Of a DNA stretch of 64,000 bases, positions 1-64,000 are shown one piece after another (positions within the stretch are counted from its first letter, which is position 1; every line of letters starts with the position of its first letter). A program made the translations under genes and the position numbers. Below the pieces are notes generated by a model. The model saw only the letters and a list, made by a program, of their open reading frames with translations. It was not told the DNA's origin and made no database searches. Location of the stretch: positions 620,001-684,000 of the forward strand of contig NZ_CP060414.2 in NCBI RefSeq assembly GCF_014297595.2, read 5' to 3'. Origin of the DNA: Neisseria musculi. Its GTDB lineage: Bacteria > Pseudomonadota > Gammaproteobacteria > Burkholderiales > Neisseriaceae.

Positions 1-1694
1 GCTCCAATCTCGCACACGGCTATGCTGCCATGCCCAAAACCATCAAAATCGAAATGCTCAAACACAATATTCCCAATTTGGGCATGATTACTGCTTATAA
101 CGATATGGTTTCCGCCCACCAGCCGTTTGCCGAATTTCCCGCATGGATTAAAGACGAAGCGCAAAAACACGGCGCAACCGCCCAGGTGGCCGGAGGCACG
201 CCCGCCATGTGCGACGGCATCACCCAAGGCTATGAAGGCATGGAGCTTTCACTGTTTTCGCGCGATGTGATTGCCATGAGCACCGCAATCGGCCTGTCGC
301 ACCAAATGTTTGACGGCGCACTGTTTTTCGGGGTATGCGACAAAATCGTGCCCGGCTTGGTGATGGGGGCGCTCAGCTGCGGCCATATTCCCGGAATTTT
401 CGTGCCCGCAGGGCCGATGACCAGCGGCATCGGCAACAAAGAAAAAGCCCGCACCCGCCAATTGTTTGCAGAAGGCAAAGTCGGCCGCGATGCGCTGCTC
501 GAAAGCGAAATGGGTTCTTACCACAGCCCCGGCACCTGCACTTTTTACGGCACCGCCAACTCCAATCAGATGATGATGGAAATGATGGGGCTGCACCTGC
601 CCGCCGCCGCCTTTTTCAACCCCTACACTCCGATGCGCGAAGCGCTCACCCGCCACGCTGTCGCCCATTTGGCCGAAAGCATCAAAAACCAAACCGCCAA
701 GCCCATAGGCGAAATGTTGAATGAAAAATCGTTTGTCAATGCCGTTATCGGCCTGATGGCCACCGGCGGCTCCACCAACCACACCATGCACCTGGTGGCA
801 ATGGCGCGTACGGCCGGCATCATTCTCAATTGGGACGATTTCGATGAAATCTCTTCGATTGTGCCGCTGCTGATCCGCGTTTATCCCAACGGTCAGGCCG
901 ATGTCAATCATTTCGCCGCCACCGGCGGCCTGCCGTTTGTGATTCGCGAGCTGCGCAACAACGGCCTGCTGCACGATGATGTGGAAACCGTGGTCGGATA
1001 CGGCATGGAAGTCTACACTAAAGAGCCGTTTCTGATTGACGGCAAACTCGAATGGCGTGATGCCGTGGCCGAAAGCCGCAACGAAGATATTCTGCGTCCG
1101 TTTTCCCGCCCGTTTTCACCCGATGGCGGCCTGCGCCTGATGAAGGGCAACATCGGCCGCGGCGTGATTAAAGTGTCTGCCGTGAAAGACAGCCAGCGCG
1201 TTATCGAAGCCCCCGCCATTGTGTTCAACGACCAAAAAGAAGTGCTGGCCGCATTCGAGCGCGGCGAGTTGGAGCGCGATTTCGTGTGTGTGGTGCGCTT
1301 TCAAGGGCCGCGCGCCAACGGTATGCCGGAATTGCACAAACTCACCCCGCCTTTGGCGATTCTGCTGGATCGCGGCTTCAAAGTGGCTTTGGTTACCGAT
1401 GGGCGCATGTCGGGCGCATCAGGCAAAGTACCGGCCTCTATCCACATGAGCCCCGAAGCCCTACTCGGCGGCGGTATCGGCAAAATCCGCACCGGCGACT
1501 TAATCCGCTTCGATTCCGTTACCGGCGAGCTCACCGCATTGGTCGATGAAAAAGAATGGGCTGCGCGCGAAACCCCCGAACACGATTTGAGCAACAACCA
1601 TTACGGCGTAGGCCGCGAGCTGTTTGCAGGCTTCCGCAGCATCACCGGCAGCGCCGAAACCGGCGCCGTCAGCTTGGGAGGCAGCTTCACCTGA
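1..1694 (+). CDS. edd: 6-phosphogluconate dehydratase, 5' end outside window
   Basis: Converts 6-phosphogluconate to 2-keto-3-deoxy-6-phosphogluconate, first step of the Entner-Doudoroff pathway (cytoplasmic, Fe-S dependent IlvD/Edd family). The frame is open from base 3 and reads SNLAHGYAAM before the first ATG at 30; this matches the conserved segment ahead of the active core in Edd, so the gene starts upstream and the ATG at 30 is not its start. Visible family motifs are GGTPAMCDG, SHQMFDGALF, CTFYGTANSNQMM, TGGSTNHTMH and TDGRMSGASGK near the end. About 560 of the usual ~600 residues are present. It is followed by eda in the same direction, the normal pathway pairing. Confidence 0.95.
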   Translation, partial: SNLAHGYAAMPKTIKIEMLKHNIPNLGMITAYNDMVSAHQPFAEFPAWIKDEAQKHGATAQVAGGTPAMCDGITQGYEGMELSLFSRDVIAMSTAIGLSHQMFDGALFFGVCDKIVPGLVMGALSCGHIPGIFVPAGPMTSGIGNKEKARTRQLFAEGKVGRDALLESEMGSYHSPGTCTFYGTANSNQMMMEMMGLHLPAAAFFNPYTPMREALTRHAVAHLAESIKNQTAKPIGEMLNEKSFVNAVIGLMATGGSTNHTMHLVAMARTAGIILNWDDFDEISSIVPLLIRVYPNGQADVNHFAATGGLPFVIRELRNNGLLHDDVETVVGYGMEVYTKEPFLIDGKLEWRDAVAESRNEDILRPFSRPFSPDGGLRLMKGNIGRGVIKVSAVKDSQRVIEAPAIVFNDQKEVLAAFERGELERDFVCVVRFQGPRANGMPELHKLTPPLAILLDRGFKVALVTDGRMSGASGKVPASIHMSPEALLGGGIGKIRTGDLIRFDSVTGELTALVDEKEWAARETPEHDLSNNHYGVGRELFAGFRSITGSAETGAVSLGGSFT

Positions 1695-1722
1695 GTTTTG
1701 TTGCCTGCCGGCACACACCGCA

Positions 1723-1796
1723 AGGCCGTCTGAAGCAGCTGACTTATGCGGTTTCTATGCCTTTCAGACGGCCTCTGCCAACATAGGCCGTCTGAA
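1723..1796. repeat. Three DNA uptake sequences in the edd-eda gap
   Basis: AGGCCGTCTGAA occurs at 1723-1734 and 1785-1796 on the plus strand, and as its reverse complement at 1763-1774. The first and second can pair as a long-loop hairpin. Because eda follows immediately, this may only attenuate transcription and not end it. Confidence 0.85.
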
Positions 1797-1824
1797 AAAA
1801 TTTACCATCTTTCGGAGCAATTTC

Positions 1825-2445
1825 ATGAATCCACGCGATATTCTTTCTGCCGGTGCAGTCGTTCCCGTGATGTCCATCGACAACATCGACACAGCCGTTG
1901 ATCTGGCGAACGCCTTGGTTGAGGGCGGCATTCCCACTCTCGAAATCACCCTGCGCACCGAACACGGCCTCAAAGCCATCGAACTGATTAAAAAAGAAGT
2001 AAAAGGCGCCATTGTCGGCGCAGGCACCGTAACCAACCCCGACCAGCTCAAAGCCGTTGAAGACGCAGGCGCACAGTTTGCCATCAGCCCCGGCCTGCAT
2101 CAATCGCTGGCAAAAGCCGCAGGCAGCAGCGGAATCCCATTGATTCCCGGGGTGGCCACGCCCGGCGAAGTACAACTCGCCCTCGAGTACGGCATCGACA
2201 CCTTGAAACTGTTTCCCGCCGAAATGGTGGGCGGCAAAGCCATGCTCAAAGCCCTCTACGGCCCCTATGCCCACGTACGCTTCTGCCCCACCGGCGGCAT
2301 CACTCCCGAAACCGCTCCCGAATATCTCAAACTGCCCAACGTATTGTGCGTAGGCGGCACTTGGCTCACACCCAAAACAGCCGTAGCAAACAAAGATTGG
2401 GCAACCATCACCCGTTTGGCTCAAGAAGCATCAACATTGAAATAA
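1825..2445 (+). CDS. eda: KDPG/KHG aldolase
   Basis: 2-dehydro-3-deoxy-phosphogluconate aldolase, which cleaves the Edd product to pyruvate and glyceraldehyde 3-phosphate. The product is 206 residues. Class I aldolase landmarks: Glu40 in TLEITLRT and the Schiff-base lysine Lys128 in LKLFPAE; GGITPET and CVGGTWL form the phosphate-binding end of the barrel. The open frame runs further upstream, but the ATG at 1825 has a ribosome site (CGGAG at 1813-1817) and gives the family N terminus, so it is taken as the start. With edd it forms the Entner-Doudoroff module. Confidence 0.95.
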   Translation: MNPRDILSAGAVVPVMSIDNIDTAVDLANALVEGGIPTLEITLRTEHGLKAIELIKKEVKGAIVGAGTVTNPDQLKAVEDAGAQFAISPGLHQSLAKAAGSSGIPLIPGVATPGEVQLALEYGIDTLKLFPAEMVGGKAMLKALYGPYAHVRFCPTGGITPETAPEYLKLPNVLCVGGTWLTPKTAVANKDWATITRLAQEASTLK

Positions 2446-2462
2446 ACACAGTTATCTTTAAA

Positions 2463-2500
2463 ATCAAAGGCCGTCTGAAAACTTTCAGACAGCCTTTGAT
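2463..2500 (+). terminator. DUS-derived hairpin after eda
   Basis: A near-perfect inverted repeat made of a DUS and a one-mismatch DUS (AGGCTGTCTGAA in reverse), extended by ATCAAA/TTTGAT arms. It lies 17 bases after the eda stop and probably ends its transcript. The extended arms make it work in both directions, which suits the opposing transposase remnant. Confidence 0.75.
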
Positions 2501-2940
2501 TTAATTAATAAAAACTTCGTATCGTAATAGTGTACCCGTAAAACCTTCCCTATCAGGTAAAACTTTCCGTAAATGCTTTTTAATATCTGCCCATGCCTTC
2601 TCAATCAGATTAAGCTCCTCGGGCAGACAAGGTGCAGACAGCAAAGCTTTGTACCTCTGTTTCTCCGCCGTTTCCGCCAAAACAGTCACGTGGTGGAAAC
2701 TTATATTATCCATAATAATGATGGATTTTTCCATTAATTCGGGTAGCAGTATGTGTTCAAACCATGCCTCAAACAGACTGCCCTTTATGGCTCCACAATA
2801 GGCCTATGAGCGCAATAAAGCCGCTTTTTTCGTGGATGTATGCGGCAACCAACGAGACACACCTGTGTTTTCTTCTACTGGCTTCTGCTTTGTCGGGTAC
2901 GCCTTTTCCGAATAGGCCAAGGGGCGGTAGAAAACACTAA
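2501..2940 (-). pseudogene. IS630-family transposase remnant
   Basis: Read on the minus strand, the last 77 residues carry IIIMDNISFHH (second Asp of the DDE site) and LPEELNLIEKAWADIKKHL (the Glu of the site in the typical LNPIE context), diagnostic of the IS630/DDE_3 group. The upstream sequence continues in frame with GAIKGSLFEAWFEHILLPEL after a stop codon (near 2805) and with degraded sequence further out. The N-terminal helix-turn-helix part is missing. Dead element; the family call is by motif only. Confidence 0.75.
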
Positions 2941-3229
2941 ATCAGTCCAAAAACCTTATCAAGATTGAATCTTGGTTTGTGGCGTTAGACAGTATCGGAC
3001 ATAAAAAACAGCCCCGAAATGAGCCCCCCAAAAAACTGAACAGCTTAACCAATCGACTCCTAAGGCCTGGATTCTGTATGCCACAATACTCAATCTTTTT
3101 CATTCCAATTAATCCTATTATGGTTGTAGTAACGGCTAGATTTGTGCAAATCAGCACCTTCAGCGCGTTGAGAAATTCGGCAGGGTAGGGTGTATCAGGA
3201 TACAGCGTGTGCAGTTTGAATTGGAGAAC
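2941..3229. other. Unassigned stretch between two IS remnants
   Basis: Short open frames exist on both strands (2979-3188 plus, 2942-3157 minus) but neither has a convincing ribosome site or recognisable motif. The stretch is probably debris from mobile elements. Confidence 0.4.
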
Positions 3230-3323
3230 GGTGCTACCGGCAGTGCAAAAATGACCACCTGACGGCAGTCAGAAATTGACCACCCTGACTTAAACTCGCA
3301 GCTTTAAAACAAAGGCTGCTTTC

Positions 3324-4260
3324 ATGTTGAATCAGGAGACGGTTGCGGCCATCAAAGCGCTCAAACAGCAAGGCAAATCCATTCAAGGCATGACCAAAGA
3401 ATTGGGATTGTCTAGAAACACCGTTAAAAAGTATCTGCCTCACAAAGACTGCGCACAGCAATATCAAAGAGTCGGATCAAAACCCGGCAAGCCCGATCCC
3501 TTTAAAGACTATATCCGCTCCCGCATCGAAGCCGCTGCTCCCGGCCGGATTCCCGCTGCCGTGCCGTATCGGGAAATCCTCGAAACGGGCTTTCAGGGCA
3601 AAGTCGGAATCGTCAGTGATTATGCCGCCATCCTCAAACCCAAACCCGATAACGAACCTGCGCTACGCTTTGAAATCAAACCCGGCCGGCAGATGCAGGC
3701 GGATTTCACCATTATCCGCAGAGGCGGCAACCCTCCGAAGGCCTTTGCCGCCACATTGGGTTACTCCCGAGCAAGCTGTGTCCGCTTCTATGACAACGGG
3801 CGTACCGAAGCACGGACAGACGGTTTGTGCAACAGTTTTGAACTCTTCTGCGGCATGGCGCACAAAGTGCTGTTTGATAATGCCAAAACCGTCATGATTC
3901 AACGTGATGCCTGTGCAGAAGACGGGCGCCGTCTGAATCCGGTGTTGCCGGCAGCAGCCAACGGCTACGGTTTCCTTTCCAAAATCTGCCGCCATATAGG
4001 GCTGGGACTAAAAAGCAGAGTGGAGCTTTTCAAGCGTTACCTGAAATCCGGTTTCATCATGCCTTTGCAGGCGACATTGCGTTCTTCAGGTTTGCTTTCG
4101 GATGTTCAGACGGCCGATGGCTGTATCGGCAAACGGCTTTCTCAAACAGCCGATGCACGAGTACACGGGACAACAGGGAAAATTCCAACATCCGTTTAAT
4201 CCGAGAGCAGGAATTTTTACTGTCCCAGCCCACCACAACAGGCCTGAAAGTATGCTTGCT
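3324..4260 (+). pseudogene. istA-like transposase, frameshifted
   Basis: The open part (291 residues, ATG at 3324) starts with a helix-turn-helix (GMTKELGLSRNTVKKYL) and enters a DDE integrase core: QADFTIIRRG, KVLFDNAKT and RVELFKRYLKSGF correspond to the D, D and E blocks of IstA. After RVHGTTGKIP the frame is lost near 4195; the next family block (REQEFLL-type) continues in another frame. The C-terminal portion is missing or scrambled before istB. Confidence 0.8.
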
Positions 4261-4341
4261 TAAGCAGCCCGAAACCGGCATGACGTAAAAGTATGCCGAC
4301 ACGGGGACGGTATCGAATGCCGGCTGCCGTCTGAAAGCACG

Positions 4342-5130
4342 ATGCCGAATCTTTCAGGTTCGGTACGGCGGTTATCCCGGCCGCCCTGTCTGTGCCCGGG
4401 CTTCAAACACTGTGAGATACGGCCTTTGGCTGCCCGCAGCATTCGGCTGAAAAAAAGCCCGTATGCCGACTTTATCGAACAGCTGCCGGATGCAGGGTTC
4501 AAAGCCAAAAACAGCAGAACGCAGGCAGCTTTGCTGAAACCGGCAGGACAACCCTCCGTCAAAACGATGACGGAATATGGCTTTAACTTTGCAACGGGTG
4601 CGCCCTAAGCCCGATTGACGGAGTTGTCTGACTTAAGTTTTATCGAAAAGCACGAAAATGCGGTGCTGACGGGCCCCGGCCGGGCAGGTGAAACCGATTT
4701 GGCTGTTTCTTTGGCTTATCCGGCAGTAATGGCGGGTATCAAAATCCGTTTCGTAACGGCAGCCGATTTGATGCTGCAACCGGCGGCGCATAATCGAGGA
4801 AAGCGGAAATCTTATCTGCAAGGTTCGGTTATGGGTCCGAGGCTGCCGGTGATTGATGAAACCGGCTGTTTGCCGTTTGAAAGAGAAGCCAACCTGTTCT
4901 TCAATGTTGCGGCCAAACGGTATGGGCGGGGCAGCATGATTCTGAGGGCCGATTTGCCGTTCGGCCGGCGGGCCGGGGCTTTTGCCAACGATACGGCTTT
5001 GACTGCCGCCATGTCGGACAGATTACTCCGCCATTGTCATGTTGTTCGGATAAGTGGAGAGAGTTACCGTTTGAAGGACAAAAAGAAGATAGGCATTGCG
5101 CCTGTGATAAAGGAGATTTACCCCCCGTGA
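4342..5130 (+). pseudogene. istB-like helper ATPase, nonsense codon and altered Walker A
   Basis: Two open pieces in the same frame, 4342-4608 and 4615-5130, are separated by a single TAA at 4606-4608 in the family segment FNFATGAP-x-AQL. The first piece holds SPYADFIEQLPDAGFKAKNSR, the second the AAA+ core. The Walker A loop reads GPGRAGET: the invariant lysine of GxxGxGKT is glutamate, so nucleotide binding would be lost even without the stop. Walker B (LPVIDETGCLPF) and SYRLKDKKK near the end are recognisable. Confidence 0.8.
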
Positions 5131-5222
5131 GATGGTTACAACCAAACTGCCGGTTCCGGTTTTAAAGTGGTCGGTTTTGACGGCCGTGGACAGTAAAGGG
5201 TAGCTGCTTCTTTGATGACGTA

Positions 5223-5480
5223 TTATTTGCGGATGATACTGTTGTCCAGTGGGTTTATGAAAACTATAATGCCGAATAATCTGCCGAAATAGGTAGTATC
5301 CATAATGATGTCGGCAACGGACTTAAAAGATTTGTCGGTAGTTAGACTGCCTTGCTTGATACACCGGTGGATATTTTTGGTGCTACATTGATAGCGTTTT
5401 GCTATTTGCGTACAGGTTTGTTTGAGGTGCATGTATTCGTGCGACAGACGGTTGTTATTGAGCGGTTTGAAAGTGTGGGC
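5223..5480 (-). pseudogene. Transposase N-terminal remnant, family unclear
   Basis: On the minus strand the frame reads RLSHEYMHLKQTCTQIAKRYQCS, then VADIIMDTTYFGRLFGIIVF. The MDTTYFGR block looks like the first catalytic Asp region of a DDE transposase that follows an HTH. The rest of the catalytic domain is absent. The family could not be named with confidence. Confidence 0.5.
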
Positions 5481-5838
5481 AAGAGCTTGTGGCGGACGGA
5501 ACGTATATATCTTTGCCGGCTATTTTTACGGCTGTATTTGATATAGGTACTTTGGTGACAAAATAGACATTTTTTGCTAACCTAAATGTTTATTAAACCT
5601 TGTTTTATTTAGAGCTGGGGTCTTTGTAAAAATTACCTTAATGCCGTATATCATACTAGTGTTGGCATGGATCCAGATGAAAATATTGAAGTGTCGATTA
5701 AATAAATATTTGAATGCTAAACGTCTAGATTTCAATTGGCGTGGAAATAGTGGCGGATAAATTTTCTTGTGATATTTTTGAATGTGTAAAGAACCTAGCC
5801 TGCTGCTTGATACGGGAGATGTAGTGGGTTCGCTATTC
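5481..5838. other. Gene-free spacer
   Basis: AT-rich stretch with no frame showing recognisable motifs; the 87-residue minus-strand frame at 5577-5840 has no family features. Probably residue of the neighbouring transposon debris. Confidence 0.5.
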
Positions 5839-5869
5839 AAAGGCCGTCTGAAAATTTTCAGGCGGCCTT
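5839..5869 (-). terminator. DUS inverted pair after mfd
   Basis: AGGCCGTCTGAA at 5841-5852 faces a one-mismatch inverted copy (TTCAGGCGGCCT at 5857-5868), forming a tight hairpin seven bases past the mfd stop on the minus strand. Confidence 0.7.
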
Positions 5870-5875
5870 GTTGTT

Positions 5876-8800
5876 TTATTTGTCTGTCAGTTTCTCCAAG
5901 ACTGCTTTCACGGTGCGGATCCGCGCTTCTATATTGTCCGACACTGCAGTGATGCGCAGTTTGTTGCTGGCGGCCATGCGCCAGTTTTTGTGGCTCTGCA
6001 TCAGCATGATGATGTCGGCGGGGTCGAGGGTATGGTGTTTGCCGAAGGTGAGGGTAATGGCTTCGCTTGTTGCATCGACCGCGTCTATGCCCATTGCTTT
6101 GGCTTTAAGGCGGATGCGGTGGCTTTCGAGCAGGGTTTTGGCGGGCTCTCCGGGTAGGCCGAAGCGGTCTACCAGCTCTTCGTGTACGGCGTTGATCTGT
6201 GCTTCGGTTTCGCAGGCGGCCAGGCGTTTGTAGAGTACCAGCCGTTCGTGGATGTCGGGGCAGTAATCTTCGGGCAGTAGCGCGGGGCTGTGCAGTTTGA
6301 TTTCGGTGGTTACACCCAAAGGCGCATCTAAATCGGGCTGGCGGCCTTTTTTGAGATCGCGCACGGCCTGCTTGAGCATTTCGGTGTAGAGCGTGAAGCC
6401 TACCTGTATCATTTCGCCGCTCTGGCCTTCGCCGAGGATTTCGCCGGCGCCGCGGATTTCCAAATCCTGCATCGCCAGCGTGAAGCCGGCACCGAGTTCG
6501 TCTGCCGCGGCGATGGCGTCCAGCCGCTTTTCGGCGTCTTTGGTGATGTATTCGGGGGTGAGCAGGTAGGCGTAGGCTTGGTGGTGGCTGCGGCCGACAC
6601 GCCCGCGCAGCTGGTGCAGCTGCGCGAGGCCGAATTTGTCGGCGCGGTTGATGATGATGGTGTTGGCGTTGGGGATGTCGATGCCGGTTTCGATGATGGT
6701 GGAACAGAGCAACACGTTAAAACGCTGTTGCAGAAAATCGCGCATCACCTGCTCCAGCTCGCGCTCGCGCAGCCGGCCGTGAGCCACGCCGATGCGGGCT
6801 TCGGGCAGCAGCGTTTCCAGCCGTTCGCGCATATTCTCGATGGTTTCCACTTCGTTGTGCAGAAAAAATACTTGACCGCCGCGCTTGAGTTCGCGCAATA
6901 CGGCTTCGCGTACGCTGCCTTCGCTGAAGGGTTTCACAAAGGTTTTCACCGCCAAACGGCGGTTGGGGGCGGTGGTGATGAGTGAAAAGTCGCGCAGCCC
7001 TTCCAAGGCCATGCTGAGTGTGCGCGGAATCGGCGTGGCGGTCAGCGTGAGCATATCCACGTTGGCGCGAAGGCGTTTGAGCTGCTCTTTTTGGCGCACT
7101 CCGAAGCGGTGTTCTTCATCGATAATCACCAAGCCTAAGTTTTTGAATTGAATATTTTCCTGCACCAGTTTGTGTGTGCCGATCACAATATCTACCGTGC
7201 CATCGGCCATGCCTTTGAGGGTGGCGGTGGTGGTTTTGCCGCTGTTAAAGCGTGAGAGGGCGGCTACTTTCACGGGAAAATCGGCAAAGCGGTCAGCAAA
7301 GTTTTGCGCGTGCTGCTCCACCAAAAGCGTGGTGGGGGCAAGTACGGCCACTTGTTTGCCGCCCATCGCCGCCACAAACGCGGCGCGCAGGGCAACTTCG
7401 GTTTTGCCGAAGCCGACATCGCCGCACACCAGTCTGTCCATCGGCCTGCCTTGGGTGAGGTCTTTGAGCACCGCGCCGATGGCGGCGGCCTGGTCTTCGG
7501 TTTCTTCGTAGCCGAAGCCGTCTGAAAAGGCTTGGTAATCCTGCTCGTTGAAGGCGAATTTGAAGCCCTCCTGTGCTGCGCGGCGGGCATAGAGGTTGAG
7601 CAGCTCGGCGGCGGTGTCGCGCGCTTTTTCGGCGGCCTTGCGTTTGGCTTTGCTCCACGCGCCGCTGCCGAGTTTGTGCAGCTGCACGGTGTCGGCCGCC
7701 TGCCCCGAATAGCGGCTGATCAGGTGCAGGTGTGATACCGGCACATAAAGCTGCGCACCGCCTGCGTATTCGAGCAGCATCATTTCGGCCGGGCCCTCGC
7801 CCAAGTCCATCGTAACCAAGCCCATATAGCGGCCGATGCCGTGTTCTTCGTGCACCACCGGATCGCCTGTGTTGATTTCGGCCAAATCGCGAAGCAGGCC
7901 GTCTGAAACCTGTGCGTGTTTTTTGCGGCGCACACTGCGGCTTTTGGCCACATATTGATACAGTTCGGATTCGGTAACCACGGCCAGGGCAGGGGTGGAG
8001 CCGTCTGAAAGGCCGTCTGAACAACAGCCCGCGGGCAGTTGGAAGCCGTAGGAGAGCGGTGTAACCGTAATCGCCAGCGGCGCATCGCTGCTTAAAAACG
8101 CCTGCCAGCTTCTAACGCTTTCGGGTTTCAGGCCGTGTTGGGCGAAAAAGCCGAGCATGGTTTCGCGCCGCCCCGCGCTTTCGGCGGTGAGCAGGATGCG
8201 GCCGTTGAAGGCCGTCTGAAAGTTTTGCAGCGCAGAGAGCGGGGTTTCGGATTGGCGGTCCACCGCCACATCGGGCAGCGCGTGGTTGGTGCCGTTTAAA
8301 TCGGGCAGGATTTGACCGTAGGCTTTCAGACGGCCTGCAAATTGGTCTTCGCTGAGATACAAATGCTGCGGAGGCAAAGGCGGGTAGGTTTCATCGCCCT
8401 GCGCCATCGCAAAGCGTGATTTGACGTCTGCCCAAAAACGCGAAGCGGCGGCGTGCACATCGCCGATGCACACCAACAGCGCTTCACCGCCGATATAGTC
8501 AAACAGGCTGGAGAGGCCGTTTTCAAAAAACAGCGGCAGGTAATATTCGACTCCCGCGCCGAAACGGCCGCTGCTCACCGCCTGATACACGGCGGCTGCG
8601 TTGTGGTCGGCGTTGATTTCTTCGCGAAAACGCGCGCGGAAGATTTTTTGCGCATCGGCATCGGTGGGAAATTCGTGCGCCGGCAGCAGGCGGATTTCGG
8701 ACACCGGTGCGATGGTGCGCTGGCTGTCGGGGTCGAAGGTTTTGATGCTGTCGATTTCATCGCCGAACAAATCCAGGCGGTAGGGCAGCTCCGCACCCAT

Positions 8801-9304
8801 CGGAAAAATATCGAGAATGCCGCCGCGCATGGCAAATTCGCCCGAGGCCACCACGTTGGAAACATGGCTGTAGCCCGCATCGGCCAAATTGCGGAGCAAG
8901 GCTTCGGCATCGAGCGTCTGCCCCGTTTTCAGCCAAAACGTGCGCCCCAGCAGAAACGGCACCGGCGCGAGTTTCTGCATGGCGGTGGCCACCGGCACAA
9001 CCAACACATCGGCCAAGCCGCTTTTTACCTGCCACAAAGCAGCCAAACGCTCCGACACCAAATCCTGATGCGGCGAAAAGCGTTCATAGGGCAGCGTTTC
9101 CCAGTCGGGCAGAAACACGGCGTTATCCTGCGGACGGAAAAACTGCCAGGCACTCTGCAGGCGCAGGGCCTGTTCGACATCTTGGGTAAGAATCACTTTC
9201 AGCGGTTTTTCGGGCAGATTTTGCGTTAATGCCCACGGCAGGCTGCCGGGGGTGAAATCCAGCCAGCGGGATTTTTGCGAAGGGGCGGGGATAGGGTGGT
9301 TCAT
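5876..9304 (-). CDS. mfd: Transcription-repair coupling factor
   Basis: DNA translocase that removes RNA polymerase stalled at lesions and recruits UvrA. The product is 1142 residues, the usual Mfd size. Order: UvrB-like N-terminal region (LPYERFSPHQD, RGGILDIFP), RNA polymerase interaction domain starting around residue 475 (VVHEEHGIGRYMG), then RecG-like helicase motor with Walker A GDVGFGKTEVAL (about residue 630), DEEH (about 730), LTATPIPRTL, and a TRCF C-terminal domain. Several DUS lie inside the gene in frame, including two abutting copies at 8000-8021, all in poorly conserved loops. It is divergent from the CRISPR locus. Confidence 0.97.
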   Translation of the reverse strand: MNHPIPAPSQKSRWLDFTPGSLPWALTQNLPEKPLKVILTQDVEQALRLQSAWQFFRPQDNAVFLPDWETLPYERFSPHQDLVSERLAALWQVKSGLADVLVVPVATAMQKLAPVPFLLGRTFWLKTGQTLDAEALLRNLADAGYSHVSNVVASGEFAMRGGILDIFPMGAELPYRLDLFGDEIDSIKTFDPDSQRTIAPVSEIRLLPAHEFPTDADAQKIFRARFREEINADHNAAAVYQAVSSGRFGAGVEYYLPLFFENGLSSLFDYIGGEALLVCIGDVHAAASRFWADVKSRFAMAQGDETYPPLPPQHLYLSEDQFAGRLKAYGQILPDLNGTNHALPDVAVDRQSETPLSALQNFQTAFNGRILLTAESAGRRETMLGFFAQHGLKPESVRSWQAFLSSDAPLAITVTPLSYGFQLPAGCCSDGLSDGSTPALAVVTESELYQYVAKSRSVRRKKHAQVSDGLLRDLAEINTGDPVVHEEHGIGRYMGLVTMDLGEGPAEMMLLEYAGGAQLYVPVSHLHLISRYSGQAADTVQLHKLGSGAWSKAKRKAAEKARDTAAELLNLYARRAAQEGFKFAFNEQDYQAFSDGFGYEETEDQAAAIGAVLKDLTQGRPMDRLVCGDVGFGKTEVALRAAFVAAMGGKQVAVLAPTTLLVEQHAQNFADRFADFPVKVAALSRFNSGKTTTATLKGMADGTVDIVIGTHKLVQENIQFKNLGLVIIDEEHRFGVRQKEQLKRLRANVDMLTLTATPIPRTLSMALEGLRDFSLITTAPNRRLAVKTFVKPFSEGSVREAVLRELKRGGQVFFLHNEVETIENMRERLETLLPEARIGVAHGRLRERELEQVMRDFLQQRFNVLLCSTIIETGIDIPNANTIIINRADKFGLAQLHQLRGRVGRSHHQAYAYLLTPEYITKDAEKRLDAIAAADELGAGFTLAMQDLEIRGAGEILGEGQSGEMIQVGFTLYTEMLKQAVRDLKKGRQPDLDAPLGVTTEIKLHSPALLPEDYCPDIHERLVLYKRLAACETEAQINAVHEELVDRFGLPGEPAKTLLESHRIRLKAKAMGIDAVDATSEAITLTFGKHHTLDPADIIMLMQSHKNWRMAASNKLRITAVSDNIEARIRTVKAVLEKLTDK

Positions 9305-9555
9305 ATCGTTATCGGCAGCAGTTCAGGCCGTCTGAAAGATTTCAGACGGCCTGTGGTTGAAAAGGATAGGGGTGATTTTAACAGAATGGAGAGAAGTTTC
9401 CGAAACAGTATAAACAGGCCGGTTCAATAGATTTGTCCGCACAAATTTGTGCTGATGCACGGAAATTCTGGTCTTTGTTACAATCGATTACAATAAATAA
9501 CAAAAATAAAAATATGCTTAATAGAATCACTTAAATTTAACAACAGGAAATTTTT
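9305..9555. promoter_or_regulatory. Divergent mfd / cas10 intergenic region
   Basis: A perfect inverted DUS pair lies at 9325-9352, 21 bases from the mfd start, followed by an AT-rich stretch (about 9420-9555) that must hold the cas10 promoter. Candidate hexamers such as TTGTTA near 9476 and TACAAT near 9490 are visible, but spacing is ambiguous. AGGAAA at 9545-9550 is the cas10 ribosome site. Confidence 0.5.
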
Positions 9556-12216
9556 ATGTTGAATTCAACCGCTAAAGTGGCTTTCGCTGCCTATTTGCAC
9601 GATTTGGGCAAATTTGTAGAACGGGCGCGCTTGGATGTGCCGGATGACGAGCTGCAAACCCATGTGCAACTTTATTGCCCCCGTTTGTTTGTTGACGGCA
9701 AGCCGGGCCGGCAATATACGCACAAAGATGTTTTGGAACAGCACGTGCCGGATTGGGAGTGCGGCGATATGTATCCGTTTGCCGATAGGGCGCAAGTGGA
9801 CAAAACCGATTCTCTGCTCCATGCCGCTGCCATGCACCACAAGCCCGAAACCTTTCTGCAATGGATTATTGCCACTGCTGACCGTGTGGCTTCGGGCTTT
9901 GGGCGGGAAACGTTCGAACACTACAACCAAAGCGATGATACCGCACCGGCCAACGGCAACCGGCAAACCGGTAAAAACCACTATCAGACGCGTTTGTTGA
10001 CGCTGTTTGAACAAATCGCCGTCCACTGGCAGGCCGAATCTTTGGATAACGCTGATTTGGATTATTGCTATCCGCTCAAGGCCTTGTCGCCCGAGTCAAT
10101 CTTTCCGCAAAAGCGCGAAACGGGCGAGCCGGGCGACAACCAACGGGCGCAGGCGGAATATCGGGATTTGTGGCAAAAATTTTTGCAGGCCTTGGAGACG
10201 ATACCGGTTTCACACCGCCAAAACTGGGATTTATGGTTAGATCATTTTGATACCCTGTGGCAAACCTACACCCATGCTATTCCTGCCGCAACCGCTTTCG
10301 GCGTGAAGCCCGAAGTGTCTTTATATGACCACAGTAAAACTACGGCCGCGCTGGCCGCCGCTTTGTGGCGCTGGCATGAAGCAAACGGGCAAACCGGTGA
10401 TGAAGCGGTGCAGGCACTAAAAAGCCGCAGTGATTGGGATGAGCAGAAAATCCTGCTGATTCAGGGCGATTTTTTCGGTATTCAGAATTTTATTTTTGCT
10501 TCGGGCAGCCAAACCAACAAACGCGCCGCCAAGTTATTGCGCGGCCGCTCGTTTCAGGTGTCGCTGTTTGCCGAACTGGCGGCCTTGAAAGTGTTGCGTG
10601 CCTGCGGCTTGCCGTCTGTTTCACAGATTTTAAATGCCGCCGGCAAATTTATGATTGTGGCACCCAATACTGCAGACGTACGCACAGCGGTGGAAACAGT
10701 GAAAGCAGAAATCAACGCTTGGTTTATCCGGCACAGCTTCGGCCAAGTGGCTATGGGCTTGTCGGTGCAGGCGGCAAGCTGCAATGATTTCACCGATAAA
10801 GAACGTTTTGCCGAGTTGGTGAAACAATCGTTTGCCGTGTTGGAACGGGCTAAGCTGCAACGCTTTAACCTGACCGCAGACACTCCTGCCGTGTTAAACG
10901 CGGATTACAGCCAATGCGCAGCCGGCAGCGTGTGCAGCTACAACCAGCAGTTGCCCGCAGAAATCGAGGCAGACGGCCGGGCGGCGGCACGCTTGTCGCA
11001 AGACCAGATTACCTTGGGCAATCTGTTGACCAAGCAAAACCGTATTTTGGTATTGGAAAAGGGTGGTCAGGTGCATTCCGGCGGTAATACCGTCAAATTG
11101 CGCCTGCCCGTGTTTGGTCTGCATATAGCCTTTACTGCCGAAGACATCAGCGGCAAATTCGGCACGCAGGCGGCGGAGGGCACTTTATGGCGTTTTTGGG
11201 ATTTCAGCCTGCCCGAGCAGCTTGGTGATCATGTTTGGAAAGGCTATGCCCGCCGCTACATCAATGCTTATGTGCCCCATTTCAGTGAGGCCGATGAATG
11301 GTTGAATCAAAAATACAGCCCGGTGCGTGGCGAGGATGATCAAACGGAAATCGAAGCCGGACAGCCGAAAACCTTTAACCATTTGGCCTGTGAAGACAGA
11401 ACCAGTGAAAACAGAACCAGTGAAAACGGGCAGCAGTTTATCGGCAAAGTAGCCATTGCCGCTTTAAAAGGCGATGTCGATAATCTCGGCACCATCTTCC
11501 AGAAAGGTTTGCAGGCACCCACTTTTGCCAAGATGGCGGCACTTTCCCGCCAGGTGAACCACTTTTTCAGCTTGTGGCTGCCGGCTTATTGTGCCGAACA
11601 TTATCCGAACACCTATACCGTCTTTGCCGGCGGCGACGATTTCTTTCTCATCGGCCCGTGGCTGCAAACGCAAAAACTGGCGGCCGATATGCGGGAGGCG
11701 TTTGGCCGTTATGTGGCCGGCAATGAGGAAATCAGTTTCAGCGCCGGTATTTACATCACCAAACCCGGCCTGCCTTTGGGCGGATTATCAGCCGGAGCGG
11801 AAGAGGCTTTGGGCTCAGCCAAAAGCTTGTGCCATTCGCAATACGGGCAGAAAAACAGCCTCTGCGTTTACGGAACCAGTGTTTCATGGCACGAATGGCA
11901 CGCGATTGAAACTGCTGCGGCAAGAATCGGTGAATTAAAAGATGCTTACGGATTAAGCACCGGTTTTATATACGATATGTTGCAGTTTTGCGAAGCGGCG
12001 GGCCGGGAGCGCAACGGCGATATTGCAGCCTGCATGTGGCACAGCCGTTTGGCTTACCGCATCCGCCGCCATGTGGACGACAACAAAAAAATCATCAGCA
12101 AAAACAATGCTTACGCCAAATTGATCGAAGCGTTTTATAAAAACGGCATTAAGCATTTGGAAGCGAAATACCGTATTCCCCTGTTTAACCACTTTTATTT
12201 ACTGAGGGCAAAATAA
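9556..12216 (+). CDS. cas10: Type III-A CRISPR Cas10/Csm1
   Basis: Large subunit of the Csm complex; on target RNA binding it makes cyclic oligoadenylates with its Palm domain and cuts ssDNA with its HD domain. The product is 886 residues. N-terminal HD motif in AAYLHDLGKF (His14-Asp15), conserved FFGIQNFIFASGS segment near residue 310, and the polymerase-type GGDD at residues 692-695 (FAGGDDFFLIGPW), followed by a C-terminal helical domain (AYAKLIEAFYKNGI). All key residues look intact and no frameshift is seen, in contrast to the genes downstream. The stop overlaps the csm2 start by one base (TAATG), indicating coupled translation. Its inactivation cannot be inferred from its own sequence. 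Confidence 0.95.
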   Translation: MLNSTAKVAFAAYLHDLGKFVERARLDVPDDELQTHVQLYCPRLFVDGKPGRQYTHKDVLEQHVPDWECGDMYPFADRAQVDKTDSLLHAAAMHHKPETFLQWIIATADRVASGFGRETFEHYNQSDDTAPANGNRQTGKNHYQTRLLTLFEQIAVHWQAESLDNADLDYCYPLKALSPESIFPQKRETGEPGDNQRAQAEYRDLWQKFLQALETIPVSHRQNWDLWLDHFDTLWQTYTHAIPAATAFGVKPEVSLYDHSKTTAALAAALWRWHEANGQTGDEAVQALKSRSDWDEQKILLIQGDFFGIQNFIFASGSQTNKRAAKLLRGRSFQVSLFAELAALKVLRACGLPSVSQILNAAGKFMIVAPNTADVRTAVETVKAEINAWFIRHSFGQVAMGLSVQAASCNDFTDKERFAELVKQSFAVLERAKLQRFNLTADTPAVLNADYSQCAAGSVCSYNQQLPAEIEADGRAAARLSQDQITLGNLLTKQNRILVLEKGGQVHSGGNTVKLRLPVFGLHIAFTAEDISGKFGTQAAEGTLWRFWDFSLPEQLGDHVWKGYARRYINAYVPHFSEADEWLNQKYSPVRGEDDQTEIEAGQPKTFNHLACEDRTSENRTSENGQQFIGKVAIAALKGDVDNLGTIFQKGLQAPTFAKMAALSRQVNHFFSLWLPAYCAEHYPNTYTVFAGGDDFFLIGPWLQTQKLAADMREAFGRYVAGNEEISFSAGIYITKPGLPLGGLSAGAEEALGSAKSLCHSQYGQKNSLCVYGTSVSWHEWHAIETAAARIGELKDAYGLSTGFIYDMLQFCEAAGRERNGDIAACMWHSRLAYRIRRHVDDNKKIISKNNAYAKLIEAFYKNGIKHLEAKYRIPLFNHFYLLRAK

Positions 12217-12608
12217 TGGACTTGAACCGAATCAAATTAAATACCGAGCAGTTGCCGGTGGATATTTTCAGCACCGTGGCGCAAGAGGCGGCGGAATATA
12301 TCCACGATTTCAATAAAAGTAAAAATAAATCCACCCAATTGCGTAAGTTTTACGATGAATTGGCCATGTGGCACGACAAGGTTTTTCAGGCGGCCGACCG
12401 TGCGGGCGAATACCAAAAAGCCGCACCGTTTATTCAGATGCTGAAAGCCAAAGCCGCTTATGCAAGAGGAAGGGAGCATGTTAATGAACAGTTTGTCGAC
12501 ATGTTTAACCACATCATCGACCAGATTAACAGCGCAGATGCCTTAAAAAACGCCAAACTCTTTTTTGAGGCCGTATTGGGTTTCCGCAAAGTCAGCGAAG
12601 CCAAATAA
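12216..12608 (+). CDS. csm2: Type III-A CRISPR Csm2 small subunit
   Basis: Small alpha-helical subunit that lines the target RNA groove of the Csm complex. The product is 130 residues, the usual size, with the conserved region STQLRKFYDEL and a following ALKNAKLFFEAVLGF helix. It starts in the stop codon of cas10 and is followed 14 bases later by csm3 with an AGGAG ribosome site. It appears intact. Confidence 0.9.
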   Translation: MDLNRIKLNTEQLPVDIFSTVAQEAAEYIHDFNKSKNKSTQLRKFYDELAMWHDKVFQAADRAGEYQKAAPFIQMLKAKAAYARGREHVNEQFVDMFNHIIDQINSADALKNAKLFFEAVLGFRKVSEAK

Positions 12609-12622
12609 TTCAGGAGAACAAC

Positions 12623-13073
12623 ATGAAATTAGCAAACATTCACATTTTGGAAGCCAAGCTGGTGTTGCAAACCGGTTTGCACATCGGCGCGGGCGACAGC
12701 GAAATCCATATCGGCGGCATCGACAACAGCGTGATCAAACACCCGGTGAGCGGCGAGCCGTATATTCCCGGCAGCAGCCTCAAAGGCAAAATCCGCAGCC
12801 TGCTGGAATGGAAAAGCGGCGTGGTGCAGGAAGCACCGCTGGGCAAACGTGAATATGAAACCGCACAAGGCGCGGAAAAAACCGCCGTCAAACACATTCT
12901 GCAACTGTTCGGCATCAGCGGAGACAGCCAAAGCGAAGCCTTGCAGCAGGAAATCGGCCACACCCGCGTTTCGTTTTGGGATTGCGGCTTGAATCCGGAT
13001 TATGCGCAACGCTTGTGCGAAGATAATCTGCTGTTTACCGAAGTGAAAAGCGAAACCATGATTAACCGAATCA
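12623..13073 (+). pseudogene. csm3: Csm3 backbone subunit, C terminus lost
   Basis: Csm3 is the repeating RAMP subunit and target RNase. The first 150 residues are good Csm3: LVLQTGLHIGAGDSEIHIGG with the catalytic Asp region (Asp34 in GGIDN), PYIPGSSLKGKIRSLLE, GHTRVSFWDC and LLFTEVKSETMINRI. Homology stops at the Arg-Ile of INRI (about 13072), where Csm3 normally continues for roughly 70 more residues. The frame runs on to 13339 through unrelated element sequence. csm4 and csm5 are absent downstream. The fragment keeps the RNase aspartate but not the fold's second half. Confidence 0.85.
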
Positions 13074-13091
13074 GGTGTAGGAAATTCCAGC

Positions 13092-13283
13092 GTTGTTTAC
13101 ACTTTCCGTTTTTTGCATGCAGACCCATTTTGGGATTTTTGAGGGTTGTCAAGAATGCCGAAAGGCACGGCGAAGCCGCATCGTTCTTGAGAATGCTCCA
13201 AAATCACGAAACCATCATTCCAGCAAAAAAACAAAAGCTGTTTGGCATAAAAAGTGTAAACAACCCGACCTTTTCCAACACAC
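13092..13283. repeat. Inverted-repeat element at the csm3 break
   Basis: A 14-base perfect inverted repeat, GTTGTTTACACTTT at 13092-13105 and AAAGTGTAAACAAC at 13251-13264, bounds 173 bp with no gene. The right end plus 19 further bases (to 13283) reappears at 53584-53632 with few mismatches, so it is a dispersed repeat. It sits exactly between the csm3 truncation and the cas1 scrap. Confidence 0.7.
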
Positions 13284-13525
13284 GGGCGGGAATCGTTGGC
13301 TTGCGATTTGATCGAGCCGATACGCCCGTTTTACGATGAATGGGCAGTTGCTTTGTTTGCCGAGGGGGCTGCGTGTTGAAGATTTTTCGATGCGCGGCGG
13401 TGCGTGCGAAATGGGCAAGGCCGGCAGAATGCGCTTTTATGCGGCTTTTGAAACGGCGGCAAAATCATGGCGGCCGCAAATGCGCCGTTTGTGTATGGAT
13501 TTACTTTCGGCACTGGGGAGTGAGC
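13284..13525 (+). pseudogene. cas1: Cas1 C-terminal fragment
   Basis: Frame 3 from 13290 reads ESLACDLIEPIRPFYDEWAV then ALFAEG, the Cas1 segment with the metal-binding acidic residue in the DLIEPxRP block. In the run of five G (13370-13374) the frame shifts; frame 1 continues as LRVEDFSMRGGACEMGKAGR and MRFYAAFETAAKSW, the usual Cas1 C-terminal helices, to about SALGSEL. Removing one G restores a single frame. Everything N-terminal of this (about three quarters of Cas1) is gone, so the integrase is dead. The family is assigned by motif recall; no alignment was run. Confidence 0.7.
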
Positions 13526-14524
13526 TGGGCGATGAAAGCGGATGTTTTGCCGAATCTGAAATGGTGGCGGCAGAGAAAGATGATGCGCTGGCTGATGCTT
13601 ATAATATGGCACAGGTAGGTAAGGAGATATTTAACCTGCTGCGCGATATGGATAAGGAACAAGTGGCGCTAAATGTAACCGGCGGCACCAAGCTGATGGC
13701 AATCGCGGCATTTGCAATGTTTAAAGAGGCGGGCTATCCATCGTTTTATTTCACAGCAAACAGCAATGAAGTGCTGCTGTTGGATAATAACAAGCGTTTG
13801 TCGCTAAAACCACCTAAAATCAAAATCGAAGATTATTTGATGCTGCACGGCTATCCGGCTCGGCATAAGCTGCAAAAGCAGCTAACGCATCGTGAGTGGC
13901 TGCCGTTTGCAGAAGAGCTGGTGCGTGCAAAGCACAGGTTGGAGTCGGAGTTGGGGCAGCTTAATTATAAGATTTCAAAGGCGGATAAGCGGGCATTGAA
14001 ATGTAAAGTGCCTGCCGGCACCGTTGCGCATAATATGCAGTATTTACTGGAACTGTTGGAAAAATACGGCTTGGCACGACAGCAGGGCGGTTGTTTGGTG
14101 TTTGCCGATGAAGAGGCCAAGCAATATGCGGCGGGCGGTTGGTTTGAGGATTATGTGTTTCAGACGGCCAAATCTTTGCCGGGTGTGCAGGATGTGGCAC
14201 TGAACGTGCAGATTGAAAATGCCAAAGAGCAGGTGTTCCAACACTGAATTGGATGTGTTGCTGCTGGCAAACAATGTGTCGCATGTGTTGGAGTGCAAAA
14301 CGGCCAATTTTGCCAAAAATGAGGATAAGGCCGGGGATGCGCTGTATAAGCTGGAATCACTGAAAAAACTCGGTGGCCTGAGAACAAAAGCGATGCTGCT
14401 GTCGTATCGGGAATTGACCGGAAAAATCCGCAACCGTGCAGAGGGGGCGCAAATCAAGATTATCGAACAGAAGGATTTGAGCGGCATGAAAACACTGCTG
14501 GAGAAATGGGTAAATGGCCGCTAA
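13526..14524 (+). pseudogene. Card1/Can2-like CARF nuclease, N-truncated and frameshifted
   Basis: CARF-domain end is visible as VALNVTGGTKLMAIAAFAMF (TGGTK loop that contacts cyclic oligoadenylate), then a linker domain, then a PD-(D/E)xK nuclease: GGWFEDYVF (Glu), TELDVLLL (Asp), SHVLECKTANF (ExK). This order matches DUF1887 proteins such as Card1/Can2, cA4-activated nucleases of type III CRISPR. About 60-100 N-terminal residues are missing, replaced in frame by Cas1 sequence. Around 14233-14240 the frame shifts (ENAKEQ, then NTELDV in another frame), splitting off the catalytic half; one extra base explains it. The 3' end overlaps the next gene by 11 bases. Confidence 0.75.
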
Positions 14525-15644
14525 AAAAAGAATCTTGGTGGCGGTTACCGGTATGTCGCCGCAGATTGTTACGGAAACGCTGTATGCGCTCCATACGCAG
14601 CAGCAATGGCTGCCGCAGGAAGTGTATGTGTTAACCACGCAAACCGGTGCTGCCAATATTGCCAACTCCCTCTTGGGGGAGGGCGGTTTTTTCCGGCGCT
14701 TGTGCGAAGAATATGAATTGCAGGATATTGCTTTCGATAAGGATTTTATCCATGTGATACGCGATGGGGCGGGGCAGCCGCTGGCCGATATCCGTTCGCC
14801 GCAGGAAAACAATCTGGCGGCAGACCAGATTGTGCGCTTTATTTACGATTTGTGTGCCGATGGGCAAACCGAACTGCATGTGTCGATTGCGGGCGGGCGC
14901 AAATCGATGGGGTTTTACATCGGTTACGCGTTGTCGCTCTTCGGCCGCAGGCAGGATAGATTGTCGCATGTGCTGGTGGAAGAGGCTTTCGAGCAGCACC
15001 GCGAATTTTTCTATCCGCCGCGCCAAAGCGTGTGGCTGGATACGGCCAAAGGCCGTTTGGACGCTTCGCAGGCGCAGGTGATGTTGGCCGATATTCCTTT
15101 TGTCCGTATGCGCGAAGGAATGCCGAAACTGCGGTTGGCCGATAACTGGAATTTTTCTCAGGCGGTAGAATTGACGCAAAAGAGCTTTAGTGATTTTAAT
15201 TTGTTGATCGACTGCCCGACTATGAACATAGTTTGCGGCAATATGGAGCCGATCAAGCTGGCGGAACGCGAATTCAGTTTTTATTTGGCGATGGCCGAAT
15301 TCAAACAGGAAGGCATTGTGTTGTGCAGGCAGAGAAACAGCCCCGATTATCAGTGTTTGAAAGAGCGTTATTGGCAGCATTACTGCCGGTTTAAAAAAGA
15401 TCTGCAGGGAAGCGGCCCTCAGGCGAAGCGCCGCCGTGAGGAGGCTTATCAGAATTTGGATATCGGTGAAATCTGGAAAGAAATGCCGACACGGATTAAA
15501 AAAGTGTTGGAGCGCCATTTGGACGATTATGCCAAGCATTACCTGATTAACAGCTCGGGATTGAGAAACAGCTTGAATTATCAACTGGAAACAGATAAAA
15601 ACAGAATCCGAATCCGGTATGTTAGCGCGGATGATCAAGGGTAA
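14514..15644 (+). CDS. CRISPR-associated NE0113-family CARF/ring-nuclease-like protein
   Basis: The product is 376 residues. The N terminus KRILVAVTGMSPQIVTETLY and the later SIAGGRKSMGFYIGYALSLF are the signature blocks of the NE0113 family (Csm6-like / ring nuclease annotation), a CARF-type fold that binds or degrades cyclic oligoadenylates. The C-terminal part (PIKLAEREFSFYLAMAE onward) looks winged-helix-like; I do not see a clean RxxxxH HEPN RNase motif, so RNase activity is uncertain. ATG at 14514 overlaps the preceding CARF nuclease by 11 bases. The gene has no visible damage. Confidence 0.8.
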   Translation: MAAKKRILVAVTGMSPQIVTETLYALHTQQQWLPQEVYVLTTQTGAANIANSLLGEGGFFRRLCEEYELQDIAFDKDFIHVIRDGAGQPLADIRSPQENNLAADQIVRFIYDLCADGQTELHVSIAGGRKSMGFYIGYALSLFGRRQDRLSHVLVEEAFEQHREFFYPPRQSVWLDTAKGRLDASQAQVMLADIPFVRMREGMPKLRLADNWNFSQAVELTQKSFSDFNLLIDCPTMNIVCGNMEPIKLAEREFSFYLAMAEFKQEGIVLCRQRNSPDYQCLKERYWQHYCRFKKDLQGSGPQAKRRREEAYQNLDIGEIWKEMPTRIKKVLERHLDDYAKHYLINSSGLRNSLNYQLETDKNRIRIRYVSADDQG

Positions 15645-15711
15645 CTCAAGATCTATCGGGCTTTGCAGGGCTTGAGGCCGTCTGAAAACCGTTTGACGAG
15701 GTTAAGGAACG

Positions 15712-16476
15712 ATGAACACTGTTACAGTCAAAAATACCGTTTTGGGCGAAGGCCGCCCGAAAATCGCCGTGCCGCTGGCGGCCGAAGATTCAGACGGCCT
15801 GCAGTCGGCATTGCAGGGTTTGCAGGGGCTGCCTTTCGATGTGGCGGAGTTGCGCGCAGACTTTCTCAAGCAGGCGGCCGATGCGGGATATGTGATGGAT
15901 TGTTTGCGGCAGGTGCGCGCGGCATTGCCCGATAAGCCGCTGCTGTTTACCTTCAGGCGGGCAGAAGAGGGAGGCAGATGCCCGGTTGCACAAGATGATT
16001 ATTTTGCGCTGGTGCAGGCAGCCATACGCTCGGGTTGGGCGGATATGGTCGATATCGAGCTGTTTGCGGGCGAGGCGCAGGTGAAAGAAAGCGCGGCACT
16101 GGCCAAATCACACGGTGTGGCCGCGCTGCTGTGCAACCACGATTTCGATGCCACGCCGCCGAAAGAAGAGATTATCGCCCGCCTGCAAACCATGCAGGAT
16201 TGGGGGGCGGACATCTGCAAAATCGCCGTGATGCCGCAGTCTCCTGCCGATGTTTTGGTGTTGCTCGATGCCGCGCAAACGATGTTCCGCCATTATGCGA
16301 AGCAGCCGCTGGTTGCGGTGGCGATGGGCAAGATGGGCGTTATCAGCCGCCTGGCAGGCGGAACATTCGGCTCGGCGATGACGTTTGGCGCGGCAACAAA
16401 GGCATCGGCACCGGGGCAGATAGCGGTTAATGATTTGCGCACGGTTTTGGATATTTTGGCGGATGAGGCCGTCTGA
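15712..16476 (+). CDS. aroD: 3-dehydroquinate dehydratase, type I
   Basis: Third step of the shikimate pathway: removes water from 3-dehydroquinate through a Schiff base. The product is 254 residues with catalytic Glu86 (FRRAEEGG), His143 (LCNHDF) and Lys170 (DICKIAVMP) at the same numbers as in enteric AroD. AGGAACG before the ATG is the ribosome site. A DUS lies just upstream (15676-15687) and another supplies the stop codon: GCC GTC TGA is the core of the first unit of the tandem DUS array, giving the C terminus EAV. Confidence 0.96.
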   Translation: MNTVTVKNTVLGEGRPKIAVPLAAEDSDGLQSALQGLQGLPFDVAELRADFLKQAADAGYVMDCLRQVRAALPDKPLLFTFRRAEEGGRCPVAQDDYFALVQAAIRSGWADMVDIELFAGEAQVKESAALAKSHGVAALLCNHDFDATPPKEEIIARLQTMQDWGADICKIAVMPQSPADVLVLLDAAQTMFRHYAKQPLVAVAMGKMGVISRLAGGTFGSAMTFGAATKASAPGQIAVNDLRTVLDILADEAV

Positions 16477-16601
16477 AAGGTTAAGGCCGTCTGAAAGGTT
16501 GAGGCCGTCTGAAAGGTTGAGGCCGTCTGAAAGGTTGAGGCCGTCTGAAAGGTTGAGGCCGTCTGAAAGGTTGAGGCCGTCTGAAAGGTTTCAGACGGCC
16601 T
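16466..16601 (+). repeat. Tandem array of seven DNA uptake sequences
   Basis: AGGCCGTCTGAA starts at 16466, 16484, 16502, 16520, 16538, 16556 and 16574, an exact 18-bp period with spacer AGGTTG (AGGTTA once), and ends in an inverted copy at 16590-16601. It overlaps the aroD stop. It is not CRISPR: there are no variable spacers. The 81-residue frame through it (RPSERL repeats) is an artefact. Confidence 0.97.
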
Positions 16602-16608
16602 CGGTTTT
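16573..16608 (+). terminator. aroD terminator built from last DUS pair
   Basis: GAGGCCGTCTGAAA pairs perfectly with TTTCAGACGGCCTC (loop GGT or smaller), followed by GGTTTTTTAT. Strong intrinsic terminator for aroD, 97 bases past its stop, with six further DUS in the 3' untranslated region. Confidence 0.88.
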
Positions 16609-16631
16609 TTATATTGTCGGTATTGAAGGCC

Positions 16632-17300
16632 TCAGCGTGTTTGCACGCATTCTGATTCGGAGCCGAGGTTTTTGACGGTGTGGTCGAATTCGGCCACATA
16701 TTGCGGCAGCAGATAGGGGCGCAGCAGGCTGAGGGTGCGGCCGATACCGCGTATTTTGGAATCTTCTCCCAGTTTGGCGCGGCCGCGGATGGAGCCGTCG
16801 AAGTCGAACCAGTATTTGGTAATCATCCACATATTCACGGCCAAATCGTGCATGGCGGTTTCATCGGCGTTGATGATGCCCAAGCCGTTAAGACGGGTGA
16901 GCAGGTTTACCAGCAGGGGGGAAACTTTGGCTTGTGTGAAGTTGTTGTGTTCGCCCAAAAGCTCGGCGCTGCGGGCAAGCAGGGTATTGACATCGCTAAA
17001 CAGAAAACGGTAACGCCACATGATGTCGTAGATGCCCGACATATAACCTACGGCTTGGCAAACGCTTTCGGGCAGAGCGGCGGTTTGCAGATAGCCCAGC
17101 AGGTCATCGCTGTAGCGCTTGAAAAGCTGCACGATGATTTCGTCTTTGTTGCGGAAGTGGTAATAGAGATTGCCGGGGCTGATGCCCAAATGGGCGGCAA
17201 TGTGGTTGGTGCTGATATTGCGCTCGCCTTCTTCGTTGAAGAGAACGAGTGCAGAATCAATGATGCGCTGATAGGTGTTTTGTTTGCCGTCTTTCGCCAT
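16632..17300 (-). CDS. TetR/AcrR family regulator
   Basis: The product is 222 residues. N-terminal HTH: IIDSALVLFNEEGERNIST then HIAAHLGISPGNLYYHFRNK, the classical TetR recognition helix. The C-terminal ligand or dimer domain is Trp/Tyr-rich (YDIMWRYRFLF, ITKYWFDFDG) and resembles neisserial TetR-like proteins of unknown ligand. AAGGAG eight bases before ATG 17300. It converges with aroD and lies downstream of murB in the same direction across a 240-base gap. Its target is not known; norM, two genes upstream, is one candidate by analogy only. Confidence 0.85.
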   Translation of the reverse strand: MAKDGKQNTYQRIIDSALVLFNEEGERNISTNHIAAHLGISPGNLYYHFRNKDEIIVQLFKRYSDDLLGYLQTAALPESVCQAVGYMSGIYDIMWRYRFLFSDVNTLLARSAELLGEHNNFTQAKVSPLLVNLLTRLNGLGIINADETAMHDLAVNMWMITKYWFDFDGSIRGRAKLGEDSKIRGIGRTLSLLRPYLLPQYVAEFDHTVKNLGSESECVQTR

Positions 17301-17538
17301 GGTTCAGTCTCCTTGCTGCCGTTTGTCTTTATGGTGGATTGGGTGATTATATCAAGAAAGCGGCAAAGTGATGTTCCGACACGCAAAGCCGCGCAAATGC
17401 AGTATGGCGCGCCGCTCCCAATGAAAAGGGATAATGAGAGAAAACGGAGCCGGCCGTGTTGCCCGCCGCAGGCAGCGTGGTTTGCAGCTTTAAAGAAAGG
17501 GCGGCGGAAACGGCTCAGGCGGGAATCCGGGCAGATTT

Positions 17539-18594
17539 TCAGACGGCCGCTGCGGTATCGGGCGCGGTATCTGCGCCTATCCAATTGGGTTCGGTGTGGA
17601 GCGCAACGCCGAAGGTTTGCTGCACGGTGCGCACGATGTGTTGCGCCAATGCGTAAACATCGTGCGCCTGCGCCTGCTGTTTGTTTACCAACACCAGCGC
17701 CTGTTGGTTGTGAACGGCTGCGCCGCCGATTTGGAAGCCTTTGAGGTTGCAGCATTCGATCAGCCAGCCTGCGGCAAGTTTCACCGAGCCATCGGGCTGC
17801 GGGTAGTGCGGCATATCGGGATACTGCGCCAGCAGTTTTTGCGCTGTTGGTGCCGCCACCACGGGGTTTTTGAAAAAGCTGCCGACATTGCCCAGCGTTT
17901 TCGGGTCGGGCAGTTTGCCCGAGCGGATCTGGCAGACGGCATCGGATACGTCTTTCGCCGTGATTTTGCGCCCCGCGCAGGCCTGTTCCACCACAGCGGC
18001 CAAGTCGCCGTAGCGCACATTGGGGCGGAAGGTTTCGTTTAGGGCAAACACCACCGCCGTAATCACATAACGCCCCCTGCCTGCCTGTTTGAACAGGCTT
18101 TCGCGGTAGGAAAAGCGGCAGGCGGCATTATCGAGCGTAACAAATGTGCAGGTGTCCAAATCGAAGCAGCGCACGCTGTGTATCGCGTCTTTCACTTCCA
18201 CGCCGTAGGCGCCGATATTCTGCACGGGCGATGCGCCCACGCTGCCGGGAATCAGGCTCAGGTTTTCCAGCCCGCTCAAGCCCGCTTCGAGCGTGTGCAG
18301 CACAAATTCGTGCCACACTTCGCCCGCCTGCGCTTCGAGATAAACGAGGCCGTCTGAACGGAAAAGCTCGCGGATGCCCCGGTTTTGGATATGGACGGCC
18401 AAACCCTGATAATCGCCCATCAGCAGAATATTGCTGCCGCCGCCCAGCCACAGCACGCTTTCGCGCTTGAATGCGGGCAGCTTCACGATTTCGTGCAGGT
18501 CGTTTTCGTGTTCCAAAACCGCAAAATCACGCGCCCGGGCTTTGAGGCCGAAGGTGTTGAGCGGGGTTAAATCCACATTGTGCATCACTTGCAT
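17539..18594 (-). CDS. murB: UDP-N-acetylenolpyruvoylglucosamine reductase
   Basis: FAD enzyme that completes UDP-N-acetylmuramate for peptidoglycan. The product is 351 residues when started at 18594 (MQVMHNVDLTPLNTFGL); the open frame extends upstream only inside norM. AAGGA eight bases before fits this start. Type I MurB motifs: WLGGGSNIL, GLENLSLIPGSVGASPVQN then IGAYGVE, catalytic Ser in LGNVGSFFKNP, and the late Glu in HTEPNWIG. The ATG shares its A with the norM stop (TGATG). The stop codon lies in a DUS (GCC GTC TGA), giving the C terminus AAAV, as in aroD. Confidence 0.95.
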   Translation of the reverse strand: MQVMHNVDLTPLNTFGLKARARDFAVLEHENDLHEIVKLPAFKRESVLWLGGGSNILLMGDYQGLAVHIQNRGIRELFRSDGLVYLEAQAGEVWHEFVLHTLEAGLSGLENLSLIPGSVGASPVQNIGAYGVEVKDAIHSVRCFDLDTCTFVTLDNAACRFSYRESLFKQAGRGRYVITAVVFALNETFRPNVRYGDLAAVVEQACAGRKITAKDVSDAVCQIRSGKLPDPKTLGNVGSFFKNPVVAAPTAQKLLAQYPDMPHYPQPDGSVKLAAGWLIECCNLKGFQIGGAAVHNQQALVLVNKQQAQAHDVYALAQHIVRTVQQTFGVALHTEPNWIGADTAPDTAAAV

Positions 18595-19973
18595 CACACT
18601 GTCCTTTTGCGCGCCGCCTGCGGGCGGCTGCACCATTGCAAATACCAAACCAGCAGCACCGCCGCCACCGTGAGCGACAACACCAGCGCCGTCCAAAAAC
18701 CATAAATGCCCATATTCAAACCATAGGCGAGCGCATAGCCGGGCAGCAGGCCGAAGCCCCAAAACGCCAGCGCGTGTATCAGCATCGGCACTTTGGTGAT
18801 TTTATAGCCGCGCAGCGCATAAGAAGCCACGCATTGGGTGCTGTCGGCAAGTTGGAACACCGCCGCAAACAGCAGCACGGCGGCGGCAATGCCCAATACG
18901 GCGGCATCATCGGTATACATGCCCGCCAGCGGGTAGCGGAGCCATACCAACAGCAGGGCGGTAACCGCCGCCAGCATCAGCCCCAACACCAGTGACACGC
19001 CCGAAATATAGCGCGCCCTAATATATTCGCCGCGTCCGAGCGAATAGCCCACCCGCACCGTGCCGGCTGCGCCCACGCTTTGCGGAATCATATAAATCAC
19101 GCCGGTAAGGCTGATCACCACCTGTTGCGCGGCGATATAATCCTCACCCAGCGGGGCAATCAAAAACACAATAAACGAAAACAGGCTCGCTTCGAGAAAA
19201 AACGACAAACCGATGGGCGCGCCCAGCTTCCAGATTCTGCAGAACGCATCGGCTTTGGGGCGGCTGAAACGGTCGGTCAGCCCGAAGCGGCGGAAATAGG
19301 GCTGCTTGGCCGCATAAAGCCACAACACCGCCGCATTAAACCAAAACACCGTCGCCGTGGCCAGACCGCAGCCTGCGCCGCCCAGCGCAGGCATGCCGAA
19401 TTTGCCGTAAACAAACATATAGTTGAGCGGAATATTGAGCAGAAACGCCAAAAAACTCACCACCATAATCGCGCGCGGGCGGTTGAGGCTGGAGGCATAA
19501 GCATGCAGGGCGCGGTGTATCATCGCGGCGGGCATGGCCAGGCCGGTGAAAAACATATAATGCCCCATCATCCGCTCGACCTTGCCGCTCAGGTTCAAAA
19601 CCTGCTGAAACAGCGGCACCGCCGCCCACAGCAGCAGCATACCGGCCAGCCCCAGCATCAAGCCGAACCAGATGCCCTGCCGCCCCGTTTCGCCCACTTC
19701 GGCGGTTTTGCCCGCGCCGAACAAATGGGCAATCATCGGATTGAGCGCCGTCATCACCCCCAAAAAGGTGATATACACGGTGGCAAACGCGCTGCTGCCC
19801 AATGCCACCGCCGCCAAATCGTCTTTGCCCGCGCCGCCGGCCATCACCGTATCGACAAAACCGATGCCCACCTGCGCCACCTGCGCCAGCAGCATGGGCA
19901 GGGCCAGCAGGGAGAGCTTTTTGATTTCTTTCGAGAAAACGGAGAAGGAATAGCGGTTTAAATCGAGCAGCAT
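18594..19973 (-). CDS. norM: MATE family multidrug efflux pump NorM
   Basis: Na+-coupled exporter of cationic drugs in the inner membrane. The product is 459 residues, the same length as gonococcal NorM, beginning MLLDLNRYSFSVFSKEIKKL as neisserial NorM does. Twelve hydrophobic segments; landmarks VGIGFVDTVMAGGAGKDDLA, GAGKTAEVGETGRQGIWFG, HAYASSLNRPRAIM, GAPIGLSFFLEASLFSFIVF. It overlaps murB by one base, so both are probably one transcript. Confidence 0.95.
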   Translation of the reverse strand: MLLDLNRYSFSVFSKEIKKLSLLALPMLLAQVAQVGIGFVDTVMAGGAGKDDLAAVALGSSAFATVYITFLGVMTALNPMIAHLFGAGKTAEVGETGRQGIWFGLMLGLAGMLLLWAAVPLFQQVLNLSGKVERMMGHYMFFTGLAMPAAMIHRALHAYASSLNRPRAIMVVSFLAFLLNIPLNYMFVYGKFGMPALGGAGCGLATATVFWFNAAVLWLYAAKQPYFRRFGLTDRFSRPKADAFCRIWKLGAPIGLSFFLEASLFSFIVFLIAPLGEDYIAAQQVVISLTGVIYMIPQSVGAAGTVRVGYSLGRGEYIRARYISGVSLVLGLMLAAVTALLLVWLRYPLAGMYTDDAAVLGIAAAVLLFAAVFQLADSTQCVASYALRGYKITKVPMLIHALAFWGFGLLPGYALAYGLNMGIYGFWTALVLSLTVAAVLLVWYLQWCSRPQAARKRTV

Positions 19974-20394
19974 GGGGTTTTTTGATATTCAAATAAGGCG
20001 GGCACCGCGCCGCGTGGGGCGTTCAAGCATTGTCGGGGCTTCAGACGGCCTGTTGCCGATATTATAGAGACTGTTTGAAAAGCGGCGTGTAGTGTAACAA
20101 AAAAAGCCCCGTTTCGGTTGGATTGGCAACAGGCAGGCCGTCTGAAACACGGTCTGCCCAAGTGCTGTCGGCCTGCAAGATTTTCCGCAATAAGCAGAAA
20201 CGCCGTCTGCAAACCGCTTTGGCAAGCCGCGTCAGGCCGCGCGGCTGCCGTTGCACAAACCGCTGCCCTGTTTGTAATGTAGAGCAGCCCGCATCCATGC
20301 CCGGGCATATTTTCAGACCCGAGGTGTATTTTCAGACGGCCTGTAATGCAAAGCCATGCCCGAATCGGAGCGGGTTTCAGCTCTGATTGGGAAT
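19974..20394. other. Gene-free spacer upstream of norM
   Basis: Holds several DUS in both orientations (for example 20040-20051, 20133-20144, 20331-20342) and no frame with recognisable features. It ends where the AT-richer MerR fragment begins, so the right part may be the junction of an acquired segment. Confidence 0.5.
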
Positions 20395-20532
20395 TTAATA
20401 ACGGCAAGGGCAAAACCTGCTATTTTGTTGGTGCGTGGGGCTGATTAAGCCTTGTTTTTCATAATAACGAATGGTTTCCAAATGCACGCCTGCTTGTTCA
20501 CTGGCTTGTTTTATTTTAAAAAATTTTGACAT
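20395..20532 (-). pseudogene. MerR-family regulator, N-terminal fragment
   Basis: Start ATG at 20532; it reads MSKFFKIKQASEQAGVHLET then IRYYEKQGLISPTHQQNS, a textbook MerR HTH plus wing (xxYYExxGLI). After residue 38 the sequence leaves the family and stops at residue 45, losing the rest of the DNA-binding domain, dimerisation helix and metal-binding Cys residues. Divergent from the CDF transporter and next to a MerR-type promoter, so it was probably the metal sensor of that transporter. Confidence 0.8.
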
Positions 20533-20540
20533 TTTGGCTT

Positions 20541-20577
20541 GACCCTGTAATGGCTACGGAGTTTATAATATAGCAAG
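20541..20577 (+). promoter_or_regulatory. MerR-type promoter and operator for CDF gene
   Basis: TTGACC at 20541-20546 and TATAAT at 20566-20571 are separated by 19 bases, the long spacer typical of MerR-controlled promoters. The spacer carries the dyad CTGTA-n(7)-TACGG (ACCCTGTAATGGCTACGGAG), close to CadR/PbrR-like operators. With the regulator truncated, expression should be altered unless another MerR protein acts here. Confidence 0.75.
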
Positions 20578-20601
20578 CTTCATCTAAAACAGGAGCAAAA
20601 A

Positions 20602-21216
20602 ATGCCGTGCCAAAATTGTTGCGGTTCAAATCAACCCACTCATCAATCGCCCAAATACAAAAAAGCCTTGTGGATTGTCTTGATATTGAATTTAACAATG
20701 TTTTTTGTAGAAATTGTAATGGGGATAAAATCGGGTTCAACTTCGCTGTTATCGGACAGTTTAGACTTCTTGGGTGATAGTGCCAATTATTTGATAAGTT
20801 TGATTGTGTTGCCAATGGCGTTAAGTTACCGTGCCAAAGCGTCTATGGTCAAGGGGCTAACAATGGGCAGTTTTGGTTTGTTTATTTTAATGACGACCGT
20901 TTATCGTGTGTTTTATGGGGAAATTCCCAGTTATTCTGAAATGAGTATTGTGGGATTTTTGGCGTTATTGGTAAATGTGTCAGCATTGCTGATATTGTTA
21001 AAATTTCGTGATGGCGACAGCAATGTCAGAAGCGTGTGGGTGTGTTCCCGAAATGATGCCATTGGTAATGTAGCAGTGATTTTGGCTGGTATAGCAGTTT
21101 ATGTTTTTGGGTCAAAATATCCTGATTTAATTGTGGCTTTTGTTTTGGCATTTTTGGCATTACAAGCCAGTCAAGAAATCATCAAAAGGGCTTGGACGGA
21201 ATTAAAAGTCAGTTAA
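20602..21216 (+). CDS. CDF-like heavy-metal cation transporter
   Basis: The product is 204 residues. N-terminal Cys pair MPCQNCCGSN, then about six hydrophobic segments. SDSLDFLGDSANY and CSRNDAIGNVAV are the two acidic metal-binding transmembrane blocks of cation diffusion facilitators. The short form without a large cytoplasmic domain is common in MerR-linked metal resistance pairs. Codon use is clearly AT-richer than neighbours, and the segment has no DUS, unlike the rest of the window, suggesting transfer from a lower-GC donor. Metal specificity cannot be read; Cd/Zn/Pb/Co are possible. Confidence 0.8.
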   Translation: MPCQNCCGSNQPTHQSPKYKKALWIVLILNLTMFFVEIVMGIKSGSTSLLSDSLDFLGDSANYLISLIVLPMALSYRAKASMVKGLTMGSFGLFILMTTVYRVFYGEIPSYSEMSIVGFLALLVNVSALLILLKFRDGDSNVRSVWVCSRNDAIGNVAVILAGIAVYVFGSKYPDLIVAFVLAFLALQASQEIIKRAWTELKVS

Positions 21217-21219
21217 TTT

Positions 21220-21257
21220 AAAGCACCGTTTGGATTAAGGTTCAAGCGGTGTTTTTC
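21220..21257 (+). terminator. Terminator after CDF gene
   Basis: AAAGCACCG and CGGTGTTTTT arms around an 18-base loop, ending in a T run, just past the transporter stop. It has no DUS, consistent with foreign origin. Confidence 0.65.
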
Positions 21258-21363
21258 TTTCTAAAATTTTACAAAATAACTTTCAGCCAGCCCCAAAAAC
21301 CTTAATTTGTAATTCATTCTCATTTTTTGCTAAAATGGCGGTTATTTTAAGTTGAAGTTTAAA

Positions 21364-21447
21364 ATGCAAAATTCCTTAATCGCCCTAGCATTATCGCTTG
21401 CCTTAACTGCCTGTCAAACAATGCCGGCAGACACGCAACCGGCTTAA
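21364..21447 (+). CDS. 27-residue lipoprotein-like reading frame, probably a fragment
   Basis: MQNSLIALALSLALTACQTM plus PADTQPA: a signal peptide with a good lipobox (LTAC) and then only nine residues. Codon use matches the AT-rich CDF segment up to about 21430, then GC content jumps. Most likely the 5' end of a lipoprotein gene cut at the right junction of the acquired segment; a bona fide micro-lipoprotein is possible but less likely. Confidence 0.4.
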   Translation: MQNSLIALALSLALTACQTMPADTQPA

Positions 21448-21667
21448 ACCGGCCTTTGAGCGGTGCGCCGAAGCCGCCGCCATGCCGCTTCAGACGGCCG
21501 CCAAACCCGCCTTTGCCGGTGTCCCGCCCAATCCGTGCTCCCGGGTAAAACCGACCTGGAAATACCGGCCGTTCGAGCCTGCCAGTGAGCTTTATCTTGC
21601 CCTTATATGGAGCGGGACAAGGTTGCGGACAGGCATATTTTCTGCTTCGGCAGAATCAAACAGAACC

Positions 21668-22648
21668 TCATCCCTGCCGGCTTTCCAACACCGATAAAAA
21701 CTGTGCCAAATCTTGCGGCAGCGCCGCTTTCAGGTGCAGCGGCCCGCCCGTGAGCGGGTGGTTCAGATGCAGTTCGGCCGCGTGTAGAAACATCCGTTTC
21801 AGGCCGAGTTTCTGCAGGCGTTTGTTGGCCTGATAATCACCGTAGCGTTCGTCACCTGCAATCGGGCAGCCTTGCGACTGCATATGCACCCTGATCTGGT
21901 GGGTGCGGCCGGTTTTCAGCGTGGCTTGGGCGAAGGTTAAATCCGACAGGCCGACACTGTGCAGAAGGCCGTCTGAAAAACGGTTCAACACCCGCAAAAC
22001 CGTGTGTGCCGGTTGGCCGTTTTCACTCACGCGCACCATTTTTTCGCCCTGCGCGCCGGTGTATTTGAAGAGCGGCAGTTTTACATCTGTGCGGTTTTGT
22101 TTCAGACGGCCCACCCCCAGCGCGAGATAGATTTTTTTCGGGTGGTTGTTGCGGATGGCTTCGTGCAGCTTCACCAGCGCGCTGCGTTTTTTGGCAACCA
22201 TCAACAGGCCGCTGGTGTCTTTGTCGAGGCGGTGGACGAGTTCGAGATATTCGGCTTCGGGGCGGGCGCGGCGGAGTTGTTCGATAACGCCGAAGCTTAC
22301 GCCGCTGCCGCCGTGCACTGCCGTGCCTGCGGGCTTGTTGATGACCAGCACGGCATCGTCTTCATACACAATCTCAAACCTGCGCGCGGGCGCGGCGTTT
22401 TTTTCAGACGGCCTCTGTTTTTCGGCCGTGCGCACGGGCGGAATGCGCACCACATCGCCTTCATTCAGCCGCTCGGACGGTTGGGCGCGCTTTTTGTTCA
22501 GACGCACCTCTCCTGCGCGGATAATGCGGTGGATATGGCTCTTGGGCACGCCTTTGAGGGTTTTGATTAAGAAGTTGTCGAGCCGCGCGCCGGCATCCGC
22601 TTCGGTGATGCTGATGCGGCTGACCAAGTTTTTGCTAATTGCAGGCAT
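21668..22648 (-). CDS. rluC: 23S rRNA pseudouridine synthase RluC-type
   Basis: Isomerises uridines in 23S rRNA (955/2504/2580 in E. coli RluC). The product is 326 residues: S4 RNA-binding domain (RLDNFLIKTLKGVPKSHIHR) then the RluA-type catalytic domain with HRLDKDTSGLLM (catalytic Asp) and KTGRTHQIRVHM. An in-frame DUS encodes PSEK in the linker after the S4 domain, and another lies near 21970. Divergent from rne, the same neighbourhood as in enteric bacteria, which supports RluC over RluD. Confidence 0.9.
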   Translation of the reverse strand: MPAISKNLVSRISITEADAGARLDNFLIKTLKGVPKSHIHRIIRAGEVRLNKKRAQPSERLNEGDVVRIPPVRTAEKQRPSEKNAAPARRFEIVYEDDAVLVINKPAGTAVHGGSGVSFGVIEQLRRARPEAEYLELVHRLDKDTSGLLMVAKKRSALVKLHEAIRNNHPKKIYLALGVGRLKQNRTDVKLPLFKYTGAQGEKMVRVSENGQPAHTVLRVLNRFSDGLLHSVGLSDLTFAQATLKTGRTHQIRVHMQSQGCPIAGDERYGDYQANKRLQKLGLKRMFLHAAELHLNHPLTGGPLHLKAALPQDLAQFLSVLESRQG

Positions 22649-23148
22649 TTTCTCTATAATCCCGTTACTGTTTTAAGACGGTTTAAGAAGAAATAACAGG
22701 CCGTCTGAAACAGATTCGGCGCAAGGTTTGCAAACGGCAAACCGAAACCGCCCGTTATTGTGAACCGGGTATTTTATCTGAAAAAAGCACGCCACAAAGC
22801 ATTTCCTTTGTCTGCCTTAAAGCCGGGCGGATAAAGATGTAATTAAGTTTAACCTTTTCCGGCACGGTGCCCGCAAGCATAAGACGCACGACAACGCGCT
22901 GCCGCAGGATTTTTGCCGCGCCGGACAGCAATGAAGAAGACGGCTCGTATTTGCCGGCTGCCCGATGGCGCAGCGGCAGGCCAGCAGCATGGAAAAACGC
23001 AAATCGTAGAAGCATCCGTGCCGTATGTTCTTTATCTCCCTTCTCGTTCAAGCAGCCCCACACGCCGTTTCAGACGGCCTGACCATTGGCGGCTGGCAAG
23101 CGTTGAATACTGATTACACGCCTCGTGGGTGCATGAAACGAGGTTGTT
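22649..23148 (+). promoter_or_regulatory. rluC-rne intergenic region / rne leader
   Basis: About 500 bases with DUS near 22698 and 23069 and no convincing gene. A long leader is expected for rne, whose mRNA is autoregulated in other bacteria; no specific conserved structure was recognised here. The rne ribosome site is weak (GAGG near 23133). Confidence 0.4.
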
Positions 23149-26031
23149 ATGAAACGTATGTTGTTTAACGCCACGCAGGCCGAAGAGCTGCGCGTGGCAA
23201 TCGTTGACGGGCAGACCCTGCTCGATCTCGATATCGAAACGCTGGGCAAAGAGCAGCGTAAAGGCAATATCTATAAGGGTGTGATTACCCGCATCGAGCC
23301 GTCGCTGGAAGCGTGTTTCGTTGATTACGGCACCGACCGCCACGGCTTTCTTCCGTTCAAAGAAGTCTCCCGAACCTATTTCCAAGACTACGAGGGCGGC
23401 CGCGCACGCATTCAAGATGTGCTCAAAGAAGGCATGCAGGTGATTGTGCAGGTGGAAAAAGACGAGCGCGGCAACAAAGGTGCGGCGCTGACCACCTTTA
23501 TCAGCCTGGCCGGCCGCTATCTGGTGCTGATGCCCAATAATCCGCGCGGCGGAGGTGTGTCGCGCCGCATCGAAGGCGAAGAGCGCCAAGAGCTGAAAGC
23601 CGCAATGGCCGAGTTGGATGTGCCGCGCGGCATGAGCCTGATTGCGCGCACTGCCGGCATCGGCCGCAGCGTGGAAGAGCTGCAATGGGATTTCAACTAT
23701 CTCAGGCAGCTGTGGCAGGCCATCGAAGAAGCGGGCAGGGCGCACCACGAGCCGTATCTGCTGTTTATGGAAAGCTCGCTGCTCATCCGCGCCATCCGCG
23801 ACTACTACCGCCCCGACATCGGTGAAATTCTGGTCGACAACCGCGAGGTACACGAGCAAATCAGCGAGTTTATGAGCTATGTGATGCCCAACAACATCGG
23901 CCGTCTGAAACTCTATCAAGACCACACACCGCTGTTTTCGCGTTTTCAAATCGAGCATCAGATTGAAAGCGCGTTTGCCCGCAGCGTGAGCCTGCCTTCC
24001 GGCGGGGCGGTGGTTATCGACCACACCGAAGCCCTGGTTTCCATCGATGTGAACTCGGCCCGTGCTACCCGCGGTGCCGATATTGAAGACACCGCCTTCA
24101 AAACCAATATGGAGGCCGCCGAAGAAGTGGCCCGCCAAATGCGCCTGCGCGACCTGGGCGGTTTGGTGGTGATCGACTTCATCGATATGGAAAACCCCAA
24201 ACACCAGCGTGATGTGGAAAACGTGTTGCGCGATGCCTTGAAAAAAGACCGCGCCCGTGTGCAGATGGGCAAACTTTCCCGCTTCGGCCTGCTCGAGCTT
24301 TCGCGCCAACGCCTGAAGCCTGCGCTGGGCGAAAGCAGCCATACCGCCTGCCCGCGCTGTGCCGGAACCGGTGTTATCCGCAGCATCGAATCCACCGCCC
24401 TGCATGTGCTGCGCATCATTCAGGAGGAAGCCATGAAAGACAACACCGGCGAAGTGCACGCACAAGTGCCGGTAGATGTGGCTACTTTCCTGCTCAATGA
24501 AAAACGCGCCGAACTGTTTGGTTTGGAAGAGCGTTTGGAGGTTTCGGTATTCCTGATTCCCAACAACCATCTCGAAAACCCGCACTACGAAATCACCCGT
24601 GTGCGCACCGATGATGTGGACGAAAACGCCGAGCCGAGCTACAAGCGTGTGGAAGTTCCCGAAGAAAACGAAAGCGACAAACCTTTCGGCAGCGAAAGGG
24701 CCAAAGCCGAACGCCCCGAGCCGGCCGTGAAAGGGGTGAAGCACACCCGGCCCGCGCCCACAGCGGCCGCGCCGGCCTCCGCCCAACCGGGTTGGTGGGG
24801 TGGTTTGAAATCGTGGCTGGGCAAAGTATTCGGCGGCACGCAGGAGCCTGAAAAAGCGGCCGAAACCGAAAAAAACACTGCGCGCAGCAACGGCAGCCGC
24901 CGCCCGGCCGCCGGCAGCCGCCGCCAAGCCCCGCGCCGCAACCCGAACCAGAAACGGCAGGATAACGAAGCCCGGGAAGCAGATGAAGCCAAAGAAACTC
25001 CGGCCGCAGGTTTGACGGAAAACAGCGCAGGCGGCAACGGCAGCCGCACCCGGCGCAACCGCCGCCATCAGGATGAGGGCAGCTGCAACCGCCCAATCCG
25101 CAACGATACCGGCGACAGTGTTTCCGAAGCAGGCAGGCCGGCAGAGAAAGCAGTTGAAAAAGCAGTCCGTAACGGGCAGCACGGCAACCGCCTCAACCGC
25201 AGCGAAAAACCGGCTGCGCAGGTTGCCGCCGGGGCAGTTGCAAAAGCGGAAAAACTGCCCGAAACGGCAGTGGAGGCTGCGCAAACCACACAGGCTGCAA
25301 CCGGCAGCGATGATCGGAGCAGCCGCCGGGAGCGCGAACGCAACCGTCAGCGCGACCAACGCGACCGCCGCAGCAACAGCAAGAAGCGCAATATTCCTTC
25401 AGCCGCTAAAATCGAGCAATATCTGAGCATTGAGGAAACGGCCGACAAAGTGCGTTTTGCCGTGGCGTATGTGTGCGGCGGGGCTGAAGAAACACCGGTT
25501 GCTATTTCTGTTGCCGCACCGTTGGCCGCCGATGCCGGCGCGGTTGCGCCCGAGGCCGACAAACCTTTGGTTGTGGTGGTGCCTGCCCGGATTGAGGCTG
25601 CCCTTGTGGAGCAGTCTGTCGAAAACAGCGCAGCCGAACCGCTTTTGTTTGCCATCGAACCCGATGATGCCGGGGAGCCGGTGAGGCCGTCTGAACAGCA
25701 GATAATCGAATCAGCGGTGTTCAATACCGAGCAGGCGGTTTGTGCTGTGTCGGGTATCGGCCATGCAGACGAAGACCGTGAGGCGGGGCAGCCGGAAGCG
25801 CAGGCGCAAGAAGCTGCCGCCGTACAAACCGTAACGGTGGCGCCGGCTGTTTCAGACGGCTTGGACTTGGGCGGCCTGGTGCTGGTGCAGACCCGTGCGG
25901 ATGCCATGGCTGCCGCCGCAGTATGGGTACAACCCGAAACACCCACTCTGCGCCGTGCCGATGTGCCGAAAATTGCAGAAGCCGAGGCTGCCGATGTTGC
26001 GCTGGTGCAGGTGGAAACCGCCCGGCAGTAA
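23149..26031 (+). CDS. rne: Ribonuclease E
   Basis: Essential endoribonuclease for mRNA decay and rRNA/tRNA processing; scaffold of the degradosome at the inner membrane. The product is 960 residues. MKRMLFNATQAEELRVAIVD start, S1 domain about 36-119 (GNIYKGVITRIEPSLEACFV), catalytic DNase I-like part with the two Mg2+ aspartates in VSIDVNSA and VVIDFIDME, and the Zn-link CPRCAGTG (about residues 402-405). From about 500 on it is a disordered Arg/Ala/Glu-rich tail with basic stretches (RRERERNRQRDQRDRR) and two in-frame DUS near 25684 and 25851. The large minus-strand frame opposite is a shadow of its codon bias. Confidence 0.96.
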   Translation: MKRMLFNATQAEELRVAIVDGQTLLDLDIETLGKEQRKGNIYKGVITRIEPSLEACFVDYGTDRHGFLPFKEVSRTYFQDYEGGRARIQDVLKEGMQVIVQVEKDERGNKGAALTTFISLAGRYLVLMPNNPRGGGVSRRIEGEERQELKAAMAELDVPRGMSLIARTAGIGRSVEELQWDFNYLRQLWQAIEEAGRAHHEPYLLFMESSLLIRAIRDYYRPDIGEILVDNREVHEQISEFMSYVMPNNIGRLKLYQDHTPLFSRFQIEHQIESAFARSVSLPSGGAVVIDHTEALVSIDVNSARATRGADIEDTAFKTNMEAAEEVARQMRLRDLGGLVVIDFIDMENPKHQRDVENVLRDALKKDRARVQMGKLSRFGLLELSRQRLKPALGESSHTACPRCAGTGVIRSIESTALHVLRIIQEEAMKDNTGEVHAQVPVDVATFLLNEKRAELFGLEERLEVSVFLIPNNHLENPHYEITRVRTDDVDENAEPSYKRVEVPEENESDKPFGSERAKAERPEPAVKGVKHTRPAPTAAAPASAQPGWWGGLKSWLGKVFGGTQEPEKAAETEKNTARSNGSRRPAAGSRRQAPRRNPNQKRQDNEAREADEAKETPAAGLTENSAGGNGSRTRRNRRHQDEGSCNRPIRNDTGDSVSEAGRPAEKAVEKAVRNGQHGNRLNRSEKPAAQVAAGAVAKAEKLPETAVEAAQTTQAATGSDDRSSRRERERNRQRDQRDRRSNSKKRNIPSAAKIEQYLSIEETADKVRFAVAYVCGGAEETPVAISVAAPLAADAGAVAPEADKPLVVVVPARIEAALVEQSVENSAAEPLLFAIEPDDAGEPVRPSEQQIIESAVFNTEQAVCAVSGIGHADEDREAGQPEAQAQEAAAVQTVTVAPAVSDGLDLGGLVLVQTRADAMAAAAVWVQPETPTLRRADVPKIAEAEAADVALVQVETARQ

Positions 26032-26045
26032 GCCTGATACAGGCA

Positions 26046-26085
26046 GAAAAAATCCCGGCCGTTATCGAATGGCCGGGATTTTTTA
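26046..26085 (+). terminator. rne terminator
   Basis: AAAAATCCCGGCC (26048-26060) pairs with GGCCGGGATTTTT (26071-26083), a 13-bp GC-rich stem with T run, 16 bases past the rne stop. One of the few strong terminators here not made of DUS. Confidence 0.92.
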
Positions 26086-26333
26086 TATGTTTTTTATTGC
26101 ATAACTTTTTATCGGCTCTGCTATGGCGTTTGCAGCAAGCTTGGGCCGTCTGAAAAAATAATAGGGCTGTATCGATGGTGTGCAGGCAGTAATACCGCAG
26201 ATGTTGCTGTATCCTTAGCGTATTGCATAGTGAAAGCAGCGCAGCGGGGTAAGGCAGCAAAGCCGCCAAGTGAAGCACCATATGGAACAGATTCTGCTGC
26301 CGGCCTGCTTTTTTGAAGCAGGGCAACGCAGTG
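26086..26333. other. Spacer between rne and dadA
   Basis: Contains one partial DUS (GGCCGTCTGAA near 26144). No gene or RNA structure recognised. Confidence 0.5.
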
Positions 26334-27611
26334 TCAGTGGATATGGAATCCACTGTGTTTTTCATACCGCGCCGGCCCCAGATCATCGCTACGGATCTCT
26401 GTTTTTCTGCCGCATACCAAATCGGCGGTCAGTTTGGCCGAACCGAGCGACATCGTCCAACCCAGCGTGCCGTGGCCGGTGTTGACAAACAGGTTTTCAA
26501 AACGGGCGGCGCCGATGATGGGGGTGCTGTCCGGTGTCATCGGGCGCAGGCCGCTCCAGAAAGTTGCGCGCGGCAAATCGCCGCTGCCGGGGAAAAGGTC
26601 GGTTACCACCAGCTCCAACGTTTCGCGGCGTACAGGGGAAAGTTGCAGCTTGTAGCCGGAAAGCTCGGCCATACCGCCGATGCGGATGCGTTGGTCAAAC
26701 CGAGTAACGGCCACTTTATAGGTTTCATCGATGATGGTGGAAACGGGTGCAGCTTTTTCTTGGGCAACCGGCACGGTAAGCGAGTAGCCTTTAACCGGAT
26801 ACACGGGCAGATTCAAGCCCAGCGCTGCCGTTATGGGGCGGCTGAAACTGCCGAGCGCGCACACAAAACAGTCGGCCTCAAAACGCCCGCCGCCTGCGTG
26901 AACGGCTTTAATCAGGCCGTCTGAATGTTCGATGCGGCCGATTTCGCAGTTGAATTTGAACGATGCCCCTTTTTCCATACACATCTGCGCGAGTTTGCGG
27001 GCAAACAGGTGGCAATCGCCGGTGGCATCGTTGGGCAGGTAGAGTGCGCCGGCGATTTTGTGCAGTGCGTTTTTTAACGCGGGTTCGTATTGCAGGCACG
27101 CTTCGGGCTGCAGTCTTTGGTACGGCACGCCGTAGCTTTGCAACACTTCGATATCGCTTTGGGCTGCGTGCACTTCTTTTTCGGTGCGGAAAATCTGCAA
27201 TGTGCCTTTGTTGCGTCCTTCAAAATCCAACGCGTGTTCGGCCTGAAAGCGGCAGAACATTTCGCGGCTGTATTCCGACACCCGCACCATGCGTTCTTTG
27301 TTTATGTGGTAACGGCCGGCATTGCAGTTGCCCAACATCTGCCACAACCATTGCAGTTGGAACAGGCTGCCGTCCGGCTTGAAAATCAGAGGCGAATGCG
27401 GCCGCAACAGCCATTTTGCTGCTTTTTTCGGAATACCCGGTGCAGCCCACGGTGTGGTGTAGCCGTAGGAAAGCTGCCCTGCGTTGGCAAAGCTGGTTTC
27501 CATCGCTGCCGCATCGGCACGGTCGATAACCACAACATCGTGTCCGGCCTCCAAAAGATACCAAGCCGTACACACGCCCGCTATGCCTGCGCCCAACACG
27601 ATCACTTTCAT
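26334..27611 (-). CDS. dadA: D-amino acid dehydrogenase
   Basis: FAD enzyme at the inner membrane that oxidises D-amino acids (mainly D-alanine) to keto acids, feeding electrons to the respiratory chain. The product is 425 residues. Dinucleotide fold at the N terminus ([20 protein letters not shown]), [31 protein letters not shown], and [18 protein letters not shown] plus [14 protein letters not shown] near the C terminus, all typical of DadA. Divergent from an Lrp-type regulator. Confidence 0.93.
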
Positions 27612-27693
27612 TGCCGACCCTTTTTGTAGGTAGTGGGATTATAAAGTTTATCTTATTTAAAATAGTGTTTTTCACTTTATTGATAAATTTAAA

Positions 27694-27719
27694 AAGATTA
27701 TTATTCTGAAAATAATCTT
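27694..27719. promoter_or_regulatory. Palindrome between dadA and lrp
   Basis: AAGATTATT and AATAATCTT form a 26-base interrupted palindrome 20 bases before the lrp start and about 80 from dadA, in an AT-rich spacer. It is the likely operator for the adjacent Lrp-type regulator; by position it could control both genes. Confidence 0.6.
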
Positions 27720-27739
27720 GTTAAAAGTGAAAAGCAATT

Positions 27740-28204
27740 ATGAAAGATTTGGATAAAACCGACTTTAAAATTTTAAAGCTGCTGCAGCAAAACGCCCGTA
27801 TTCCGATGACGGAGCTGGCCGAAAAAGTGGGCTTGTCCACCACGCCCGTTACCGAGCGTGTGCGCCGCCTCGAGCGCGAAAACATCATCAAGGGCTACCA
27901 CGCACGCCTGAACCCCCACGCGCTGGGGCAAAGCCTGCTGGTGTTTGTAGAAATCAAGCTGCGCTCCAAATCGGGCAATATTTTTGAAGATTTCCGCCGC
28001 GAAGTGTTAAAAATTCCGCAGATTCTCGAATGCCACTTGGTGTCGGGCGAATACGACTACCTCATCAAGCTGCGCCTGCCCGATATGTCGGCCTACCGCG
28101 ACCTGCTCGGCAATATCCTGCTGCAATTGCCCGCAGCGGCAGAAAGCCGCAGCTATGTGGTGATGGAAGAGGTGAAAGAAGAAATGCAGTTGGATTTGGG
28201 CTAG
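27740..28204 (+). CDS. lrp: Lrp/AsnC family regulator
   Basis: The product is 154 residues. HTH domain (LDKTDFKILKLLQQNARIPM, TELAEKVGLSTTPVTERVRR) then a RAM/effector domain with HLVSGEYDYLIKLRLPD. By size and the divergent dadA it likely senses an amino acid (L-alanine or leucine) and controls dadA, as DadR/Lrp do elsewhere; this is inference from context. Confidence 0.9.
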   Translation: MKDLDKTDFKILKLLQQNARIPMTELAEKVGLSTTPVTERVRRLERENIIKGYHARLNPHALGQSLLVFVEIKLRSKSGNIFEDFRREVLKIPQILECHLVSGEYDYLIKLRLPDMSAYRDLLGNILLQLPAAAESRSYVVMEEVKEEMQLDLG

Positions 28205-28292
28205 CGCGAAAATCCGGCCGCGCCCAATCAACTGTTAGGGGCAGGCAATTTCCGGTGGATATATTGATACTGCGGGCGGCATACAATTGCTG

Positions 28293-28374
28293 AGGCCGTC
28301 TGAAAAACCGGCGGCGGACAAAAAACTTTCAGACGGCCGGCCAATACAGCAGTACCAAAAGCTTTCAGACGGCC
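28293..28374. terminator. DUS hairpin between convergent lrp and rsmE
   Basis: One forward DUS (28293-28304) and two inverted copies (TTCAGACGGCC at 28328 and 28364). Either inverted copy can pair with the forward one, making alternative hairpins between the two convergent genes. Confidence 0.65.
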
Positions 28375-28407
28375 AGTCAAGCTCTAACGGCAATCATCAG
28401 ATAAAAC

Positions 28408-29130
28408 TCAGGCGAAATCGCCCCATAATGTCTGCACGGCAGCGATGGCCGCCGGTGCAGCAGTTTCGGTGCGCAGAACACGCGGGCCGAGTTTGACTGC
28501 CTGGAAACCTGCATCAAAGGCCGACTGTTCTTCTGCCGCCGTCCAGCCGCCTTCGGGGCCCGCCATCAGAATCATGCCCTGCGGGTCGGGCTGGATGCTG
28601 CGCAAACTGCGCGCTTGGGTAAGGCTCAGCAGCAGGCGGGCGCCTTCGGGCAGGCTTGCCAGGGCTTCGCGGTAAGGCAGGAGCGGCCACACTTTCGGAA
28701 CCACATTGCGCCCGCTCTGCTCGCAGGCCGAAACCACAATATCCTGCCAGCGGGCAGAGCGTTTGCCGGCCCGCTCTCCGTTTAGGCGCACCAGGCAGCG
28801 TTCGCTCAACACCGGGCGTATTTCGGCAACGCCCAATTCCACGCTTTTTTGCAGGGTGAAATCCATGCGTTCGCCGCTGGAAACTGCCTGCACCAAGATA
28901 ATCCGCAACGGTGATTCGTTGTCGGCTCTTTCTTCGCGCAAAATTTCCGCCTGTGCGCGGCGTTTTTCCAAAAGCACCAGGCGCGCGGGATACGCTTTGC
29001 CGTTGCCGTTAAACAGCACGATTTCCGCCTGCGCGCGCACCCGAAGCACGTTCAGATGGCGTACTACATTTTCGGGTAAAGCAAGAAGCCGGCCTGGAGA
29101 TAACACATCGGGAACGTAAAAGCGGGGCAT
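28408..29130 (-). CDS. rsmE: 16S rRNA m3U1498 methyltransferase
   Basis: SPOUT methyltransferase that methylates U1498 of 16S rRNA. The product is 240 residues. N-terminal PUA-like part (HLNVLRVRAQAEIVLFNGNG), then VQAVSSGERMDFTLQKSVEL, the SAM knot MAGPEGGWTAAEE and LGPRVLRTETA near the C terminus, all characteristic. Confidence 0.94.
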   Translation of the reverse strand: MPRFYVPDVLSPGRLLALPENVVRHLNVLRVRAQAEIVLFNGNGKAYPARLVLLEKRRAQAEILREERADNESPLRIILVQAVSSGERMDFTLQKSVELGVAEIRPVLSERCLVRLNGERAGKRSARWQDIVVSACEQSGRNVVPKVWPLLPYREALASLPEGARLLLSLTQARSLRSIQPDPQGMILMAGPEGGWTAAEEQSAFDAGFQAVKLGPRVLRTETAAPAAIAAVQTLWGDFA

Positions 29131-29280
29131 ATTGTTGGTGTCGTTGGCTGAAAAAAGTTAATATTGTCGCTTTTAAATCGAAATGGCAAGTGTAGTGAAT
29201 ACCCTTCATTTTCGGAAGCAGGCAGTAAACCGCAGACAGTGCAAAACCAGTGCGGTTGCCGCTTGGGCGGCCGTTAAAAC

Positions 29281-29366
29281 CGTTTTAGCTTGGCGGAAAT
29301 TTGTTTCTTTTCGGAAACGGCGTTTTAGCTTCGCAGAAACTGGTTTCCTTTCGGAAACGGCGTTTT
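29281..29366. repeat. 40-bp tandem repeat, locus 1
   Basis: Two consecutive 40-base units (29281-29320, 29321-29360) plus the start of a third, of the form CGTTTTAGCTTCGCAGAAAC-TGGTTTCCTTTCGGAAACGG. Each holds a short hairpin GTTTCC-TTTC-GGAAAC. The same unit occurs at 52255-52320. It lies in the 313-base gap between rsmE and the next gene, which otherwise shows nothing but that gene's ribosome site. Confidence 0.8.
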
Positions 29367-29443
29367 CTTGAGGCCGGGGCGCAGTAAGGGCAGCGGCAGA
29401 AATGAAGAGAGCCCGCTATATTTAATATTTTTAAGGGGATATC

Positions 29444-30232
29444 GTGTTAAACAAACTGCATATGCTGGTGCGCGAGGTGGCAAAAACCGAAGTGATGCCC
29501 CGTTTTCTCAATGTGGGCATCAGCCGCAAAGCAGACGGTTCGCTGCTGACCGAGGCCGATTTGGCGGCGCAGGCGGCATTTGCAGCCAAATTGCCCGGCC
29601 TCATCGATTGCCCGATGCTGGGTGAAGAAATGGCCGTGCAGCGTCAAACCGAATTGTGGCGGCACAACGGGCAGGGGCTGTGGGTGGTAGATCCCATCGA
29701 TGGCACCAATAATTTTATCAACGGCCTGCCGCATTTTGCCTTATCGTGCGCCTTTATCTGCAACGGCCGTCCGCAGCTGGGCGTGATTTACAACCCCGTA
29801 AGCGATGAGTGTTTTTATGCCGAGCGCGGCGGCGGTGCGTTTCTCAACGGCCGCCCGCTGCCGTTGCGCAATGTGCAGAAACAGCTTCATGAAGCGATTG
29901 CCGGTGTGGAAATCAAATATTTGCGCTCGGGAAAGCTTTCCAGCCGTATGAATACGTTGGCACCGTTCGGCAGCATACGCAGCATGGGCAGCAGTGCGTT
30001 GGATTGGTGCTATTTGGCTTCGGGCCGCTATGATATTTATGTGCATGGCGGTCAAAAATTATGGGACTACGCTGCCGGCGCGCTGATTTTTGAAGAGTCC
30101 GGCGGCAAACTGGCCACTTTGGAGGGCGATGATTTTTGGAGTGGCGACCATGTGTTCAAACGTTCGGTGATTGCCGGCCTGCAGGCCGGACTGTTTGAAA
30201 AATGGTTGAAGTGGATACGGGAAAACCAATAA
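29444..30232 (+). CDS. Inositol monophosphatase family protein (SuhB-like)
   Basis: Li+-sensitive Mg2+-dependent phosphatase fold. The product is 262 residues, started at GTG 29444 with AAGGGGA eight bases ahead. Metal-site motifs in order: LTEADLAAQ, LGEEMA, WVVDPIDGTNNFINGLPHF, and KLWDYAAGALIFEESGG. Substrate is uncertain: SuhB/inositol-1-phosphate and CysQ-like activities are possible. The full set of metal ligands appears present. Confidence 0.88.
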   Translation: MLNKLHMLVREVAKTEVMPRFLNVGISRKADGSLLTEADLAAQAAFAAKLPGLIDCPMLGEEMAVQRQTELWRHNGQGLWVVDPIDGTNNFINGLPHFALSCAFICNGRPQLGVIYNPVSDECFYAERGGGAFLNGRPLPLRNVQKQLHEAIAGVEIKYLRSGKLSSRMNTLAPFGSIRSMGSSALDWCYLASGRYDIYVHGGQKLWDYAAGALIFEESGGKLATLEGDDFWSGDHVFKRSVIAGLQAGLFEKWLKWIRENQ

Positions 30233-30424
30233 ATGCTTCCCGAATCCGTATGTGCTCTGCAAACGGCCTGATAGTAGGCCGTCTGAATAAGATCTATATA
30301 ACACAAAAGTTTCCTGAGATTTATACCTAAAATGATTATTCATTTTGCAAATAAACAACAGCAAACCCAAATTATGGAAATAATTGCACAGATTAACGCC
30401 ATTTAAAGCTAACTGGTCTAGAAT

Positions 30425-30540
30425 GCAGACTGCTGGTGCTGCTAACGCCTTTTCTCTCCCTTGAGGCGGGTGCCGGCAAGACGTTTTCCCGCAATGTATT
30501 AGCCATTCATACTTCTCCCTTGGTATGAATGGTTTTTTTT
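30425..30540 (+). ncRNA. Candidate small RNA with two anti-Shine-Dalgarno loops
   Basis: The gap before speA ends an independent transcript: CCATTCATAC (30503-30512) pairs perfectly with GTATGAATGG (30523-30532), followed by eight T (30533-30540). A second hairpin CGCCT/AGGCG is at 30446-30468. Both loops contain the same TCTCCCTTG, complementary to ribosome binding sites. A TAGAAT -10 hexamer is at 30419-30424. This layout resembles the neisserial sibling sRNAs (NgncR_162/163, NmsR), Hfq-dependent repressors of metabolic mRNAs. An attenuator of speA is the alternative, but it would block speA unless relieved. Confidence 0.6.
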
Positions 30541-30700
30541 GTCTGCAAAATACCGCCTTGCCGTTTTTAATGTAGGCCGTCTGAAAACTAAAGCAGAAAG
30601 CTTGATTGCCGCCTCGGAAACCGCTTGAATTTTCCCGCCGCTCCAACCGCCTGTGCTATGATTTATGCCGTTTACCAACCCTGTTTTTGAAGGACGGATT

Positions 30701-32608
30701 ATGTCTTGGTCGGCGGCAGACAGCGCTTCGCTTTACGGCATCCGCCATTGGGGCGACCGCTATTTTTCGGTGAGTGAAAACGGCCATGTGATGGTGCGTC
30801 CCAACGACCAAAGTGAAACAACAGTTGATTTATACGGTTTGGTGGGCCAGCTCAACGGGCGCGGGCAGGATCTGCCCATGCTGCTCTGTTTTCCCGATAT
30901 TCTGCAAGACCGTGTGGCGCGGCTGTGCGCAGCGTTTGGCCGCTCTATCCGCAAAAACAGCTATCAAGGCAGCTATACGGCGATTTATCCGATTAAGGTT
31001 AATCAGCAAGAAAGCGTGGTGAAAAACATCATTGTGCCGAAAAACAGCGGTGTTTCTATCGGCCTGGAAGCTGGATTCAAACCTGAATTGATGATTGTAT
31101 TGGCCTTTGCCCCCAAAGGCGGCACCATTGTGTGCAACGGTTATAAAGACCGCGACTTTATCCGTTTGGCGCTGATGGGCCAACGGCTCGGTCATCAAGT
31201 ATTTATCGTGATTGAAAAAGAAGCCGAAGAAGTGGATTTGGTGATTCAGGAGTCACAAAATCTCGGCATCAAAGCCAATATAGGCCTGCGTGTGCGCCTT
31301 TCTTCGCTTTCATCGAGCAAATGGGCCGACACCGGCGGTGAAAAAGGCAAATTCGGCCTTTCTGCCGCGCAATTGATCTCTGCGGTGGAGAAGCTTGCTG
31401 CCGCCGGTTTGGATGATACGGTCAAGCTGATGAACTTTCATATGGGCTCGCAGATTTCTAATATTGCCGACTACCGCATGGGCTTTAAAGAAGCCGTACG
31501 CTATTTTGCCGAACTGCGGGGCTTGGGGTTGCCGGTTGAATATATAGATGTGGGCGGGGGCCTCGGTGTGGATTACGATGGCACACACTCGCGCAATGCC
31601 AGTTCCATCAACTACGATGTGGGTGAATATTCCCACACTATTGTTTCGATGTTGGCCGAATACTGCAACGAACATAATGTGCCGCATCCGCATATTTTTT
31701 CGGAATCCGGCCGCGCTATGACCGCGCATCATGCTGTGCTGGTGATGAACGTTACCGATGTCGAGCGCCTGCCCGAGCAGATTCCCGAAATCGCCGATGA
31801 AGAAAACCTTTCTTTCGCTGCCCAAAAGTTGATTGCCTATCTCGATATAAATGACAGCGAAATGGTTACTGAAACCTATTACCGCATCGGCCACTATCTT
31901 ACCGAAGTAACCGAGCTCTATCTCGAAGGCAAAGTGCCGTTGAAAGAAAAAGCACTGGCCGAACAGCTTCACGCGGTATTGTGCCGCCGTCTGAAAAACC
32001 AGCTTCAGGCCGGACGGCGTTCGCAGTGCCAGGTTTACGATGATCTCACCGACAAGCTGGCCGACAAGTATTTCTGCAACTTCAGCGTGTTTCAAAGTCT
32101 TCCCGACACTTGGGCCATTGGCCAGGTGCTGCCTGTTATGCTTCTTCACCACCTTAACGAACGCCCAGCCCGCCGCGCTGTATTACACGATTTAACTTGC
32201 AATTCAGACGGCAAAATCCGCCAATATGTTGATCAGCAGAGTATCGAATCCAGCATGAGTGTGCATGATTTGATCCCCGGCGAACCGTATGTTTTGGGTG
32301 TGTTTATGGTGGGCGCGTATCAGGAAATTCTAGGCGATATGCACAATCTTTTCGGTGATACCGACTCGGTCAATGTTTATGTACGCAACGATGGAGGCAT
32401 CGAATTTGCAGGCATGGAAGAGCATGATACCGTTGAAGACATGCTGCACTATGTGCATCTTTCCACCAACGAAGTCATCAACAAATTCGAAGAAAAGACC
32501 CGTTGGGCGCAACTGAAGGCTGCCGAGCGCAAACTCTACACTGCCGAATTTCTGCACGCACTCAAGCAAAGCAGTTATCTGAGTACCGAAGCGGAAGACG
32601 AAGCCTGA
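30701..32608 (+). CDS. speA: Biosynthetic arginine decarboxylase
   Basis: PLP enzyme converting arginine to agmatine for polyamine synthesis. The product is 635 residues from ATG 30701, which has AAGGAC six bases ahead; an in-frame ATG at 30665 lacks one. The PLP-lysine motif is YPIKVNQQ, with [32 protein letters not shown] and the late catalytic-Cys region CNSDGKI. A DUS lies 120 bases upstream. Confidence 0.94.
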
Positions 32609-32908
32609 TGCACGCCAATATGTCGATAAAGGCCGGGCAGGCTGCGTTTTTAAACCCGGCGGCTTGTATTTTTATCGGAATAATTGTTTGATGGTTTTTG
32701 AACATTTTCAAGAAATAATAAAATAATATAAGGGTTTTGTTGCAGCTTGCCGCATTTCCGGCAATGCTCAAATAGATTTTCAAGTAAAAACAAAAATTAT
32801 AGGCGATACTGAATTTTTCTATATTCATGATTCCGAATGAATTTTGTAAAGGCCGCAGAATGGAGTTCCCCTGGATTGTATAGACGCTGACAATTTAAGC
32901 TGCAAAGA
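32609..32908. other. AT-rich spacer between speA and hemB
   Basis: A weak GCCGGG/CCCGGC hairpin (about 32633-32662) may end speA. The rest is AT-rich without gene-like frames. Confidence 0.45.
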
Positions 32909-32935
32909 AAAGCGGGGCATTACCGGCTCCGCTTT
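32909..32935 (-). terminator. hemB terminator
   Basis: On the minus strand AAAGCGG pairs with CCGCTTT around a 13-base loop and runs into TCTTT, about 15 bases after the hemB stop. Confidence 0.65.
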
Positions 32936-32949
32936 GTTACGGCAGATAT

Positions 32950-33999
<1,050 letters not shown>

Positions 34000-34182
34000 T
34001 TATACGTGCTTTTGTTTCTGAACAAAGTAAGGATTTATGACAGGCCGTCTGAAAGCGGTTTTTTCGGGTTGAGAGTGTTGTTTTTTGAGGGGGGTGTTGG
34101 ATAAAGTGGGGGTGTGTTGAATAAAATATTCAAGTAAAACATTTTGTTGTAATTTTTTTGTATTGATTTTTTGTATATTGTG

Positions 34183-34252
34183 TTGACGGTTGGAGTTGGG
34201 GTTGTGTATAGTTCGCTTTCTGCTCCGGTGTCGGAGCTGTTCTTTAACAACA
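34183..34252 (+). promoter_or_regulatory. rRNA operon promoter and boxA
   Basis: TTGACG (34183-34188) and TATAGT (34207-34212), 18-base spacer, preceded by a very AT-rich stretch with A/T runs that looks like an UP element. TGTTCTTTAACA at 34239-34250 is a boxA antitermination signal in the leader. Confidence 0.8.
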
Positions 34253-34360
34253 CAGATTACCGATAAGTGTGGGTGCCTTAGGCCCTGCACTGCGTAGAGA
34301 CAGACAAGGAACAGACTTGTCGGTTTCTTTGAAGCAGACCAGAAGTTTTAAGTTAGAGAT

Positions 34361-35905
<1,545 letters not shown>

Positions 35906-36017
35906 GAGAAAAGAAGAGGGTTTGGGGCATCCACACTTATCGGTGAACTGTGGCATTGAAGATGCGGTTAAAGGTTTCGGAGGGCAGGCGCAATGTTTGT
36001 TGTCCGTAACGGGGCCT

Positions 36018-36094
<77 letters not shown>

Positions 36095-36099
36095 TGATT

Positions 36100-36175
36100 G
36101 GGGGCATAGCTCAGTTGGTAGAGCACCTGCTTTGCAAGCAGGGGGTCATCGGTTCGATCCCGTTTGCCTCCACCA
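36100..36175 (+). tRNA. tRNA-Ala (TGC)
   Basis: 76 bases with encoded CCA. Acceptor GGGGGCA pairs with TGCCTCC (one G-T pair); anticodon loop CTTTGCAAG. Lies five bases after tRNA-Ile. Confidence 0.97.
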
Positions 36176-36532
36176 AAACAGTGCAAATGAAAGCGGATTG
36201 TAAAGTTTGCTTTGATTTGCGTTGTTGGGAACAAACATTCCCGATACCGCATTGTTCTTTAACAAATTGGAAAGCCGAAATCAACAAACAAAGACAAAGT
36301 TGGTCGGATTTGACTCGGGCATCTGCAAGATGCCGGGGTTTGGGCGGTTGAGGCCGTCTGAAAAGAATCCGGCCGCAGTATTTGGGTGATGATTGTATCG
36401 ACCGTATCCTGAAAGACAAAAGGCAGGATATGGTACACAACAAAGCAGTAAGCTTTATCAGATTAGGGAATCTAAGCAGGATTGGTAGTCAACGCCGGTT
36501 ACTGCGAAGTCGGAAGGTTCTTCAAATGATAG
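36176..36532 (+). promoter_or_regulatory. 16S-23S spacer with boxA
   Basis: No gene. TGTTCTTTAACA at 36253-36264 is a second boxA. A forward DUS lies at 36351-36362. The end (ATGATAGAGTCAAGT) pairs with the 3' flank of 23S, the RNase III processing stem. Confidence 0.75.
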
Positions 36533-39416
<2,884 letters not shown>

Positions 39417-39564
39417 ATCATTTGAAGGACTTTGAAACATAAACAAAGCCTCAGAGATAAAGCTTACCGATGAAGATACTTCATCACCGATACTCGCAAT
39501 GTTGGTTAAAGAATAAATAAGCGGAGCAAAACCTCCGTAACGGCTTTTTGATTTGTACAGTTTA

Positions 39565-39680
39565 AGTCTGGCGGCCATAGCGGGTTGGTCCCACGCCTTC
39601 CCATCCCGAACAGGACCGTGAAACGACCCAGCGCCGATGATAGTGTGGATACCCATGTGAAAGTAGGTCACTGCCAGACA
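39565..39680 (+). rRNA. rrf: 5S ribosomal RNA
   Basis: GTCTGGCGGCCATAGCGGG ... GCGCCGATGATAGTGTGG ... ACTGCCAGAC, with paired ends. About 116 bases. Confidence 0.96.
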
Positions 39681-39688
39681 CCCCTTCA

Positions 39689-39725
39689 AAGCCCCCGGTA
39701 CGGAAGTATCGGGGGCTTGCTTTCG
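39689..39725 (+). terminator. rRNA operon terminator
   Basis: AAGCCCCCG pairs with CGGGGGCTT, followed by GCTTTC, a few bases after 5S. Confidence 0.88.
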
Positions 39726-39959
39726 GTCAGAAAACAACAAACGGGAAACGCTATAGAAGCGCAGAGATAACGGAATAAGGGAACCAATCCAAATCCCAAA
39801 AGTAAAGTGTTGCCGGACGGCAACAACAGTTACCATGGTTACCGTTTGCCGGCGGAAAAGTATTTGAAAAACGGGACCCATCGTTTATGATGAATGCAGT
39901 ACCGGACAGATGAGGGAAGAAGGGCGGTACCGCCACAATATTCATTACGGAGCAAAACC

Positions 39960-40262
39960 ATGAAACTGAAACTTTATTTATTGGGTATCTTGAGCGCGAT
40001 AACCCCGACGCTGTTGCTGGCGGCGGTAAACATCAACACGGCAACGGCGGAGGAGCTGAAGGCGCTGCCGGGGATAGGGCCCTCGAAGGCTGCCGCGATA
40101 GTGGAGTACCGCAGTCAGAACGGCAGCTTTAAAAGCGTGGACGATTTGAAGAATGTGAAAGGGATAGGCGAAGGGATTCTGTCCAAGTTGAGGGAGGAAG
40201 CAACGGTAGAGGGCAAAGCAGCGGGGAAAGCGCAGCCGGCAGTGAAGAAACCGGCCAAGTAG
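39960..40262 (+). CDS. comEA: ComEA-like competence DNA-binding protein
   Basis: Periplasmic DNA receptor for transformation. The product is 100 residues: signal peptide (LYLLGILSAITPTLLLAA), then two helix-hairpin-helix motifs (LKALPGIGPSKAAAIVEYR and LKNVKGIGEGILSKLREEA) and a Lys/Ala-rich tail. The start at 39960 is chosen for the signal peptide and the CGGAG eight bases ahead; the frame extends upstream but without a signal. Placement right after an rRNA operon matches gonococcal comE, which exists in several copies, each behind an rRNA operon. Confidence 0.92.
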   Translation: MKLKLYLLGILSAITPTLLLAAVNINTATAEELKALPGIGPSKAAAIVEYRSQNGSFKSVDDLKNVKGIGEGILSKLREEATVEGKAAGKAQPAVKKPAK

Positions 40263-40341
40263 GAGACGGGCGGCACACCGGCCTTTGTTCTGCCTGTGAA
40301 CAGCTGTCTCCCAAAACAGGATCTCCCCGCTTCTCTTTCTC

Positions 40342-40376
40342 CCCATACGGCAGCAGCTGCCGTATGGGTTTTGTTT
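40342..40376 (+). terminator. comEA terminator
   Basis: CCCATACGGCAG pairs with CTGCCGTATGGG (three-base loop), followed by TTTTGTTT; 80 bases after the comEA stop. Confidence 0.92.
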
Positions 40377-40587
40377 ATCCGCAGAGTCTGCCGCGGGCAG
40401 TGCGCCGGCGCAGCAGGTACAGGACCGCCAAACGGTGCAGGCATAAACAGGCAGCGGCAGCCTGGCAGAGCGAAACGGCCAGATACCGGGGCGAATCCCA
40501 GGCAATGCCGCCGCCCTCTGCCGGCACGCTTAACGAAACAGACCATAACCAAAGAGAGGGGATGCCGAAAGCCAGTACGGCAGTCAA
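40375..40587 (-). CDS. Possible small hydrophobic protein
   Basis: 70-residue minus-strand frame starting at TTG, with two hydrophobic stretches (AVLAFGIPSLWLWSVSLSV and AVSLCQAAAACLCLHRLAVL) and a basic end (LLRRRTARGR). No family recognised and no clear ribosome site; it could equally be chance. The rest of the 425-base gap between comEA and etf-QO shows nothing else. Confidence 0.25.
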   Translation of the reverse strand: MTAVLAFGIPSLWLWSVSLSVPAEGGGIAWDSPRYLAVSLCQAAAACLCLHRLAVLYLLRRRTARGRLCG

Positions 40588-40687
40588 GCCCAGTGCGCGA
40601 AAAACGCCGACAGGGAAGTTTCTACAACGCTAAAACATTTTTCAGAGGTCTGAACGTCTTCGGTGGCTTTGGCAAAAACCTATCGGG

Positions 40688-42349
40688 CTACATCATGCCG
40701 TAATTCGGGCCGCTGCCGCCCTCGGGGCAAACCCAGCGGATATTTTGGGTTGGATCTTTGATGTCGCAGGTTTTGCAGTGAACGCAGTTTTGCGCATTAA
40801 TCTGCAGCCGCGGCCTGCCGTTTTCTTCCACGATTTCATACACGCCGGCCGGGCAGTAACGTGTTTCGGGGGCGGCGTATTCCTTGAGGTTTACGTCAAC
40901 CATGGTCTGCGGATTTTTCAGCTTCAGATGCGTAGGCTGGTTTTCTTCGTGGCTGAGGTTGGCGAGAAACACGCTGCTCATACGGTCGAAAGTGAGTTTG
41001 CCGTCGGGTTTGGGGTAGTCGATGGGGCGGGCTGCGGCGGCTTTTTTCAGGGTACGGTGGTCGGAGGCGTGATGCTTGATGGTCCACGGCATTCTGCCTT
41101 TGAACAGATATTGTTCCAACCCGGTATAGGCCATGGCGGGAAACAGCCCCCATTTGAAAGCGGGGCGGATGTTGCGGGCGGCGCGAAGCTCGCGATAGGC
41201 CCAGCTTCGTTTGAACAAATCTTCGTAGGCATAGGCAGTTTTGCCGCCGGTTGCCGTTTCGGCGGCTTCGGCGCTTTCCAACACGGAAAATACGGCCTCG
41301 GCCGCCAGTATGGCCGATTTCATGGCGGTGTGTATGCCTTTGATGCGGGGTACGTTTAAAAAGCCTGCCGCATCACCCACCAGCACGCCGCCGCCAAAAG
41401 CAAGTTTGGGCAGGCTTTGCAGGCCGCCTTCAGTAAGCGCGCGTGCGCCGTAGGCGATGCGCCGCCCGCCGGTAAAGGTTTTGCGGATTTCGGGGTGGGT
41501 TTTGAAACGCTGAAATTCTTCAAACGGCGAAAGATAGGGATTTTGATAGTCCAAACCCACCACAAAACCTACTGCCACACGGTTGTTGTCAAGATGATAG
41601 ATAAACGAGCCGCCGTAGGTTCGGGTATCGAGCGGCCAGCCGGTGCTGTGCATCACCAGCCCGGGGCGGCATTGGGCGGCAGGCACTTCCCAGATTTCTT
41701 TGATGCCGATGCCGTAGGTTTGCGGCTGGCTGTCGCGCTCGAGCGCGTATTTTTCAATCACTTGGCGGCTGAGCGAGCCGTGGCTGCCTTCGGCAAAAAT
41801 GGTTTGCTGCGCCCGCAACTCCATGCCGGGCTGAAACATTTCGGTGGCTTCGCCGTTTTTGCCCACGCCCATATTGCCGGTGGCAATGCCTTTCACCGAA
41901 CCATCGGAATGGTAAAGCACTTCGGCGGCGGCAAAGCCGGGGTAGATTTCCACGCCGAGGCCTTCGGCTTGTCCGGCCAGCCAGCGGCATAATGCACCCA
42001 GGCTGACAATATAGTTGCCGTGATTGTTGAAATTGGGGGTAACGGGCAGCTTGAAGGCTTTGTTTCGGGTGAGAAACAGCACTTGGTCGGCGGTTACGTT
42101 CAGGGTGAGCGGCGCGCCTTGGGCTTTCCAGTCGGGCAGCAGCTCATCGAGCACGGCGGGGTCGAAAACCGCGCCCGATAAAATATGCGCCCCCACTTCG
42201 GAGCCTTTTTCCACCACGCAAACGCTGATTTCGCGGCCGGCCTGCGCGGCAAGCTGCTTGAGCCTGATGGCGGCCGACAAGCCCGCCGGGCCCGCGCCAA
42301 CGATTACTGCATCATACTGCATACTTTCGCGTTCTATGGTTTCGGTCAT
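40688..42349 (-). CDS. Electron-transfer flavoprotein-ubiquinone oxidoreductase
   Basis: Passes electrons from reduced ETF to ubiquinone at the inner membrane (ETF-QO, etfD-type). The product is 553 residues. FAD Rossmann motif VIVGAGPAGLSAAIRL at about residue 15, GAHILSGAVFDPAVLDELLP, GDAAGFLNVPRIKGIHTAMK, and the C-terminal [4Fe-4S] cysteines in CPAGVYE and CVHCKTCDIKDPTQNIRWVC. ATG 42349 with AGGAGCAC ahead on the minus strand. The ETF subunits are not in this window. Confidence 0.94.
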   Translation of the reverse strand: MTETIERESMQYDAVIVGAGPAGLSAAIRLKQLAAQAGREISVCVVEKGSEVGAHILSGAVFDPAVLDELLPDWKAQGAPLTLNVTADQVLFLTRNKAFKLPVTPNFNNHGNYIVSLGALCRWLAGQAEGLGVEIYPGFAAAEVLYHSDGSVKGIATGNMGVGKNGEATEMFQPGMELRAQQTIFAEGSHGSLSRQVIEKYALERDSQPQTYGIGIKEIWEVPAAQCRPGLVMHSTGWPLDTRTYGGSFIYHLDNNRVAVGFVVGLDYQNPYLSPFEEFQRFKTHPEIRKTFTGGRRIAYGARALTEGGLQSLPKLAFGGGVLVGDAAGFLNVPRIKGIHTAMKSAILAAEAVFSVLESAEAAETATGGKTAYAYEDLFKRSWAYRELRAARNIRPAFKWGLFPAMAYTGLEQYLFKGRMPWTIKHHASDHRTLKKAAAARPIDYPKPDGKLTFDRMSSVFLANLSHEENQPTHLKLKNPQTMVDVNLKEYAAPETRYCPAGVYEIVEENGRPRLQINAQNCVHCKTCDIKDPTQNIRWVCPEGGSGPNYGMM

Positions 42350-42600
42350 ATTGTGCTCCTGTTGTGCGGCCGCGCCTTGTCCGCTTCTGTGCCGCCGTGC
42401 GCCGCCCCGGGCAGTATGAAAACAGGCGGCCGGGAGATTTCAAACGGCCTGATGGGGTATGGAAAATGGCGGATTATACCGCATCACAAGGCAGAACAGC
42501 CGCCTACTCGCAAAGGAGTGGCAGGCTTTTGCGCCGCGTCAAACCCGTGCCGGGCAAAACCTGGAAACCGAATCTGAAAATTATCATGACGCCGTCCCGC

Positions 42601-42786
42601 CTATTTTCAGACGGCCTGAAGTTTGATTTTCAAACGCGGTCGAAATTTCAGAACAAGCCGAACGGCCGGGCCGTCTGACAATTATCTTGAATCCGTTTTG
42701 CAGGGTCTTCAGACGGCCTTTGTTTTCAGCACGGCGGTGTTGGTTTGAAAGATACGCGGCGGGGTGGGGAGCAGGGCCGTCTGAAA
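42601..42786. repeat. Direct repeat copy 1 (300-bp offset)
   Basis: Near-identical to 42901-43086; the core from 42655 to 42779 differs at only a handful of positions. It includes DUS in both orientations and the common CAGCACGGCGGTGTTGGTTT segment. It lies in the 813-base gene-free gap between etf-QO and the MoCF-like gene. Confidence 0.85.
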
Positions 42787-42900
42787 ACAGCGGCTGCCCT
42801 TTGCCCACCCGCCTGCCGTTTCGGGTTCAGATTGCGGTTTTGCCAAAGCCGGCGGGGAGTATGCAGGGGCGGTTCGTTAAGGCCGTCTGAAAGCATCTTG

Positions 42901-43086
42901 CAGTTTTTCAGACGGCCTCGGGTTTATTTCCAATCGCAGCGGGCTTTCAAAATAAGGCCGAACGGCCAAGCCGTCTGACAATTATCTTGAAACCGTTTTG
43001 CAGGGCTTTCAGACGGCCTTTGTTTTCAGCACGGCGGTGTTGGTTTGAAAGATACGCGGCGGGGTGGGGAACAAGGCCGTCTGAAA
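42901..43086. repeat. Direct repeat copy 2 (300-bp offset)
   Basis: Second copy, exactly 300 bases downstream of the first. Between them lies unrelated-looking GC-rich sequence with an additional DUS pair near 42881-42918. Confidence 0.85.
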
Positions 43087-43162
43087 TTATCGCGGAACTA
43101 CCCCCTGTTAAGGTTTTCAGACGGCCTGATGCACTGTGGTTTGGTGCGTTTTCGGGTAACAG

Positions 43163-43966
43163 CTATTCGGGCGGGTGGCGGACAATCTGCGCGCCGGTGG
43201 CGGCCAACTGTTTCAGCGCATCAGCCCAGGCCGCGTCTATCAGGGCGCAGGCGTTGCCGGCGGCTTTGATGCCGAATTCGATATGCGGCGGGACGGTATT
43301 GCCGTTGCTGCTGCAGCCGCCCAGGTTGGGCAGGCTGAAAGTGTGTATGCCGGGGTATTCGGTTTCGAGATAATCCATCAGCGGGGCAATGCGCGATTCG
43401 GGCATATGGGGCAGCCACACCGAACGCTGCCCGCTGCGCACGGAGTGGAAGCGGTCGGCATAATAGGTGTGCAGCACCCATTCTGCCATCGGGTGCGCCA
43501 TCACGGGAAAGCCGGGCATAAAGTAATGGCTGCGTATCGAAAACCCGGCAACCGAATTGTAGCTGTTGGGTATCAGGACGGAGCCTGCAGGGAAGTCGGC
43601 CATCTGAAGCCGCCTTTGGTGTTCAGGCGAACCGGGGCTGCTGCCTTGCCCGGCCGACAGGCTGTTTATCAGCGCCGCTGCCTCCGGGTGGCGGACCAGC
43701 GGCACATCCAAGGCATCGGCAGCGGCCTGCCGGGTGTGGTCATCCGGGGTGGCACCGATGCCGCCGGTGATAAAGGCAGGTAGGCCGTCTGAAAAACTGC
43801 GGCGCAACTGTTTGGCCAACAGCGCCCTGTTATCGGGCAGATATTGCACCTGCCCCAAACGCAGGCCGCGTGATTCCAGCAGCTGCTTGAAAAAGGCGAA
43901 GTGTTTGTCGCTGCGGCTGCCGTGCAGAATCTCATCGCCGATAATCATTAAATTGAAATCAATCAT
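43163..43966 (-). CDS. MoCF/CinA-like molybdopterin-binding domain protein
   Basis: The product is 267 residues from ATG 43966 (MIDFNLMIIGDEILHGSRSD), the family N terminus; an upstream ATG at 43993 adds only nine unrelated residues. IIGDEILHG and FITGGIGATPDDHTRQAAAD are the molybdopterin-binding motifs shared with CinA and MoeA/MogA. It lacks the amidohydrolase half of full CinA. A competence-damage or nucleotide repair role is possible by family; the function is unproven. Confidence 0.85.
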   Translation of the reverse strand: MIDFNLMIIGDEILHGSRSDKHFAFFKQLLESRGLRLGQVQYLPDNRALLAKQLRRSFSDGLPAFITGGIGATPDDHTRQAAADALDVPLVRHPEAAALINSLSAGQGSSPGSPEHQRRLQMADFPAGSVLIPNSYNSVAGFSIRSHYFMPGFPVMAHPMAEWVLHTYYADRFHSVRSGQRSVWLPHMPESRIAPLMDYLETEYPGIHTFSLPNLGGCSSNGNTVPPHIEFGIKAAGNACALIDAAWADALKQLAATGAQIVRHPPE

Positions 43967-44060
43967 GGCACGCAATTTCCATCGATAAAGCATGAATTAT
44001 TGGATAGGCCGTCTGAAACCGCCCCGGGCTGGACGAACAGGCAGATTCATACAATAATAA

Positions 44061-45461
<1,401 letters not shown>

Positions 45462-45518
45462 GGTTTATCGGATAGCAGTGGCCGTCTGAAAACCGTCTGC
45501 CAAACTTTCAGATGGTCT

Positions 45519-45800
45519 GATATATCCCCCCCCAAAAAAAGGATCCATTTTGACATTCTCTCTTGACAAGGTGGAAGGGCGCAAAGGTCATCAGCCTGCC
45601 GCACCGTCACGCCCGAACCCGAACGCTGTTTCACACCCTACACCGTCTGCGTATTCTGTGAATCCAATGATGATTACGCTTGTCTGCAAACCGTTAATCC
45701 TCCTGCCCGAGCCCCTGACTTGACGGACAAAACCTTATCCGAAGCGGAGCATCCGGCCGTTTGGTCACTCGCGAAATGATGGGTATGGAACCTGTCAAAC
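45519..45800 (+). repeat. Dispersed inverted repeat, copy A
   Basis: About 280 bases starting at a run of eight C and seven A (45526-45540), then GGATCCATTTTGACATTCTC ... CGCACCGTCACGCCCGA ... CAAAACCTTATCCGAAGCGG. The reverse complement of 53945-54235 follows the same order with roughly one difference in five bases. No intact reading frame; a short translated stretch NKTLSE(A/S)E is shared between copies, so it may be a degraded duplicated gene. Confidence 0.75.
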
Positions 45801-46875
45801 GCCGGGCCGGCATCAGGCAAAGAAGGCGGGCGTGAACTCCTGGCGAGTCCGTTTCAGACGACCACAACCACGTTTTCCAGCCGGAAATCGCCGCCATGCC
45901 GTTTCAGATTGCCGCCCATCCCGCCTTTTGCCGGATTCACCGCCCGTCAATATGCCGGCGTCCGATGCCTCCCCGCTTTGCCGGCGGGGACGGCCGAAAA
46001 AACGCCCGCTTTTTATCAACCGCCTTCCCGGGCCGGCCATCGGTCAGCAGGCGCTTGCAGACGGCCGAATCGCAAACTGGCCCTGCATGACTTTCTGCCC
46101 TGCGCCCCGCGCCGACTGCCCAAACGGAGCGCAAAGGTTGTCTGAAACCGAGCAAGGACAGCCTCCATCGGGAGGAAAATGCCCGGAAAAAAACGGCACG
46201 CCGCCATCACGGCCTTGACGGGGTTGCTCCGTCTTCGGGCCGGTCGCAAACCTGACGAAGGGGGCAATAGTGTATCATCCACAAATCATTGTTTTCCATC
46301 ATTTTTATTCCCGATGCGACAGGCTTCGCCACCCGCATCCTCATCACGGCGGGCAAACGGTTTTCGGGTGGGCGCGGCAAAGTATGCCGCCGCATCGGCC
46401 GCTGTTTCCGCCTTGCATTTCCGATGCCGGCTGCGCCGCCTGCGGGGCAGGGCCGCAAGCCCCACGCCCGGTTTATACCTGCATGGCTTGCCGGCAGCCG
46501 CCTGAAAATGCACCGTTTTCAAACGGTATCGGCAGCGGTTGCCCAACCTGAGAGACCCGCTGCCCGTTTCAACCGGCCGGCAACAGTGCCGCAGGCCGAA
46601 ACCTGTAGGCGCACCGCCGCCTGCATTTCGTGCAGCCACGGCGGCCGCACCTGCTGTGCCGTGCCGATCAAAAAAAACGGCACGGAAATGTGCAGGGCTG
46701 CGTTGAAAAAGCCTGCCGTTCAACAGCATAAAGACAACCGATACGGGTCGTCTGAAAGCGCGCAAGGGAGTGTCTCGCCTCCATCAGGCGGAGCAATGCC
46801 GGTAAGGGGGAAACTGCCCGGCCTGAATGTATGGCGGATACGTTGAAGCCGGGGAACCGTTCGGGCTTTAAGCAG
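45801..46875. other. Gene-poor region between argG and gdhA
   Basis: Over 1 kb, GC-rich, with several overlapping short frames on both strands but no conserved motif, signal peptide or credible ribosome site. Degraded DUS-like words (TTCAGAC, GTCTGAAA) are scattered. I see no gene I can support. Confidence 0.5.
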
Positions 46876-46907
46876 AAAGGCCGTCTGAAACGTTTCAGAC
46901 GGCCTTT
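46876..46907 (-). terminator. gdhA terminator, perfect DUS pair
   Basis: AAAGGCCGTCTGAAACG and its inverted partner form a perfect hairpin 30 bases after the gdhA stop. Confidence 0.85.
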
Positions 46908-46936
46908 CGGTTTGTTTCAGTCAAAGGCGGATCGGG

Positions 46937-49499
<2,563 letters not shown>

Positions 49500-49787
49500 A
49501 TTGCCGGATAAGGGTTTGCCGGTGCCGGCATAACGGTGCGGCATTTGCCGGCACACCAAAATCCATTTGCAGCGCGGTTTGTTATTAGGTTTGTTAAATT
49601 GAGGTTTTCAGACGGCCTGCAGTCTAGGCCGGGGTTGTGGCGGCAGCACGCCATTTCAGCCCTGAAATTTTGATGTCCGCCATGCACGGGGCGGGCACCT
49701 GCCGTTTTTTATGAAAACTTCCAAAATCACAAGGCATCCTCAAAAAACAAGAGGGGCAGGTGGCACAGGTGTTTTTGCAGGTGTGCC

Positions 49788-49825
49788 AATAAATTCTGCA
49801 AAGGCAAATAAATTCTGCAAAGGCA
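49788..49825. repeat. 19-bp tandem duplication
   Basis: AATAAATTCTGCAAAGGCA occurs twice back to back upstream of the next gene, followed by a DUS (49828-49840). It lies in the 361-base gap 49500-49860, which also holds an inverted DUS at 49605-49616 and no gene. Confidence 0.85.
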
Positions 49826-49860
49826 AAAGGCCGTCTGAAAGCACGATGAAGGCAGTTAAG

Positions 49861-50703
49861 ATGAGTAGATTGACCTTAGTTTCCCGCAACAAAATGTTTA
49901 ACGGCAGCCATGAGCGTTACCGTCATTTTTCCGAACGCGGCCAATGTGAAATGACGTTTGCCGTTTATCTGCCGCCGCAGGTGCTGCAGGGTTACCGTGT
50001 GCCGGTTTTATATTGGCTCCCGGGCTTGGCCTGCGCCGGTGAAAACTTCCCTCTGTGGTCGGGGGCGGCGCGTTTCGCGGCTCAATGGGGAATCGCTTTA
50101 GTGATTCCCGATGCCCCGGTACGCGGTGCAGGCGCAGCAGACAGTGCCGGCTGCGGCTTGGGGCAGGGTGCAGGTTTTGATGCCGATGCCCTCTGTGGGC
50201 TGTGGGCGGCACATTATCAGATGTGCCGCTATATCGAAAACGAATTGCCGGCCTTAATCGAAGCGCATTTTCCCGCGAACGGCCAGCGCAGCATTGCCGG
50301 CCACGGCATAGGCGGTTACGGTGCCTTGCAGACTGCCCTGAGCTATCCCAAACGCTATGCGGCGGTTTCTGCTTTTGCGCCGGTTACCGACCCGGCAAAA
50401 ATGCCGTGGGGGCAGAAAGCCGTTGCTGCCCGCTCGGGCGGCAGCCCGGAAAGCCGGGCGCAATACGGCATCACCGAGCTGGTGCAAACCGCCGCCGACA
50501 GGCTGCCGGTATTGATCGACCAGGGCAGCGCCGATGAGTTTTATCCGCACATACTGCAGCCGCAGCCGTTTGTGGATGCTGCACGCGGCAACGGCTTTAA
50601 CGTGCAGTTTAACCTGCGCGAAGGTTACGGCCACAATTATGATTTTATCGCCACCTTTATCGACAGCCATATCGAGTTTCACGCCGATGCGCTGGGTTTG
50701 TGA
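49861..50703 (+). CDS. S-formylglutathione hydrolase-like protein lacking catalytic Ser
   Basis: Esterase-D/FghA fold; FghA hydrolyses S-formylglutathione in formaldehyde detoxification. The product is 280 residues from ATG 49861 (GAAGG eight bases ahead); the frame extends upstream through a DUS and is not counted. Family blocks: MTFAVYLPP, LYWLPGLACAGENF, GQGAGFDADA, HYQMCRYIENELPALIEAHF. The nucleophile elbow, normally GHSMGGxGAL, reads AGHGIGGYGAL: the serine codon is GGC (Gly). The acid (VLIDQGSADEF) and His (GYGHNYDF) are kept. Hydrolysis by the usual mechanism should be impossible. No alcohol dehydrogenase partner is nearby. Confidence 0.85.
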   Translation: MSRLTLVSRNKMFNGSHERYRHFSERGQCEMTFAVYLPPQVLQGYRVPVLYWLPGLACAGENFPLWSGAARFAAQWGIALVIPDAPVRGAGAADSAGCGLGQGAGFDADALCGLWAAHYQMCRYIENELPALIEAHFPANGQRSIAGHGIGGYGALQTALSYPKRYAAVSAFAPVTDPAKMPWGQKAVAARSGGSPESRAQYGITELVQTAADRLPVLIDQGSADEFYPHILQPQPFVDAARGNGFNVQFNLREGYGHNYDFIATFIDSHIEFHADALGL

Positions 50704-50726
50704 TTTCAATGGCGGTGAAAACCGAC

Positions 50727-50763
50727 AAAGGCCGTCTGAACGATATTTTTCAGACGGCCTTTT
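50727..50763 (+). terminator. DUS inverted pair terminator
   Basis: AAAGGCCGTCTGAA and TTCAGACGGCCTTTT with a short AT loop, 24 bases after the esterase-like gene. The remaining bases to 51043 contain no supportable gene. Confidence 0.82.
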
Positions 50764-51043
50764 AGCGGGCTAAAAAGCATCCCGTGCGGCAAACCTTTTA
50801 AAATCAGTGCCGCTGTCGGGCAACGCGGTTCAATTTTTATTTCTCCTGCCGGCAAAGGGCAGCAAATACAGTTGCGGCATCGGCAGGACGAAGCGGGCTG
50901 GCGCAGCGCAAAGCGGCATGGCCGGGGAGTTTGCTTACGGGCTGCATATAAACGGCTGCAAGGCAGCGCAAGGGTTGGGTTTTCCCGCTCTTTTGCAGTT
51001 TTTTTAAGGCACCGCCATACCCCAAGGATTCAACGCCGCTTTT

Positions 51044-52219
51044 TCACAAAAAGCATTGCAGCAGATCGTTGAGAAACCGCCGGCCGGTTTCAGACGGCCT
51101 GAAATACAGCGGGTCCGTCTCCAACAGGCCTTTTGCCTGCGCAGTCTGAATCTGTTTGGTGATTTGGGCGGCGGGTATGCCGGTGCGCTCTTGCAGCCGG
51201 GCGGCGGGCACGCCGTTGGTGAGGCGCAGGACGTTCATCATAAACTCAAACGGCAGCTCGGCGGCAGGCACGGTTTTGCGCACGATGCCGTCTGAAACCC
51301 TGCCGTGCATCGCGGCCAGATAATCGTTGGGATGGCGTTTGCGCACGGTGCGCTCGATGTCGGTGGGGTAGGAAATCTTGCCGTGCGCGCCGGCACCGAT
51401 GCCGAGATAGTCGCCAAACTGCCAATAATTGAGATTGTGGCGGCAGGCGTGGCCGGGGCGGGCGAATGCGGAGGTTTCGTAGTGTGCGAGGCCCGCTGCT
51501 GCCAGTGCGCCGTGAACGGTTTCTTCGATGTCGGCCGCGGCTTCGTCTTGCGGCAGGCCGCCCGGGGGGCTGTGGCCGAACGGGGTGTTCGGCTCCATGG
51601 TGAGATGGTAGGCACTGATATGGCTTGCGCCCGAAGCGATGGCGGTTTGCACATCGTGCAAGGCCGTCTGAACGGTTTGGCCGGGCAGGGCATACATCAG
51701 ATCGATGTTCACCCGTTCGAATATATTCTGCGCGGCTTCAACGGCCGTTAAGGCTTCGCGGTGGTTGTGGATGCGCCCCAAACTTTTCAGCGCGGCATCG
51801 TTGAAACTCTGCACGCCGATGGAAAGGCGTGTGATGCCCGCGTCTTTAAAACCTTGGAATTTTTCTTTTTCAAATGTACCGGGGTTGGCTTCGAGGGTGA
51901 TTTCGGCCTGCGGTTGCAGCTTCACCAGCGAACGTATGCCGCTGAGCAGGCGGTCTATCGAGGCCGTCTGAAACAGGCTGGGGGTGCCGCCGCCGATAAA
52001 CACGGTTTCCACCGCCCGCCCCCAAATGTTCGGCAGCTCGCTCTGCAAATCGGTGAGCAGCGCATCGATATAGGCATCTTCGGGCAGGCCGCTTTTGGCC
52101 TGATGGGAATTAAAATCGCAATAAGGGCATTTGCGCACACACCACGGAATATGGATATAAAGCGACAAAGGCGGCAGGGCGCTGAGACGGCCGGTACGGG
52201 AAAAGGTGATGGTATTCAT
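51044..52219 (-). CDS. hemW: Radical SAM haem chaperone HemW
   Basis: HemN-like protein that handles haem rather than oxidising coproporphyrinogen. The product is 391 residues. Radical SAM motif in SLYIHIPWCVRKCPYCDFNS (CxxxCxxC; HemW lacks the fourth HemN Cys), then ETVFIGGGTPSLF, RLSIGVQSFND, NIDLMYALPGQ and a HemN C-terminal domain. The C terminus includes an in-frame inverted DUS at 51089-51100. Confidence 0.92.
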   Translation of the reverse strand: MNTITFSRTGRLSALPPLSLYIHIPWCVRKCPYCDFNSHQAKSGLPEDAYIDALLTDLQSELPNIWGRAVETVFIGGGTPSLFQTASIDRLLSGIRSLVKLQPQAEITLEANPGTFEKEKFQGFKDAGITRLSIGVQSFNDAALKSLGRIHNHREALTAVEAAQNIFERVNIDLMYALPGQTVQTALHDVQTAIASGASHISAYHLTMEPNTPFGHSPPGGLPQDEAAADIEETVHGALAAAGLAHYETSAFARPGHACRHNLNYWQFGDYLGIGAGAHGKISYPTDIERTVRKRHPNDYLAAMHGRVSDGIVRKTVPAAELPFEFMMNVLRLTNGVPAARLQERTGIPAAQITKQIQTAQAKGLLETDPLYFRPSETGRRFLNDLLQCFL

Positions 52220-52254
52220 GGGGTAATAAAGTTTGCGGGACAGCTGGCAAACAG

Positions 52255-52320
52255 TGTTTCAGCTTCGCGGAAACCGGTTTCCTTCTGGAAACTTCGTTTT
52301 AGCTTCGCAGAAACTGTGTT
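52255..52320. repeat. 40-bp tandem repeat, locus 2
   Basis: One full unit 52255-52294 (CAGCTTCGCGGAAACCGG, TTTCCTTCTGGAAAC) and most of a second (TTTTAGCTTCGCAGAAACTG) ending at an inverted DUS (52320-52331). Same unit and period as 29281-29366. Confidence 0.75.
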
Positions 52321-52412
52321 TTCAGACGGCCTGAGGGTGGCAAAATATTTGGACAATTGTTTGGATTGCTGCCGGCGTTATTGATGCCCGAAAGCCGTTT
52401 TACCAAGCAGGC

Positions 52413-53018
52413 TTAAGGCTGCGGATACAGCAAATCGATTTTCTTTTCCAACGTTTCCAAAGCCAAAGCGCGGTGGCTGATGCGGTTTTTGGTTTCGGGG
52501 TCGAGTTCGGCGGCAGTGCAGCCCGGCTCGGGCAGGAAAAAATGCGGGTCGTAGCCGAAACCGTTGCCGCCGGCGGGCTTGTCCTGCCATACGCCGCGCC
52601 AGATGCCCTCGGCAATCAGCGGCTGCGGGTCGTTTTCGTGGCGCACCAGCGCCAGTACGCAAACGTAATAACAGTTTTTGTCGGCTTTGCCGGCCAGTTC
52701 GGCAGAAAGTTTGGCGTTGTTGGCGGCATCAGATTTCGGATTTTCACCCGCGAAGCGCGCCGAGTAAATGCCGGGTGCACCGCCTAAGGCTCGGGCGCAG
52801 ATGCCGCTGTCGTCTGCCAAAGCAGGTTTGCCGCTGTGTTTGCTGGCGTGGCGAGCTTTGGTGATGGCATTTTCAATAAAGGTAGGATGCGGCTCGGGGC
52901 ATTCGGGCACGTTGAAATGGGACTGCGGCAGCACTTCAATGCGGCGCCGGGCGAACCAACGTGAAAATTCTTTCAGTTTGCCTGCGTTGCCGCTGGCTAA
53001 AACGATTTGGTCAAACAT
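52413..53018 (-). CDS. rdgB: XTP/dITP pyrophosphatase
   Basis: House-cleaning NTPase (HAM1/RdgB) that removes ITP, dITP and XTP. The product is 201 residues from ATG 53018 (IVLASGNAGKLKEF motif at the N terminus) with AGGAAA ahead. LADDSGICARALGGAPGIYSAR and FGYDPHFFLPE and SHRALAL are diagnostic. Its start overlaps the preceding small gene by eight bases. Confidence 0.94.
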   Translation of the reverse strand: MFDQIVLASGNAGKLKEFSRWFARRRIEVLPQSHFNVPECPEPHPTFIENAITKARHASKHSGKPALADDSGICARALGGAPGIYSARFAGENPKSDAANNAKLSAELAGKADKNCYYVCVLALVRHENDPQPLIAEGIWRGVWQDKPAGGNGFGYDPHFFLPEPGCTAAELDPETKNRISHRALALETLEKKIDLLYPQP

Positions 53019-53250
53019 GGCGGTTTTCCTGTGGTCGGGCAGTCTGGGCAGCCTTGTTGCGATGATTTTGGCGGATATAGAGCGCCAGGCAGGCAATCTG
53101 CCCGAACACGGCAGCAAAAGCAAACAAAAAGGCGGCAACGGCAAATTGTTTGCTTCCAATCGAAAGCAGCCAGCTTCCCAGCAGCACCAAAGCCATAAAC
53201 AAAACAGTGGAAAAGGCAGTGCCGAGCAGATAGGTTTTGCGGGCGTTCAT
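53011..53250 (-). CDS. Small two-segment membrane protein
   Basis: 79 residues with two hydrophobic segments (AFSTVLFMALVLLGSWLLSI and FLFAFAAVFGQIACLALYI) and a basic His/Arg-rich tail. No named family. Overlaps rdgB by eight bases in the same direction, so it is probably cotranscribed. No strong ribosome site; the start codon is tentative. Confidence 0.6.
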   Translation of the reverse strand: MNARKTYLLGTAFSTVLFMALVLLGSWLLSIGSKQFAVAAFLFAFAAVFGQIACLALYIRQNHRNKAAQTARPQENRHV

Positions 53251-53583
53251 TAGAAATGGGCAGGTCGGTTTCAGAGATGTGCATCATAACACAAACAGTA
53301 TATATATAATATATAGAAGTATCAACGCCGTTTGTGTATTCAATCGGTAACAACCAAGCCGTGCCCTGCTTTTTCGGGACACTTTTGTATTTGGTATCTG
53401 CATTGATGTGAACCTATAACGGGATTTATAGTATTCTATTTGGTTTTCTGGCAGATACAAAGTGGTGGCTGCCGGCTTTGGCCTGCCTGGGTGTGTATTC
53501 GCCGTAATATCCAAATGCACGGTAAACCGTGCCGTCTTGAGCATGCCCGAAAATCATGTAGCCGTTGTTTCGGCAGATAATGC
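53251..53583. other. Gene-free spacer, left part
   Basis: AT-rich at first (TATATATAATATATAG near 53301), then GC-rich. A minus-strand frame ends GYMIFGHAQDGTVYRAFGYY, which could be the tail of a lost gene; no family recognised. Confidence 0.4.
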
Positions 53584-53632
53584 AAGCTGTCCGGCATCGA
53601 AAGTGTAAGCAACCCGACCTTTTCCAACACAC
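53584..53632. repeat. Second copy of the element end found in the CRISPR locus
   Basis: 49 bases matching 13235-13283 almost throughout: AAGCTGT..GGCAT, AAAGTGTAAGCAACCCGACC, TTTTCCAACACAC. Only the right end is present; no matching left inverted repeat was found beside it. Confidence 0.7.
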
Positions 53633-53944
53633 CCATCGTCTGCAACTGGCAGATAACCGCGGGCAAAGAAAAAGTGTCCCCATGCGCCAGAAAACCGATT
53701 GGGGTGATCGAGGCGGGAGCTGCTCTTTCTGCCCGTCTGTCGGGCAAGGGGGCGATACGCACCGATGATCCATAAAACGCCCTTCTGGTTTTGCCTCTGC
53801 TAGATTGGGCGATACGACAGGCCGCGTCCTCCTGTACGGGGGCCATTGTTGGATAAAAAGGGGACGATACGCGTGCACGGTGGTGTTTCCATGCCGCTGC
53901 TCCCGAAAACATTGCCGCCCGCCTGCTTTGCCTGTGCTGGTTCA

Positions 53945-54235
53945 TCATTTGGCAGTTCCATATCCATCATTTCACGCACGGCCAAACGGCCGAATGTTTC
54001 CGATTCGGATAAGGTTTTGTTCGGCAAAACAGGGATTCGGGCAGGAGAATTGACGGCTTGCAGACAAACGCAATCATGATTTGATGCACGGAATACGCGG
54101 ACGGTGTAGGGTGAAACAGCGTTCGGGATCGGGCGTGACGGTGCGGTAGGCTGATGACTTTTGCCCCCCCCCCTTCCATCTTGTCAGGGGAAAATGTCAA
54201 AATGGATCCCCTTTTTTGGGGGGATGTATCAGGCC
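53945..54235 (-). repeat. Dispersed inverted repeat, copy B
   Basis: Opposite orientation to 45519-45800, about 80 percent alike by eye, in the same order. Carries a run of ten C (54164-54173) and a CCCC-TTTTTT-GGGGGG palindrome (54205-54220). No supportable gene. Confidence 0.75.
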
Positions 54236-54432
54236 GTCTGAGGTTGAAACACATTTTTAACATGCTGCTTATGATGAGGTGGCCGATTCAAACAAAGTGG
54301 TGGGTCTTGAAAATCAAGATGGTGCAAACCGATTCTGCGGCCGCTTTAACGGTTTGCCAAACCGTTCGCGTTAGTTTGAAGCAGAATGCTGTATTGTTAT
54401 GATGGGCTTTACTGCTTTTTCCGTCTGCCTTT

Positions 54433-55485
54433 TTATGGGCAGGGGTTGCTGATTTCGGCGTGTACGGCATCCACCGCTTTGACGACATCGTCCGAAAGCA
54501 CTACTTCGGCGCTGGCGATGTTTTCGCGCAATTGTTCCAACGTGGTGGCGCCGATGATGTTGCTGGCTACAAATGCCTGTCGGGTTACGAAAGCCAGTGA
54601 TAAGGCTGTAAGGCTAAAACCGGCATCTTCGGCAATTTTTGCGTAACGTTCCACTGCTGCAAAACCTTGCGGTCTGGTATAACGTTTGAAACGCTCAAAC
54701 AAGGCCAAACGGCTGTTTTCGGGCATGGCACCGTGGCGGTATTTGCCGCTCAACACGCCGAAGGCCAGCGGCGAATAAGCCAGCAGCGGTATGTTTTCGC
54801 GCAGCGAAATTTCGCTCATGCCCACTTCGTAACTGCGGTTGAGCAGGTTGTAGGGGTTTTGCACCGAAGCGGCCCGCGGCAATGCGGGGGCGGCTTCGTG
54901 CCGGTTCAGATAGCGCATTGTGCCCCACGGGGTTTCGTTGGATAAGCCGAACGCGCGGATTTTGCCCTGCCTGACCAGTTCGCCCATGGTATCGACAATC
55001 TCGCTTATCGGCGTGAACCGTTCGTTTTCAGCCAGCGCCGACACGCCCAGCCTGCCGAAAAAGTTTACCTGCCGCTCGGGCCAATGCAATTGATATAAAT
55101 CGAGATAATCGGTGTTGAGCCGTTTGAGGCTGTCTTCACAAGCCTGGATAAGCTGCGCGCGTGAAAAATCGTTGCCGCCGCGGATATAGTTGTCGAGATT
55201 ATTGGCACCGGTGGGGCCGGCAACTTTGCCGGCCAGCACGAAATCATCGCGCCTGCCCCGCCTCTTAATCCATCTGCCGATATATTGCTCGGTACGGGCA
55301 TAGGTTTCTTTGCGCGGCGGCACGGGATACATTTCGGCGGTGTCGATAAAGTTTACGCCGTTGGCCAGCGCATAATCAAGCTGTTCGTGCGCCTGCGCTT
55401 CGGTGTTTTGTTCGCCCCAAGTCATGGTGCCCAGGCAGATTTTACTGACCATAATGCCGCTTTTGCCGAGTTTGCGCTTTTCCAT
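54433..55485 (-). CDS. tas: NADPH-dependent aldo-keto reductase, Tas-type
   Basis: The product is 350 residues. AKR fold with GxMTWGEQNTEAQAHEQLDY, NFIDTAEMYPVPPRKETY (catalytic Asp and Tyr), VLAGKVAG (Lys), YQLHWPERQVNFFG (His) and ASNIIGATTLEQLREN for the cofactor phosphate. The PxPPRxET insertion is typical of E. coli Tas. ATG 55485 with AAGGAAG ahead. Physiological substrate unknown. Confidence 0.88.
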   Translation of the reverse strand: MEKRKLGKSGIMVSKICLGTMTWGEQNTEAQAHEQLDYALANGVNFIDTAEMYPVPPRKETYARTEQYIGRWIKRRGRRDDFVLAGKVAGPTGANNLDNYIRGGNDFSRAQLIQACEDSLKRLNTDYLDLYQLHWPERQVNFFGRLGVSALAENERFTPISEIVDTMGELVRQGKIRAFGLSNETPWGTMRYLNRHEAAPALPRAASVQNPYNLLNRSYEVGMSEISLRENIPLLAYSPLAFGVLSGKYRHGAMPENSRLALFERFKRYTRPQGFAAVERYAKIAEDAGFSLTALSLAFVTRQAFVASNIIGATTLEQLRENIASAEVVLSDDVVKAVDAVHAEISNPCP

Positions 55486-56004
55486 ACGGCTTCCTTTCGT
55501 TAGATGAATGTAAATTTCGTTTTCTGTTGGAGGCGGCTAACTGCTTGTGCGCGGCAGTTGCCTGCTGTTGCCGCCTACCCAAAAACTTGGCGGAGCCCCA
55601 CTCGATACCGCACACACTCTCCCAGGCTGTCGGGCAGGCGGCTTGGACAGCGCACGGATATGCTGCCTTTGCCCTCGCGCAGCCATGGCATTTTCAATCA
55701 GAGTATCGCGGTGCAGTTTTAAGGTTGGGTGTGCCGTGAAGCAGGCTGCCGTTCATATTTCGGGGGTATCGGAAGTATCGGGCTTTATTGTACGCCATTT
55801 GCGCCGGTGCTGCCTTTCAGACGGCCTGTCGTGAACCGGCTTCATGCCGGCACGGCAGGGCTCAAAGCCAATGATGATATTAAGATACTGAAATGCCGAT
55901 AGAATCAATTCCGCGATGTTGGCTTGCCTGCGGTTTGCCGTGTATCAAAATGGATTGCCTGCTATTGCGTTTCGGCACGGCCGCTGCCTGTGTTTTACAA
56001 ATAT
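55486..56004. other. Spacer upstream of tas and znu genes
   Basis: One inverted DUS at 55817-55828. No gene; a fragmentary frame at 55504-55722 has no features. Confidence 0.45.
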
Positions 56005-56024
56005 AATGTTATACAGTATCATTT
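56005..56024 (+). promoter_or_regulatory. Zur-like box
   Basis: AATGTTATACAGTATCATTT, an imperfect palindrome matching the AATGTTATA-TATAACATT pattern of proteobacterial Zur sites. It lies 53 bases before the first reading frame of the zinc uptake cluster, as expected for zinc-repressed transcription. Confidence 0.65.
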
Positions 56025-56076
56025 ATGCTTTTCAGCCTTGCAGGCAAACGCAAGGCCGTCTGAAAGAGTGTTAAGC

Positions 56077-56175
56077 ATGAATTCCATTTTACTCACCGGC
56101 CTCGCCCAGCGTCTGCTGCCGGCCTCTGCCGCCCTTACTTTGCTGTGGGGTGTTTATTTTTGGGCGGTTGCATGA
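56077..56175 (+). CDS. 32-residue hydrophobic leader reading frame
   Basis: MNSILLTGLAQRLLPASAAL then TLLWGVYFWAVA: a single membrane-like segment. Its stop overlaps the znuC start (ATGA), so ribosomes finishing it could restart on znuC. It is either a small membrane protein of the transporter or a translational-coupling leader. DUS at 56053-56064 just ahead. Confidence 0.5.
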   Translation: MNSILLTGLAQRLLPASAALTLLWGVYFWAVA

Positions 56176-56900
56176 GCATTTTGGTTGAAAACCTCACCGT
56201 AAGCTACCGCCGCCGGCCGGCCGTCCATCATTTGAACACCGAATTTGCCGATGGCTGTATGTGCGCAGTGTCCGGCCCCAACGGAGCGGGCAAATCCACC
56301 TTGCTCAAGGCGGCGGTGGGGCTGCTGAAGGCCGACACCGGCACGGTGCGCCTTATCGGTTTGCGCCGCCGGGACATCGCCTACCTGCCGCAACAGTCCG
56401 ATATCGACCGCAGCCAGCCCATCAGCGTGTTTGAGTTGGCGGCAATGGGGCTGTGGTATGAAATCGGCTTTTTCGGCCGGGTTGATGCCGCGCAGCGCCG
56501 GCGGGTAACGGATGCACTGGCGCGCGTGGGCATGGCCGGCCTGGCCGACCGCCCGATCGCCCATCTTTCCAACGGCCAGTTTCAGCGCGTTTTGTTTGCG
56601 CGTATGTTGGCGCAAGATGCAAAGTTTCTGCTGCTTGACGAGCCGTTTAATGCGGTTGATGCCAAAACCACTTATGCGCTGCTCGATGTTTTGCGCCGCT
56701 GCCACAGCAACGGCCAGTCTGTTGTGGCGGTGCTGCACGATTACGGGCAGGTTCGGGCGTATTTTCCCGAAACGCTGCTGATTGCCCGCGACAAAATCGC
56801 CGAGGGTGCCACCGAAAAAGTGCTGACCGAAACTTTTCTGCAACAGGCCGACGCCGCCATGCAGCGGCACGCAACGGCCGATTGGTGCGAAACGGCCTGA
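56172..56900 (+). CDS. znuC: Zinc ABC transporter ATPase
   Basis: The product is 242 residues from ATG 56172. Walker A SGPNGAGKSTLLKAAVG (about 35-50), Q-loop LPQQSDID, signature LSNGQFQRVLFARML (Gly-to-Asn variant of LSGGQ), Walker B LLLDEPFNAVD, H-loop VLHDYGQ. Manganese/zinc A-1 family. Followed by the permease 120 bases later. Confidence 0.9.
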   Translation: MSILVENLTVSYRRRPAVHHLNTEFADGCMCAVSGPNGAGKSTLLKAAVGLLKADTGTVRLIGLRRRDIAYLPQQSDIDRSQPISVFELAAMGLWYEIGFFGRVDAAQRRRVTDALARVGMAGLADRPIAHLSNGQFQRVLFARMLAQDAKFLLLDEPFNAVDAKTTYALLDVLRRCHSNGQSVVAVLHDYGQVRAYFPETLLIARDKIAEGATEKVLTETFLQQADAAMQRHATADWCETA

Positions 56901-57020
56901 TGAAACCGCGTGTGCAATCTGTTTCAGACGGCTGCAAACAGATTCAGGCCGTCTGAAAACCGTCCGCCTACTATCCGATAAACCGCCGCCTGATATTTCA
57001 GACGGCCTTTGGCTGCCAAT

Positions 57021-57896
57021 ATGAATCTTTACGAGTTAATCACTACTCCGTTTGCCGAATTCGACTTTATGCGCTACGCGCTCGCATCGGTGGTGTGCCT
57101 GGCGCTCAGTGCCGCGCCGGTGGGCGTGTTTCTGGTGATGCGCCGCATGAGCCTGATCGGCGATGCCCTCAGCCATGCCGTGCTGCCCGGCGCCGCTGCC
57201 GGCTATATGTTTGCCGGATTGAGTATGCCCGCCATGAGTGCGGGCGGCTTTGCGGCGGGCATGCTGATGGCGCTGCTGGCCGGTTTGGCCAGCCGTTTTA
57301 CCTCGTTGAAAGAAGATGCCAACTTCACCGCCTTCTATTTAAGCAGCCTGGCTCTCGGCGTGGTGTTGGTGAGCAAAAACGGCAGCAGCATCGATCTGCT
57401 GCATCTGCTGTTCGGTTCGGTGCTGGCGGTAGATTTGCCCGCGCTGCAACTGATTGCCGCTGCCGCCAGCGTTACCGTCGTAGCTTTGGCCGTGATTTAC
57501 CGCCCTCTGGTGCTCGAAAGCATAGACCCGCTGTTTTTACAATCGGTAAACGGCAAAGGCGGCTTTTGGCACGTTTTGTTTTTAGTGCTGGTGGTGATGA
57601 ACCTGGTGGCAGGCTTTCAGGCGCTGGGCACACTGATGTCGGTGGGGCTGATGATGCTGCCGGCGATTAGCGCGCGCCTGTGGGCGAAAAATATGGGCAT
57701 GCTCCTGCTGCTGGCGGTATTAACCGCTTTGGCGTGCGGCTTCGGCGGACTGCTGTTTTCGTATTACATCGAAATTCCCTCCGGCCCCGCGATTATCCTA
57801 TGGTGCAGCGCAGTTTATCTGGTTTCGGTGTTGTTCGGCCTCGAAGGCGGCATTATCCCGAAATGGCTGCGCCATAAAAAACACCGCCGGGCGTGA
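57021..57896 (+). CDS. znuB: Zinc ABC transporter permease
   Basis: The product is 291 residues from ATG 57021; an upstream TTG at 57009 is less likely. About eight transmembrane segments; SLIGDALSHAVLPGAAAGYM is the family EAA-like motif, FGSVLAVDL and GTLMSVGLMMLPAISARLWA follow. ABC-3 (TroCD/ZnuB/MntB) family. Two DUS sit in the gap from znuC. Confidence 0.9.
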   Translation: MNLYELITTPFAEFDFMRYALASVVCLALSAAPVGVFLVMRRMSLIGDALSHAVLPGAAAGYMFAGLSMPAMSAGGFAAGMLMALLAGLASRFTSLKEDANFTAFYLSSLALGVVLVSKNGSSIDLLHLLFGSVLAVDLPALQLIAAAASVTVVALAVIYRPLVLESIDPLFLQSVNGKGGFWHVLFLVLVVMNLVAGFQALGTLMSVGLMMLPAISARLWAKNMGMLLLLAVLTALACGFGGLLFSYYIEIPSGPAIILWCSAVYLVSVLFGLEGGIIPKWLRHKKHRRA

Positions 57897-58342
57897 ACCC
57901 GGCAGTTTTTTCAGACGGCCTGATGCCTTTGCCCAAATACCCTGAGGCCGTCTGAAAGACTGAAACACCGCTGTTTTCGCGCAGTCGGGAATGGCGGCAG
58001 ATGGAATGATGCCGGCGCTGCGCGGCCATGCCTTGCGGCTTTTTTTGGATTTTGCAAAGATTCAAGCTGCTTTTTTCAGACGGCCTAAGCTGTTACGGCG
58101 GGTTCCGGGCGCGGCTTAACCGCCGCCCCGCTTAACAATAACTGCGCACGGAACCGGTGCAGCCACCGCTTCGGCGGCCGGAAAAACCGTTCTCTTGGGC
58201 TCAGGCGGACAATGCCTTAACACAAGTCAAACGAATCCACTATAAAGCCGCGCCGGCTCCGTGCCGGTTGCAGCGTATGCGGCCTTGCTGTGATTTTTTG
58301 CAGCTTGGCCATATTGACAACCCTATATCAAAGGAGTGCACA
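57897..58342. other. znuB-znuA spacer
   Basis: An inverted then forward DUS (57911-57922, 57946-57957) form a hairpin after znuB and may reduce read-through to znuA. An inverted DUS at 58075-58086. No gene. Confidence 0.55.
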
Positions 58343-59251
58343 ATGAAACATTGGAAAACCGGCCTGACTGCCGCGCTGTTATCCGGCAGCCTCTTTGCCG
58401 CCCCGATCAACGTAGTGGCCAGCTTCAGCATTTTGGGCGACATTGCCAAACAAATAGGCGGCGAACGCGTGGCCGTGCAGAATTTGGTCGGCCCCGACCA
58501 GGATTCGCACGCCTACCATATCACCAGCGGCGACATCAAAAAAATCCGCAATGCCAAGCTGGTGCTGATGAACGGCCTGGGGTTTGAAGGCGGCAGCGTC
58601 CAACGCGCGGTGAAACAAAGCAAAGTGCCTTACGCCGAAGCGGCCGCGGGCATTGCCGCGCTCAAAGCGCCCGAAAGCGGCCATGCGCACGGCCACGGCC
58701 ATGATCATGCCCACGACCACCATCACGGCGGATACGACCCCCACGTTTGGGCCGACCCCGTGCTGATGCGGGCCTACGCCCAAAACGTTGCCGATGCTCT
58801 GATTCAAGCCGACCCGCAAGGTGCAGCCCACTACCGCCAACGCCTGAACGCCTATCGGGGCGAGCTGGAAAAACTCCATGCCGATGCGCAGAAATCGTTT
58901 GCCGCCATCCCGCCCAACCAACGCAAAGTGCTCACCGGCCACGATGCTTTCGCCTATATGGGCAAACGCTACCACATCCGCTTCATTTCCCCGCAGGGTG
59001 TGAACACTTCTGCCGAGCCCTCGGCCAAGCAGGTTGCCGCCATCATCCGCCAAGTCAAGCGGGAAGGCATTAAAGCCGTATTCACCGAAAACATCAAAGA
59101 CACCCGCATGATTGACCGCATCACCCAAGAAACCGGCATGAAACCCGGCGGCAAGCTCTATTCGGACGCGCTCAGCAACGGAGCACCGGCCGACACCTAT
59201 GTGAATATGTACCGCTACAACGTGCGCCTGCTCAGCGGTGCCATGAAATAA
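58343..59251 (+). CDS. znuA: Zinc-binding periplasmic lipoprotein/adhesin-type receptor
   Basis: The product is 302 residues from ATG 58343 with AAAGGAG nine bases ahead. Signal peptide (GLTAALLSGSLFAA), metal ligands in DSHAYHIT (His), a His/Asp-rich loop HGHGHDHAHDHHHGG (about residues 115-130), DPHVWADP, GHDAFAYMGKRY and the last Asp in LYSDALS. The His-rich loop indicates zinc over manganese, like gonococcal ZnuA. Confidence 0.92.
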   Translation: MKHWKTGLTAALLSGSLFAAPINVVASFSILGDIAKQIGGERVAVQNLVGPDQDSHAYHITSGDIKKIRNAKLVLMNGLGFEGGSVQRAVKQSKVPYAEAAAGIAALKAPESGHAHGHGHDHAHDHHHGGYDPHVWADPVLMRAYAQNVADALIQADPQGAAHYRQRLNAYRGELEKLHADAQKSFAAIPPNQRKVLTGHDAFAYMGKRYHIRFISPQGVNTSAEPSAKQVAAIIRQVKREGIKAVFTENIKDTRMIDRITQETGMKPGGKLYSDALSNGAPADTYVNMYRYNVRLLSGAMK

Positions 59252-59277
59252 GCGTTTGACCGGCCGCAACCGTTCTG

Positions 59278-59318
59278 GCCGTCTGAAAAGCAGACAGTAT
59301 CTTGCTTTCAGACGGCCT
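59278..59318 (+). terminator. znuA terminator, DUS pair
   Basis: GGCCGTCTGAAAG (59278-59290) and CTTTCAGACGGCC (59305-59317). The following bases include another forward DUS (59353-59364) and the short repeat CCCGGGCTTGACCCGGG (59387-59403). Confidence 0.75.
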
Positions 59319-59492
59319 GATGAGTATGTTGAAACCTTTGCAAAACTCATCGAGGCCGTCTGAAACGCTTAAATACCGTCATACCCGGGCTTGACCCGGG
59401 CATCTTTTTGTTTGGTTGGAAGAAATAACCAATACTCGGGGCAGGCACGGGTATAACGGCAAGGATATAAAAACGAAGGCCGGCAAAAACCC

Positions 59493-59542
59493 CATCAGGC
59501 CGTCTGAAAACAAATACTGTTTGTTTTTCAGACGGCCTGATG
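59493..59542 (-). terminator. mpl terminator, long DUS hairpin
   Basis: CATCAGGCCGTCTGAAAACA pairs with its complement over more than 20 bases; the longest DUS hairpin seen here, between convergent znuA and mpl, 43 bases past the mpl stop. Confidence 0.85.
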
Positions 59543-59584
59543 GGTATGTTATCAATACATTCCGGCTCAACAACCGGCTGCGGT

Positions 59585-60967
59585 TTAACGCTCTTCCAGC
59601 AAAGCCAACAGCTTGTCGTGGATGCCGCCGAAGCCGCCGTTGCTCATCACCAGGATATGGTCGCCCTGCCGGGCGGCTGCTGCAACTGCCGCCGTGAAGG
59701 CATCGAAATCTTTATCTGTGTGCAGTTTGCTTCCCAGCTGGGCAAGCGCGCCGGCGGCATCCCAATCGACACCGCCTGCATAACAGAACACTTGGTCGGC
59801 TTCTGCCAGGCTTTCAGGCAGCGCGGCTTTCATGGTGCCGAGCTTCATGGTGTTGGAGCGCGGCTCCAACACGGCCAAAATACGCGCCGCCCCCACTTTT
59901 TGGCGCAGGCCTGCCACGGTGGCGGCGATGGCGGTGGGGTGGTGGGCGAAATCGTCATAAACGGTAACGCCGCCGGCCTCGCCTTTGATTTCCATGCGCC
60001 GTTTCACGTTTTTAAAGGCACTCAAGGCTTCGCAGGCCGTCTGAACATCCACACCGGCGTGGCGGGCGGCGGCAATCACGGCCAGTGCGTTCATGCAGTT
60101 GTGGCCGCCGATCAGGCTCCACGCTACCCGCCCGACTGCCTGCCCTTGCAGCAGAACGTCAAACGAGCTGTCTGCCGCAGCGCTGCCTGCCTGCCAGCCT
60201 GAAGCGGTGCCGAAGGTTTCAACGGCCGTCCAACAGCCTTTATCCAAGGTGTCTTGCAGACTTTGCTCGGTGCCGTTGGCAACAATCAAGCCGTCTGAAG
60301 GAATGGTGCGCACAAGGTGGTGGAATTGGGTTTGAATGGCGGCCAGGTCGGCGAAAATATCGGCATGGTCGAATTCGAGATTGTTCAAAACAGCGGTGCG
60401 CGGGCGGTAATGCACGAATTTGCTGCGTTTGTCGAAAAATGCGGTGTCGTATTCATCGGCTTCGATAACGAAAAACGGCGACTGTGAATGCGGGTCTTGG
60501 CGCGGATGCTGCGGCAGGCGGGCAGACACGCTGAAATTCTGCGGCACGCCGCCTATCAGAAAGCCCGGTGCCAAACCGGCGTATTCAAGCACCCACGCCA
60601 GCATCGAAGCGGTGGTGGTTTTGCCGTGTGTGCCGGCTACGCCCAGCACCCAACGCCCCTGCAACACGTTTTCGGCCAGCCACTGCGGGCCGGAAGTATA
60701 AGGCAGGCCGCGGTTCATCACCGCTTCCACCACTTCCATGCCGCGCTTGGCTACATTGCCGATCACATAAACATCGGCGGGAAAAATATCCAGCTGTGCG
60801 GCATCAAAGCCTTCGTGCACGGCGATGCCCAAGCCCTCGAGCTGGGTGCTCATCGGCGGGTAGATTTTGGCATCGCAGCCGGTTACTTTAAAGCCTGCTT
60901 CTTGGGCAATGGCCGCCACACCGCCCATAAAGGTGCCGCCGATACCGATAATGTGGATATGTTTCAT
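59585..60967 (-). CDS. mpl: Murein tripeptide ligase
   Basis: Recycles peptidoglycan by linking the tripeptide L-Ala-gamma-D-Glu-mesoDAP to UDP-MurNAc. The product is 460 residues. Mur ligase N-terminal fold KHIHIIGIGGTFMGGVA, ATP loop GVAGTHGKTTTASMLAW (about 108), FFVIEADEYDTAFFDKRSKF, LEFDHADIF and YDDFAHHPTAI. The long FFDKRSKF segment and GGxGGxH C terminus separate Mpl from MurC. Confidence 0.94.
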   Translation of the reverse strand: MKHIHIIGIGGTFMGGVAAIAQEAGFKVTGCDAKIYPPMSTQLEGLGIAVHEGFDAAQLDIFPADVYVIGNVAKRGMEVVEAVMNRGLPYTSGPQWLAENVLQGRWVLGVAGTHGKTTTASMLAWVLEYAGLAPGFLIGGVPQNFSVSARLPQHPRQDPHSQSPFFVIEADEYDTAFFDKRSKFVHYRPRTAVLNNLEFDHADIFADLAAIQTQFHHLVRTIPSDGLIVANGTEQSLQDTLDKGCWTAVETFGTASGWQAGSAAADSSFDVLLQGQAVGRVAWSLIGGHNCMNALAVIAAARHAGVDVQTACEALSAFKNVKRRMEIKGEAGGVTVYDDFAHHPTAIAATVAGLRQKVGAARILAVLEPRSNTMKLGTMKAALPESLAEADQVFCYAGGVDWDAAGALAQLGSKLHTDKDFDAFTAAVAAAARQGDHILVMSNGGFGGIHDKLLALLEER

Positions 60968-61229
60968 AGCTGGATTTCTGCGCGTAAAAAATGTGATTAT
61001 ATAGTGAATCGGCGGTGTGTCTGCGCCACCCTGCCGGTTTTCTGCCCGATGCCTGCAGCCGCAGGCCGCGCGGTGAGTGCCAGCCGCACAAGCCCACCCC
61101 TTAATTTTTCTCGCACAACTTTACATAAATCAGTATGATAGCAACCTTACCGGCAGAAACCCGCCTGCTGCACACACTTCAGGTCTGCCGGCAGATAAAA
61201 CCATATTTGAATTTTGAAGAGGTATCACC
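60968..61229. promoter_or_regulatory. Divergent mpl / metP region
   Basis: 262 bases with no gene. GAAGAGG at 61217-61223 is the metP ribosome site. No DUS. Confidence 0.5.
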
Positions 61230-62774
61230 GTGTCTGATTCTAACCAATCCAAACGCGAAACCTTCTCGAGCCGTAAAGCATTTATGTTTGCCGCCATCGG
61301 CTCGGCGGTAGGTTTGGGCAATATTTGGCGTTTCCCCTATGTAGCTTACGACAACGGCGGCGGCGCGTTTATCGTTCCCTACCTGATTGCGCTGCTCACC
61401 GCAGGTATTCCCTTGCTGTTTTTAGACTACGCCATCGGCCACCGTTACCGCGGCTCGCCTCCGTTGGCGTTCCGCCGCATCAACCGCGCCTTAGAGCCTT
61501 TCGGCTGGTGGAACGTGCTGGCCAACGTGATTATCTGCATCTACTATGCCGTGATTATCGGCTGGGCAGCCAGCTACACCTATTATTCGCTGGTGGGCGC
61601 ATGGGGTGCCGACCCGCAGGCTTTTTTCTTTAAAGACTATCTGCATATGGCAGACGGCGCATCCGTAGGCTTCGATTTCGTGGGCAAAGTGCTCGGCCCC
61701 TTAGTCGGCGTATGGATTTTTACTTTTCTGATTCTCGCATTGGGCGTGCAAAAAGGCGTGGCGCGATCATCGAGCTTCTTTATGCCGCTTTTGGTGGTGA
61801 TGTTTCTGATTATGGTCGCCATCGCGCTGACCCTTCCGGGAGCGGCCAAAGGTTTGGATGCGCTGTTCACGCCCGATTGGTCGAAGCTCTCCAATCCCGG
61901 CGTGTGGGTTGCCGCCTACGGCCAGATTTTCTTCTCGCTTTCCATCTGCTTCGGCATTATGGTAACTTACTCTTCTTATCTGAAACCCAAATCCGACCTT
62001 ACCGGCACCGGCCTGGTTGTGGGCTTTGCCAACAGCAGTTTTGAAGTATTGGCCGGCATCGGCGTGTTTGCCGCGCTGGGCTTCATGGCCGCTGCCGCAG
62101 GAAAAGAAGTCAGCGATGTGGCCTCTTCAGGCATCGGTTTGGCCTTTATCGCCTTCCCCACCATCATCAACCAAGCACCGTTCGGCCCGTTAATCGGCCT
62201 ACTGTTCTTCGGCTCGCTGGTTTTTGCCGGCATCACCTCGATGATTTCGATTGTGGAGGTAATTATCGCCGCAGTGCAAGACAAACTGCGCCTGGGGCGC
62301 ATTGCCGCAACCTTCGCCGTATGTCTGCCGATGGGCATCGTTTCGGCACTGCTTTTCGGCACCACCACCGGCCTGCCGGTATTGGATGTGTTGGATAAAT
62401 TCGTCAATACCTACGGCATTGTTGCCGCCGGTTTCCTATATGTTTTAGCTTTGGCCGCCGCAAAAAAACTGCCGGTGCTGCGCCAACACATCAACACAGT
62501 TTCATCTTTTAAAATCGGCACCTTATGGTATATTTTCGTGGGTATCACCATCTCCGTACTCGGCTATATGCTGTTTAACGACACCCAAACCCTGCTGGCC
62601 GAAAACTACGAAGGCTACCCCGACTGGTTCTTAAACACTTTCGGCTGGGGTATGTCGCTGGGCTTGGTTGTGCTGGCACTGCTGCTGTCGCTGCTGCCCT
62701 GGCGCATGGAAAACAAATTCAACCCCGATGAAGCCCACCCGTCAAACGGCACCCACAAAGGAGAACAACCATGA
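61230..62774 (+). CDS. Sodium-dependent amino-acid transporter, MetP-like (NSS family)
   Basis: The product is 514 residues, twelve membrane segments. [20 protein letters not shown] and [14 protein letters not shown] are the first two NSS/LeuT helices with the Na+ site; [14 protein letters not shown] follows in helix 6-7. Starts at GTG 61230. The partner MetS frame overlapping its stop points to a MetPS-type Met/Ala importer; substrate is inferred from that pairing. Confidence 0.85.
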
Positions 62775-62863
62775 ACACCGCCGCCATCACCATGCTCGTG
62801 ATAACGCTTATTATCATTTGGGGCGGGTTTATTCTTTCAGTGATACGCCTGCCGAAAGAATAA
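62771..62863 (+). CDS. MetS-family small subunit of amino-acid importer
   Basis: 30 residues: [20 protein letters not shown] then [10 protein letters not shown], one membrane helix with a conserved WGG turn and a short basic tail. This is the known MetS pattern of Met/Ala importers. ATG overlaps the transporter stop (ATGA); GGAGAA is the ribosome site inside the previous gene. Confidence 0.8.
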
Positions 62864-62887
62864 CCCACCACCAAACCGCAAATCATC

Positions 62888-62926
62888 AAAGGCCGTCTGA
62901 AAATATTTTCAGACGGCCATTATTTT
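62888..62926 (+). terminator. metPS terminator, DUS pair
   Basis: AAAGGCCGTCTGAAAAT and its inverted partner followed by ATTATTTTT, 25 bases after metS. Confidence 0.88.
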
Positions 62927-62929
62927 TAA

Positions 62930-63574
62930 GGGGCTGACGTAGATTGGTAATGATGCCAAGCTACGAAAATGTAGATAACCCATTGCAAATTAAGCAAGAG
63001 AGTTCAAAAGAAACTGCTTGAATTTTTTGTACTCCAAGTTACTGCCCGTTCCGCTGCCGATGAAATTTTTGACGTTCCGGTTGAGCTGGATGAAAGCTGT
63101 TCCGGCGGTCATCGCAAAGGAAAACGCGGAAGCGGTGTGGCAGGGAAAGCGGTCGTTTTCGGCATTCTGCAACGGCAGTCAGGTTATATAACGGCAGTCA
63201 GGTTATATACGGTTGTAGCCGGTAATGCCGAGTCCGAGCCATTAGTGCCTGTAATCAAAAAGAAAATCATGCCGGACAGTATCGTTTATACGGATGGCCT
63301 GAGCAGCTGTGGCAAGCCGGATGTAAGCGGTTTTACCCACCACCGTATCAACCATTCCAAAGCGTTTGCCGACTGCCAAAACCATATCAACGGCATGGAA
63401 AATTTTTGGAATCAGGCGCAGCGCGTTTTTGCGCAAATATAACGTTATTGACCGAAAATCCTTTCCACTGTTCTTGAAAAAAAGTGGGTTTCGGTTTCAA
63501 CTTCAGCACACTGTTAGGCAGCTAAAAACGCTGTGTGATTGGTGTGGAATTTAGGGCTAATTTACGTCAGCTCC
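62930..63574 (+). mobile_element. IS1016-like (IS1595 family) remnant
   Basis: Bounded by GGGGCTGACGTAGATT (62930-62945) and AATTTACGTCAGCTCC (63559-63574), nearly perfect terminal inverted repeats. Inside, a damaged transposase: VELDESCSGGHRKGKRGSG, VAGKAVVFGILQRQ, MPDSIVYTDG, FTHHRINHSK, NHINGMENFWNQAQR, the ISXO2-like DDE pattern. The Tyr of the usual DESYFGG is lost, the frame is broken near the 5' end and again at a stop near 63440, and a 19-bp tandem duplication sits at 63171-63208. Confidence 0.85.
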
Positions 63575-64000
63575 TAAACTGTAAGGTTGCTAGTAGCAGA
63601 CAGAATAAGTCATGTAGTGGCCGGAGCAACGCTATAATTATTTCCTCATTTGCTTCAGCCTATAACGGTTTCAAAATCCCTGCCGCAGATTTTGGCTTTC
63701 TTTCAATATGGGTCTTTATAACAATTGAATTTGGTAGCTTTCAAGGTAACAGATACAGTTTTCCCAACAGAGTGAGATTGCTGATTACAGATCTGGCTTG
63801 ATTGTCTTTAACGTTAAAGCAAGTGGATTGGAAGCAAATTTCAGGGTATTGGGCAACATTGAACAAGTCGGTGCTTTTCAGGTGTCCGTTCAATTGAGTG
63901 TTGTTGGGAGCTGATGATGTTGGGTGGAATTTTCATGTCAATGGAGCTAGTTTAGGCTTGACGGTCAAACTGCACATTGCCTCTGAAATTATAGGAGCCG
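63575..64000. other. Unassigned AT-rich end of window
   Basis: No supported gene. One frame open from 63750 to 63914 without a start (ending GLEANFRVLGNIEQVGAFQV then SVQLSVVGS) looks protein-like, possibly the tail of a broken gene, but was not recognised. Confidence 0.35.

Follow-up and report, generated by a model that had tools for sequence, protein, structure and literature searches.

The type III-A CRISPR locus studied here carries an open cas10 beside partners that are broken or missing, which raises the question of whether it has been pared down to a signalling core, as an earlier note on this DNA proposed, or is what remains of a complete system. We analysed the locus in the window (the whole stretch of DNA, 64,000 nucleotides), in the host genome and in related genomes. 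The results indicate that a complete type III-A locus has very probably been disabled in this lineage, probably recently, and that the remaining open frames are young leftovers.

The locus and its complete form in the genus

The following features were found in the window, on the plus strand unless stated otherwise:

9556..12216, plus strand: cas10/csm1, open frame of 886 codons, GGDD at residues 692-695, HD domain damaged
9724..9729, plus strand: site where 27 nt of the HD domain are deleted in frame, with loss of HAAYTALAW between K57 and D58
12216..12608, plus strand: csm2, open frame of 130 codons, matching TIGR01870
12623..13075, plus strand: csm3 stub, its homology ending at about codon 150 of 236, its frame continuing through the next element to 13339
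13076..13280, no strand assigned: hairpin repeat element of 205 bp, MITE-like, located precisely where the deletion joins csm3 to cas1
13281..13600, plus strand: C-terminal scrap of cas1 that has lost 2 nt and overlaps the beginning of the second cas2
13590..13609, plus strand: second deletion junction, cas1/cas2 joined to the interior of card1 at a short imperfect direct repeat
13600..14524, plus strand: card1/can2 remnant, first ~70 codons missing, 2-nt frameshift at ~14245 in the nuclease domain
14514..15644, plus strand: NE0113-family CARF protein, open frame of 376 codons, matching TIGR02584 at 241 bits

The host genome is Neisseria-type (2.93 Mb, 2 contigs, completeness score 100%) and is one of 5 among 83 family genomes that contain cas10. 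The other four, all of the same genus (G019, G025, G046 and G042), each carry the complete 12-gene set in the order cas10-csm2-csm3-csm4-csm5-cas6-array-cas2-cas1-cas2-csx16-card1-NE0113. The window Cas10 is 70-90% identical to those of these III-A (Csm) loci, the gene order is the same, and in G019 and G025 mfd also flanks the locus on the same side. Compared with them, the window is missing the C-terminal third of csm3, all of csm4, csm5 and cas6, the array, csx16, most of cas1, the start of card1, and both cas2 genes apart from their first codons. Among the parts of a working III-A system, Cas10/Csm1 with its GGDD and the small subunit Csm2 are present, the Csm3-Csm4-Csm5 backbone is represented by the csm3 stub only, and Cas6 with a cognate repeat array is missing. 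This agrees with the earlier description of csm2 and the NE0113-family gene as undamaged, of csm3 as truncated, of csm4, csm5, cas6, cas2 and the array as not seen, and of cas1 as a scrap. The cas1 scrap measures ~320 nt and covers residues 250-354 of 356. The card1 (Can2) gene and the 205-bp repeat element had been overlooked.

Cas10 loci elsewhere were surveyed by alignment scan, which found relatives; a scan of genome contigs with a single Cas10 sequence found none. Of 122 stretches encoding relatives, 80 were retained, 35 of these were dropped for having less than 5.5 kb downstream of cas10, and 45 were evaluated, one of which (L043) is the contig of G042; the patterns were built from the HD start, and Cas10s without that start were missed. 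All 45 evaluable loci kept csm2-csm5, so the reduced form is no recurring design in the surveyed set. The 90% cluster of the window Cas10 comprised 2 member sequences on 8 contigs, and the species was represented by one strain in all comparisons.

Two deletions and a hairpin element

The first deletion, of ~6 kb, runs from about codon 150 of csm3 into cas1, and the hairpin element occupies its junction. This element is short and dispersed and has inverted ends, as expected of a MITE-like repeat, with at least 17 matches in the host genome (itself included); the flanks of 11 other copies were aligned. One other genomic copy is identical to it over 205 bp. This identity allows the deletion to be young, in which case it is unsurprising that cas10 is still open; gene conversion could also give such identity, so the event is not firmly dated. 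For an event as recent as the element allows, the chance that cas10 would show no nonsense change is at least ~0.45, or 0.16 when an assumed indel rate is added. An open Cas10 beside broken partners, which the earlier note had called unexpected, is thus not so for a young event, and its suggestion that the decay is recent gained support.

The second deletion, of ~1.3 kb, took out cas2 and csx16 along with the beginning of card1. The Card1/Can2 gene now spans frames 13336-14247 and 14213-14524 (Pfam CARF_Card1 and Card1_endonuc), and the first ~85 codons of the former derive from cas1. Card1/Can2 is a nuclease activated by cyclic tetra-adenylate; the window copy has both of its domains, in two pieces that correspond to residues 71-379 of a relative's protein rather than in one frame, and with its start lost and its frame shifted it is no working gene.

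We propose that a once-complete III-A locus, still whole in four congeners, was broken in this lineage by separate events. One deletion took the sequence from csm3 into cas1 and left a single copy of the hairpin element at the join; it presumably arose by recombination between two copies of the element or by a transposition-associated deletion. A further deletion at the short direct repeat fused cas1/cas2 to card1, which was also frameshifted. The cas10, csm2 and NE0113 frames may be expressed. Without crRNA, the Csm3-5 backbone and Cas6, no target RNA can switch on the cyclase, so the locus is most likely dead. If so, its death is unusually legible, in that the element marks the main deletion and the effector was broken separately.

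Cas10 and its HD domain

The earlier note had described both the HD and GGDD motifs of Cas10 as intact. This was borne out for the open frame (TIGR02578, 690 bits), for the cyclase GGDD and for the HD dyad H15-D16, and failed for the HD domain as a whole, which has lost 27 nt after codon 57. The missing nine-residue block is kept in 4/4 relatives of the same genus, and its His is conserved in 113 of 120 Cas10 homologues. Solved Cas10 structures gave no alignment across the block, so it is conservation that speaks for the role of these residues. Judged from its sequence, the window Cas10 would lack HD single-strand DNase activity, for which the dyad is accompanied by a further conserved His/Thr block, here deleted. 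The same locus would thus have lost its HD nuclease in frame while its cyclase gene stayed open.

At strongly conserved Cas10 sites, the window sequence showed 5 changes in 337 columns, of which four fall in the HD domain; the three nearest rows showed 0, 2 and 1. As a sign of decay this excess is weak, since 35 of the 120 rows, the window's included, have at least five such changes.

These observations bear on whether a nuclease-dead, signalling-only III-A state was established before the large deletion, so that two steps are now superposed. This reading is compatible with recent disablement, and we consider it a serious candidate that falls somewhat short of an even chance. The 27-nt deletion is in frame, four of the five changes noted above fall in the HD domain, and in two other Cas10s (P0023 and P0025) the HD is eroded and the remainder is present. 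In these the HD block is missing as in the window Cas10; in the latter, nine residues are lost and the HD dyad is retained, as is the later HH motif, which reads IY in P0023 and P0025. Moreover, according to PMC11229360, an HD domain is recognisable in only 65% of III-A loci. Against it, silent/replacement changes on the window branch did not differ between the HD domain (5/8) and the rest of Cas10 (51/40; p = 0.25). The in-frame HD loss may predate the large deletion, at a time when Cas10 was still under selection.

Selection, retention and the remaining explanations

For cas10, omega did not differ (p = 0.97) between the window branch (0.230) and the sister species (0.226), whose Csm operon is full, and silent/replacement counts were 56/48 and 51/40, respectively, with no replacement excess. 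Neutrality over the whole branch was rejected for cas10 (2dlnL = 22.0) and csm2 (6.6), which disposes of a cas10 that was neutral throughout. The rate comparison that the earlier note had called for, run between species only, shows a non-neutral cas10 and does not decide the matter: the sister with its full operon has the same cas10 omega, so the rate is uninformative about recent time. For the csm3 stub, card1 and NE0113 pooled, omega was higher on the window branch (0.42) than in the sister (0.14; p = 0.043); in single maximum-likelihood tests neither NE0113 (p = 0.26) nor card1 (p = 0.67) was significant, and the parsimony count for NE0113 was (p = 0.007, uncorrected). Relative to the sister, every one of the 7 indels in cas10, csm2 and NE0113 has a length divisible by three. 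In the card1 and cas1 remnants 2 of 3 do not, which suggests that the frames of the first three genes were guarded until recently.

The NE0113-family protein (TIGR02584/PF09623, PADLOC CARF5) matches above the curated cut-off over the domain, with no difference from the family seen. It shows 0 changes in 62 strongly conserved columns, as do the seven rows listed beside it. Its predicted structure and structure comparison indicate a CARF fold; most of the C-terminal part received no fold assignment, and the fold comparison barely probes that part (~226-376).

The absence of a cas10 replacement excess and the rejection of neutrality for cas10 and csm2 count against recent decay, since they are also what retention predicts. 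The unchanged conserved columns of NE0113 and the non-significant maximum-likelihood tests of NE0113 and card1 taken singly also speak against it, subject to the qualifications given above. Cas10, with Csm2 and the NE0113 protein, might be retained for a crRNA-independent function, for example as a cyclase answering another signal. The three would then form a crRNA-independent nucleotide-signalling module with the NE0113 protein as sensor, kept after loss of the backbone, the guide array and probably HD activity. The open cas10 with intact GGDD and constrained branch, the in-frame indels and the intact conserved columns of NE0113 would fit such a module. However, cas10 omega is equal in the sister with its full operon, so that the time before the deletion accounts for the constraint, NE0113 is if anything relaxed on the window branch, and no comparable reduced locus occurs among the 45 evaluable ones. 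In addition, PMC7854544 reports that Cas10 makes its messenger only when a crRNA-guided complex, incomplete here, binds target RNA. We therefore regard both the general proposal and its module form as improbable, and the earlier note's option of another use for Cas10, which found no positive support, as equally so. The reading as a working signalling core is likewise unsupported: card1, one of the two CARF genes, is broken, and the locus no longer has the ring nuclease gene csx16. Should it be true that the retained Cas10 works alone, the rule confining Cas10 signalling to a crRNA complex would be overturned.

It is more improbable still that the main deletion is an assembly artefact, in which reads were merged across identical copies of the element while the cell still contains the missing 6 kb. 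The junction does sit at a multicopy repeat, but the assembly comprises two contigs with a full completeness score, the missing genes occur nowhere in it, and the repeat plays no part in the second deletion, the frameshift or the HD deletion.

Least credible of all is that Cas10-Csm2 uses a backbone, Cas6 and array encoded elsewhere in the genome: PMC11229360 reports, as a general matter, that CRISPR loci can share parts in trans, but the only RAMP match in the host genome was the csm3 stub, csm4, cas6 and a III-A repeat were absent genome-wide in searches that were positive in 4/4 relatives, and by profile both remaining CRISPR sites in the genome belong to type II, which refutes it barring DNA missing from the assembly or proteins too diverged. 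In these searches csm5 was sought via the RAMP family only; this family search recovered csm3 and csm5 in 4/4 relatives, with csm5 scoring under the family cut-off in two of the four.

Within 9.5-15.6 kb, Rfam at gathering scores gave no family match. Consensus scanning of the locus found 4 promoter-like sites, compared with 6.9 in shuffles, and 17 terminator-like sites, compared with 11.6 (sd 3.9) in shuffles.

Remains of the type III-A locus and its intact form in relatives

The genome (2,933,059 bases in 2 contigs, completeness score 100%) is Neisseria-type and, within the window (C1:620001-684000), carries a type III-A CRISPR remnant between mfd and a 3-dehydroquinase gene, laid out as follows.

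5876-9304, minus strand: mfd, flanking the remnant on one side
9556-15644, plus strand: cas10, csm2, csm3 stub, repeat element (13076-13280), cas1 scrap, card1 remnant and NE0113-family gene, in that order
15712-16476: 3-dehydroquinase gene, flanking the remnant on the other side
16461-16600: about seven 18-bp tandem units with the 3-dehydroquinase gene on one side and a tetR-type gene on the other, each unit with GCCGTCTGAA, which we take to be an uptake-like word

Family matches were obtained for cas10 (TIGR02578, 690 bits), csm2 (TIGR01870, 66 bits), NE0113 (TIGR02584, 241 bits) and csm3 (TIGR02582, 125 bits), the last covering only profile positions 4-143 of 203. The named records of the closest Cas10 homologues are from Neisseria and Uruburuella. 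Using the window Cas10 as query against 83 family genomes, we found it in five: this one plus four congeners, the sister G019 (90% identity), G025 (81%), G046 (70%) and G042 (72%).

In all four relatives, tblastn gave the order cas10, csm2, csm3, csm4, csm5, cas6, cas2, cas1, second cas2, csx16, card1, NE0113, with NE0113 reaching the end of the stretch compared in G046 and G042 and a distant card1 (33% identity, tblastn) in G042. A repeat array lies 3' of cas6 in each, and cas1 sits between two Cas2-family genes (4431-5995, minus strand, in stretch L008; likewise in L007, L009 and L010). The sister's cas1 is in two frames (L007 4854-5817, minus strand), so its acquisition genes are not whole either; its III-A locus is otherwise complete, with only 6 repeat matches.

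Deletions and the search for replacement parts

Two deletions were resolved. At the first, about 6.0 kb of the sister's locus, from the C-terminal part of csm3 through most of cas1, is replaced by about 205 bp, which correspond to a single copy of a dispersed hairpin element; its inverted ends are imperfect and its fold is strong (z = -4.2). The element has at least 17 matches in this genome, the window copy included (17 of 77 candidates scored), and another copy, at C1:2.676 Mb, shows no difference from it over 205 bp. A match was present in 18 of 46 genus genomes and absent from the other 28; the family was seen in G019, G020, G024, G050 and G051, with 17-20 matches listed in some genus genomes. 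At the second junction (about 13590-13609), which lies at an imperfect direct repeat, the cas1/second cas2 overlap now abuts internal card1 sequence. The roughly 1.3 kb lost there takes in csx16 and the start of card1 (its first ~70 codons). Card1 has also lost 2 nt near 14245, inside its nuclease domain. Relative to the sister, all seven indels in cas10, csm2 and NE0113 have lengths divisible by three, and two of three in the cas1/card1 remnants do not.

The earlier note had offered, as one option, that Cas10-Csm2 works with backbone parts encoded elsewhere. Across the genome, the csm3 stub was the sole match in the RAMP family search, and csm4, cas6 and the III-A repeat pattern gave none. 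The same searches on the four relatives, as positive controls, found csm3, csm5, csm4 and cas6 (csm5 of G019 and G025 scoring below the RAMP family cut-off), with 6, 7, 31 and 34 repeat matches. No replacement was thus found by a search that finds these parts in the relatives. The two other CRISPR places, cas9-cas1-cas2 at C1:2.24 Mb and cas1-cas2 at C1:0.175 Mb (no cas9 in the 19 kb covered), are type II by profile, and the arrays of both show 66-bp spacing. Their cas1-cas2 sets (L041 9282-12039 and L042 6655-12647) have equal Cas1 family scores and lie about 2.06 Mb apart.

Selection and age of the break

To polarise changes, G019 was taken as the sister and G025 as the outgroup.

Table. Silent/replacement changes (window; sister; uncorrected Fisher p) and branch codon model omega (window; sister; p)
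cas10: 56/48; 51/40; 0.77. Omega 0.230; 0.226; 0.97
csm2: 10/7; 3/9; 0.13. Omega 0.226; 0.756; 0.24
csm3 stub: 7/6; 15/3; 0.11. Omega 0.348; 0.041; 0.044
card1, two pieces: 17/20; 11/10 and 8/6; 4/4. Omega 0.359; 0.217; 0.67
NE0113: 14/24; 22/9; 0.007. Omega 0.455; 0.150; 0.26
csm3 stub, card1 and NE0113 pooled: omega 0.42; 0.14; 0.043
mfd (control): omega 0.074; 0.077; 0.89

On the window branch, omega = 1 was rejected for cas10 (2dlnL 22.0) and csm2 (6.6) and not for NE0113, card1 or csm3. These results indicate that cas10 was constrained over most of the window branch, as in the sister, in a test blind to a recent event; csm3 and the effector pieces show a hint of relaxed selection there.

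The junction element and its identical copy have diverged by at most 1.45% (95%), provided gene conversion has not reset their identity. Half of this per lineage gives 0.79 expected nonsense changes in cas10, and hence a probability of 0.45 of no stop; with an assumed 8% indel share, the probability that cas10 is still open is 0.16. We consider it very probable that this is a type III-A locus of ordinary kind, recently broken. Among the titles and abstract openings listed for Neisseria type III-A/Cas10 and for degraded type III loci, none concerns this locus.

Standalone signalling by Cas10 is highly improbable. The GGDD motif (residues 692-695) is intact, as the earlier note stated. In a survey of one-genome-per-species contigs, which bears on whether the reduced form is a design (80 loci kept of 122 relatives), csm2, csm3, csm4 and csm5 accompanied cas10 in all 45 loci with at least 5.5 kb after it, and cas6 in 43, the survey being not unbiased as its patterns derive from the HD start.

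The Cas10 HD domain

The HD domain, previously read as intact, lacks a nine-residue block, HAAYTALAW, through an in-frame 27-nt deletion after codon 57 relative to the relatives, though the HD dyad (residues 15-16) remains, as does His94-His95. Among 120 homologues including the window protein, 113 conserve the first His of the block and 116 its Thr. This conservation suggests that the block may be needed for nuclease activity; no solved structure aligned there. Three of the 120 rows are gapped across most of the block: the window protein and two others whose HD domain is eroded, P0023 and P0025. In these two Cas10 proteins (850 and 843 residues), the HD His block is lost and IY replaces the HH motif, with the rest of the protein present.
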